A DNA stretch of 42,346 nt from an uncultured SAR86 cluster bacterium (GTDB lineage: Bacteria; Pseudomonadota; Gammaproteobacteria; Magnimaribacterales; Magnimaribacteraceae), in assembly GCA_938075195.1 (NCBI GenBank), contig CALJGK010000002.1, positions 1 through 42,346 of the forward strand, written 5' to 3'. The translations under genes and the position numbers were made by a program. This document shows positions 1 to 42,346 of the stretch, in pieces. The notes below the pieces were generated by a model, which did no database searches, was not told the DNA's origin, and was given only the letters and a program-made list of their open reading frames with translations. Within the stretch, counting starts at the first letter, position 1. Each line of letters opens with the position of its first letter.

Positions 1-333
1 TACGACTCAAGATATACAAAACTTTGGCTTGTAGCAGAGATAGCTACAAGAAAAAAAGGTTACTTTTTAAGTGCCGAATTAAGAAGCCAAACTAACCTGA
101 GTGATAAATCTGTAGAAAGGTTTATAAAATTCTTAACTCAAAAGGGGTTCTTTAAATCTTCTATTGGTAAGGATAAAAGAGTCAAAATTTATTTTCCATC
201 TAAGGTTTATACTAAACATATTATGGCTACATGGCCTGTGCGAGTCCTCCAAATAGAATCTATGCTTGATTTGGGAGACTCCAAGCTGAAGAGGATTAAG
301 CAATATTTAAAAACCTCAAAAAACTACTCATAA
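1..333 (+). CDS. MarR-like winged-helix regulator, C-terminal part
   Basis: This is the last 110 codons of a gene whose start lies outside the window; the reading frame is open from base 1 to TAA at 331-333. The middle of the fragment reads as a helix-turn-helix (LRSQTNLSDKSVERFIKFL) followed by a basic wing (KGFFKSSIGKDKRVKIYF), the arrangement of MarR-type winged-helix DNA-binding proteins. A helical C-terminal tail (about residues 80-110) would be the dimerisation part in that family. It is co-oriented with, and 63 bases upstream of, the TonB-dependent receptor gene, so it may control the receptor/esterase cluster; that is inference. The ligand cannot be told. Other winged-helix families cannot be excluded because the N-terminal half is missing. 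Confidence 0.6.
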   Translation, partial: YDSRYTKLWLVAEIATRKKGYFLSAELRSQTNLSDKSVERFIKFLTQKGFFKSSIGKDKRVKIYFPSKVYTKHIMATWPVRVLQIESMLDLGDSKLKRIKQYLKTSKNYS

Positions 334-336
334 ATT

Positions 337-366
337 TTGACATTTCCTTAGTCTTTACTGTAAATT
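337..366 (+). promoter_or_regulatory. Sigma-70-type promoter for the TonB receptor cluster
   Basis: A perfect -35 hexamer TTGACA lies at 337-342. An 18-base gap leads to TAAATT at 361-366, a 4/6 match to the -10 consensus (GTAAAT at 360-365 is the 17-base-spacing alternative). The site falls between the regulator stop codon and the receptor start at 397, leaving a leader of about 25 bases that contains the ribosome binding site. Motif match only. Confidence 0.5.
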
Positions 367-396
367 TAAAACATTAAATAATTAGTGGAGAGGGTT

Positions 397-2550
397 ATGT
401 TTGGTTCAAAGTTTTTCGTCACTTTAATGTCTTTCTTGTTAATTTTTCCTGTGTTTTCAGAAGACATTGAAGAAATTATAGTTACTGCTCTAAAAAGGTC
501 ATCAACTGTTGTTGATACTCCTGCTTCAATAACAGCCATCGGCGCAAATGAGATAGAAGATAAAGGTATTACGGACATGAATGATCTTAAACATCTCGTT
601 CCTGGAATGAATTTTACGAGTGTTTTAGGTGCTCAAAATATTACTATCAGGGGAATTGGTCAATTTAATGGTAATCCGGGAGTGTCTGTAAGCACTGATG
701 GAGTTTTCCAATCTAGAGCTCACTCCTCACAATTAGGTGAAATGGACCTTGAAAGAATAGAGGTTTTAAGAGGTCCTCAAGGAACTTTATATGGAAGAAA
801 CTCTATAGGTGGAGTTGTAAATTTAATCACCAAAAATCCTTCTCAAGATAGGGATGGTTACATTAAATTCGGACACTCAAATTACAATACAACAAAAGTT
901 GAAACTGCCTTTGGAGGCGGAATCTCAGAAAACACTTCTTATAGACTAGTTGTTAGTTCAACCAATCAGGGAGAAGGGTACTACGATTGCCTTAATGCTG
1001 GTTGCGGAGAACAGGGATACACCGATAAAAGTGCCTATAGGTTGAAAGTTAATACTGAATTAAATGACAATATTTCTGCGGATATTATGGTTGCAAGTGT
1101 TTCTACTGACGGCACACCTAATCCTTATGGCTGGATAACAGATAACAGAGCACTTTCAACTAGTTTTGGTATTCCTCAATTAGCAGCTGAACCAATATCC
1201 TTGAAACCTCATGAAATTTATCAGACTCCAACTTCTGAATCTGTTAACGGAACTAATTCTACAGACAGGGAATATGATGTATCTGCGCTTACCCTTTCTA
1301 TAGAAACTGATTTTGGAACTATTAAATCAGTCACTGCCACTCAAGAATTTAATGATCAGTTCAATCTTGATAGGGATGGAACAGCGGCGGCTCTTTTTGA
1401 TACATTTGATATCTCTGAAACTGAAACTTTTACTCAAGAAATAAATCTTAATATTGAAAGAGATACTATGAGTTTAGTGTTTGGTGGATTCTATATGGAT
1501 GATGAGACTTCACGACATACACATTTCGACAATCCTCAGCCTGTATTAGGGTTTCCAGTACCTAGTCAATTTGATTTTAAGCACTTAAAGATGAACACAG
1601 AATCTAAAGCTTATTTTGCTGATGGTACTTTTGACCTCAATGAATCAACACGTCTAAGTTTAGGTCTCAGAAGAACCACTGATGAGTTTACTAGCAAGCA
1701 AGATAATTATATTTCTATCTTGATGCCTGCGCCTGTAATTGCAGCTCAAACATGTTTAAGAGAAGTAGTTACAGAATATTCATCAACTACATCAAGGGCA
1801 GTACTCCAACATGATCTATCGGAAACCAGCAATGTTTACGCTTCAGTTAGTGAAGGCTTTAAGGCAGGTGGCTACGCCACTTACGAATGTACAGACGCAT
1901 ATAATCCTGAAGAGGTCACTTCATTTGAGTTTGGGTTCAAAGGAGCCTTAACTGACTCTACTAGCTTGAATGCTTCGATATTCAGATATGACTATAGTGA
2001 TTTTCAAGTTCTACAGGTTATAGGCATACAAACAGTTACTCGTAATGCAGGTGACGCTACTGTTAATGGACTTGAGATAGAGGCTGTTTCAGAAATAAAT
2101 GATTCTTTTTCGATCACAACAGGTTTAACTTTACTAGATGCAACTTATGGAGCTTTTGAAAACGTAAATGGTGTCGAACCTCAGCTAGGAGTGCAGCAAT
2201 TGGAAGGAAATTATTTAACTAATTCTCCAAAAGTTTCCCTTAATTTAGGACTTAATTATTATCAAAATATAGAGACTGGAGGATCATTGACGTATAGAGC
2301 AAATGCATCTCATAAATCTAAGACGTATTTCTCAGAATTTAATGAATTTTCACAAGGTGCCTATACCGTTTTTGATTTAAATGTAATTTGGGAAAGTGCT
2401 GATGAGTCTCTGAGATCAAGATTCTTTGTTAAGAATTTAACTGATGAAGATTATATCTCCGGATATTTATCTTCTGCCACTGGAGGTGGTCGATTTGGTC
2501 AATGGGGAACTCCAAGAATAATAGGAATTGAAATTAGTAGGAACTTCTAA
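397..2550 (+). CDS. TonB-dependent outer-membrane receptor
   Basis: A 717-residue outer-membrane transporter that would import a substrate with energy from TonB/ExbBD. The start is taken as ATG 397, not the in-frame GTG at 385, because GGAG at 386-389 sits at proper spacing before the ATG and the protein then begins with a good signal peptide (hydrophobic residues 6-20, cleavage likely after Ser21). A TonB box, EEIIVTA, follows at residues 25-31. The plug domain covers roughly residues 35-150, with the typical IRGIG and the ERIEVLRGPQGTLYGRNSIG segment. The remainder is beta-barrel, ending in an aromatic residue (ISRNF). The substrate is not predictable from sequence. The two downstream hydrolase genes follow closely and suggest an esterified organic compound. 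The plain receptor form, with no N-terminal signalling extension, argues against FecA-type sigma control. Confidence 0.93.
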   Translation: MFGSKFFVTLMSFLLIFPVFSEDIEEIIVTALKRSSTVVDTPASITAIGANEIEDKGITDMNDLKHLVPGMNFTSVLGAQNITIRGIGQFNGNPGVSVSTDGVFQSRAHSSQLGEMDLERIEVLRGPQGTLYGRNSIGGVVNLITKNPSQDRDGYIKFGHSNYNTTKVETAFGGGISENTSYRLVVSSTNQGEGYYDCLNAGCGEQGYTDKSAYRLKVNTELNDNISADIMVASVSTDGTPNPYGWITDNRALSTSFGIPQLAAEPISLKPHEIYQTPTSESVNGTNSTDREYDVSALTLSIETDFGTIKSVTATQEFNDQFNLDRDGTAAALFDTFDISETETFTQEINLNIERDTMSLVFGGFYMDDETSRHTHFDNPQPVLGFPVPSQFDFKHLKMNTESKAYFADGTFDLNESTRLSLGLRRTTDEFTSKQDNYISILMPAPVIAAQTCLREVVTEYSSTTSRAVLQHDLSETSNVYASVSEGFKAGGYATYECTDAYNPEEVTSFEFGFKGALTDSTSLNASIFRYDYSDFQVLQVIGIQTVTRNAGDATVNGLEIEAVSEINDSFSITTGLTLLDATYGAFENVNGVEPQLGVQQLEGNYLTNSPKVSLNLGLNYYQNIETGGSLTYRANASHKSKTYFSEFNEFSQGAYTVFDLNVIWESADESLRSRFFVKNLTDEDYISGYLSSATGGGRFGQWGTPRIIGIEISRNF

Positions 2551-2561
2551 TAGGTACAAAA

Positions 2562-3713
2562 ATGGAAATTAAAGGGAGTTTTGATCCTGCTTTTCAATCA
2601 ATAATTGATACTTTTCAAGAGCAATATGAACTTGGTTTAGACCAAGGGTCATCTTTAGCTCTCACTTGTGAAGGTGAGATGGTAGTTGATATTTGGTCTG
2701 GACACAGAGACGTTGCCAAAACTAAACTGTGGGAAGAAGATACGATAGTTAATGTCTTCTCCAGCACTAAAAATGCAACTTCTCTTTGTGCATTTGTATT
2801 GGCTGATAGAGGGCAATTGGATTTCTTTGCTCCAGTTGCTCAATACTGGCCAGAGTTTGCGCAAAACGGAAAAGAAAAAGTTCTAGTTAGTCATGTAATG
2901 AGCCATTCAGCAGGTCTCCCGGGTTGGGACAAGCCTGTATCGGTAACTGATATTCACGATGCAGATAAAGTAGCCGCTCTTTTTGAAGAACAAGCTGTCT
3001 GGTGGGAACCAGGAAAGGAATTAGGTTATCACGCCATCAGCATAGGAAACATAATGGGAGAAATCATAAAACGCATATCTGGTAAAAGCGTGGGCAATTT
3101 TTTTAGAGAAGAAATTGCTGAACCTCTTAATATTGATTTTCATATAGGGCTTGATGACAAGCACCATGATAGAGTTGCTGAAATACATCAACCCATAGCA
3201 GAAGATCCTTCGACTTTATTCGATATGGAAGAAGGTTCGATCATGCATAGGGTTATGACAAATGGAATAATGACTTCACCTGATGCTCTTACTCCTGAAT
3301 GGAGAAGGGCAGAAGTTCCAGCCGCAGGTGGACACGGCAATGGAAGGTCTATAGCTGAATCCATGGCTCTAATAGCAAATGGAGGATCTTATAAAGACAA
3401 ACAACTCTTTTCTGAAGAAACAGCGCAACATGCACTTAAAGAACAAATTCAAGGAACCGATCTCGTTCTGGGAGAGCCTCTAAGATGGGGTATTGGTTTT
3501 GCACTTCCCATCAATAATTCAACCTGGCATTCATATTTTACAGGCGATCAAGTCTGTTTTTGGGCAGGTTGGGGTGGCTCGATGTCAATTGCTGACATGG
3601 AAAAGAAAGTTTCTTTTGGCTATACACCCTACATGATGGAAGAAGGTGCAATAGGAGCCGAAAGAAGCATGAACCTAGGTAAGTCATTGTCAGATCAGTT
3701 ATCAAAATTATGA
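2562..3713 (+). CDS. Serine beta-lactamase-fold hydrolase (family VIII-type esterase)
   Basis: A 383-residue protein of the class C beta-lactamase/penicillin-binding-protein fold. The SxxK nucleophile motif is Ser67-Ser-Thr-Lys70 in NVFSSTKNATS, and a Tyr156-His-Ala segment (LGYHAISIGN) stands where the second catalytic motif (YxN/YAN) is expected. Family VIII carboxylesterases such as EstB show this SxxK plus Tyr pattern and cleave small esters rather than beta-lactams. No export signal is evident, so it is probably cytoplasmic. It begins 11 bases after the receptor stop codon and its own stop overlaps the next start by 4 bases (ATGA), so the three genes form one transcription unit. A true beta-lactamase role is unlikely without a signal peptide. 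The exact ester substrate is unknown. Confidence 0.85.
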   Translation: MEIKGSFDPAFQSIIDTFQEQYELGLDQGSSLALTCEGEMVVDIWSGHRDVAKTKLWEEDTIVNVFSSTKNATSLCAFVLADRGQLDFFAPVAQYWPEFAQNGKEKVLVSHVMSHSAGLPGWDKPVSVTDIHDADKVAALFEEQAVWWEPGKELGYHAISIGNIMGEIIKRISGKSVGNFFREEIAEPLNIDFHIGLDDKHHDRVAEIHQPIAEDPSTLFDMEEGSIMHRVMTNGIMTSPDALTPEWRRAEVPAAGGHGNGRSIAESMALIANGGSYKDKQLFSEETAQHALKEQIQGTDLVLGEPLRWGIGFALPINNSTWHSYFTGDQVCFWAGWGGSMSIADMEKKVSFGYTPYMMEEGAIGAERSMNLGKSLSDQLSKL

Positions 3714-5323
3714 ATAATTTTCTTAAAATTTCCGTTTCTCTTTTTGCATTGACCCTTTTTTATTCCTGCAGTGACTCTAATACCATCCAAACTAAACTTG
3801 AAGTAGATGGAGGGCAAATAGAAGGTATGGCAAAGGGTTCTCTAAAGCAATATTTAGGAATACCTTACGCTGCACCTCCAGTAGGAGAGCTTAGATGGTC
3901 TCCTCCTCAACCATTAAATCCATGGAGTGGTGTCAAAGATGCTTCTGTAAATAGCAAAATATGCCATCAACCCAAGCAACCTACTGAGTTCTATGATAGA
4001 GGACCTGATCAATCTACTATGAGTGAAGATTGTTTGACTTTAAATGTTTGGACTAGAGCCGATACAGCGGAAGCTAACCTTCCTGTTATGGTTTGGATGC
4101 ATGGCGGAGCTCTTGTGTGGGGTTCTGGAAGCGAATATAAAGGTGAAGAATTAACTAAAAGAGATGTCATTCTTGTTACTGTTAATTACAGACTAGGACC
4201 ATTCGGATTTTTTGCCCATCAAGAATTAAGTGATGAAAACAATGGATATTCAGGCAATCAAGGCTTTAGAGATCAAATCGCTGCTCTTGAATGGGTTCAG
4301 GCGAATATAAGTAATTTTGGTGGTAATCCTGAAAATGTAACTATTTTTGGGGAATCAGCCGGATCTTGGAGTGTAAACGTATTACAGGCAAGTCCATTGT
4401 CTCAGGGACTCTTTCATAAAGTTATAGGTCAGAGCGGAGCTAGACTGCTTCCTCTTACACATTTAACCACTGCTGCTGATTACTCTGATAGTGCTCTGGA
4501 GCATGGTCTCAATTTAGCTCAAATAATTTCAGATAAAAAAAATACATCACTTGATGATTTACGAGACATACCTGCTGAAGAAATTATTAATAAGGTAGAA
4601 CAGGATCCAGTCTATTCGACTACGTTTGATACCTTGACCATTATTGATGGAGAGGTTTTACCTGAAGCTATTTCTGCAATATTTGCAAAAGGCAAACAAG
4701 CCAATACCCCAGTTTTAATTGGAAGTACGGCGGATGAAGCAACTACTTTTGATCCTAAAATGCTTGCTCCAGAATTTGCACAATCTCTTAAATATTCTGA
4801 GTTAATTACAACTTCAATTAATCAGATGATTCCTAAGGTTGATAAAAAGATATTTGATTATTACCCAATAAATAATGAAGAGATTGCCAAAGAATCTTGG
4901 ATTAATTTTACAACAGATGTGATGTTTACAGCACCCATGCAAGATTGGGGTAACTTGATGTCTACTGTTGACAGTCAGGCTTATTTATATATTTGGGATC
5001 ATCATCCAAAGGTTAATGGTACAACTAAATTTAAAGCCTTTCATGCTGCAGAAGTGCCGTATGTTTTTGGAGGCATGGATATGTTTGATATAGATCTTAC
5101 AGAAGAGGATATTGTTTTATCCAATAATATGATGGATATTTGGACAAATTTTGCAAAAACAGGAAATCCCTCTTTACCTGGAGTTTTCACTTGGCCTCCC
5201 TTTAATTCCAGTAGTCAGAAATACGTATCAATTGGAGTGGTTATTAAAGAAAAACAAAATTTACGATCTGAAAAAGTATCTTTAATAAATGAAGGTTATA
5301 ACAGGTCAAGAATAGATTTTTAA
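3710..5323 (+). CDS. Type-B carboxylesterase, probable lipoprotein
   Basis: A 537-residue carboxylesterase/cholinesterase-family alpha/beta hydrolase. The N-terminus is a lipoprotein signal: a hydrophobic stretch then a lipobox ending at Cys20 (LFYSC), so it should be anchored to a membrane facing the periplasm or the outside. The catalytic triad is readable: Ser216 in FGESAGSWS, Glu343 in GSTADEATTF and His445 in KAFHAAEVPYVFG. The oxyanion-hole loop is MHGGALVWGSG. Length and motif order match the family. It overlaps the upstream hydrolase by 4 bases and is the third gene after the TonB-dependent receptor, so it may release the alcohol or acid part of a ligand before or during uptake (inference). 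Substrate not known. Confidence 0.92.
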   Translation: MNNFLKISVSLFALTLFYSCSDSNTIQTKLEVDGGQIEGMAKGSLKQYLGIPYAAPPVGELRWSPPQPLNPWSGVKDASVNSKICHQPKQPTEFYDRGPDQSTMSEDCLTLNVWTRADTAEANLPVMVWMHGGALVWGSGSEYKGEELTKRDVILVTVNYRLGPFGFFAHQELSDENNGYSGNQGFRDQIAALEWVQANISNFGGNPENVTIFGESAGSWSVNVLQASPLSQGLFHKVIGQSGARLLPLTHLTTAADYSDSALEHGLNLAQIISDKKNTSLDDLRDIPAEEIINKVEQDPVYSTTFDTLTIIDGEVLPEAISAIFAKGKQANTPVLIGSTADEATTFDPKMLAPEFAQSLKYSELITTSINQMIPKVDKKIFDYYPINNEEIAKESWINFTTDVMFTAPMQDWGNLMSTVDSQAYLYIWDHHPKVNGTTKFKAFHAAEVPYVFGGMDMFDIDLTEEDIVLSNNMMDIWTNFAKTGNPSLPGVFTWPPFNSSSQKYVSIGVVIKEKQNLRSEKVSLINEGYNRSRIDF

Positions 5324-5335
5324 TAAGAAAAAAAT

Positions 5336-5425
5336 ATGAAAGCAAAACAAGAACTTCATGCAATAGAATCAACGATTATAGGTCACCAAGTCGAAATATC
5401 CGTTGTTTTACCTCCAACGAAGTAG
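5336..5425 (+). pseudogene. 29-codon remnant resembling an esterase N-terminus
   Basis: A short open frame from ATG 5336 to TAG 5423-5425, 12 bases after the carboxylesterase stop. Its product ends IIGHQVEISVVLPPTK, which resembles the first beta-strand of esterase-D-like alpha/beta hydrolases (a '...EISVYLPPSY...' type segment), but the frame stops there and the rest of the enzyme is absent. The stop codon abuts the end of the converging heptosyltransferase gene. The simplest reading is a third hydrolase gene of the cluster truncated by a deletion. It could also be a chance small ORF, since the ribosome binding site is weak. The family resemblance is from memory. Confidence 0.35.
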
Positions 5426-6382
5426 TTACATCGATGGAAGCTTACTTATTACATCATCTACTGAAATGGAATTTATATTGTTGTTAGAACCAACCAAATG
5501 TAATTGATTTTTTCCTTCAGTACCGATTAGCTTTGTATCTGTTGGTCCATAAAGAGTTATTGAAGGTGTATTTACTACAGCTGATAAGTGCGCAAGACCT
5601 GTATCGGAGCATACACTAAATTTAGCTTTTTTCATGATGTAAGCAATCTGATTCAAGGGCAGGGGTCTTAATACATGCGCTTTCTCTGAAAATGACGATA
5701 TTTTTAAAGCTCTTTGATATTCTTCTTCGTTTCCAGAAGGAAGAATCATTTCAATACCTGAATTATCTAAGTGCTTAACAAGTAATTGCCAGTTTGGTAT
5801 TGACCATTGTTTTGTTTTCCAACTAGCATTTTGTACCAGAGTTACATACTCACTAGGAAGATTAAATGAGGGTTCTTTAAACTCCAGATCAGAAATACCA
5901 TAATCATTTGAACTTGATGTTGAATATCCAAGTGCATTCGATAATAAAATTTTTTGTCTAGTAATCGCATGTAATTCCTTACTGATACTAATTTTTTTAT
6001 TATAGGAAAGATGGGCTGGATATTCTCTTACGCTTTTAGAATCCATACCTATTACTTGGTGTTTACACATAAACGATACAAAAGCGCTCTTAAGATTATT
6101 TTGCATGTCTATAACCAAATTATAGTTAGTGCTGTTAATTTCGTGTATTACAGATCTAAAAGCTTTTCGAGAATTAGGAGAAAGTAGCTGTTTTTTCCAG
6201 TTTCTATGATCTGTCGTAATAATTTTATTTACAGCTGGATGCCATTTAGGTACTTCCGAAAAGGATTTATCTACCACCCAATCAAATTCTATTTCTTTAA
6301 AATGCTCCTTAGCCTCTGTCAAGGCAGGGAGTGCATGCATGAGATCACCCATCGAAGTTAGCTTTATAATTAAAATCTTCAG
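5426..6382 (-). CDS. waaC: Lipopolysaccharide heptosyltransferase I-like (GT9)
   Basis: A GT9-family glycosyltransferase that adds heptose to the Kdo of the LPS inner core from ADP-heptose. The first ATG (6352) would cut off the conserved N-terminal strand. Reading upstream in frame gives KILIIKLTSMGDLMHALPAL, the typical WaaC opening, and the only usable start there is CTG at 6382-6380, with AAAGG about 9 bases before it. I therefore annotate 318 residues from CTG. The start must lie downstream of the in-frame TAG at 6391-6389, which is also the stop of the gene before it. The C-terminal half carries the nucleotide-sugar-binding region (SVCSDTGLAHLSAV and TLYGPTD). It is the last gene of a three-gene minus-strand unit. 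Heptosyltransferase I rather than II is preferred from the opening motif. Confidence 0.85.
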   Translation of the reverse strand: MKILIIKLTSMGDLMHALPALTEAKEHFKEIEFDWVVDKSFSEVPKWHPAVNKIITTDHRNWKKQLLSPNSRKAFRSVIHEINSTNYNLVIDMQNNLKSAFVSFMCKHQVIGMDSKSVREYPAHLSYNKKISISKELHAITRQKILLSNALGYSTSSSNDYGISDLEFKEPSFNLPSEYVTLVQNASWKTKQWSIPNWQLLVKHLDNSGIEMILPSGNEEEYQRALKISSFSEKAHVLRPLPLNQIAYIMKKAKFSVCSDTGLAHLSAVVNTPSITLYGPTDTKLIGTEGKNQLHLVGSNNNINSISVDDVISKLPSM

Positions 6383-6388
6383 CTTTAT

Positions 6389-7006
6389 CTACCTTTTAAA
6401 TAACTTCTTTAAATAAGAACTCATCTTGTGCCTGAGTCTGTGAGATTGAAGTGCTTGTGGATATATATAATTTAGCTGGATAGATAATCTTTTTCCTTCA
6501 AAAGGTTCGAATCCATGCCAGCAATCATCTGTTACCTTAAAGGCTACTAAATTTCCAAATTCAGATGGAATCTCTTTAATATAATTATCTAAGCTATTGT
6601 TAATCTTAAGTAATCTCAAATTTCCTACTGAGGAATGCCAGTTAGGATTTAAATAAAGCAGAACAGTTAAGATTTTTGTTTTTGAGTCCGTATGAATTTG
6701 TCCATCCTTAAATCTTGAGTACCCTCTCAATGTAGTAACAACCTCAGCATCACTTAAATCGACTTGAAATTTGTCTTCTAGTATCTGTTTAAAATCATCA
6801 CCTTCAAGCTCATCAACTAAATTTTTAATAGATCCATCGATAAGATTCTCTGTGTGGAAGCTACCCCCTGATTTAATAGAAGGAAAGTTATCAACTAGTT
6901 CAGCAGGGTCAAGATTCTCATTAAAGGCGTTCTCTATATGAAAAAAAGGAAAGAACTCTTGATCGACCAGAGCTTGTTTAATTTTTTTGTTATCCAGTAG
7001 CCCCAT
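6389..7006 (-). CDS. 2-oxoglutarate/Fe(II)-dependent oxygenase family protein
   Basis: A 205-residue protein with the double-stranded beta-helix signature of 2OG-Fe(II) dioxygenases. The iron ligands are His105 and Asp107 in GQIHTDS, with His164 in DDCWHGFEPF. An Arg about ten residues later (EGKRLSIQLNY) fits the 2-oxoglutarate carboxylate contact. The LTVLLYLNPNW strand after HxD is typical of the prolyl-hydroxylase-like branch. The start codon overlaps the end of the upstream thioredoxin-fold gene by 17 bases, and the stop lies 6 bases before the proposed CTG of waaC, so translation is probably coupled. Its substrate is unknown. Operon position next to a heptosyltransferase suggests a sugar or lipid hydroxylation in LPS, but that is inference. 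Confidence 0.82.
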   Translation of the reverse strand: MGLLDNKKIKQALVDQEFFPFFHIENAFNENLDPAELVDNFPSIKSGGSFHTENLIDGSIKNLVDELEGDDFKQILEDKFQVDLSDAEVVTTLRGYSRFKDGQIHTDSKTKILTVLLYLNPNWHSSVGNLRLLKINNSLDNYIKEIPSEFGNLVAFKVTDDCWHGFEPFEGKRLSIQLNYIYPQALQSHRLRHKMSSYLKKLFKR

Positions 7007-7652
7007 TCTGCTTCTCTTTTATTAGAATCTTACCCAGAAAAGATACAAATGTTTCTGGTTCCTGACCGCCTTGAATAATATATTTATCATTAATAAAGTA
7101 TGTAGGTACAGCACCAATACTTTTTTCTATGAATTCCATTTCGTCATCTGCCGTTTCTTGTCCACCTTCCTTTGAGGCTAAGAAGTTTTTAATATCATCT
7201 TGATCCATGCCTACCTCAACAGCTATTTCAATAAGAACCTCCGTTGAACCAACATCTCTGCCATCAGTGAAGTAAGCTTTAAATAGTGCAGTAGACAAAT
7301 CTGTTTGGAGCCCAAAATCTTTAGCCTTCCATAAAAGCCTATGAGCATTAAAAGTATTTGGAATACGTTCTGTTTTAGAGAAATTAAAATCAAAATTAAG
7401 AGATTTTCCAATCTCTTCAATTTGCTTGTAGGGCGAAGGTCTTCCGCTTACATCACCAAATTTCTGCTGCATATAGAGTTTTTTATCATACCCAGATTCT
7501 GGTATCTCTGGATGGAGCTCATAGGGCTTCCAGTGGACTTCAAAATCGATTTGATCTTCTAACTGGATCATTGCTTTTTGTAGATTCTTAAAACCAATCA
7601 CGCACCAGGGGCACACTACGTCAGATACTATGTTAATTTTTAATTTTTCCAT
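6990..7652 (-). CDS. DsbA/FrnE-family thioredoxin-fold oxidoreductase
   Basis: A 220-residue member of the DsbA-like FrnE group. The redox motif Cys14-Pro-Trp-Cys17 lies in IVSDVVCPWCVIGFKN, directly after the first strand. A cis-proline region is visible in AVPTYFINDKYIIQGGQEPE near the C-terminus. There is no signal peptide, so it is cytoplasmic, as usual for FrnE-type proteins linked to thiol/disulfide exchange or glutathione chemistry. The start is put at ATG 7652, where the protein opens as the family does, rather than at the in-frame GTG 7682. No Shine-Dalgarno is seen, but a TATAAT box 7-12 bases upstream makes a leaderless transcript possible. It heads the minus-strand unit with the oxygenase and waaC. 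Confidence 0.85.
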   Translation of the reverse strand: MEKLKINIVSDVVCPWCVIGFKNLQKAMIQLEDQIDFEVHWKPYELHPEIPESGYDKKLYMQQKFGDVSGRPSPYKQIEEIGKSLNFDFNFSKTERIPNTFNAHRLLWKAKDFGLQTDLSTALFKAYFTDGRDVGSTEVLIEIAVEVGMDQDDIKNFLASKEGGQETADDEMEFIEKSIGAVPTYFINDKYIIQGGQEPETFVSFLGKILIKEKQNGATG

Positions 7653-7659
7653 TAATTTA

Positions 7660-7665
7660 ATTATA
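7660..7665 (-). promoter_or_regulatory. -10 box for a possibly leaderless transcript
   Basis: On the minus strand TATAAT occupies 7665-7660, 7 bases ahead of the ATG at 7652. Initiation at the usual distance would fall on or next to the A of the start codon, which would explain the missing ribosome binding site. No convincing -35 hexamer is seen at 16-18 bases. Confidence 0.35.
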
Positions 7666-7695
7666 AGATATATACTTCTCACAAAGTAACGAAAT

Positions 7696-8286
7696 ATGAA
7701 AAGTATCTGTGTATTTGCTGGGTCAGCAAGTGGTTTGAAACAAGTTTATTCTAATAGCGCTGAAGCGCTCGGTAGTGAGATAGCAAAAAGAAATCTTTCT
7801 ATGGTCTATGGTGGTGGTAGCAGAGGTTTAATGGGAATTACTGCAGACTCCGCGCTAGAAGGTGGTGCATCTGTTATTGGAGTTATTACTGAAAAATTAC
7901 ATGATATAGAAGTAGGTCATACCAACCTCACTTCTCTGGAAGTTGTATCTACTATGCATGAGAGAAAAGCAAGAATGGCAGAATTATCAGATGCCGTTAT
8001 CTCACTGCCTGGAGGCGTTGGCACCTGGGAAGAATTTTATGAGGCATTGGCCTGGAATCAATTAGGTATCTATTCAAAGCCAATAGTATTATTCAATGTT
8101 GAGGGCTATTATCAAGAACTCTATGATTTTACAAAACGATCAGTTGACGAAGGTTTTCTTCCAAAAAGTAGTCTAGAAGAATTTTTTATTTCAGATTCAT
8201 TAGAAGATATTTTTAGCTTCATTGACTCTTTTGAAACAAAAGATACTAAAGATTGGTTTAAGAGATTAGATCGAAAAGAAAAATAA
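7696..8286 (+). CDS. LOG-family nucleotide phosphoribohydrolase
   Basis: A 196-residue LOG (Lonely Guy) family protein, a Rossmann-like enzyme that splits nucleoside 5'-monophosphates (cytokinin ribotides in plants, AMP-type nucleotides in bacteria) into base and ribose 5-phosphate. The defining motif PGGVGTWEE starts at Pro105, and the upstream glycine loop YGGGSRGLMG binds phosphate. An Arg-containing helix (MHERKARMAELSDA) between them carries the conserved Arg-Lys pair. Size is normal for the family. It is divergent from the thiol oxidoreductase unit with only 43 bases between the two starts, so the promoters overlap. It is often called 'lysine decarboxylase-like' in older annotation, which is not supported by known activity of the family. 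Confidence 0.9.
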   Translation: MKSICVFAGSASGLKQVYSNSAEALGSEIAKRNLSMVYGGGSRGLMGITADSALEGGASVIGVITEKLHDIEVGHTNLTSLEVVSTMHERKARMAELSDAVISLPGGVGTWEEFYEALAWNQLGIYSKPIVLFNVEGYYQELYDFTKRSVDEGFLPKSSLEEFFISDSLEDIFSFIDSFETKDTKDWFKRLDRKEK

Positions 8287-8488
8287 ATTTCTTTGCATAT
8301 ACAAATAATTTTGGTAAATTTTGTTCAGGACATTTTTCAGAAAGAATTGGACCTCGAGACCCAGATCAGGAAGAAAATGGACAGAAGAAGAAGGGTGAAA
8401 AAGTTAATCTAATAATTAGCAACTTGTGAGCTGAACGGGTATTGGCCACACAGTGATGAACCCGCACTGGGCCCTTCAACTTCGCCTT
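8287..8488. other. Intergenic stretch with GC-rich structured patch
   Basis: A 202-base gap between two converging genes, long for this window. Its right half (about 8420-8480) is strikingly GC-rich against AT-rich surroundings. It can form a hairpin: GGCC 8444-8447 and CAGTG 8451-8455 pair with CACTG 8465-8469 and GGCC 8470-8473, leaving a 3-base bulge and a 9-base loop. The left half holds an AGGA site followed by an 11-codon ORF (ATG 8377 to TAA 8412; product MDRRRRVKKLI). A protein-like frame without a start codon (GHFSERIGPRDPDQEENG) also crosses it. No U-tract follows the hairpin, so it is not an ordinary terminator. Candidate roles are a small RNA or a decayed gene; neither is established. 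Confidence 0.35.
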
Positions 8489-9034
8489 CTAGAATTCGAA
8501 TCTTCTCAATAAATTATAATTGGTTCTTCCTTTATCAAATTCACTTTCATAGACATCAAGTGCATTGACTCTAGAGGTTATTTGAATATCTTCTAATGCT
8601 TCAAAAGAATATTGAGTCCTAGTCTTATCCTTAAACCTGCCAAGAGTAATGTGAGGTCTGTATATCTTTAGAGAAGAACCAAACCCAATTCTTGTAACAA
8701 CTTCATCTACTCTTTCAAAAATTTTTTGAAGTTGATTGGTTGGTTTGACTAGGCCTGCAAGAAGCTGACTATCCACATTTGGAAAAAAACTAACAGATGA
8801 GAGCTCAATATGGAGGTGGCTCATAAAGTTAATATCAGAAATACCTATATACATTTCTTCTATTTGCTCGGGTTCCATGGCTCCTACAAAATTAATTGTT
8901 AGATGATGATCACTATTTTTTTGCCATGAAATATCAGCATCTTGGAGGACATTATTTTTTAGATTTTTCTTTAACTCAATGATTTGATCATTGAGATCCT
9001 TGGATGGTGTTAATGCTAAAAAAATTTTTGCCAT
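8489..9034 (-). CDS. thpR: RNA 2',3'-cyclic phosphodiesterase (2H family)
   Basis: A 181-residue LigT/ThpR-type 2H phosphoesterase, which opens 2',3'-cyclic phosphates on RNA and can run a tRNA 2'-5' ligation in reverse. Both signature HxT motifs are present: His44-Leu-Thr46 in DHHLTINFVG and His128-Ile-Thr130 in RPHITLGRF, each followed by the expected hydrophobic residues. The start is taken at ATG 9034, giving MAKIFLALTP as in the family, rather than at the upstream TTG 9073, which would only add a hydrophobic leader. It converges on the LOG gene and is divergent from trpS. Length is normal. Confidence 0.9.
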   Translation of the reverse strand: MAKIFLALTPSKDLNDQIIELKKNLKNNVLQDADISWQKNSDHHLTINFVGAMEPEQIEEMYIGISDINFMSHLHIELSSVSFFPNVDSQLLAGLVKPTNQLQKIFERVDEVVTRIGFGSSLKIYRPHITLGRFKDKTRTQYSFEALEDIQITSRVNALDVYESEFDKGRTNYNLLRRFEF

Positions 9035-9117
9035 ATTCTTAATAAATAATAATAAATAGAACGTACTTATCAAGTATTTTATTAATAAGTTGAGTTAGAA
9101 TACTTCGAGGAGATTTT

Positions 9118-10128
9118 GTGAAAAAACAACAAAGAGTTTTAACTGGAATTACTACTAGTGGAGAACCGCATTTAGGAAACCTAGTTGGTGCAATACTTCC
9201 TGCTATTCGTGCCAGTAACCAACCAGATACAGCATCATTTCTCTTTTTGGCAGACTACCATTCTTTAATAAAAAATACTGATTCTGATTTAACCCACACA
9301 TCTAGCTTGGAAATAGCGGCTTGTTGGTTGGCGTGTGGTTTAGATCCAGACAAAGTAACTTTTTATCGTCAATCTGACATTCCTCACATATTTGAATTAG
9401 CTTGGGTACTAAGTTGTTTAACCTCTAAGGGTCTCCTAAATAGAGCTCATGCCTATAAAGCTGCCATATCAGACAATGAACAACAAGGTACAAAAGACCT
9501 AGACAAGGGAATAACAATGGGCCTCTTTAATTATCCTGTTCTGATGGCCGCCGACATACTTATGTTTAATGCTGACTTTGTTCCGGTAGGGCAGGATCAA
9601 AAGCAGCATATAGAAATGGCTAGAGACATAGCTTTAAAATTTAATCACCATTATGGAGAATTACTAACTCCTCCTGAAGCACAAATTAATGAAGTTACTG
9701 GAATTCTTCCTGGATTGGACGGCAGAAAGATGAGTAAGTCTTATAACAATACTATTCCTGTATTTGCTAATGAAAAAGTCCTCAGAAAATCTATCATGAA
9801 AATACAAACAAATTCTTTAGAACCCGGAGAGCCTAAAGATCATGAGAATTGTAATATTTTCAATATATACAAGGCTATAGCCACAGAGTCTGAAGTATTA
9901 GATTTAAAAAAACAATATGAAGAAGGCATGGGTTGGGGTGATGCAAAAAATGTACTTTTTGAAAATCTCAATGAATTTGTATCGCCATTCAAACAAGAAT
10001 ACGAAAAGATTATGAAAGATAAGAATTTTGTAGAGTCGGTGCTAGTGGAGGGTGCAAATAAAGCAAAAGAATACTCTTCTCCGTTAATGAAACAAATAAG
10101 AGAATCTGTAGGAATCAAAGGATTTTAA
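9118..10128 (+). CDS. trpS: Tryptophanyl-tRNA synthetase
   Basis: A 336-residue class Ic aminoacyl-tRNA synthetase that charges tRNA-Trp. The HIGH-type signature is HLGN at residues 18-21 (SGEPHLGNLVGA), and the KMSKS loop is exact at residues 204-208 (GRKMSKSYNN). The segment LMAADILMFNADFVPVGQDQ is the tryptophan/dimer-interface region typical of TrpRS. The start codon is GTG 9118, preceded by GAGGAG a few bases upstream. Length is that of bacterial TrpRS. The stop TAA shares its last base with the ATG of the next gene, so the following unknown gene is likely translationally coupled. Confidence 0.97.
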   Translation: MKKQQRVLTGITTSGEPHLGNLVGAILPAIRASNQPDTASFLFLADYHSLIKNTDSDLTHTSSLEIAACWLACGLDPDKVTFYRQSDIPHIFELAWVLSCLTSKGLLNRAHAYKAAISDNEQQGTKDLDKGITMGLFNYPVLMAADILMFNADFVPVGQDQKQHIEMARDIALKFNHHYGELLTPPEAQINEVTGILPGLDGRKMSKSYNNTIPVFANEKVLRKSIMKIQTNSLEPGEPKDHENCNIFNIYKAIATESEVLDLKKQYEEGMGWGDAKNVLFENLNEFVSPFKQEYEKIMKDKNFVESVLVEGANKAKEYSSPLMKQIRESVGIKGF

Positions 10129-10694
10129 TGGACGGTCTTAAAGTATTATCTTTTAGTGAAAAATTTAAACTAACAAAGGATCAGCAGTTTACCATTCGTC
10201 TGCATGATCATGGGTTATTGCGGCTTATTCCTTTGTCCGTCGATGACGAATTACTGCAGGTAACAGATAAAATATTTTTTCATACTTTACTAAATTCAAG
10301 TACTTATCAAGAGCTTTTCTTTGATCACTTCAGTCAAAAGAGTGATGGTAAGCATGGACCCTTCTTATTAAAAACCATACAGGATGAAGATTTCATAGCC
10401 ATTAGTAATGATCATTTAAGAGAAGAGATTATCCAGACAGTGAGCTCTCCTAAATGGTCCTGCCCTGCGATCAGTAAAAGTAAATTATCTGAGGTAAAAA
10501 AACTACTAGATTTTTTAGTAAACGTAGATTCAAAATCTTACTTTCTAGAGAAATGTCTGACATTTAATTCCTCTTCTCAAGAAGCTATTGTCTATGAGCA
10601 TGAATGGTCTCATAGCTTAACCAGTTATTATGAGTACATTATTAAAGACATTAATAATAAAAAAGTTTTTCTACTCATAATCACCTATGAGTAA
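10128..10694 (+). CDS. Hypothetical protein, 188 residues
   Basis: Not recognised. The frame starts at an ATG overlapping the trpS stop by one base and runs into the MFS gene by 8 bases, so it is held tightly between two real genes and is very probably translated. The product is soluble-looking with no signal peptide or membrane segment, rich in Ser, Leu, Lys and Asp. It has several His and Trp residues in clusters (RLHDHGLLRL near the N-terminus, YEHEWSHSLTSYYEY near the C-terminus) and two Cys in the C-terminal half. These His clusters could bind a metal, but no known motif is formed. No function is proposed. Confidence 0.7.
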   Translation: MDGLKVLSFSEKFKLTKDQQFTIRLHDHGLLRLIPLSVDDELLQVTDKIFFHTLLNSSTYQELFFDHFSQKSDGKHGPFLLKTIQDEDFIAISNDHLREEIIQTVSSPKWSCPAISKSKLSEVKKLLDFLVNVDSKSYFLEKCLTFNSSSQEAIVYEHEWSHSLTSYYEYIIKDINNKKVFLLIITYE

Positions 10695-11937
10695 AGTCAC
10701 AGAAAAGCTTCCTAATACAATTTGGATTTTGGCGGCAGGTCTGCTCTGTGTGGGTGCTGGTCAATCTGTTATTTTTATAACCATCCCTCCAATTGCAAGA
10801 GACCTAGGATTAAATGAAATCCAGATTGGTTCAATATTCGCATCATCTGCCTTGGCTTGGATGATTTTAAGCCCTGTATGGGGCTCTCTTAGTGATTCAG
10901 TGGGTAGAAAGAAAATTGTTATTATAGGATTACTTGGATTTGCTATCTCTTTGATCTTATTTAGCTTTACGATTTCATTAGGTCAAAAGGAATTACTGAC
11001 AGGTGGCTTATTATTTTTTTTATTAGTTGCTGCTAGATTACTGAATGGTATGTTTGGAAGTGCAACCAGGCCTTCATCTGGTGCTTGGGTTGCTGATATC
11101 ACTTCAATTGATTCAAGGAGTAGAGCATTTGCAAGATTAGATTCCGGTTTTTCTATGGGCAGAATTCTTGGACCCGCTATTGCTGGATTACTACTCCTGG
11201 TTTCTTATACAGCTCCATTTTTTCTCTTTGCAGCTGGAGCTTTTATTGTAATTATATTTGTTGTTTTCCAACAATCTCCTTCTAAAGTCATTAACAAAGA
11301 AGCGGTTAAAAAACTTTCAATGTTTGATTCTCGTGTATGGCCTTTTCTGATTGTTTCAGCAGTATTTGGTATTTGTAACGCATCTTTAGTTCAGACTTCA
11401 TCTTTCTTTTTTCAAGATGTGATTATGCCTTCATCAGAAAACTATATAGCCTTTGCCAGTGTAGGCTTTATGTTGTCTGCATTGGGTGTTTTGAATGGCC
11501 AGTTACTTGTAGCTGATAGATTGCAAACCTCTCCAGGAACCTTAATTAAATTAGGAATAATTCTTAATTTCTTATCTCTTTTTGGATATGCCTTCAGTTC
11601 TTCCTTGGTTCAAGTCTATATATGCTTATTTTTTTATGGATTAGGCGGAGGTATGCTGGGTCCGGGGATATCATCATCTTTGTCTCTCTCTGTAGGTAAG
11701 GAGTACCAAGGCACCGCCGGTGGTTTTTTAGGTATGGTCATACCAGTAGGTCATGTAGTTTCACCAATTATTTCTATGCCTCTTTATATTATTAGTCCTT
11801 CTCTGCCTTATTTGCTCGGAGCCTGTTTGATGTTTTTTGCAGCAATTTTTATTTTCTTTAATAAACGTCATCAGTGGATTAGAGATAAGAGCTACAGGGA
11901 AGATAGAAATCTAGAAGTATTTGAAAATTCCCAATAA
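10687..11937 (+). CDS. MFS transporter, multidrug/tetracycline-exporter type
   Basis: A 416-residue major facilitator with about 12 membrane segments. The loop between segments 2 and 3 carries motif A (WGSLSDSVGRKK), and the fifth segment has a motif-C-like stretch (SMGRILGPAIAGLL). Together these mark the 12-helix drug:H+ antiporter (DHA1) group, i.e. proton-driven efflux across the inner membrane. The C-terminal tail (HQWIRDKSYREDR) is charged and cytoplasmic. It overlaps the preceding unknown gene by 8 bases. The actual substrate cannot be read from sequence; sugar or metabolite export is possible. It is the last gene of the trpS unit, since a 65-base gap with its own promoter-like box follows. 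Confidence 0.88.
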   Translation: MSKVTEKLPNTIWILAAGLLCVGAGQSVIFITIPPIARDLGLNEIQIGSIFASSALAWMILSPVWGSLSDSVGRKKIVIIGLLGFAISLILFSFTISLGQKELLTGGLLFFLLVAARLLNGMFGSATRPSSGAWVADITSIDSRSRAFARLDSGFSMGRILGPAIAGLLLLVSYTAPFFLFAAGAFIVIIFVVFQQSPSKVINKEAVKKLSMFDSRVWPFLIVSAVFGICNASLVQTSSFFFQDVIMPSSENYIAFASVGFMLSALGVLNGQLLVADRLQTSPGTLIKLGIILNFLSLFGYAFSSSLVQVYICLFFYGLGGGMLGPGISSSLSLSVGKEYQGTAGGFLGMVIPVGHVVSPIISMPLYIISPSLPYLLGACLMFFAAIFIFFNKRHQWIRDKSYREDRNLEVFENSQ

Positions 11938-11968
11938 GACTCTAAATGAGGGTTTATACAATATTATT

Positions 11969-11977
11969 TGTTATAGT
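11969..11977 (+). promoter_or_regulatory. Extended -10 promoter ahead of the SDR gene
   Basis: TG at 11969-11970 followed after one base by TATAGT (11972-11977) forms an extended -10 element. The SDR start at 12003 lies 25 bases further and is preceded by a strong AAGGAGAG ribosome binding site. No good -35 hexamer is visible, as expected for extended -10 promoters. Confidence 0.45.
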
Positions 11978-12002
11978 AGAGAGCTAAATTTAAGGAGAGA
12001 AA

Positions 12003-12893
12003 ATGTTTAAAGAAGACTTACTAAAAGGGAAGAGAATACTTGTAACTGGTGGTGGTTCAGGGCTAGGAAAGGAAATGTCTCGATACTTTCTTCAATATGG
12101 GGCCGAAGTATTAATTTGTGGAAGAAGAGTATCAGTGCTTGAAGAAACAGCAAAAGAACTTATGGACGAGCAGGGTGGTTCAGTCAAATGCTACGGATTA
12201 GATATAAGAGGTGCTCAAGATGTTGACAATACGATTAATGAGATTTTTGAAGAGGGTCCTATACATGGTCTTGTAAATAACGCTGCAGGAAACTTTATAT
12301 CCAGAACTGAAGACCTCTCTCACAGAGGCTTTGATGCTATCGCCAGTATTGTTTTTCATGGAACTTTCTACGTTACTCATTCAGTCGGAAAAAGATGGTT
12401 AGAGCTGGGTATGGGTGGAAATATCATCTCAATACTCGCCACATGGGTATGGACCGGTGGTGCTTTTACCGTTCCTTCTGCTATGTCCAAAAGCGGCATT
12501 TATTCAATGACTCAATCATTAGCTACAGAGTGGGGCAAAACAGGTATTAGGATCAATGCTATTGCACCTGGACCATTCCCTACCGAAGGAGCATGGGCTA
12601 GACTTTCACCAGGACAAGATCCTGATAAGGCATCTTCTGACTCAAGTAGTTATAGTCAAAATCCAATGGGAAGAGTAGGGGAAATGGAAGAGCTAGGAAA
12701 CTTAGCTACATTTTTAATGTCTGATGGGTGTAATTATTTAAATGGACAATGTATTGCAATAGATGGCGCTGAGTATCTTACAGGAGGAAACTTCTATAAA
12801 TCGCTATCACCTCTGAAAGATGAAGATTGGGATGCAATACGAGACACCATCAAGACAACAAACGATAAAGATAAAGCAAAAAGGTCAGTTTAA
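12003..12893 (+). CDS. SDR oxidoreductase resembling 2,4-dienoyl-CoA reductase
   Basis: A 296-residue short-chain dehydrogenase/reductase. The NAD(P)-binding glycine loop is TGGGSGLG at residues 15-22, with an Arg-Arg pair (CGRRVS) after the second strand that favours NADPH. NNAAGNF, APGP and AVEWG-like (LATEWGKTGIRINAIAPGP) segments match the DECR-type SDRs that reduce 2,4-dienoyl-CoA in beta-oxidation of unsaturated fatty acids. The usual YxxxK is Ser159-Ala-Met-Ser-Lys163, as in the DECR group, where Ser replaces Tyr. In mitochondrial DECR the replacement Tyr sits 11 residues earlier; here that place is Trp148. Substrate is therefore uncertain. It lies 17 bases ahead of an aldehyde dehydrogenase gene and shares its promoter. 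Confidence 0.82.
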   Translation: MFKEDLLKGKRILVTGGGSGLGKEMSRYFLQYGAEVLICGRRVSVLEETAKELMDEQGGSVKCYGLDIRGAQDVDNTINEIFEEGPIHGLVNNAAGNFISRTEDLSHRGFDAIASIVFHGTFYVTHSVGKRWLELGMGGNIISILATWVWTGGAFTVPSAMSKSGIYSMTQSLATEWGKTGIRINAIAPGPFPTEGAWARLSPGQDPDKASSDSSSYSQNPMGRVGEMEELGNLATFLMSDGCNYLNGQCIAIDGAEYLTGGNFYKSLSPLKDEDWDAIRDTIKTTNDKDKAKRSV

Positions 12894-12910
12894 TAACAAA
12901 GGGGAAAGAA

Positions 12911-14347
12911 ATGAGTACTGAAACAATACAAGAGATGCATCGTATATTAGATCTACAGAAGAGTTGTAATATCAAAGATGGTGCACCAGACATCTCAGTT
13001 AGAGCAGATAGATTGGATAGGGTTGTCGCAATGGTGACTAAGTATGATAAGAAAATTATTGAAACTGTAAGTCATGATTTTGGTAACAGAGATCCGATGA
13101 TGTCAGGTGTAACCGAAGTCCAGTCAGTCATTGGTCCAATGCTGCATGCCAAAAAGAATCTAAAAAAATGGATGAAAACTGAAAAAAGAAAAGCTGCTAT
13201 AGCTCCTCTTGGTTCAGCTTTATCTTTGATGGGAGCAAAAGCTGAGGTGAGATACCAACCTAAGGGCGTTGTAGGTGCCATTAGCCCTTGGAATTTTCCA
13301 ATTAACCTCGCTTTATCTCCTTTGGCAGGAATAATTGCAGCAGGAAATAGAGTTATGCATAAACCTTCTGAGTTGACTCCAGCTACATCTGATCTTTTAA
13401 AATTGATGATTGAAGAGTATTTTGATGAATCTGAAATGGCTGTGTTTGTTGGTGATGCTGAAGTTGGCGCTGCATTTAGTGGTTTGGCATTTGATCATCT
13501 TATTTTTACTGGTGGCACTGCCATTGCCAAGCATGTCATGAAGGCCGCTTCAGAAAATCTTGTACCTCTTACACTTGAATTAGGGGGAAAATCTCCAGTA
13601 GTAATCGGTAAGGATACAAAAATAAAAGAAGCAGCTGCAAGAGTGATGCAAGGAAAAACCATGAATGCTGGTCAGATCTGCTTGGCTCCTGATTATGCTT
13701 TAGTGCCTGAAGATAAAGTCGATGAGTTCGTTAAAGCTAGTGTAGAAGTCACATCAGAAATGTTTCCTACCATGAAAGATAACGATGACTTTACATCTAT
13801 TATTAATCAACGCCATTTCGATAGAATACAAAGTTATCTTGAAGATGCAAAAGAGAAGGGTGCTGAGATAGTGGAAATTAATCCTTCTAATGATGATTTC
13901 TCGCAACAACCGCATCATAAAATTCCACCGACTATTGTCTTAAATCCTTCTGAAGATATGAAAATTATGCAAGAAGAGATATTTGGTCCTGTGCTTCCTG
14001 TAAAGACTTATAAAGAGGTTTCTGAATCTGTTGATTATATAAACAGTAAAGACAGGCCTTTGGGGCTCTATTACTTTGGCGGCGACAATAATGAAAAGGA
14101 CTATGTTTTAAATAATACGACTTCTGGAGGGGTTACGGTAAATGACGTAATTTCTCATATACAAATGGAAGATTTGCCTTTTGGTGGAGTAGGACCTAGC
14201 GGAATGGGTTCTTATCATGGATACGATGGGTTTAAGGAATTTAGTCATGCTAAAGCCGTTTATAAGCAAACAAGATTCAATTTAATGAAACTTGCAGGAC
14301 TAGTACCACCTTATAAAAAGAAGGAAGAAAAGGCTAATACCGCTTAA
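12911..14347 (+). CDS. Aldehyde dehydrogenase, coniferyl-aldehyde-dehydrogenase-like
   Basis: A 478-residue NAD(P)-dependent aldehyde dehydrogenase oxidising an aldehyde to its acid. The catalytic pair is clear: Glu223 in LTLELGGKSPVV and Cys257 in NAGQICLAPDYAL. The Asn of PWNFP (near residue 127) is also present. The APDY after the catalytic Cys and the C-terminal hydrophobic stretch with Lys-rich tail are features of the coniferyl aldehyde/fatty-aldehyde (class 3) group, whose members are often membrane-associated. True substrate could be a long-chain or aromatic aldehyde. A GGGGAAAG-type ribosome binding site precedes the ATG, and the gene forms a pair with the SDR upstream. Confidence 0.9.
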   Translation: MSTETIQEMHRILDLQKSCNIKDGAPDISVRADRLDRVVAMVTKYDKKIIETVSHDFGNRDPMMSGVTEVQSVIGPMLHAKKNLKKWMKTEKRKAAIAPLGSALSLMGAKAEVRYQPKGVVGAISPWNFPINLALSPLAGIIAAGNRVMHKPSELTPATSDLLKLMIEEYFDESEMAVFVGDAEVGAAFSGLAFDHLIFTGGTAIAKHVMKAASENLVPLTLELGGKSPVVIGKDTKIKEAAARVMQGKTMNAGQICLAPDYALVPEDKVDEFVKASVEVTSEMFPTMKDNDDFTSIINQRHFDRIQSYLEDAKEKGAEIVEINPSNDDFSQQPHHKIPPTIVLNPSEDMKIMQEEIFGPVLPVKTYKEVSESVDYINSKDRPLGLYYFGGDNNEKDYVLNNTTSGGVTVNDVISHIQMEDLPFGGVGPSGMGSYHGYDGFKEFSHAKAVYKQTRFNLMKLAGLVPPYKKKEEKANTA

Positions 14348-14375
14348 ATAAACTCAAAATTGGTATAGGATTCGT

Positions 14376-15620
14376 ATGAAAAATATATCTATTTTTTTAG
14401 CACTCAAATATTTTCGTCCTAGAAGAAAAGGGTTTGTTTCATTTCATTCTGGGATGGCCATATTTGGCATCACACTGGGTCTTACAATTCTGATATTGGT
14501 GACTTCTGTAATGAATGGTTTCCAAAGAGAATTAAAAGATAGGATTTTAGAAACTATTCCTCACGCCTCGATACTTGGTGATATACAAATTGATGATTTT
14601 GTCTCAATCAGAGATACGCTTAATGAAAATCCCGAAGTAAAGGGAGTTGCACCTTACATAGAAACGCAAGGGTTGGTAAGTTCAGGTTCTTTTCTTAAAG
14701 GTATTTATTTATTTGGAGTGGAGCCAAAGTATGAAAAAACGGTTTCGGCTATAAATGATCATATAGTTGAGGGCGCTTTTAATAGTCTTGAAGCAGATGG
14801 CTACAATCTTATAGTTGGTGACATTCTTGCCTTTCAACTTGGAATAAAAGTAGGAGATTTTATAAACGTTCTTGTTCCTGATACTGGATTGGGTCTAGCT
14901 GGGATATTTCCAAGAACTAAAAAATTTAAAATAAGTGCAATTTTTAGCGTTGGCGCACCTGAATTGGATCAAAGTTTTGCTTATATGAATATTTCAAATG
15001 CATCAAAATTATTAAGAATGAATGATTCTATCAATGGAGTTAGAATTAAGTATCGAGATCTATTTGCTGCTGATTATCAAGTAAAGTCAGACCTGGCGAA
15101 TTTACAAGAATCTAGAGAGCAAAGATATCAGTCAAGTACTTGGAAGCGAAACTACGGCACTTTATTTGAGGCTATTCAGAATGAAAGATTTTTAGTGGCT
15201 TTAATGTTATTCATGCTCATAGTACTTTCGGCATACAACTTGATGTCAATGTTGGTGATGACAGTGAATGAAAAAAAGCCTCAGATTGCTATTCTCATGA
15301 CCATGGGCGCAACAACCGCAACCATTAGAAATATATTTTTAATTTTTGGAAGCTTGGTTGGATCTATGGGGATTTTATTTGGCTGCTTACTAGGCTTAAT
15401 AGTTTCTTTGAACTTCGGACTGATAATCGATTTCTTGGAGTCCTTAACAGGCGTGAGCTTTTTGCAAGTCTACTTCATAGACTATTTTCCAATTGATATT
15501 AGGTTTGAATGGATTTCTACAATTTGCATTATTACTTTCCTTTTCTGCTTAATATTTACAATTTATCCAGCAAGACTAGCTTCTAAAATTGATCCAGTGG
15601 AGGTTCTAAAGTATGAGTAA
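14376..15620 (+). CDS. LolC/LolE-family lipoprotein-releasing permease
   Basis: A 414-residue inner-membrane subunit of the Lol ABC transporter that lifts lipoproteins out of the inner membrane and hands them to LolA. The order is typical: one N-terminal membrane helix (about residues 25-48) after ALKYFRPRRKGF, a large periplasmic MacB-like domain (about 50-265), then three C-terminal helices, with the conserved region YNLMSMLVMTVNEKKPQIAI. The gene overlaps lolD by 8 bases. Only one LolC/E-type gene is present here, where many Gammaproteobacteria have lolC-lolD-lolE. It may act as a homodimer (a LolF-like arrangement), unless a second copy lies elsewhere. The symbol is left blank for this reason. 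Confidence 0.92.
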   Translation: MKNISIFLALKYFRPRRKGFVSFHSGMAIFGITLGLTILILVTSVMNGFQRELKDRILETIPHASILGDIQIDDFVSIRDTLNENPEVKGVAPYIETQGLVSSGSFLKGIYLFGVEPKYEKTVSAINDHIVEGAFNSLEADGYNLIVGDILAFQLGIKVGDFINVLVPDTGLGLAGIFPRTKKFKISAIFSVGAPELDQSFAYMNISNASKLLRMNDSINGVRIKYRDLFAADYQVKSDLANLQESREQRYQSSTWKRNYGTLFEAIQNERFLVALMLFMLIVLSAYNLMSMLVMTVNEKKPQIAILMTMGATTATIRNIFLIFGSLVGSMGILFGCLLGLIVSLNFGLIIDFLESLTGVSFLQVYFIDYFPIDIRFEWISTICIITFLFCLIFTIYPARLASKIDPVEVLKYE

Positions 15621-16272
15621 GCAAATTTTAGAAGTGCAAAATATTTCTAAAATATTTGAGGCAAATGATTCATCTTTAACTGTATTAGATAACTTCTCTC
15701 TATCTTTGAATAAAGGAGAAAGTCTAGGGTTAATAGGCGCATCAGGTTCTGGCAAGTCTACACTTTTACATATTATCTGTGGATTAGAGCAACCAAACTC
15801 TGGCAAGGTGTTCGTCAAAGGAGAAAATATTACAGAGTTAAACTCTGATGAACGATCTGTTTTCAGGAACAAAGAAATAGGATTTGTTTATCAGTTTCAT
15901 CATCTTCTATCGGAATTATCAACATTGGAAAATATAGCCTTACCGGCAATGCTATCGGGCAAATCAAAAGATGAAGCTCTTACCAAGGCACAATCTCTAT
16001 TATCTCAAGTAAACCTAGATGGTAAGGAAAAGAATAATCCAAATCAATTGTCTGGCGGAGAAAGGCAACGAGTAGCCATAGCAAGATCTATGTCAAATGA
16101 TCCATCGTTTCTTGTAATGGATGAGCCTACTGGTAATTTGGATAGTCAGAATGTTCAAATTTTTATGGACCTTTTAATGAATATGATTTCAGAAAAAGAT
16201 ATTACTTTGATTATTGCAACTCATGACCAAAATGTCTCTAGTCGACTGAATAGGCTCTTAAGCTTAGAATAG
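15613..16272 (+). CDS. lolD: Lipoprotein-releasing ABC transporter ATPase
   Basis: A 219-residue ATP-binding subunit that powers lipoprotein release with the LolC/E permease whose gene it overlaps. Walker A is GASGSGKST at residues 42-50. The ABC signature is LSGGERQRVAIAR, Walker B is FLVMDEPTGNLD, and the H-loop His occurs in IIATHDQ. The YQFHHLL segment at the Q-loop is characteristic of LolD compared with other MacB-class ATPases. Length is typical. It ends 4 bases before the MsbA-LpxK start, so the lipoprotein and LPS export genes appear to be one operon. Confidence 0.95.
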   Translation: MSKQILEVQNISKIFEANDSSLTVLDNFSLSLNKGESLGLIGASGSGKSTLLHIICGLEQPNSGKVFVKGENITELNSDERSVFRNKEIGFVYQFHHLLSELSTLENIALPAMLSGKSKDEALTKAQSLLSQVNLDGKEKNNPNQLSGGERQRVAIARSMSNDPSFLVMDEPTGNLDSQNVQIFMDLLMNMISEKDITLIIATHDQNVSSRLNRLLSLE

Positions 16273-16276
16273 TGTA

Positions 16277-19081
16277 ATGGGTAAAAGGAATAAGGAGTTA
16301 TCCAGCTTAAAACTATACGGTAGATTACTTTCTTATGTCTTGCCTTATATTCCTTTGTTTATATTAAGTATCTTAGGTTTTGCTATATATTCTGGCTCTC
16401 AAGTAGCGGCTACAGAATGGTTAAAAAGAGTTATAGATCACGTCAATAATCCAGTTGCCGATCTACGTTTAATACTTCCCTTGGCATTAATAGCAATAGC
16501 TTTCGTTAGAGGTTTAGGCTTCTTTGTTGGTAATTACCTCCTATCTTCGATTTCTAATCGATTGGTTCATAACATCAGAACAGAACTTTTTCGAAAGTTA
16601 ACCGTACTTCCCAGTTCTTATTATGACCTGCATAGCTCAGGTCATTTAATTTCAAGAATTACATTTAATGTAATGCAAGTGACTGGTGCAGCAACTAATG
16701 CATTAAAGATTTTCATAAGAGAAGGCCTGCTCGTGATCGGCTTGATCACATACCTAATGTTTTTAAATTGGAAACTTGCTCTTTTCCTTTTTATCGCTGC
16801 TCCTTTTATAGCTTTAATAGTTGGTGTTGCTGCCAAAAGATTAAGAAAGATAAGTGGAAAAATTCAAACAGCCATGGGAGATGTAACACATGTAGCATCT
16901 GAAACGATTAATGGATATGAGGAAGTTAAGTCCTTTGGTGGGGAAGAGTACGAAATAAAAAGATTTAATCTGGCAAGCGACAATAACAGAAAACAGAACC
17001 TAAAATTGGAGGCTACAAATTCTATTGCTTCCCCTTTAGTGCAGATGTTTGTATCAGCAGCTCTAGCACTCATAACTTGGTTAGCTTTAGATGCTTCTGT
17101 TGTTTCTGAAATGACACCTGGGACTTTCATTGCTTTTTTTAGTGCTGCCGGCATGCTTGCTAAACCTGTTAGACAGCTTTCTGAGATAAATAGTCAAATA
17201 CAAAAAGGTCTTGCTGCAGCCGAGGATATCTTTGATCAATTAGATGAAGAGCCAGAAAAGAATGAAGGTTTACATTCAGCTACAAGTATTGAAGGAAAGA
17301 TAAGTTTTGATTCTGTTTCTTTTTCTTACAAGGGACTTTCAAATAATGTTTTGAGTGATATAAATCTTCAAATAGAAGATGGTGAGTCTGTTGCTTTCGT
17401 CGGTAAATCTGGAGCAGGTAAAACAACTTTAATGAGTTTAATACCAAGATTTTATGATGATTTTGAGGGAGAAATTAAAGTTGATGACATCTCGTTAACT
17501 GATTACGACATAAAAAATCTTAGATCACATATAGCCCTGGTCAGCCAAAATATTACTCTTTTTAATGACACTATTGCCAACAACATAAACTACGGCGGCT
17601 CTGAAAGAAGCTTAGAAGAAATTAAGATAGCTGCGAAGAAAGCAAATGCTCATGAATTTATAGAAGCACTTCCTGATGGTTATGAAACAACGGCAGGCGA
17701 CGATGGGGTCTTGTTATCAGGAGGCCAGAGACAAAGAATAGCAATAGCAAGAGCGATCTTGAAAGATGCACCTATATTAATTCTTGATGAAGCTACATCT
17801 GCTCTTGATTCTGAATCAGAAAATTATATTCAAGAAGCGCTTCAAGAATTAACACGTAATAGGACCACTCTGGTTATAGCTCACAGATTATCAACGATTG
17901 AAAACTCGGACAAAATCGTAGTGCTAGAGCATGGAAAGATTGTTGAAGTTGGTAATCATGAAACACTCATTTCTCAGGATGGTAAATATGCAGAGTTGCA
18001 TAGAAATCAATTCAAAGATGACCCAACTCAAACGAAAGATAAAGACTTAATGCCAGAACTAGTAGAGCAGGATATTAATGATTTATCTTCTGTAAGTTTT
18101 ATTGAACAAAGCTGGTATCAAAATAAGTTATGGCTTTGGCTCTTATGGCCACTTTCGATCTTGACTAAATTTGCTGCTCAACGAAAAAGAGAAAGATTCA
18201 CCAACCAACCAAAATTATCGTGGAAACCAGATGTGCCTGTAATTGTTGTAGGTAATATTGTTGTGGGTGGCACAGGTAAAACACCTATGGTGATTTGGCT
18301 TACTAAGCTTTTAGAGAGTAGGGGATATAAGCCAGGTATCGTCTCTAGAGGCTATGGAGGGAATTCCTCAAAAAATCCAATAATTGTAGATAATGATACC
18401 TCAGTAAAACTCAGCGGTGATGAACCAATTATAATTTTTAAGAATACCTCTAGGCCGGTTTGTATATCTTCAAATAGGATTGCTGCCATAAGAAAATTAT
18501 TGCTTGATACGGACACGGACATTGTTATTAGCGATGATGGTTTACAGCACTATAAGATGGATAGAGACCTAGAGATTGTGATATTTGATGGAAACAGGGG
18601 AATAGGAAATGGATTATGTTTACCTGCTGGCCCATTACGAGAACCTCTTGAGCGTATAGAGGCAGCTGATTTCGTTGTGAGTTCTTCTAAGGTTGTAGAG
18701 CTGGACACTAAACACAATAAGTATTTAATGAATTATCAACCCATTGAATGGGCAAGAATAGTGGACAATAAAAGATTTAAGGCAAATGCGTGGCCTTTGT
18801 CAAAAAATGTTCATGCGGTAGCTGGGATAGGTAATCCAGCTAAATTTTATAAAACACTCTCTAGTTTAGGCTTAAACCCTATTCAGCATAGCTTTCCTGA
18901 TCATTATCAATTTCTTGAAGAGGATCTTGATTTTAATGATTCATTACCCATTATAATGACAGAGAAAGATGCTGTCAGATGCCTAGATATGGATAATAAG
19001 AATCTATGGTATTTATCCGTTGAAGCTAAGTTCGAAGACGAGGAGATTGCAGATAAAATTATAAATAAACTTGCGAAATAA
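16277..19081 (+). CDS. msbA-lpxK: Fused lipid A flippase (MsbA) and lipid A 4'-kinase (LpxK)
   Basis: A 934-residue single frame joining two consecutive lipid A enzymes. Residues 1 to about 580 are MsbA, the ABC exporter that flips lipid A-core: six membrane segments, Walker [10 protein letters not shown] at 376-384, signature LSGGQ at 480-484, Walker B ending Asp504-Glu505. Residues from about 603 are a full LpxK, the kinase that phosphorylates the 4' position of the disaccharide: an N-terminal membrane-associated helix (WLWLLWPLS), P-loop [12 protein letters not shown] at 659-670, then SRGYGG and DDGLQH at 753-758. A linker of about 25 polar residues ([11 protein letters not shown]...) joins them without a stop. 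ATG 18050 in the linker has no ribosome binding site. In most relatives these are two separate neighbouring genes. Both halves look intact. Confidence 0.93.
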
Positions 19082-19083
19082 TA

Positions 19084-19260
19084 ATGATTAAAATTGATAA
19101 AAAACTTTTAGATATCCTAGTTTGTCCTGTATCTAAAGATTCTCTGGAGCAAATTGGTGATGAGCTTGTTTGTAAAACAAGTAAGCTTGCTTATCCTATT
19201 AAAGATGGTATCCCTGTGATGCTTCCTGAAGAGGCTAGAAATCTCTCTGATGAGCTTTAA
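19084..19260 (+). CDS. Trm112-family zinc-ribbon-like small protein
   Basis: A 58-residue protein of the Trm112/YcaR family, starting 2 bases after the kinase stop. It opens [16 protein letters not shown] and continues with a Cys in [21 protein letters not shown], the family pattern. In bacteria this gene sits between lpxK and kdsB, exactly as here, and related proteins act as small partners of methyltransferases. The usual CPxC zinc knuckle is only partly kept (CPVS then a single Cys), so zinc binding may be lost, as in many proteobacterial YcaR proteins. Its last 11 bases overlap the kdsB start. Confidence 0.88.
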
Positions 19261-19969
19261 GGTTCTTATTCCTGCAAGACTTGGCTCAACGAGGTTACCC
19301 GGCAAACCCCTAAAAGAAATTGAAGGTAAAACCTTAATCCAAAGAGTTGTAGGGCAGGTTAAAGAGAGTAAGGCTGATTCAATACACGTAGCTACAGATT
19401 CTCAAGAAATTATCGAACACTGTGATCTGAACGGAATAAAATCAGTCCTAACTAGCACCAATCATCAAACAGGTTCAGATAGACTTGCCGAAACTTGTGA
19501 CGTGCTTCAATTCATGGATGATGATATCGTTATTAATGTTCAAGGAGACGAACCTTTCATAGACCCAAAAGATATCGATAATTTAGCTAATCTTGCCGCA
19601 GAAAAGAACGCCAATATGGTCACTCTTTTTTCTGATTTAAAAGAAAATGATCTAAATGACCAAAATGTAGTAAAAATCTGGATAGGATCGAATGGTTTGG
19701 TTGAAGACTTTTCGAGAGAAGGAAATAAGTTAGATATAGCAAGAGCTAAAAAGCACCTTGGAATTTATGGATATAAAGCTGGTTTTTTAAGATCTTTTGT
19801 TTCCTGGCAACAAACACATAATGAAATTGAAAGGAATTTAGAGCAAATGAGGGCTATGGATAATGGAGAGATGATTTTTGCCACTGAATCAGTTGGTAAA
19901 TTCCATTTAGGAGTTGATACTGAAACTGACTTAAAAAGAGCAATTGAAATAGCTAGGCAAATTAAATGA
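19250..19969 (+). CDS. kdsB: CMP-Kdo synthetase
   Basis: A 239-residue 3-deoxy-manno-octulosonate cytidylyltransferase, which activates Kdo with CTP for transfer onto lipid A. The N-terminal nucleotide-binding signature [15 protein letters not shown] is exact, followed by the [10 protein letters not shown] segment and the HLGIYGYK and ETDLKRA motifs typical of KdsB. Length matches the family. The start ATG 19250 lies inside the end of the Trm112 gene and the stop overlaps murB by 4 bases, so it sits in a tightly coupled envelope operon. It supplies the Kdo step between the lipid A kinase upstream and the heptosyltransferase encoded elsewhere in the window. Confidence 0.97.
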
Positions 19970-20964
19970 AGTTTGTAGAACAGTATTCTTTATCAAACTT
20001 GAATGCTTTAAAAGTTAAAGAGAAGGCTAATTTCTTCTGTGAACTTACAAAAGAGAATGAACTAGTTGATATTGTAGAGTTTTCAAAAGTTAATAATTTA
20101 CCTATTATTTTGATAGGAGAAGGAACAAATATAGTACCAATAAATTCGATTGAAGGATTAGTGGTTAAAAATTCTTTAAAAGGAATTAAGGTTATTGATG
20201 AAGATACAACAGAGGTAGCTTCAGGTGAGAATTGGCATGATTTTGTAAAATGGACTCTTTTAAACAATAAATTTGGCTTGGAAAATCTAGCCTTAATACC
20301 AGGCACTGTTGGTGCTGGACCGATACAAAACATAGGAGCTTATGGGTCTGAAATATCAAGTTCAATAAAAAAAGTTTTAGTTTTCAATGTTGATACTAAT
20401 GATTATGAAACTCTAACAAATGAGCAATGTGAATTTGGCTACAGAACTAGTGTCTTTCAAGAAAGGCGAGAACTACTAATTTTATCTGTAACTTTCACTA
20501 CAAGCTCTCATGCTAAAGTTAATACATCCTATCAGTCGTTAAAAGATGAGATCCACTTACAGGGACTGAATGATTCTAGTATAAGTCCAAAAAAAGTCTT
20601 TGATTTAGTGGTTGATGTTAGAAAGCGTGTCCTACCTGACCACCATGTCTATCCTAATGTGGGTAGTTTCTTTAAGAATGTTTTAATCAATAAAAAAGAT
20701 ATTGATACTTTAAATTTAGATGCAGAAATTCCTACATATGATGTTGGCGATTCAATAAAAATACCCTCTGCATACCTTTTAGAGAAACTTGGATGGAAAG
20801 GAAAAAAAAAGGGGGATGTAGGTATGTCGGCCCAACATTCACTAGTCTTAGTTTCCTATGAGCAAGTTACAGGTAATGAAATTTTAAGTTTTGCAAACGA
20901 AGTCATAAATGATGTGCATTTGAAAACTAATATTAAATTAGAAATTGAACCAACTTTATTGTGA
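19966..20964 (+). CDS. murB: UDP-N-acetylenolpyruvoylglucosamine reductase
   Basis: A 332-residue FAD enzyme that reduces UDP-GlcNAc-enolpyruvate to UDP-MurNAc in peptidoglycan synthesis. FAD-binding segments IGEGTNIV and LALIPGTVGAGPIQNIGAYG are present. The type I MurB motif FGYRTSVFQE is complete, and the catalytic serine is Ser234 in NVGSFFKN, with a conserved Glu near the C-terminus (KLEIEPTLL). The longer form with the YRxSxFQ motif is the type I enzyme of Gammaproteobacteria. It overlaps kdsB by 4 bases and the exporter gene by 4 bases. A possible tyrosine/threonine variation around the motif is within family range. Confidence 0.96.
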   Translation: MKFVEQYSLSNLNALKVKEKANFFCELTKENELVDIVEFSKVNNLPIILIGEGTNIVPINSIEGLVVKNSLKGIKVIDEDTTEVASGENWHDFVKWTLLNNKFGLENLALIPGTVGAGPIQNIGAYGSEISSSIKKVLVFNVDTNDYETLTNEQCEFGYRTSVFQERRELLILSVTFTTSSHAKVNTSYQSLKDEIHLQGLNDSSISPKKVFDLVVDVRKRVLPDHHVYPNVGSFFKNVLINKKDIDTLNLDAEIPTYDVGDSIKIPSAYLLEKLGWKGKKKGDVGMSAQHSLVLVSYEQVTGNEILSFANEVINDVHLKTNIKLEIEPTLL

Positions 20965-21569
20965 CTGAATTTATAACCGTAGTTTTTCTTCATATGTTCG
21001 CTGTTATGAGCCCAGGCCCTGACTTTTTTTTAATCACAAGACAAAGCTTGCGCCATGGAAGGAATGTAACGATTTGGACTGCATTTGGAATTGGATCAGG
21101 AATTCTTTTCCATTCGATTCTTGCTATTACAGGTATTGTTCTTTTAATCACTTCAAATGAATTTTATTTATCCATTCTTAAATATATCTGTTCTGGTTAC
21201 CTCTTGTATTTAGGAGTTTCCTCTGTAATGAGAACTTCTAGTTTTGAATATAGTCCTAACGGCAGTAAGTGGTCAAATACTAATGGCTTCGTGGTTGGTT
21301 TAATAACTAATATTACTAACATCAAAGCATTGTTATTTTTTATTACTTTATTTGGAGTAGTTTTAAATACCGATAATACTGAAAGACTAATTATTTATGG
21401 TCTTTATATGGCTTTAGCTACTTTCATTTGGTTTTCTTTTATTGGCTATGTTTTTACAAGTCAGGTATTTAAAAGTAGATTTATTAAATTCTTTGGTTAT
21501 TTTGAGAAGGGCTTGGGATTGATCTTAGTTATAATTGCAATGCAGTTAATAATATCTGAATACTTATAA
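20961..21569 (+). CDS. LysE/RhtB-family amino-acid exporter
   Basis: A 202-residue inner-membrane exporter with about six hydrophobic segments. The family signature near the N-terminus is plain: FAVMSPGPDFFLITRQSLRHGR, given here only in part as MSPGPDFFLITRQSL. These proteins export amino acids such as homoserine, threonine or leucine, or quorum-type lactones; which one cannot be told. The start codon is GTG 20961, overlapping the murB stop by 4 bases (GTGA). It rides at the end of the envelope operon but has no evident link to wall synthesis. Confidence 0.9.
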   Translation: MTEFITVVFLHMFAVMSPGPDFFLITRQSLRHGRNVTIWTAFGIGSGILFHSILAITGIVLLITSNEFYLSILKYICSGYLLYLGVSSVMRTSSFEYSPNGSKWSNTNGFVVGLITNITNIKALLFFITLFGVVLNTDNTERLIIYGLYMALATFIWFSFIGYVFTSQVFKSRFIKFFGYFEKGLGLILVIIAMQLIISEYL

Positions 21570-21571
21570 AA

Positions 21572-22114
21572 ATGAGCAACAATTCTTTATCATCAATTTT
21601 TACAGAACTATCAAAATTAGACGAGGACAGCTATCCGCCAGTTGAAGATTGGAATCCTCCCTTATGTGAAAATGTCCATATGAAAATAGATAGGGCAGGA
21701 AAATGGTATTTCATGAATTCACCCATAGGAAGAGAAAGGATGGTTAAGCTGTTTAGCAGAGTCCTCAGGCTAGATGGAGATGAATATTTTTTAGTTACGC
21801 CTATTGAAAAAATTAAAATAGAAGTGGAAGACAAGCCATTTCTGATTACTGATTTTGATATCCAGGAGGTTGAGAATAATCAAGTCATCACTTTTAAAAC
21901 CAATACTGACGAATTGTTTGAATTAAACGATAGTCATCCCCTTAGAGTGGAAATAAATAAAAATTCAAGTGAACCATCTCCTTACATCGTAGTGAGAAAA
22001 AATCTAGAAGGATTAATATCAAGAAATGTCTTCTATAAGTTAATTGATCTATGTGAAGAGGTGGATGGTCAGCATGGAATTTATAGTCATAAAATATTCT
22101 ACAAACTAGACTGA
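21572..22114 (+). CDS. DUF1285 family protein
   Basis: A 180-residue protein matching the DUF1285 pattern: PPVEDWNPPLCENVHMKI near the N-terminus, then GRERMVKLFSRVLRLDGDEYFLVTP. These proteins are soluble and beta-rich, with no assigned reaction; the family is widespread in Gammaproteobacteria and Alphaproteobacteria. No signal peptide or membrane segment is visible. It begins 2 bases after the exporter stop, so it is the last gene of the operon, which converges on the candidate small RNA and its terminator. The family assignment rests on remembered sequence pattern. Confidence 0.78.
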   Translation: MSNNSLSSIFTELSKLDEDSYPPVEDWNPPLCENVHMKIDRAGKWYFMNSPIGRERMVKLFSRVLRLDGDEYFLVTPIEKIKIEVEDKPFLITDFDIQEVENNQVITFKTNTDELFELNDSHPLRVEINKNSSEPSPYIVVRKNLEGLISRNVFYKLIDLCEEVDGQHGIYSHKIFYKLD

Positions 22115-22141
22115 CAAAAAAAAACAGAGCTTATGCTCTGT
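22115..22141 (-). terminator. Rho-independent terminator
   Basis: On the minus strand, ACAGAGC (22141-22135), loop ATAA, GCTCTGT (22130-22124) form a perfect 7-bp stem directly followed by a run of nine T residues (22123-22115). The T-run lies only on this side, so it serves minus-strand transcripts: the candidate small RNA and any read-through from the ETF-QO gene. Confidence 0.85.
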
Positions 22142-22333
22142 CTTAGTTCGAGTTCGAAAGCGTCTAAACTGAGATTTTGTTTAGCTCCTTGATTAATTTC
22201 TCTTTTAATCTTGGTGGTCTAAAAAACTTTTTTTGCTAGCTGTTTTCTAGAGCTTTCACTTTTCGTTCTCTAACCTATCTTTCTCTCTCTTTCTTCGTCT
22301 CGAGTTGGTTCTAAGTCGGTCTGATAGGTAACA
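22115..22333 (-). ncRNA. Candidate structured small RNA, about 215 nt
   Basis: A 319-base region has no ATG-led ORF of note on the minus strand, yet reads like a small RNA gene: a TATAAT box at 22345-22340, a start near 22333 and a perfect terminator at its end. Nested pairings close the molecule: 22311-22315 with 22142-22146, 22299-22302 with 22149-22152 and 22289-22293 with 22156-22160. Inside are three hairpins: 22268-22272/22248-22252, 22205-22210/22191-22196 and 22179-22184/22164-22169. The 5' part is purine-rich. An interrupted long closing helix recalls 6S RNA, but the inner branches do not match it clearly, and I do not recognise a known family. A 3' UTR-derived RNA of the upstream ETF-QO gene is the alternative. 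Confidence 0.5.
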
Positions 22334-22339
22334 ATGTAT

Positions 22340-22345
22340 ATTATA
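22340..22345 (-). promoter_or_regulatory. -10 box of the candidate small RNA
   Basis: A consensus TATAAT on the minus strand in the gap downstream of the ETF-QO gene. A TTGCAA lies upstream, but at 14 bases, shorter than ideal. The -10 box therefore stands on its own as evidence, with the terminator 200 bases further as support. Confidence 0.45.
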
Positions 22346-22433
22346 GTCTTTTATTTTTTTTGCAACTCTTTTTAACTAAAAAAGTAAAATAAATCAGCAT
22401 TATTTAAGTAAATATCTTAAGTAATTGTTTCTA

Positions 22434-24083
22434 TTACATATTTGGATAATTTGGACCACCAGAACCTTCAGGTGTTACCCAATTAATGTTCTGAGAGGGG
22501 TCTTTGATATCACAAGTTTTACAATGCACACAGTTTTGAGCATTAATTTGAAATTTCTTTTCACCATCTTTTTCTACTATCTCGTAGACACCTGCCGGGC
22601 AATACCTCTGAGCTGGCTCGTCATATTTGGGCAAGTTTACTAGCAGGGGAATAGAAGGATCAGTTAATACAAGATGACATGGCTGATCTTCTTCATGATT
22701 AGTATTTGAAAGAAAGACAGAAGATAGCTTATCAAAACTCAAAATACCATCTGGTTTGGGATATTCAATTTTTGGCATTTTTGAGGACTCTTTCAAGCAT
22801 TCATGATCGGGAGTGTCATGATGAAGCGTAAAAGGTAGTTTACCTCTAAAAATAAGTTGATCTGCTCCCGCTAGAGCGACTCCAAGTAGAGTTCCATATT
22901 TATGAATAAAAGGTAGGAAATTTCTAGCAGTATGTAATTCTTTTTCTAACCAAGAAGCCTTTAGATTAGAAGAAAGAGTTGACACATCATCCCTCGGTTC
23001 TTCTTTGCAAAATTCTTCGAATAGGCTTTCAGCCGCAATCATTCCAGATTTCATTGCTGTATGAGTTCCTTTAATTCTAGGAAAATTCATCGTGCCGGCA
23101 TCGTCGCCTACTAACATGCCACCAGGGAAATGCATCTTTGGCATGGATTGATGACCACCTTTTATTAATGCTCTAGCGCCATAAGCGGTCCGCGTAGCAC
23201 CTTTAAGATATTTTTGAATAGAGCTATGGTGCTTCCATTGCTGAAACTCATCAAAAGGACTGATAGAAGGATTGTCGTAATCAAGAGGAACTATGTAGCC
23301 AAGGAATACCTGGTTATTTTCACCATGATATAGATAGGAGCCGGAAAGTACTCCCTTTGCAGCAGGCCACCCCATAGTATGGACAACTAGTCCTTCTTCG
23401 TGGAGTTCAGGGTCTAAATCCCATACTTCCTTAAAGCCTATGCCGTAGTGCTGGGGATCACTGTCTGCATCAAGATTAAACTGTTTGATTGCTTGCTTCC
23501 CCAAATGTCCTCTACATCCCTCTGAGAGGATAGTGTATTTTGCTAGCAGATTGATACCCGGTTCAAAAGATGGCTTTTTTTCACCTGCTTCATTAATTCC
23601 CATATCTCCTGTAGAGATACCCACAACTTTACCATTATCATAAATTAATTCAGAAGCTGTAAAACCTGGAAAAATATCTATCTCTAGGCCTTCTGCATAT
23701 TCGGCCATCCATCTGCAGAAATTAGCTAAGCTCATGATGTAGTTTCCATGATTCTTGAACGTCGTTGCAAATAAAGTCGGGATAGAGAAATTAAAATTCT
23801 CGTTAAGTAAATATCTAACTGAATCTTTCTTTACAGGTGAATTTAATGGAGCTTTGAGTTCTTTCCAGTCTGGAATCAATTCATTAAGTGCTTTAGGATC
23901 AAAAACATTACCAGAAAGTATATGAGCTCCTACCTCTGATCCTTTTTCAACAACACAAATAGAAATCTCTTTAGATTGCTCATTTGCTAGCTGTTTAAGC
24001 CGAATTGCTGTAGATAATCCCGCCGGTCCGGCACCAACTACGACAACATCATACTCCATCGATTCTCTTTCTATATTTTCCAT
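22434..24083 (-). CDS. Electron-transfer flavoprotein-ubiquinone oxidoreductase
   Basis: A 549-residue inner-membrane-associated flavoprotein that takes electrons from reduced ETF and passes them to ubiquinone. The N-terminal FAD loop is [17 protein letters not shown]. The 4Fe-4S ligands are Cys495, Cys518, Cys521 and Cys524 in YCPAGVY and [13 protein letters not shown], and the protein ends in the family-typical GPNYPNM. Two starts are possible, ATG 24083 and ATG 24059, eight codons apart. It is divergent from etfBA, 78 bases away, an arrangement that keeps the donor and its quinone reductase under shared control. It completes the electron route from the acyl-CoA dehydrogenases at 36584-38907. 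Confidence 0.96.
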
Positions 24084-24161
24084 ACTTTTTATTTATTTGT
24101 ATTGAGAGGGGCAGCAGTTATAGAATACGCACTTGAATTTTACCATAGAAGGAAAAATAAT

Positions 24162-24914
24162 ATGAAGATTCTCGTACCAATAAAAAGAGTTGTAGATTAC
24201 AACGTTAAAGTTAGAGCTAAATCTGATGAAAGTGGTCCTGATCTAAGCAATGCCAAGATGGCAATAAATCCATTTTGTGAAATAGCTATTGAAGAGGCTG
24301 TTAGGTTAAAAGAAGCAGGCAAGGCAGAAGAAGTCATTGCTGTTTCTGTGGGCGATGCTACTTCACAAGAACAACTAAGAACTTGTTTAGCGTTAGGAGC
24401 AGATAGAGCTATTCTAGTTGAAACTTCTGAGGCAGTGGAGCCATTAGGAATTGCGAAAGCTTTAAAAGAAGTGGTTGCAAAGGAAAGTCCTGATTTAATA
24501 ATACTTGGTAAGCAAGCCATTGATGGTGATGCTAATCAAACGGGCCAAATGCTGGCTGCAATGCTAGATGCACCTCAGGGTACATTCGCTTCTGAAGTAG
24601 ATATAAAAGATGGAAAAGTAGAGGTGACTAGAGAGGTAGATGGTGGATTGCAAACTCTCTTGCTTGACCTCCCGGCTATTGTAACTACTGATCTAAGGCT
24701 AAATGAACCAAGGTATGCTTCTTTGCCCAATATTATGAAAGCTAAAAAGAAACCCTTAGAAACTCTGCAGTCAACAGAATTAGGATTAGACTTAACGCCA
24801 AGGCAAAATACCTTAAAAGTTAGTCCGCCTCCAGAAAGAGCAGCAGGAATAATGGTTGAGAGTATTGACCAATTAGTGGATAAATTAAAAAATGAAGCAA
24901 AGGTGATTTCATGA
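24162..24914 (+). CDS. etfB: Electron-transfer flavoprotein beta subunit
   Basis: A 250-residue subunit of the ETF heterodimer that accepts electrons from acyl-CoA and related dehydrogenases. The start is placed at ATG 24162 because it is preceded by AAGGA at good spacing and gives the family opening [18 protein letters not shown]; an upstream in-frame start at 24102 would add 20 unrelated residues. The AMP/FAD-binding region includes [17 protein letters not shown], and the recognition-loop segment for partner dehydrogenases ([21 protein letters not shown] in part: [18 protein letters not shown]) is intact. It overlaps etfA by 4 bases. Confidence 0.97.
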
Positions 24915-25840
24915 GTATATTAGTTATAGCAGAACACGATAATTCTGAATTAAAAGTAGCAACTCTTAATGCAGTTGCAGCAGGAATGGAAATAGGTGGA
25001 GATATTGACATCTTAATCGCTGGATCAGATTGTGATTCAGTTGCAGACGCGGCATCTCAAATTCCAGGTATCAATCAAATTTTATTAGCCAATAAAGAAA
25101 GCTATAAAAACGCATTAGCAGAAAATATAGGAAACCTAGTAGTTGAGCTTGCAGATGGTTATTCTCATATAATTACACCGGCAACGACAAATGGGAAAAA
25201 TTTCATGCCTAGAGTAGCTGCCAAATTGGATGTCTCACAAGTCTCTGATATCAGCGCTGTTGTTTCTGAAGATACCTTCGAAAGACCAATATATGCAGGA
25301 AATTGTATCGCAACTGTTCAAAGCACAGATTCTGTCAAAGTTATAACAGTTAGAACAACAGGCTTTGATGCATGTGCGTCAACTGGAGGTAGTGCAACTA
25401 TTACACAAGTTGATAACGATGCAGATGCTGCCATATCATCATTCATCAAAGAAGAGATTGCAGAATCTGATAGACCAGAGCTTACGGCAGCTGATGTTGT
25501 TATATCCGGCGGTCGAGGAATGCAAAATGGAGATAATTTCAGTTTATTGAATGGTATTGCAGACAAATTAGGGGCGGCTATAGGTGCTTCGAGAGCAGCA
25601 GTGGATTCTGGATTTGTTCCTAATGATATGCAAGTTGGCCAAACTGGAAAGATTGTTGCACCTGATTTATATATTGCTGTTGGTATTTCTGGTGCCATTC
25701 AGCATCTCGCGGGAATGAAAGACAGTAAAGTCATAGTGGCAATCAATAAAGACGAAGAAGCGCCCATATTCCAAGTAGCAGATTATGGATTAGTTGCTGA
25801 TTTATTTGATGCTCTTCCCGAGCTTGAAGCCAAGTTATAG
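24911..25840 (+). CDS. etfA: Electron-transfer flavoprotein alpha subunit
   Basis: A 309-residue partner of EtfB, carrying the FAD. The C-terminal half has the FAD-binding signature: [46 protein letters not shown] and [12 protein letters not shown]. The N-terminal half is the Rossmann-like domain shared with EtfB. It starts by ATGA overlap with etfB. The stop codon is only 4 bases from the stop of the converging trmA gene, and a strong hairpin right after it lies within trmA coding sequence. That hairpin may end or stabilise the etfBA message. Confidence 0.97.
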
Positions 25841-25844
25841 ATAT

Positions 25845-26921
25845 TTAAACCGGTGTAATTCTTTCAAGAATTGCACCGGACTCTATATGGTCGGTATAAG
25901 GAAACTGGTCGAACATAGCAGTCCTCACAATTCGATGAGTCTCTTTTAGTTGTTTTAGATCCCTTACAAAAGATTCAAACCCGCAAGATATATATATTAT
26001 ATTTTTTATATCCTTTAATTCTTCAAGTGTATTTTTATCAAGTCCTTCACGAGGAGGGTCCAAAAAAATAGTCTCCAATTTGAATTCGTCTAAATTTATC
26101 CCATCCAGTCTTCTAAAGTATCTCTTTCCTTGAAAAGCTTCTAGAGTTTCTTTGCCAGATAATCTTCCAAAAAATATATTTTTTCTTTTATTTAGATCTA
26201 TATTGATTTTTAAAGCTTTAATACTGGGCCTGCTGTTCTCGGTGGCTAAAACTTTATTAAATATATGACTCAAGAGTATTGTAAAAGTTCCCAGTCCACA
26301 ATGTAGTTCCATTACATCCCTCATTTGTTTCTGAGAATAAGTAGAAACCCAATCTAACATTTCATCACAGATATCCGGGTTGGTTTGACTAAAGCATTGA
26401 TCATACAACCTTAATGGAAAAGCTTTATTTGAATAGTTATAGATTTCAGTAACAAAATCCTTTCCTATGACTTCCACCTGTTTTTTACTCCTTCCTATGA
26501 TGGAAATCGAATATTCCTCAGAAATTATGCTCGCTATATTTAACCAGTCTTGGCCGAGCTGTTTATGGTAGATAAGGCTAATCAATGCTTCCCCATTTCT
26601 TGAGGACTGAAATTCAATTTGAAATAGCTTGCTCGAAAGTTCTGCGTGATTATTTATTTTATCTAACATTAGAACCATAAGTTCTTGTATAAGATTACTA
26701 GCTATTGGAAAACTATTTACAGCTTCTTTTTTTCCATCGATTGTCATCCCATAGAATAATTGACTGTCTTTTCTCAGAATACTAAATTCAGCTCTATGCC
26801 TAAAGGCACGATAATTCGATTCAAAGTAATCTTTAGGGGCCTTGTTATCAATCTGTTCTTCAAAGAAGACTTTCTTTTCTAGAAAAAGTTTTTTGTAATT
26901 ATCCTTGGTAACCTTAATCAA
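25845..26921 (-). CDS. trmA: tRNA (uracil-54-C5)-methyltransferase
   Basis: A 358-residue SAM-dependent enzyme that makes ribothymidine at position 54 of the tRNA T-loop. The [13 protein letters not shown] segment, the SAM loop [14 protein letters not shown] and the motif [10 protein letters not shown] are all present. The catalytic nucleophile is Cys313 in YISCGFESF, and the general base is Glu346 in TDHIESGA. The start is TTG 26921, overlapping the end of metH by 8 bases; no ATG gives the conserved N-terminal region ([12 protein letters not shown]). The absence of an N-terminal TRAM domain and Fe-S cysteines argues for TrmA rather than RlmD. Confidence 0.93.
25850..25879 (+). terminator. 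Strong hairpin after etfA, inside trmA coding end
   Basis: CCGGTGTAATTCTT (25850-25863) pairs with AAGAATTGCACCGG (25866-25879), a 14-bp stem with one U-G wobble in plus-strand RNA. The same place becomes an A-C mismatch in minus-strand RNA, so the fold favours the etfBA transcript. It starts 9 bases after the etfA stop. There is no T-run after it, so it may be a 3' stabiliser or a factor-assisted stop rather than a classical terminator. Confidence 0.5.
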
Positions 26922-29900
26922 GATTAGGTCTTAAATGTTTTTTAGTTATTTCCAAATCTTCTTTACGTGATTCTGAAATAAACTTTACTTGATCCATTCC
27001 AATTTTACCTACACCAAAATACTTGCTTTCAGGATGTGAGAAGTACCAACCGCTAACTGAAGCGGCTGGATACATTGCAAAATTCTCAGTTAAAGATATA
27101 TCTACTAAATTATTAGCATTTAATAATTCAAATAATTTATTTTTTTCAGAGTGATCTGGGCAAGCCGGATATCCTGGAGCTGGTCTTATACCTACATATT
27201 TTTCTCTGATTAGTTCTTCATTTGTAAGTTGCTCTTCAGAGGCGTATCCCCAAAATTCTTTTCTTACCTTTTCGTGAACATATTCGGCCATAGCTTCGGC
27301 CAATCTATCCGCAAGTGCTTTAAGCATTATCGAAGAATAGTCATCATTATTTCTTTCATATTCAAGACATTTTTCCTCTACTGATTTGCCAGCTGAAACT
27401 GCAAAACCCCCAATATAATCGTCTTTATTATGCTCAGCGGGCGTAACGAAATCTGCTAAACAGAAATTGGGTCGAATACCTTGAGGTTTTTGTTGTCTCA
27501 AGCAATTCAATCGAAAAATTTCATTTTCTTTATTGATGTCAAAGATACTGATCTCATTATGATTGACCTGGTGGGCCGGCCAAAAACCTATTACCGCTTC
27601 TAATTCTATAAAGTCTTCATTTTGTATTTCATCGAGCATAGTCAAAGCGTCCTCGTAAAGGTTCGTTGCTGCTTCTCCGACAACATCATCTTTTAATATC
27701 TTTGGAAATTGTCCAGCAAGATCCCAGGATCTAAAAAATATGGTCCAATCTATATAGGCTCTCAAATCTTGAATTTTTATACCTGTTATTTTCTTTTCTC
27801 CTAGAAAAGTAGGGATAGTTGCTTGGTAATTATCCCAGTCATACTGAAATTTATTATTATTAGCTTCTGAAAGGCTAAGCAACGGTTTGGAATCGCTATT
27901 TGCCAATCGCAATCTTGTTTTTACATAATCTTCTTTAATGTCTGCTATGAATCCGTCTCTTGAATCTTCGGAGACAAGTTTTTGTAACACCCCGACACTT
28001 CTAGAGGCATCTGTTACATGTATAGTTTGGCCAGAACCATAGGAAGGCTCAATTTTTAGAGCCGTATGAGCTTTAGAGGTTGTTGCACCACCAATCAATA
28101 TTGGAATATTCAAATTCTTTTTAGTCATCTCTTCACCAATATTTATCATTTCATCAAGAGAGGGAGTTATGAGTCCACTAAGACCTATAAAATCGGCTTT
28201 TTCATCAATGGCTGTTTGTATAATTTTTTCCGCCGGAACCATGACCCCTAAATCAATAACTTCAAAGTTATTACATTGCATGATGACACCAACTATATTC
28301 TTACCAATATCATGAACATCACCCTTTACAGTAGCCATAATTACTTTACCGTTTGATGATGATTTTGTATCTTTTGACTCTTCAATGTAGGGAACAAGAT
28401 ACGCTACAGCCTCTTTCATGACTCTTGCACTTTTTACAACCTGTGGAAGAAACATTTTTCCTTCACCAAATAGATCCCCAACTATATTCATACCATCCAT
28501 CAATGGACCTTCAATAACTTTTACAGGGGAGGGCAGTTTTATTCTAGCCTCTTCAGCATCCTCAATAATAAATTTATTAATTCCATTAATAAGTGCATGA
28601 GATATTCTATTTTCAACAGAATCATCTCGCCATTTTTCATCATTTTTAGAAATCTTCTTTTCTGTATTTAGATATTCTGAAGCTTTTTCTACCAGCTTCT
28701 CTGTTGCTTCAGGATTTCTATTTAAAATCACATCTTCCACTAGAACTTTTAGCTCGGGTTCTATTTCTTCATAAACAACCAACTGACCGGCATTTACTAT
28801 CCCCATAGACAATCCATTTTTAATTGCATGATAGAGAAACACTGAATGCATGGCCTCTCTGACAGTATCATTGCCCCTAAAGGAGAAAGAGACATTGCTA
28901 ATACCTCCTGAAATCTTAGCCTCCGGAAGGTTGTTGATAATAAACTTACAAGAATCAATAAAATCAACGGCATAGTTGTTATGCTCTTCCAACCCTGTAG
29001 CAACAGCAAAAACGTTAGGATCTATAATTATATCCGAGGGATCAAAACCTATTCTTGTGAGAGTTTCGTAGGATCTTTTAGAGATTATATTTTTTCTTTC
29101 TAGTGAATCTGCTTGTCCTTTTTCATCAAACAGCATGACAATAACTGCAGCTCCATATTTTTGGCACAACTTAGCTTTATATAGAAAATCTTCTTCTCCT
29201 TCTTTAAGGCTAATTGAATTAACTATGCATTTGCCTTGGAGAATCTTTAAACCAGCTTCAATAACTTCCCATTTAGAAGAATCAATCATTACTGGTACTT
29301 TGCTAATTGCTGGTTCGGTTGCAAGCAATTTTAAGAAATAATCCATCTCATGCTTTGCGTCGAGCATGCCCTCATCCATATTAATGTCAATTATTTGAGC
29401 ACCAAGTTCTACTTGTTCTCTTGCCACCTCTAGCGCCTCATCATATTGTTTTTCTTTTATCAGGCGCGCAAATTTCTTTGATCCGGTGACATTAGTTCTT
29501 TCTCCTACGTTAACGAAAAGACTTTTTTGTTCAATATTTAAACGTTCTAAACCACTCAAAAACGTTACAGGTTTATGCTTGGGTATCTTTCTGGGCGGTT
29601 TCTTTGATATCTTGGATGCAATTGCCTTTAAGTGATCGGTTGTCGTTCCACAACAACCTCCTACAATGTTGATAAATTCATCATTACAGAAATCTTCTAT
29701 AAAGCGAGACATCTCACCGGGTGACTGGTCATACCCACCCATTTCGTTTGGCAGACCTGCATTTGGATGCACACTGACGGCCGTATTTGCAATTTCACTA
29801 ATTCTTTTGATGTGTGGTCTAAGCTGTTCAGCTCCTAAGGCACAATTAAATCCAATTGAATCTGGTTTCGCATGTGACACTGAAGCCCAAAAGGCCTCTA

Positions 29901-30564
29901 CTGTTTGTCCTGATAAAGTTCTACCTGATGCATCGGTAATAGTACCGGATATCATTAGTGGAATTTCGAAGTCAATTTCTTCGCATTTTTCAAGATAAGC
30001 AAATATAGCTGCTTTTGCATTGAGAGTATCAAAAACTGTTTCAATTAATACAATGTCAGCTCCTCCATCCATGAGACCATTGATACAATTTTTATAATCC
30101 ATCTTCAAATCATCAAATGAAGTGTTTCTGGCAGACGGGTCAGTAACATCTGGAGATAAAGAACCTGTTCTATTTGTTGGTCCAACCACGCCAGCTACAA
30201 GTATTTTCTTAGAAGACTCTCTAGCAATGTCTTTTGCCAGCCTAGAACCTTGGTAATTGAGATCATAAACAATACTCTCTAAGCCATAGTCTGATTGAGA
30301 AGTGCTATTAGAGTTGAATGTATTAGTTTCAATAATATCGCAGCCCGCAGCAATGAAACCTTGATGAATATTTTTTATTAAATCAGGCTTAGTTAATGTT
30401 AGTAGGTCATTATTACCTTTTAGTTCAGAACCCCAGTCTGCGAATTGCTGACCTCTAAAATCTTCTTCAGTAAGCGTGTGTTTCTGAATCTCTGTACCCA
30501 TAGCACCGTCCAGAATAATAATCCTGCTGTTGAGTAACTTTTTAAATTCTGTTTTTGTAAACAC
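26914..30564 (-). CDS. metH: Cobalamin-dependent methionine synthase
   Basis: A 1216-residue enzyme that moves a methyl group from methyltetrahydrofolate to homocysteine through cob(I)alamin. All four modules are present. The homocysteine domain (about 1-325) has zinc ligands Cys304-Cys305 in VGGCCGTT and an earlier Cys in [10 protein letters not shown]. The methyl-folate domain spans about 345-600, with [14 protein letters not shown]. The cap and B12 domain (about 640-880) has the lower-ligand His751 in [12 protein letters not shown]. The C-terminal reactivation domain (about 900-1216) has the SAM-binding [12 protein letters not shown]. The start is GTG 30564, with no clear ribosome binding site. 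No cobalamin riboswitch is seen upstream: the gap to divergent nfuA is only 60 bases. A B12 supply is implied. Confidence 0.98.
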
Positions 30565-30609
30565 AGTCTGAAAAACTATTTTAACATATCTGCTGTCACT
30601 AGATAAATT

Positions 30610-30618
30610 TGATAGAAT
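30610..30618 (+). promoter_or_regulatory. Extended -10 promoter, possibly leaderless, for nfuA
   Basis: TGATAGAAT (30610-30618) matches the extended -10 pattern TGnTAnnnT. Initiation 7 bases after it falls on the A of ATG 30625, which has no ribosome binding site, so the message may be leaderless. An alternative is that translation begins at ATG 30634, for which GGAAG lies close upstream. Confidence 0.45.
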
Positions 30619-30624
30619 GATAAA

Positions 30625-31212
30625 ATGGAAGAAATGTCAATTACACCGTCAGCTGCAACATATTTACAAGATCTACTCTCATCGCAAGATGATGGGACTT
30701 GCGGGATAAAAATTTTTGTGAGCGAACCAGGAACTCCACGAGCTGAAACTTGCATTGCATATGCTAAAGATGACGAAGATCTATCAGCATTTAGATTGGT
30801 TAATGAATTTGAATTTAAACTTTTTCTGGAAGAAAATTCTATTAATTTTCTTGTAGACGCCGAGGTTGATTATTCTCCAGATAAATTTGGTGGCACTTTA
30901 ACGATTAAAGCTCCGAATGCAAAACTACCCCAAATTAGTGATAACGCAACAATAGAAGATAAGATAAATTATGTCCTTTATGCTGAAGTTAACCCTGGAC
31001 TCGCATCCCATGGGGGTGAAGTTTCACTAATTGAAGTGCTAGATGGAGAAAAGGCCATCCTTCAATTTGGAGGAGGGTGTCAAGGTTGTGGAATGGTTGA
31101 TTTAACTCTTAAAGATGGTGTCGAAAAAACACTACTGGAACAAGTAGAAGGTCTAAAAAGCGTTCAAGATGTAACTGATCATAGTTATAGAGATAACGCA
31201 TATTACAAATAA
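30625..31212 (+). CDS. nfuA: Fe-S cluster carrier protein NfuA
   Basis: A 195-residue carrier that receives and hands on 4Fe-4S clusters. The N-terminal half is the degenerate A-type domain (residues about 4-95, with [14 protein letters not shown]). The C-terminal half is the NifU-like domain with the cluster ligands Cys152 and Cys155 in [15 protein letters not shown]. This two-domain order and length identify NfuA. The start could be ATG 30625 or ATG 30634; the second gives the opening most like the family. It is followed after 3 bases by sbcB, with which it shares a transcript. Fe-S enzymes in this window that may use it include ETF-QO. Confidence 0.94.
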
Positions 31213-31215
31213 TTT

Positions 31216-32622
31216 ATGTCACAACTAAATGCAGACGCTTGTTATATTTTTACAGATACAGAAACAACTGGCTTAGACATAAATTTTTCTCAAATAATAC
31301 AAGTAGGATCAATTCTCACAGATGAATCTCTCTATGAAGAACACTCTCAAGACATAGGCTGCAAAATGCTTCCATGGGTTGTCCCATCTCCAGAAGCTTT
31401 TTTAGTTCATAAGAAGGTTGAATCACTCGAAGAGGATGCTATGTCACATTATGACATGATGAAACTTCTAAGATCTACCTGGCTAGAGTGGTCTAAAGGA
31501 AGAAATGCTGTTTACATTACATATAATGGACATAGGTTTGATGAAGAGCTTTTCAGGAGGCAATTCTTTTGGAATCTATTACCTTTATACATAACTAATA
31601 CTTCAGGTGCCTCTCGTTTAGATATGCTAAGCACTCTTCAGTTGGTCGCTAATTTTTTTCCTAACAGTCTTAAATTACCCATCACAGAAGAGGGTGACAT
31701 AAGTATGAAATTAACAGATTGGTCAAATGCCAACTCTATAGAGATAGAGAACGCACATGATGCATTGGCAGATTGTGTGCAAATGCTTGAACTTGCAAAG
31801 ATTATCCTCAAGGAAGCAAAGCCAGTTTGGCAAGCCTCATTAAAGGGGGCATCAAAATTTGGAAATCTTGAAATTCTCCAAACCGAACCTTTTGCTATGA
31901 TAGGAGAGGTTATCAGAAGAAAGAAATTTACTTATCCTGTAACTTTTTGTGGTCAAAATCCTAAAATGAATAACGAAGTGGCTGTTGCGGATCTTTACTT
32001 TGATCCAGACCAGCTTGATGAATTAACGGATGCAGAACTCTTAGAGCAAATCGGAAACAGCGGAACTGCCATTAGAAAAGTAAGAATCAATAAAAGTTTG
32101 CCTGTTATGCCCTCTGATCTGATTCCTAATATTGATGAATATCTAGACATACCGCACGAACAACTCGTTGAGCGAGCAAGGAAAATTCAAAATAATGTTA
32201 AATTACAAACTCGTATCAGTGAGCTTTTAGCAAGTAATCAAATAAATTATCCACCTCCGAAACATCTCGAACAAAGTGTCTACTCAGGTTTCCCTTCTGA
32301 TGCTGATGATCTCTGGATGGAGCGTTTTCACAGTCTTCCTTGGGAAGAGCGTTCAAAAATTTTGGATGGTTTTGAAGATTCACGTTTTAAAGAGTTAGCC
32401 GAAAGACTCGTTTGTGTAAATAATCCAGAATCTGTCTCTAATCAAACTTTTGAAAAATATCAAAACTTTGTAAACCAAAGGTTATACGATAAAGGACCCT
32501 GGTTATCTTTAGAAAAAACCCTCGATAAAACTAGATCGTTATTAATTGAAGCGACAGGTGAAAAGAAAGAAATATTAGAAAAACTAGAAAAAAATCTTTC
32601 TGAAAAATCAGAACTTAATTAG
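31216..32622 (+). CDS. sbcB: Exodeoxyribonuclease I
   Basis: A 468-residue DnaQ-fold 3'-5' exonuclease acting on single-stranded DNA. Catalytic acidic residues of the DEDDh type are visible: Asp14 and Glu16 in FTDTETTGLD, and His181 with Asp186 in ENAHDALADC. The exonuclease domain covers residues 1 to about 195. The rest matches the SH3-like and helical ExoI C-terminal domains (KVRINKSLPVMPSDLIP, and the FHSLPWEERSKIL region). In Gammaproteobacteria this enzyme works in recombination and mismatch repair. Its end overlaps the converging csiV gene by 8 bases. Confidence 0.94.
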   Translation: MSQLNADACYIFTDTETTGLDINFSQIIQVGSILTDESLYEEHSQDIGCKMLPWVVPSPEAFLVHKKVESLEEDAMSHYDMMKLLRSTWLEWSKGRNAVYITYNGHRFDEELFRRQFFWNLLPLYITNTSGASRLDMLSTLQLVANFFPNSLKLPITEEGDISMKLTDWSNANSIEIENAHDALADCVQMLELAKIILKEAKPVWQASLKGASKFGNLEILQTEPFAMIGEVIRRKKFTYPVTFCGQNPKMNNEVAVADLYFDPDQLDELTDAELLEQIGNSGTAIRKVRINKSLPVMPSDLIPNIDEYLDIPHEQLVERARKIQNNVKLQTRISELLASNQINYPPPKHLEQSVYSGFPSDADDLWMERFHSLPWEERSKILDGFEDSRFKELAERLVCVNNPESVSNQTFEKYQNFVNQRLYDKGPWLSLEKTLDKTRSLLIEATGEKKEILEKLEKNLSEKSELN

Positions 32623-33550
32623 CAATCTCTTCTACTTTCACTAACACTGAAAAGTATGGATGATCAATAAAATTAAACTCTCCTGCTTCAATCTTAACTT
32701 CTCTATCTATTTCATATAAATCTCGATAAAAGTTGACAGGTTTTTTTATTAATTGATCCGTAAACATTTCGTCTTCCTTTGGTATTTCGTAACTTAAATC
32801 TAAGAGTCCTAAGCTTACTTTATTAAATATCGTCTCAATCCAATAATCACTCTCCAAAGGTTTAGACTTCTCGCTATATTTCATCTCTTCTAGAAGTGAT
32901 TGAAAGTTAAAGGTATTAGGTACGACGTTAACCTTATAATCCTCTTCTGACTTTTCTCCAAGTCTTAGTCTTCCGGCAATGTGAATGAATCTCTCTTTGT
33001 ATATTGTTATCTCACCATAGAGTCTTTTATCTTTTTTAAATGACTCAATTGCTATAGGTATAGATTTATTTTTATTAAAAGCAGGCTGATACCAAGAGTT
33101 ATAATACAGAACTCTATAATCCCTACTTCTGTTCAAGTTGTTTTGTATTTCCAGCATTTCTTTCTGAAATGGAACTCTTTCGTATAGTAATGGTTCTATT
33201 TTGATATCTTGTATTAGTATTTTTTCTTCCTTGGAGTTCTGAATAATCTCTATGTTATTTGAGATAAAAAAATTATTTTCAATATTTAAGTAGATCGGAG
33301 AAGGGACTAATTTTGTTGGTTCTTCCTTGAGATTAATTAAATCTTTAGAAAACAAAAAACTATCTAAGCTTTTCATTTCTTCCTTTAAATCATCATCTTC
33401 TATAGATAAATTCTGAATAACAAAAAAATCTATCTTTAGTAAGGAGCTGTTATCTGATTGATCAATATAATGATTGATATATTCATTAGATGTTATTGAA
33501 GAAATTAGAGTTTGAGAAAATAATAAAAATGTAAATATACTAGGATACAT
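32615..33550 (-). CDS. CsiV-family periplasmic protein
   Basis: A 311-residue protein with an N-terminal signal peptide (hydrophobic residues 5-18). The central segment YRVLYYNSWYQPAFNKNKS followed by LYGEITIYKERFIHIAGRL is the hallmark of the CsiV family (cell shape integrity, Vibrio), which is periplasmic and linked to peptidoglycan assembly during growth with non-canonical D-amino acids. Its place directly downstream of mfd, overlapping it by 11 bases, is the usual neighbourhood in Gammaproteobacteria and supports the call. The N-terminal part (about 20-140) is poorly conserved and rich in Ile, Glu and Lys. Beta-rich pattern; no catalytic motif. Confidence 0.75.
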   Translation of the reverse strand: MYPSIFTFLLFSQTLISSITSNEYINHYIDQSDNSSLLKIDFFVIQNLSIEDDDLKEEMKSLDSFLFSKDLINLKEEPTKLVPSPIYLNIENNFFISNNIEIIQNSKEEKILIQDIKIEPLLYERVPFQKEMLEIQNNLNRSRDYRVLYYNSWYQPAFNKNKSIPIAIESFKKDKRLYGEITIYKERFIHIAGRLRLGEKSEEDYKVNVVPNTFNFQSLLEEMKYSEKSKPLESDYWIETIFNKVSLGLLDLSYEIPKEDEMFTDQLIKKPVNFYRDLYEIDREVKIEAGEFNFIDHPYFSVLVKVEEIAN

Positions 33551-36500
33551 TGCTACTTATTGTTCTTATCACATCACTTGTTATTTGGACTTTTTCTTCT
33601 AATTTATCATCATTAAAAAAGGAAGTATCTAAATCTCCATCTTTAAACTTAATGCTTATTTTATTTTTATTGAAATTGATTTTTTTTATTGCGTGATTCC
33701 CTGAAAGAATTTTTAACTCGGCTTGTAAAAAGAAGTTTTTTAATTCCTGAGGTAGAAGACCAAATCTATTGATCATTTCAATTTGAATATTCTTGAGATC
33801 TTCGTTAGATTCAGCTAAAGCAACTTTGTTATACATTAATAATCTAACGTTTATGTCGGGTAGATAATTCTCAGGGATGAAGCAGTTATGATTGAGGTTT
33901 ATCTCAGGCTGCTCATTAAGAGATTGAAAATCAACTTCGCCACTCTTTATAAATTCTGAAGCCTTACGAATCATTCGTGTGTACAGCTCTAAGCCAATAG
34001 ATTCAAAAACTCCACTCTGATTAGAGCCCAGAATTTCTCCAGCACCTCTTATTTCTAAATCTTTAAGTGCTAATAGAAATCCAGCTGATAGGGAATCAGT
34101 ACTCATAATTGCATCAAATCTCTTGTCTGCATTTTTCCTATTAAGAATATTTCTAGATCTTAAGAAGTATGAATATGCTTGTTTTTCTGACCTACCGACT
34201 CTTCCTCTGAGTTGATGTAATTGAGATAGGCCAAATCTATCTGCCTCTTCAACTATTAATGTGTTTGCATTCGCAACATCAATACCACTCTCTATGATGG
34301 TAGAGCAAACTAGGATATCTATTTTGCCCTGATTAAACCTGAGCATTATTTCACTTATAGATTTTGGCTTCAGTTGTCCATGAACTACCTCAATCACTAA
34401 GTTACTAAATTTTTTTTGAAGTCTAAATCTTCTATCATCTATTAGACCGAGATCATTACATAGATAGTAAACTTGTCCGCCTCTTAGATTTTCTCTCTGT
34501 ATAGCCTCATGTATTAGATTCTCATTAAACGAGTATGTGAATGTCTTAACTGGCAATCTATCGTCTGGTGCTGTAGCAATAATTGAGAGGTCTTTAAGTT
34601 CAGATAATGCAAAATTTAATGATCTTGGTATTGGAGTTGCCGATAAACTTAATACCTCGACTTCTTCTTTTAGGGATTTTATTTTCTCTTTTTGCCTTAC
34701 TCCAAACCTATGCTCTTCATCAATTATCAGTAAACCAAGATCTTTAAATTTTATATTTCCTTGTATTAATGCATGTGTTCCAATAATTATATCTATCTCT
34801 CCATTAGAGAGATGTTGAATAAGCTCAGTTTTATCTTTTGCGTTGATATTTCGCGATAATACTCCAATATTTATTCCACTCTCTTCAAACCTTTCTTTAA
34901 AACTGGAGAAGTGTTGAGAGGCTAGCAATGTAGTAGGAACTAGCACGCATGTTTGTTTGTTGTTCATTGCAGAGACGTATGCAGCCCTCATGGCTACTTC
35001 TGTTTTACCGAAACCAACTTCGCCACAGACCAATCTATCCATGGCTTTCGACGATTTCATATCACTTAGAACTTCTTCTATCGTTCTCTTTTGGTCAAAA
35101 GTTTCAGTATAAGGAAATTTCTTTGTAAAATTATCAAGCTCCGAATCATCAATATTGAATGAATAACCTTTTGTTCGAAGTCTTTTGGCTTGAACCTCGA
35201 GCAGCTCTGCCGCTGTATCAAAAGTTTGCTTCAAGGCTTTATCTTTTCTCTTCTTCCATTTTTTGGAGTTCAAAGAATCAATATCTCTATCGTCAGGTCC
35301 AAAATATCTAGATACTAAATCCATATTTTCTATGGGAACAAATACCTTGCTACTATCTTGATATTCAATTTCAAGACAATCACTTATGCCCACAAATGTA
35401 TTTAATTGCTTAAGCCCTATAAATTTTCCTATTCCGTGCGTTAAATGGACAACCAGATCCCCCTCAGAGGGCATTTTTGAAGTTGACAGATCCGCTTTTT
35501 CATTTCTTTCCAATAATTTTTCTGATTTATCTATCTCTTGCTCTTGTATTTGTTCTAAATCAAAATCTATAGTCTCTTCTAAGTTGGCTTGGAGTTCCAT
35601 GAAACCTAGAAATAATTTTTTGGGATCTAGCAGCGGTCTCTTTTGGTCATATCTATATTCTTCATATCGTTCTTCTATCAATTCCTCAAATTCTTTAGCT
35701 TTAGTCTCTGTATCTCGTTGGACGAACACTTTTTCTACGCCTTTTAAAAAAGGTAGAAATGTAGTCCTCTTTCCAAAGAAAAGAGGTAAATAGATTTCTA
35801 CACCTTCTGCTTGTTTTAAGTTCATTGTTTTTGTAAAAATCTCTGAATCCTCTTCAAAGACATCAAATGAATCTCTCCAGCCTTGTTTAAAAGTATCTAT
35901 GGAAATTTTATTAATAGGGTATTCATAAGAAGGTAAAAAATTTGCAGAAGAGATTTTCTCGTTAGCTATTTGTGATTCAGGATTAAAAGTACGAAGAGTC
36001 TCTATTTTATTATCAAAGAATTCTATTCGAATTGGGCTATTGCCGCTTGTAAGAAAAATATCTAATACTGATCCTCTTAATGCATATTGTCCTGGTAGCG
36101 ATACAAAATCTTCTCTTACATAACCACTTAAAATAATACTATCGATCACTTCTTGGATATTAAAATTTTCTCCAATCCTAAGATTGTTTAATGGAGTGAC
36201 ATGATTTGGATCAGGGCAGGGTGATAATAAAGTTGAAATAGAAGCTACTAAAGTTATTTCACTAGGCTTTAGGAATGATGAAAAAGAACTTATTCTTTTA
36301 GCTCTGGTTATAGGAGCCATTGAAAAGAAGTCATAAGGAAGAAGTTCTGAGTTTTCTAAAAAGATCACATTTGATAAGTCTTGAATATTATTCATCAACT
36401 GCATTGCAGACTGAGAATCTTTAGTAATGATCAGATTTTTTTTAGACGAGTCAATTCCCAGATTAATAATATCCGTAGAGGAGTTTATGACTTGTGCCAA
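33540..36500 (-). CDS. mfd: Transcription-repair coupling factor, shortened form
   Basis: A 986-residue translocase that removes stalled RNA polymerase and recruits UvrA. The UvrB-like N-terminus (about 1-310) has ENSELLPYDFF and GQYALRGSVLDIF. The RNA polymerase interaction domain begins near residue 345 (VVHLTHGIGKFIGL). Motor motifs are Walker A GEVGFGKT at 493-500 (Lys499), DEEH at 594-597, SATPIPRSL and QLHQLRGRVGRS. A C-terminal TRCF domain (DINVRLLMYNKVA) follows. It is about 160 residues shorter than the E. coli protein. Much of this is because the segment between the UvrB-like part and the RNA polymerase domain, domain D3 in E. coli, is replaced by a short charged linker (about 310-343). 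Start is TTG 36500. Confidence 0.95.
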   Translation of the reverse strand: MAQVINSSTDIINLGIDSSKKNLIITKDSQSAMQLMNNIQDLSNVIFLENSELLPYDFFSMAPITRAKRISSFSSFLKPSEITLVASISTLLSPCPDPNHVTPLNNLRIGENFNIQEVIDSIILSGYVREDFVSLPGQYALRGSVLDIFLTSGNSPIRIEFFDNKIETLRTFNPESQIANEKISSANFLPSYEYPINKISIDTFKQGWRDSFDVFEEDSEIFTKTMNLKQAEGVEIYLPLFFGKRTTFLPFLKGVEKVFVQRDTETKAKEFEELIEERYEEYRYDQKRPLLDPKKLFLGFMELQANLEETIDFDLEQIQEQEIDKSEKLLERNEKADLSTSKMPSEGDLVVHLTHGIGKFIGLKQLNTFVGISDCLEIEYQDSSKVFVPIENMDLVSRYFGPDDRDIDSLNSKKWKKRKDKALKQTFDTAAELLEVQAKRLRTKGYSFNIDDSELDNFTKKFPYTETFDQKRTIEEVLSDMKSSKAMDRLVCGEVGFGKTEVAMRAAYVSAMNNKQTCVLVPTTLLASQHFSSFKERFEESGINIGVLSRNINAKDKTELIQHLSNGEIDIIIGTHALIQGNIKFKDLGLLIIDEEHRFGVRQKEKIKSLKEEVEVLSLSATPIPRSLNFALSELKDLSIIATAPDDRLPVKTFTYSFNENLIHEAIQRENLRGGQVYYLCNDLGLIDDRRFRLQKKFSNLVIEVVHGQLKPKSISEIMLRFNQGKIDILVCSTIIESGIDVANANTLIVEEADRFGLSQLHQLRGRVGRSEKQAYSYFLRSRNILNRKNADKRFDAIMSTDSLSAGFLLALKDLEIRGAGEILGSNQSGVFESIGLELYTRMIRKASEFIKSGEVDFQSLNEQPEINLNHNCFIPENYLPDINVRLLMYNKVALAESNEDLKNIQIEMINRFGLLPQELKNFFLQAELKILSGNHAIKKINFNKNKISIKFKDGDLDTSFFNDDKLEEKVQITSDVIRTISSNVS

Positions 36501-36549
36501 TTTATCTATGGTTTTTTTCTAAAAAAAAAGAAAATTATATATGGAAGTG

Positions 36550-36555
36550 TATAAT
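36550..36555 (+). promoter_or_regulatory. -10 box ahead of the acyl-CoA dehydrogenase genes
   Basis: TATAAT at 36550-36555 lies in the 83-base gap between the divergent mfd and the first acyl-CoA dehydrogenase, 28 bases before ATG 36584. A T-rich initial transcribed region and an AGGA ribosome binding site follow. No matching -35 hexamer is seen. Confidence 0.4.
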
Positions 36556-36583
36556 TATTTTTTTTTAATTACTTAGGATTCAA

Positions 36584-37777
36584 ATGGACTTAAAATTTTC
36601 AGAAGCAGATCTTACATTTAGACAGGAAGTCGTCAACTTTTTAGAAGCAGAATATCCAGAAGATATTAAAGCCAAACAAGACAAGAGGATTCCTCTTGAA
36701 AAAGATGAAATTGTAAGATGGCAAAAAATTCTCAACCAAAAAGGTTGGTTTGCAATCAATTGGCCCACAGAATATACGGGACAAGAAAACCTTTCTGTAA
36801 CTCAAAAATACATACTTCAAGAAGAGCTTGCTAAAGCAAATACACCTACTACCATTCCATTTGGTATGGGAATGTGTGCTCCTGTCATTTACTCATTTGG
36901 TACAGAGGAGCAAAAAAATAAGTTTTTACCTTCTATCTTGAACAGTGATGTTTGGTGGTGCCAAGGTTACTCAGAACCAGGCTCTGGTTCAGACCTCGCC
37001 TCGCTTAAAACTAAAGCTGAATTGAAAGGGGATAATTATATTGTAAATGGTACTAAAACTTGGACCACTTTAGCCCAACATGCTGATTGGATATTTTGTC
37101 TTGTTCGCACAGAAACTACTCCTATTAAACAAGAAGGAATAAGTTTTTTACTTATTGACATGAATACACCTGGAATTGAAGTCAAACCTATCATTACTGT
37201 TGATGGTTCACATGAAGTTAATATGGTCTATTTTGACAACGTTGAGGTGCCATCAGAAAATCTAGTTGGAGAAGAGGGTCAGGGTTGGAATATTGCTAAA
37301 TTTTTACTTGCACATGAAAGAAGCGGCATTGCAGGTATTGCAGCATTAAAAAGAGAGCTTTCAAGATTAAAGGATTTGTCATCAGACATTCCTATGGGTG
37401 AAGGTACTTTGCTTGAAGATCCTCAATTTAGAAATAAAATCGAAGAAACCGAAATAGAGTTAACGGCTACTGAATTTACCGAGCTGAGAACTTTGGCAGC
37501 GATGTCTCAAGGTGGCTCACCAGGAGCTGAGTCTTCAATACTCAAAATTAAAGGAACAGAATTACAGCAAACAATTTCTGAGCTATTTGTTGAAATGTTA
37601 GCTTATTATGCTCATCCTTTTTATCTGGAAAATGAGATTGGTTCTAATGAAACAGTTGGACCAGATTACGCTGCCCCTGTTATGCCACATTACCTGAACT
37701 ACAGGAAGGTAAGCATTTATGGAGGAAGTAATGAAATCCAAAGAAACGTCATATCTAAAGCAATACTGGGGCTATAA
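36584..37777 (+). CDS. Acyl-CoA dehydrogenase, probable catalytic subunit
   Basis: A 397-residue flavoprotein that makes the first double bond in acyl-CoA oxidation and passes electrons to ETF. FAD- and substrate-binding segments are typical (GYSEPGSGSDLASLKT; NGTKTWTTLAQHADWIF; the C-terminal YGGSNEIQRNVI). The usual Glu of the YEG motif is replaced by Gly in IYGGSNE, and the likely base is Glu245 in LLAHERSGI, the position used by isovaleryl-CoA and steroid-CoA dehydrogenases. It lies 2 bases ahead of a second acyl-CoA dehydrogenase gene, whose product has no such Glu. The two probably form one heteromeric enzyme for a bulky or branched acyl-CoA (inference). Confidence 0.92.
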   Translation: MDLKFSEADLTFRQEVVNFLEAEYPEDIKAKQDKRIPLEKDEIVRWQKILNQKGWFAINWPTEYTGQENLSVTQKYILQEELAKANTPTTIPFGMGMCAPVIYSFGTEEQKNKFLPSILNSDVWWCQGYSEPGSGSDLASLKTKAELKGDNYIVNGTKTWTTLAQHADWIFCLVRTETTPIKQEGISFLLIDMNTPGIEVKPIITVDGSHEVNMVYFDNVEVPSENLVGEEGQGWNIAKFLLAHERSGIAGIAALKRELSRLKDLSSDIPMGEGTLLEDPQFRNKIEETEIELTATEFTELRTLAAMSQGGSPGAESSILKIKGTELQQTISELFVEMLAYYAHPFYLENEIGSNETVGPDYAAPVMPHYLNYRKVSIYGGSNEIQRNVISKAILGL

Positions 37778-37779
37778 AC

Positions 37780-38907
37780 ATGGACTTTACATTTAACGAA
37801 GAGCAGACCTTAATACAAGATCAAGTTGATCAATTTATTCAAAAAGAATATGACTGGGAAACAAGACAATCTCTATCTAACTCAGATCTAGGTTTTGGTG
37901 ATGATAATTGGCAAAAATTTGCAGAACTTGGATGGCTAGGAATAAGCACTTCTGAAGATTGCGGAGGTTTTGGTGGTTCAGCCATAGAATCAATGTTGAT
38001 CATGGAGGCATTTGGAAAAGGTTTAGTAGTAGAACCATTTCTTGAAACCATCATCATGTGTGGCGGTCTGTTAGATGAGCATGGCACAGATCACCAAAAA
38101 TCTTCTATTCTTGAATCAGCAATCGAAGGCAAAATGCATCTAGCTATGGCTTATGCTGAGCCTCAGAGCAGATTTAATCTTTCTGATGTTGTAACTGAAG
38201 CAAAAGAGGACGGAGATAGTTTCGTTTTAAATGGCTACAAATCAGTTGTTATGAATGGACCATCGGCCAATAAATTAATTGTGTCTGCTAGAACTTCGGG
38301 AGCTCAATTAGATGAAAATGGCATAACACTGTTTCTCATTGATGGTGATGCAGAAGGTCTCAATAAGACAAATTACAAGACTGTTGACGGAAGACGTGCC
38401 TCTGACTTAACGATTGAAAATGTAAAAGTTACCAAAGATGACATTATTGGTCAGATCAATGATGGGTTTATGCTATTAGATTCTTCTATAGACAGAGCGA
38501 TATTGGCTATATCTGCTGAAGCCGTTGGTGCTATGGAGGTTCTTTACAAGACAACAGTTGAATATACCAAGACTAGAGAGCAATTTGGAACTTCAATAGG
38601 TAAGTTCCAAGTACTTCAACACAGAATGGTCGACATGTTTATGGAATACGAACAATGTAAATCTTTGCTTTATATGGCTACTATGAAACAAGAGGAAGGG
38701 TCAACTGATTCAAAGAAAGCCATTTCAGGACTTAAGTACCAAGTAGGGAAGGCTGGAAAGTTTATTGGGCAACAAGCTGTGCAACTTCATGGTGGCATGG
38801 GTGTAACTGATGAATTAAATGTAGGTCATTATTTCAAGAGACTTACCACTATAGGCACTATCTTTGGAAATACTGATTATCATCTTAAAAAATATTCTTC
38901 TTTGTAG
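37780..38907 (+). CDS. Acyl-CoA dehydrogenase, probable non-catalytic partner subunit
   Basis: A 375-residue acyl-CoA dehydrogenase-fold protein with the expected three-domain layout. Typical segments include AELGWLGISTSEDCGGFGG, MAYAEPQSRF and QLHGGMGVTDELNVGHYFKR. The last is the flavin-contacting QxHGGxG segment near residue 328. I see no catalytic Glu in either known place: the helix reads DSSIDRAILAISAEA and the C-terminal loop is TIFGNTDYHL. Such partners occur in heterotetrameric enzymes of steroid side-chain oxidation (FadE26-27, FadE28-29 type). The genes are separated by 2 bases and should be co-expressed. It ends directly against the GAPDH start. Confidence 0.9.
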   Translation: MDFTFNEEQTLIQDQVDQFIQKEYDWETRQSLSNSDLGFGDDNWQKFAELGWLGISTSEDCGGFGGSAIESMLIMEAFGKGLVVEPFLETIIMCGGLLDEHGTDHQKSSILESAIEGKMHLAMAYAEPQSRFNLSDVVTEAKEDGDSFVLNGYKSVVMNGPSANKLIVSARTSGAQLDENGITLFLIDGDAEGLNKTNYKTVDGRRASDLTIENVKVTKDDIIGQINDGFMLLDSSIDRAILAISAEAVGAMEVLYKTTVEYTKTREQFGTSIGKFQVLQHRMVDMFMEYEQCKSLLYMATMKQEEGSTDSKKAISGLKYQVGKAGKFIGQQAVQLHGGMGVTDELNVGHYFKRLTTIGTIFGNTDYHLKKYSSL

Positions 38908-40380
38908 ATGAAAAAGGAACAACCAGACAAACGAATCAGACCTGATCTCCCCAAAGATCCTTTTGGCGATTTCCAATATAGACAAGCTTTAGCTGAAGAG
39001 ATGCTGCCTATGATAGGTCGTATCTTTAGAGATAATGTCCATCTGTTGTTATATGGAAAACCACTAGTCAACTTATCTGTCTCAGAGATCATGAATGCTC
39101 ACAGGTTTGTTAGAGAAGCTGAAAATAATGAACTGAGTGAGTTTGAAACCTATCAGGTTATAGTTGCTCTTAGCGAACTAGAGCTAGGGCCTGCTGAAAT
39201 TGATATAGGTATTATTGCTGCTGCTTATTTATTCGACGACAAAGATCTCTCTTTGGAAGACTTTGTTAATGATGCTATAGCTGATCTTATAGGAAAAAAG
39301 GGATCTATACTTGATCAAGCACAAGATGTTGTTTTGTATGGTTTTGGAAGAATTGGAAGATTACTTACCAGAATGCTTATAGAAGATTCTGGTGGTGGAG
39401 ACAACTTAAGATTACGAGCAATTGTTGTCCGAAAGGCTATAGATGGCGATATCATCAAAAGAGCAAATTTAATGCGAACAGATTCTGTTCATGGCCCATT
39501 TAAAGGAACAGTTCGGGTTCTGGAAGAGGAAGATAAACTTATTATTAATGGCAATGAAATAAAAATTATCTACGCAAATAATCCTTCTGAGATTGATTAT
39601 ACGGATTACGATATTAACAATGCCTTGCTAATCGATAATACAGGTGTCTGGAGATCTAAAGATGATCTAGGCATCCATCTACAATGTAATGGAATTACGA
39701 GAGTTCTTCTAACGGCACCAGCCAAAGACGGTATCAAGAATATTGTCCACGGCATCAATAATGAAATCATTGATAATGACAGCATTCTTGGAGCTGCTTC
39801 TTGTACCACCAATGCCATTGTTCCTACTCTAAAAGTTCTTAATGATGAATTCGGAATTGTTTCAGGTCATATAGAAAGTGTTCATTCTTATACGAATGAT
39901 CAAAATCTTATAGATAATTTCCATAAGAAAGAGAGAAGAGGAAGAAGTGCAGCCTTGAATATGGTCATTACAGAAACTGGAGCGGGTAAAGCTGTTGGAC
40001 AAGTTTTGCCTGAATTAATTGGAAAACTTACTGCGAACGCAGTGAGGGTTCCTACACCTAATGTATCTTTAGCTATTATGAGCCTTCAGCTCGGGCAAGA
40101 ATTATCTACAGAAGAACTTAATAATTTTTTGCGACAAAAGGCATTTCATTCTAATTTGAAAGAACAAATAGGATTTACAAATTCTCCTGAAGTCGTTTCA
40201 ACTGATTTTGTTGGTGATAGGCACGCTGGGATTATAGATTCAGCAGCTACTATAGTTAACAATGATAAGTGTGTTTTGTATGTGTGGTACGACAATGAGT
40301 TTGGTTATACTGCTCAATTATTAGGATTAGCTAAGGAAATGGTTGGCTTAACCTATGAAAGATATCCAAATTTTGGATAA
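38908..40380 (+). CDS. Long-form glyceraldehyde-3-phosphate dehydrogenase
   Basis: A 490-residue GAPDH with an N-terminal extension of about 140 residues. The NAD loop GFGRIGR starts at residue 145, the active-site cysteine is Cys299 in AASCTTNAIVP, and the C-terminal WYDNEFGYTAQL is family-typical. The extension (FGDFQYRQALAEEMLP...) is that of the long GAPDH beside mfd and nqrA in Pseudomonas and relatives, the same neighbourhood as here. Its ATG follows the previous stop without a gap. Whether it runs in the glycolytic or gluconeogenic direction cannot be read; the canonical short GapA would be elsewhere if present. Confidence 0.9.
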   Translation: MKKEQPDKRIRPDLPKDPFGDFQYRQALAEEMLPMIGRIFRDNVHLLLYGKPLVNLSVSEIMNAHRFVREAENNELSEFETYQVIVALSELELGPAEIDIGIIAAAYLFDDKDLSLEDFVNDAIADLIGKKGSILDQAQDVVLYGFGRIGRLLTRMLIEDSGGGDNLRLRAIVVRKAIDGDIIKRANLMRTDSVHGPFKGTVRVLEEEDKLIINGNEIKIIYANNPSEIDYTDYDINNALLIDNTGVWRSKDDLGIHLQCNGITRVLLTAPAKDGIKNIVHGINNEIIDNDSILGAASCTTNAIVPTLKVLNDEFGIVSGHIESVHSYTNDQNLIDNFHKKERRGRSAALNMVITETGAGKAVGQVLPELIGKLTANAVRVPTPNVSLAIMSLQLGQELSTEELNNFLRQKAFHSNLKEQIGFTNSPEVVSTDFVGDRHAGIIDSAATIVNNDKCVLYVWYDNEFGYTAQLLGLAKEMVGLTYERYPNFG

Positions 40381-40382
40381 TC

Positions 40383-40415
40383 GACCTAGTAAATTTCACG
40401 TTAGGTCATTATAAT
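40383..40415 (+). promoter_or_regulatory. Inverted repeat and -10 box upstream of nqrA
   Basis: GACCTA (40383-40388) and TAGGTC (40402-40407) form a perfect inverted repeat with a 13-base spacer, immediately followed by TATAAT (40410-40415). No good -35 hexamer is present at the usual distance; the repeat occupies that region. This is the layout of an operator for an activator or repressor of the nqr operon, but the regulator is unknown. The repeat starts 2 bases after the GAPDH stop. Confidence 0.45.
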
Positions 40416-40459
40416 ATCCACGCGCTCAAAGGGTAGTTTCCTCAAATATCAGTTAGGGA

Positions 40460-41812
40460 ATGATAAAAATAAAAAAAGGTTTAAATATACCCATTCACGG
40501 CATTCCAGCTGGAGAGATAGTTGACTCCAAAAAAAGTAGATCTGTCGCTATTCTAGGTAATGACTATGTAGGCATGAAGCCTACTATGCTAGTCGAGGAA
40601 GGAGATCTTGTTAAATTAGGGCAACCTCTTTTTGAAGATAAAAAAAATTCTGGAGTAATGTTTACTTCTCCTGCGGGTGGCAAAATCGAATCAATTAATA
40701 GAGGTGATAGGCGTGCTTTGCAATCAATCGTAATTGAAGTTGATCAAAATGAAGAATCTTTAGAATTCGATAGCTTTTCCGAGGATGATTTGAATCAAGC
40801 TTCTCCTGAAGATATCAGGTCTCAATTGATTGCATCTGGTTTATGGACAGCATTCAGAACAAGACCTTACAGTAAAATACCGAGTGTTGACTCTTCACCA
40901 TCAAATGTCTTTATATCTGCTATAGACACTCAACCTCTAAGTGCAAATCCTGAGGATATTATAAATCTAAAAAAAGATGATTTCCTTTTTGGTATCGCGG
41001 TGCTGAAAAAACTTACAAACTCTCAAATACATTTATCTGTAGCTGAAGATTCTTCACTAACACTAATAGATGATGAGCTACTTAAGGTGCATGTTTTCTC
41101 TGGACCACATCCAGCAGGCCTAGTCGGAACTCAAATGCATTTTATTTCTCCGGCAACACTGACAAATGTAAACTGGAGTATTGGATATCAAGACGTCATT
41201 GCATTTGGCCAACTTTTTAAAACAGGTTATCTCAATGTCGAAAGAATAATTTCTTTAGCCGGACCACAGGTAGTAAATCCAGCATATATAAAAACAAGAC
41301 TAGGTGCTTGCACAGACGAATTAACAGCTGGCGAGTTAACACCAAGAGAGAATAGGATCATATCAGGATCTGTAATATCCGGTAGAGAAGCTATAGGTCC
41401 CTATGCATATTTAGGTCGATACCATAATCAAATTTCTGTTGTCTCAGAACCTAATTCTAAAGATAGAGATTTTATGAATTGGTTAACACCTGGCCCTAGA
41501 AGATTTTCTAAAATACCTCTTTTCCTTTCTTCTCTATTCCCAAAAAAAATATTTAAGTTCAAGGCTCTGATGAATGGATCAGATCGTCCGATTGTGCCAA
41601 TAGGTATTTATGAAGAAGTGCTTCCGCTTAGGATGCTTCCTACCGTGCTACTCAGAAATGTGGTCCTCATGGATACAGAAAAGATTCAAGCATTAGGTGG
41701 TTTGGAGCTAGACGAGGAAGATCTTTCTTTGTGTAGCTTTGTTTGTCCTGGAAAATATGATTTCGGTTCTTTACTAAGAGCCGGACTAACCAAAATAGAG
41801 CTAGAGGGATAA
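40460..41812 (+). CDS. nqrA: Na+-translocating NADH-quinone reductase subunit A
   Basis: A 450-residue cytoplasmic-side subunit of Na+-NQR, the respiratory pump that moves electrons from NADH to ubiquinone and exports sodium; NqrA contributes to the quinone site. The opening MIKIKKGLNIPIHGIP and the TSPAGGKIESINRGDRRAL barrel-sandwich segment are characteristic, as are FSGPHPAGLVGTQMH and RLGACTDELTAGEL. Length is normal. The AGGGA just before ATG 40460 is unusually close to the start. It is followed without a gap by nqrB. Presence of NQR fits a marine sodium-based physiology. Confidence 0.97.
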   Translation: MIKIKKGLNIPIHGIPAGEIVDSKKSRSVAILGNDYVGMKPTMLVEEGDLVKLGQPLFEDKKNSGVMFTSPAGGKIESINRGDRRALQSIVIEVDQNEESLEFDSFSEDDLNQASPEDIRSQLIASGLWTAFRTRPYSKIPSVDSSPSNVFISAIDTQPLSANPEDIINLKKDDFLFGIAVLKKLTNSQIHLSVAEDSSLTLIDDELLKVHVFSGPHPAGLVGTQMHFISPATLTNVNWSIGYQDVIAFGQLFKTGYLNVERIISLAGPQVVNPAYIKTRLGACTDELTAGELTPRENRIISGSVISGREAIGPYAYLGRYHNQISVVSEPNSKDRDFMNWLTPGPRRFSKIPLFLSSLFPKKIFKFKALMNGSDRPIVPIGIYEEVLPLRMLPTVLLRNVVLMDTEKIQALGGLELDEEDLSLCSFVCPGKYDFGSLLRAGLTKIELEG

Positions 41813-42346
41813 ATGAAACCTTTAAGAAAGCTTTTAGATAATTTGAAACCAAACTTCACCAATGGTGGTGCGCTTGAGAAATACTTTCCTCTTTATGATG
41901 TATTTGAGAATTTATTTTATTCTTCAGATAAGAGAACCTTCGGTTCCGTCCATATCAGGGATAGTATCGATTTACAGAAAGTAATGGTTGTGGTCTGGAT
42001 GGCAACTTTTCCAGCCATGTTCTATGGTATGTACAATTTAGGTTTTCAATCTCTATCAGCTTTTCAAGAAATAGGATCTATCAATAAAGATGATTGGCAG
42101 TTTGTATTTATAGACCTTATTTGCAATTATGATCCAAAAAATATTTTAGATTGCATATGGTTTGGAGCCTGTTATTTCATTCCTATTTACTTGGTCACAT
42201 TTATTGTGGGAATCTTATGGGAAGTAGTTTTTGCTATTGTAAGAGGGCATGAAATCAATGAAGGAGCCTTTGTTACAACAGTCTTGTTCGCACTTTGTTG
42301 TCCTCCAGATGCACCATTGTGGCAAGTAGCAGTAGGAATAAGTTTT
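41813..42346 (+). CDS. nqrB: Na+-translocating NADH-quinone reductase subunit B, N-terminal part
   Basis: The first 178 codons of NqrB, an integral membrane subunit that carries covalent FMN and riboflavin; the gene runs off the window end. The ATG abuts the nqrA stop. The opening MKPLRKLLDNLKPNF, the cytoplasmic segment FGSVHIRDSIDLQKVM and the first membrane helices (VVVWMATFPAMFYGMYNLG; FIPIYLVTFIVGILWEVVFA) match the family. The SDKRTFGSVHIRDSIDLQK segment precedes helix 1 as usual. The FMN-attachment threonine lies beyond the end of the window and cannot be checked. Confidence 0.95.
   Translation, partial: MKPLRKLLDNLKPNFTNGGALEKYFPLYDVFENLFYSSDKRTFGSVHIRDSIDLQKVMVVVWMATFPAMFYGMYNLGFQSLSAFQEIGSINKDDWQFVFIDLICNYDPKNILDCIWFGACYFIPIYLVTFIVGILWEVVFAIVRGHEINEGAFVTTVLFALCCPPDAPLWQVAVGISF

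Follow-up and report, generated by a model that had tools for sequence, protein, structure and literature searches.

A conserved fusion of msbA and lpxK in one reading frame of SAR86 bacteria

The window analysed here is a whole stretch of 42,346 nucleotides from a draft SAR86 assembly (1,394,053 bases, 67 contigs, 83% complete). On its forward strand, the frame at 16277-19081 is open throughout, from an ATG at 16277 to a stop at 19079-19081, and encodes 934 residues. A first-pass annotation of this DNA had proposed that MsbA and LpxK are joined in this frame with no stop between them, and the reading frame itself, Pfam, NCBIfam and the relatives described below all confirmed it. The features of the locus are the following.

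14376..15620, + strand: FtsX/MacB-type permease, LolC/E-like (name inferred), upstream neighbour (Pfam)
15613..16272, + strand: ABC ATPase, LolD-like (name inferred), upstream, ending 4 bases before the fusion (Pfam)
16277..19081, + strand: whole fused msbA-lpxK gene, 934 aa (reading frame, Pfam, NCBIfam)
16277..18013, + strand: MsbA half, residues 1-579 (TIGR02203 above cut-off; alignment to E. coli K-12)
16361..17161, + strand: ABC transporter transmembrane region, residues 29-295 (PF00664, ABC_membrane)
17351..17800, + strand: nucleotide-binding domain, residues 359-508 (PF00005, ABC_tran)
within 17351..17800, + strand: ATPase motifs, with Walker A at 376-384, LSGGQ at 480-484 and Walker B D504/E505
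18014..18097, + strand: linker, residues about 580-607 (variable sequence, near-constant length per family, predicted disordered)
18098..18202, + strand: LpxK N-terminal hydrophobic/amphipathic helix region, residues 608-642 (model helices 608-614 and 618-642)
18134..19069, + strand: LpxK kinase domain, residues 620-931 (PF02606, TIGR00682, structure match 4ehx)
18266..18286, + strand: LpxK P-loop GGTGKTP, residues 664-670 (K668 and T669 in 149/149 SAR86 frames)
18533..18550, + strand: LpxK DDGLQH motif, residues 753-758 (conservation in 149 SAR86 frames)
19250..19969, + strand: kdsB, CMP-Kdo synthetase type (PF02348; name inferred from family and place), downstream neighbour
19966..20964, + strand: murB (PF02873), downstream neighbour

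The three Pfam domains of the frame (ABC_membrane, ABC_tran and LpxK) all scored far over their cut-offs. The MsbA half is complete: It reached 703.4 bits with the NCBIfam equivalog TIGR02203 (cut-off 602), is identical to E. coli MsbA at 251 of 580 aligned positions, and by eye its Q578-F579 align with the QF close to the C-terminus of the E. coli protein. With a second MsbA model, NF008381, it scored 612 and did not reach the cut-off of 867. The LpxK half (residues 608-934) is complete as well, with 252 bits for TIGR00682 (cut-off 92) and about 346-349 bits for PF02606 (cut-off 27), and F608 aligns by eye with the initiator Met of E. coli LpxK. The N-terminal helix of LpxK, for which excerpts of PMC6286764 describe a membrane-associating role, is kept in the fusion, where AlphaFold predicts helices 608-614 and 618-642 with moderate confidence. 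The motifs of both halves lie where the first-pass annotation had placed them (Walker A, signature LSGGQ and DDGLQH at the positions listed above), with the H-loop H536 just past the nucleotide-binding domain, and the LpxK P-loop at 664-670 falls inside the wider 659-670 that it had given. The linker it had described is present too, but its extent of about 580-603 was slightly short; by alignment we place it at about 580-607.

The same continuous frame is shared by relatives. At the genus level, LpxK matched in 12 of 19 genomes, and all 12 matches lay in frames of 937-943 aa. At the order level, 158 of 203 genomes gave an LpxK match, 154 of them one match only, and the genomes at least 90% complete gave one in 35/40. 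LpxK was not found in 45 of the 203 genomes of the order, most of them incomplete, but 5 of the 40 near-complete ones among them. We examined the loci of all 150 matches listed, one per genome, and in 149 of them the LpxK frame also holds MsbA sequence (26/26 in family f1, 28/29 in f2, 79/79 in f3 and 16/16 in f4), part of these 149 showing MsbA incompletely where the stored locus starts inside MsbA or the contig ends (G157, G176). The one locus left over, G066, is truncated at a contig end. None of the 149 frames has a stop in the linker, and none of the 150 loci carries the two genes separately; both results speak for the fusion. In the public records, the fusion was present in 31 of 33 SAR86-type loci, the other two (L069 and L099) being cut by contig ends; these records are MAGs and other drafts, and the AG-numbered ones are presumably single cells. 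In one of the 149 frames (locus L121, from G118), the MsbA half is broken by frame changes in the assembly and the kinase half is open. The window does come from a draft of 67 contigs, in which an assembly or sequencing error could have removed a stop. This reading is refuted by the relatives, since the same unbroken frame recurs in 149/150 SAR86 loci and in 31/33 public-record loci, and its probability is practically negligible. The MsbA-LpxK join in SAR86 is old, conserved and real.

The residues expected for activity are retained in both halves. In the ATPase, D504, E505 and H536 are invariant in 149/149 SAR86 frames, and Walker A K382 is present in all 148 frames that reach this position, with one gap. 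The ABC motifs are complete in the window protein, and the signature reads LSGGE rather than LSGGQ in 16 of the 149 frames. R78 and R148 of the MsbA half are identical to E. coli, and position 299 is Arg, a basic exchange; we take R78, R148 and K299 of E. coli MsbA to be the basic side chains around the headgroup of bound lipid A. In the kinase, K668, T669, D715, E716, D753, D754, H758 and H876 are invariant in all 149 frames. Within the DDGLQH motif, D753, D754, G755, Q757 and H758 are present in 149/149, and L756 is replaced by Met in 8. Aligned by eye, K668, D715, E716, D754, H758 and H876 correspond to K51, D99, E100, D139, H143 and H261 of A. aeolicus LpxK, whose positions and roles are given in passages of PMC6286764. 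The dN/dS ratio was taken from the two close pairs whose dS was usable, more distant pairs having saturated or undefined values; it was 0.03-0.04 for MsbA, 0.07-0.09 for LpxK and 0.16-0.22 for the linker. Purifying selection acts on both halves, and we infer that both may be active, that the protein may stay whole and that the coupling may be kept by selection. Because LpxK is a single match in 154/158 genomes and the next-best MsbA-like match listed in the window's genome scored only 62 bits, the fused gene seems to supply both the MsbA and the LpxK functions in this genome, which is 83% complete.

The surroundings of the fusion are conserved as well. The order permease, LolD-like ATPase, fusion, kdsB-type gene and murB is kept in 33/33 SAR86 loci with enough flank, namely 31 fused loci from public records together with L124 and L126. 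About 1 kb separates the LolD-like gene from the fused gene in L071 (4987-5977) and in L126 (1301-2288), compared with almost no gap in the other SAR86 loci inspected. The window also carries a family 9 (heptosyltransferase-type) glycosyltransferase at 5426-6352 on the minus strand, and its presence suggests that this SAR86 has an LPS inner core.

The segment between the two halves differs from them in its constraint. The mean sum of squared residue frequencies is 0.19 in the linker vs 0.52-0.61 in the domains. Its length between fixed points stays within 30-35 residues in f1, 29-31 in f2, 30-32 in f3 and 20-22 in f4. In the AlphaFold model (mean pLDDT 71.9, pTM 0.43), pLDDT falls below 50 over residues 579-606. 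The linker of about 28 residues is therefore predicted to be disordered, as a tether would be; a model with a pTM of 0.43 is too weak to place the kinase relative to the flippase. An in-frame ATG within the linker or among the first 12 residues of LpxK was found in 39 of the 149 SAR86 frames and is absent from 110, so that a separate LpxK start is not conserved; this count covers ATG, with GTG and TTG left out. A Shine-Dalgarno-like site before an internal ATG or GTG occurred in 0/149 SAR86 frames. As a control, the same search was applied close to the true start of the gene, where it was positive in just 14 of the 125 SAR86 frames with upstream sequence. The missing internal sites therefore say little, we dropped them as an argument against a split product, and SAR86 may rely little on such sites at the start of the fused gene. 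Family f4 (G182-G202) shows lower LpxK scores and longer branches than the other families, along with its shorter linker of 20-22 residues.

Outside SAR86, we found the fusion in four Gammaproteobacteria: G266, the single genome of its family in the sample, and G287, G568 and G569, which are three of the four sampled genomes of the G287 family, the fourth (G410) having separate genes. The draw from the class gave LpxK in 347 of 369 genomes. The best 150 matches were listed, none of them SAR86, and among these three frames exceeded 900 aa, of which G266 and G287 are true fusions and G566 is not. The draw from the phylum gave LpxK in 366 of 397 genomes and, among the matches listed, a single additional long frame, that of G643, in which the two genes are not fused. 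Further fusions may exist among the weaker matches of both draws. Frame length alone is insufficient for recognising a fusion, since G566 (L113, 950 aa) and G643 (L251, 968 aa) mimic one while their msbA overlaps in another frame. The frames of 479-569 aa in G495, G409, G286, G285, G337 and G324 likewise proved not to be MsbA fusions, and in L092 and L102 both halves match but in separate frames. The first-pass annotation had held that the two genes are separate in known Gram-negatives and often adjacent. The first part needs correcting for the four genomes above. Among 20 other Gammaproteobacteria sampled, msbA lies within about 3.5 kb upstream of lpxK in 12, and the genes are unfused in 20/20. 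In E. coli K-12, the last 4 bases of msbA are also the first 4 of lpxK. Given this overlap and the nearness of msbA in 12/20, the route to fusion is likely short, requiring the loss of a stop between overlapping or neighbouring genes.

Phylogenetic trees were used to count the origins of the fusion. FastTree was run on 52 rows (28 SAR86, 4 other fused and 20 separate) and a quick tree on 35 rows (11 SAR86, 4 other fused and 20 separate), with uneven letter make-up flagged in 17 of the 35. The separate rows came from 31 unfused loci tried, 11 of which were left out as no msbA was found beside lpxK. SAR86 formed one clade on the MsbA tree and on the joint MsbA+LpxK trees; on the 35-row joint tree its SH-aLRT support was 100, and its sister (99) was G564/G643, which have separate genes. 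On the LpxK-only FastTree, SAR86 was not one clade, and f4 grouped with a long Kangiellaceae branch. All fused rows as one clade were rejected (AU, p 0.0049), and so was a clade of SAR86 with the G287 family (p 0.0041). SAR86 with G266 (p 0.108) and G266 with the G287 family (p 0.191) were not rejected. Because a single clade is rejected and each of the latter two pairings is compatible with the data, the fusion has at least two independent origins.

To interpret the fusion, the order of the pathway has to be considered. According to excerpts of PMC6286764 and PMC12444477, the product of LpxK is lipid IVA, on which WaaA glycosylation, LpxL/LpxM acylation and the core enzymes act before MsbA flips core-lipid A, and MsbA is less active on earlier intermediates. 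WaaA-type (PF04413) and LpxL/M-type (PF03279) proteins are each encoded by separate genes in 39 of 41 SAR86 genomes, the window's genome included. The same two genomes, G060 and G062, lack both matches. As the two genes are often only a few kb apart, a single gap in the assembly could account for both misses. Since these enzymes act in between, the product of LpxK is probably not the normal substrate of MsbA in SAR86, and gene content indicates, indirectly, that the enzyme's product is not the direct substrate of the transporter. This goes against the substrate channelling from kinase to flippase that had been suggested for this protein, in which the kinase domain would pass lipid IVA straight to the flippase. 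The physical fusion would suit such a hand-over, and so would the ability of E. coli to survive exporting lipid IVA, which makes LpxK the last absolutely required step (in passages of PMC6286764). Besides the 39/41 genomes with each intervening gene family, however, a kdsB-type gene follows the fusion in 33/33 loci, the window contains the heptosyltransferase-family gene, and G014 has a gmhA-like gene (by eye). With all these genes present, the core is probably begun before flipping, and we consider direct channelling decidedly improbable.

We lean, with a little better than even confidence, towards a bifunctional protein in which kinase and flippase are kept together at a fixed 1:1 ratio. The stop between two neighbouring operon genes would have been lost in a SAR86 ancestor, and the fused gene would yield one bifunctional inner-membrane protein. 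Its N-terminal half would dimerise as the MsbA flippase for core-lipid A, and its C-terminal half, on a flexible linker of ~28 residues and with its own membrane helix, would be the cell's LpxK, producing lipid IVA on the cytoplasmic side of the membrane. The benefit would not be direct hand-over, since the steps of WaaA and LpxL/M have to come in between. It would be proximity and fixed stoichiometry, with two kinases per flippase dimer, so that the flow into the late, essential pathway steps could not outrun export capacity. In E. coli, msbA and lpxK are co-transcribed (excerpts of PMC4412817 and PMC10328246). The portions of PMC4412817 consulted estimate LpxK at about 2.1 times MsbA and present a model including regulation, in which LpxK is the rate-limiting step and its substrate is the feedback signal for LpxC degradation. 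Tying the LpxK step to the number of flippases would, we infer, stop late lipid A synthesis from exceeding what can be exported. The preferred bifunctional protein is supported by the single frame in 149/150 loci, the invariant residues, the tether-like linker, the lack of a conserved kinase start and the at least two origins. On the other hand, a 1:1 ratio is not obviously favourable, given the E. coli excess of LpxK, and protein-level proximity is not generally needed, because all 20 sampled other Gammaproteobacteria are unfused, 12 of them with msbA nearby. Fission is generally rarer than fusion, and long conservation alone is therefore no proof of benefit. The arrangement of the halves left unfixed by the model, the splitting of SAR86 on the LpxK-only tree and the 5/40 near-complete genomes without an LpxK match also weigh against it.

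The main and serious rival is a neutral merger, in which the stop separating two overlapping genes of one operon was lost in a small, streamlined genome, each half does its work unaided and the join as such is without function. Such a merger would persist, as re-splitting needs a new start site. It accords with the 4-base overlap of msbA and lpxK in E. coli, with msbA close upstream in 12/20 sampled Gammaproteobacteria, with the small genomes of SAR86 and with a linker whose sequence is hardly constrained. Nevertheless, at least two independent origins, the absence of any split in 149/150 loci of four families (the remaining locus being cut) and a linker length that is near-constant within families all argue against it, and we give it a real chance, clearly short of even. 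The halves may also come apart after synthesis or start separately: One chain cut in the linker, or a partial internal start, would give separate MsbA and LpxK. The predicted disorder and the in-frame ATG in or near the linker of 39/149 SAR86 frames would permit this. No internal ATG is conserved, however, with 110/149 frames having none, and, the linker being less conserved than any other part, no common protease site is evident; a split product is accordingly improbable in our judgement.

A further lead concerns LapB, which in E. coli is a scaffold joining LPS enzymes to transport and the partner of FtsH in LpxC turnover (excerpts of PMC8745692). Among 41 SAR86 genomes, the LapB zinc-ribbon model PF18073 matched nowhere over its cut-off and once below it, in G061; this model is short (28 positions) and unspecific, with matches in 10 of 14 control genomes, which makes its absence alone weak evidence on LapB. 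The E. coli order is lapA-lapB-pyrF, and in Gammaproteobacteria lapB usually lies between ihfB and pyrF. We sought the rpsA place in seven SAR86 genomes (G040, G034, G135, G179, G190, G014 and G049) and found it in the first six, and in 6/6 lapB was not at its expected place beside pyrF or after ihfB (loci L288 of G040, 9059-12659; L304, L308, L311/L312, L314 and L300). The order in G040 is cmk-rpsA-ihfB-LapA-like frame-pyrF, the LapA-like frame having 83 aa and 21.8 bits, under the cut-off of 28. A similar LapA-like frame stands directly before pyrF in G034, pyrF directly follows the ihfB match in G135 and G179, and in G190 the pyrF match begins at the end of the rpsA match with no ihfB seen. 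In G014, of the window's genus, ihfB is followed by gmhA-like, LapA-like and pgi-like genes (by eye). A short LapA-like frame thus remains in 3/6 lapB-less loci, by a weak or by-eye match. A phmmer search without filters with E. coli LapB against 733,315 bases of SAR86 sequence gave a best E of 0.38. With LapB apparently missing, one may ask how SAR86 keeps LPS and phospholipid in balance. SAR86 might have lost LapB and a 1:1 kinase-flippase unit might have taken over part of the LPS checkpoint, throttling lipid IVA by flippase number or state; we hold this to be doubtful, with a small chance of being right, and if true the fusion would belong to an alternative system for matching LPS synthesis to export.

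Overall, each half resembles a known protein and departs from it at the join. The N-terminal half is like the MsbA flippase (TIGR02203; 9bd6, 8gk7, 7met and 6bpl) in its full length, its motifs and its best sequence and structure matches; unlike MsbA, the chain runs on into a second enzyme after the nucleotide-binding domain. The C-terminal half is like the tetraacyldisaccharide 4'-kinase LpxK (TIGR00682, PF02606; A. aeolicus 4ehx/4itl/4lkv) in its whole domain, its ATP- and lipid-site residues and its N-terminal helix, but is joined to a transporter C-terminus and lacks its own conserved start codon. The two genes, their order and their strand are those of the msbA-lpxK neighbours of E. coli K-12, where by contrast two proteins are made from genes overlapping by 4 bases. 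A close parallel in the pathway is the LpxC/FabZ fusion, which we take to consist of two soluble enzymes. That fusion, described in passages of PMC3087551 for Bacteroidetes, Chlorobi and Verrucomicrobia, likewise merged two neighbours of one lipid A gene cluster. Unlike LpxC/FabZ, which acts near the start of the pathway, the SAR86 fusion combines an enzyme with a transporter several steps apart. The first-pass annotation knew of no described MsbA-LpxK case, and we likewise found no description of one in the titles, abstract beginnings and passages of the open-licence PMC literature.

SAR86 are abundant ocean bacteria, and here proteins that are normally separate are encoded as one long protein. 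MsbA is essential in E. coli. So is LpxK, and both are discussed as antibiotic targets (excerpts of PMC4412817 and PMC6286764). The fusion makes the vague idea of physically coordinated LPS enzymes and export machinery testable in laboratory E. coli through a single gene. Elsewhere in the window, at 38908-40380 on the plus strand, lies a glyceraldehyde-3-phosphate dehydrogenase-like protein of 490 aa, with ~140 residues ahead of its NAD-binding domain.
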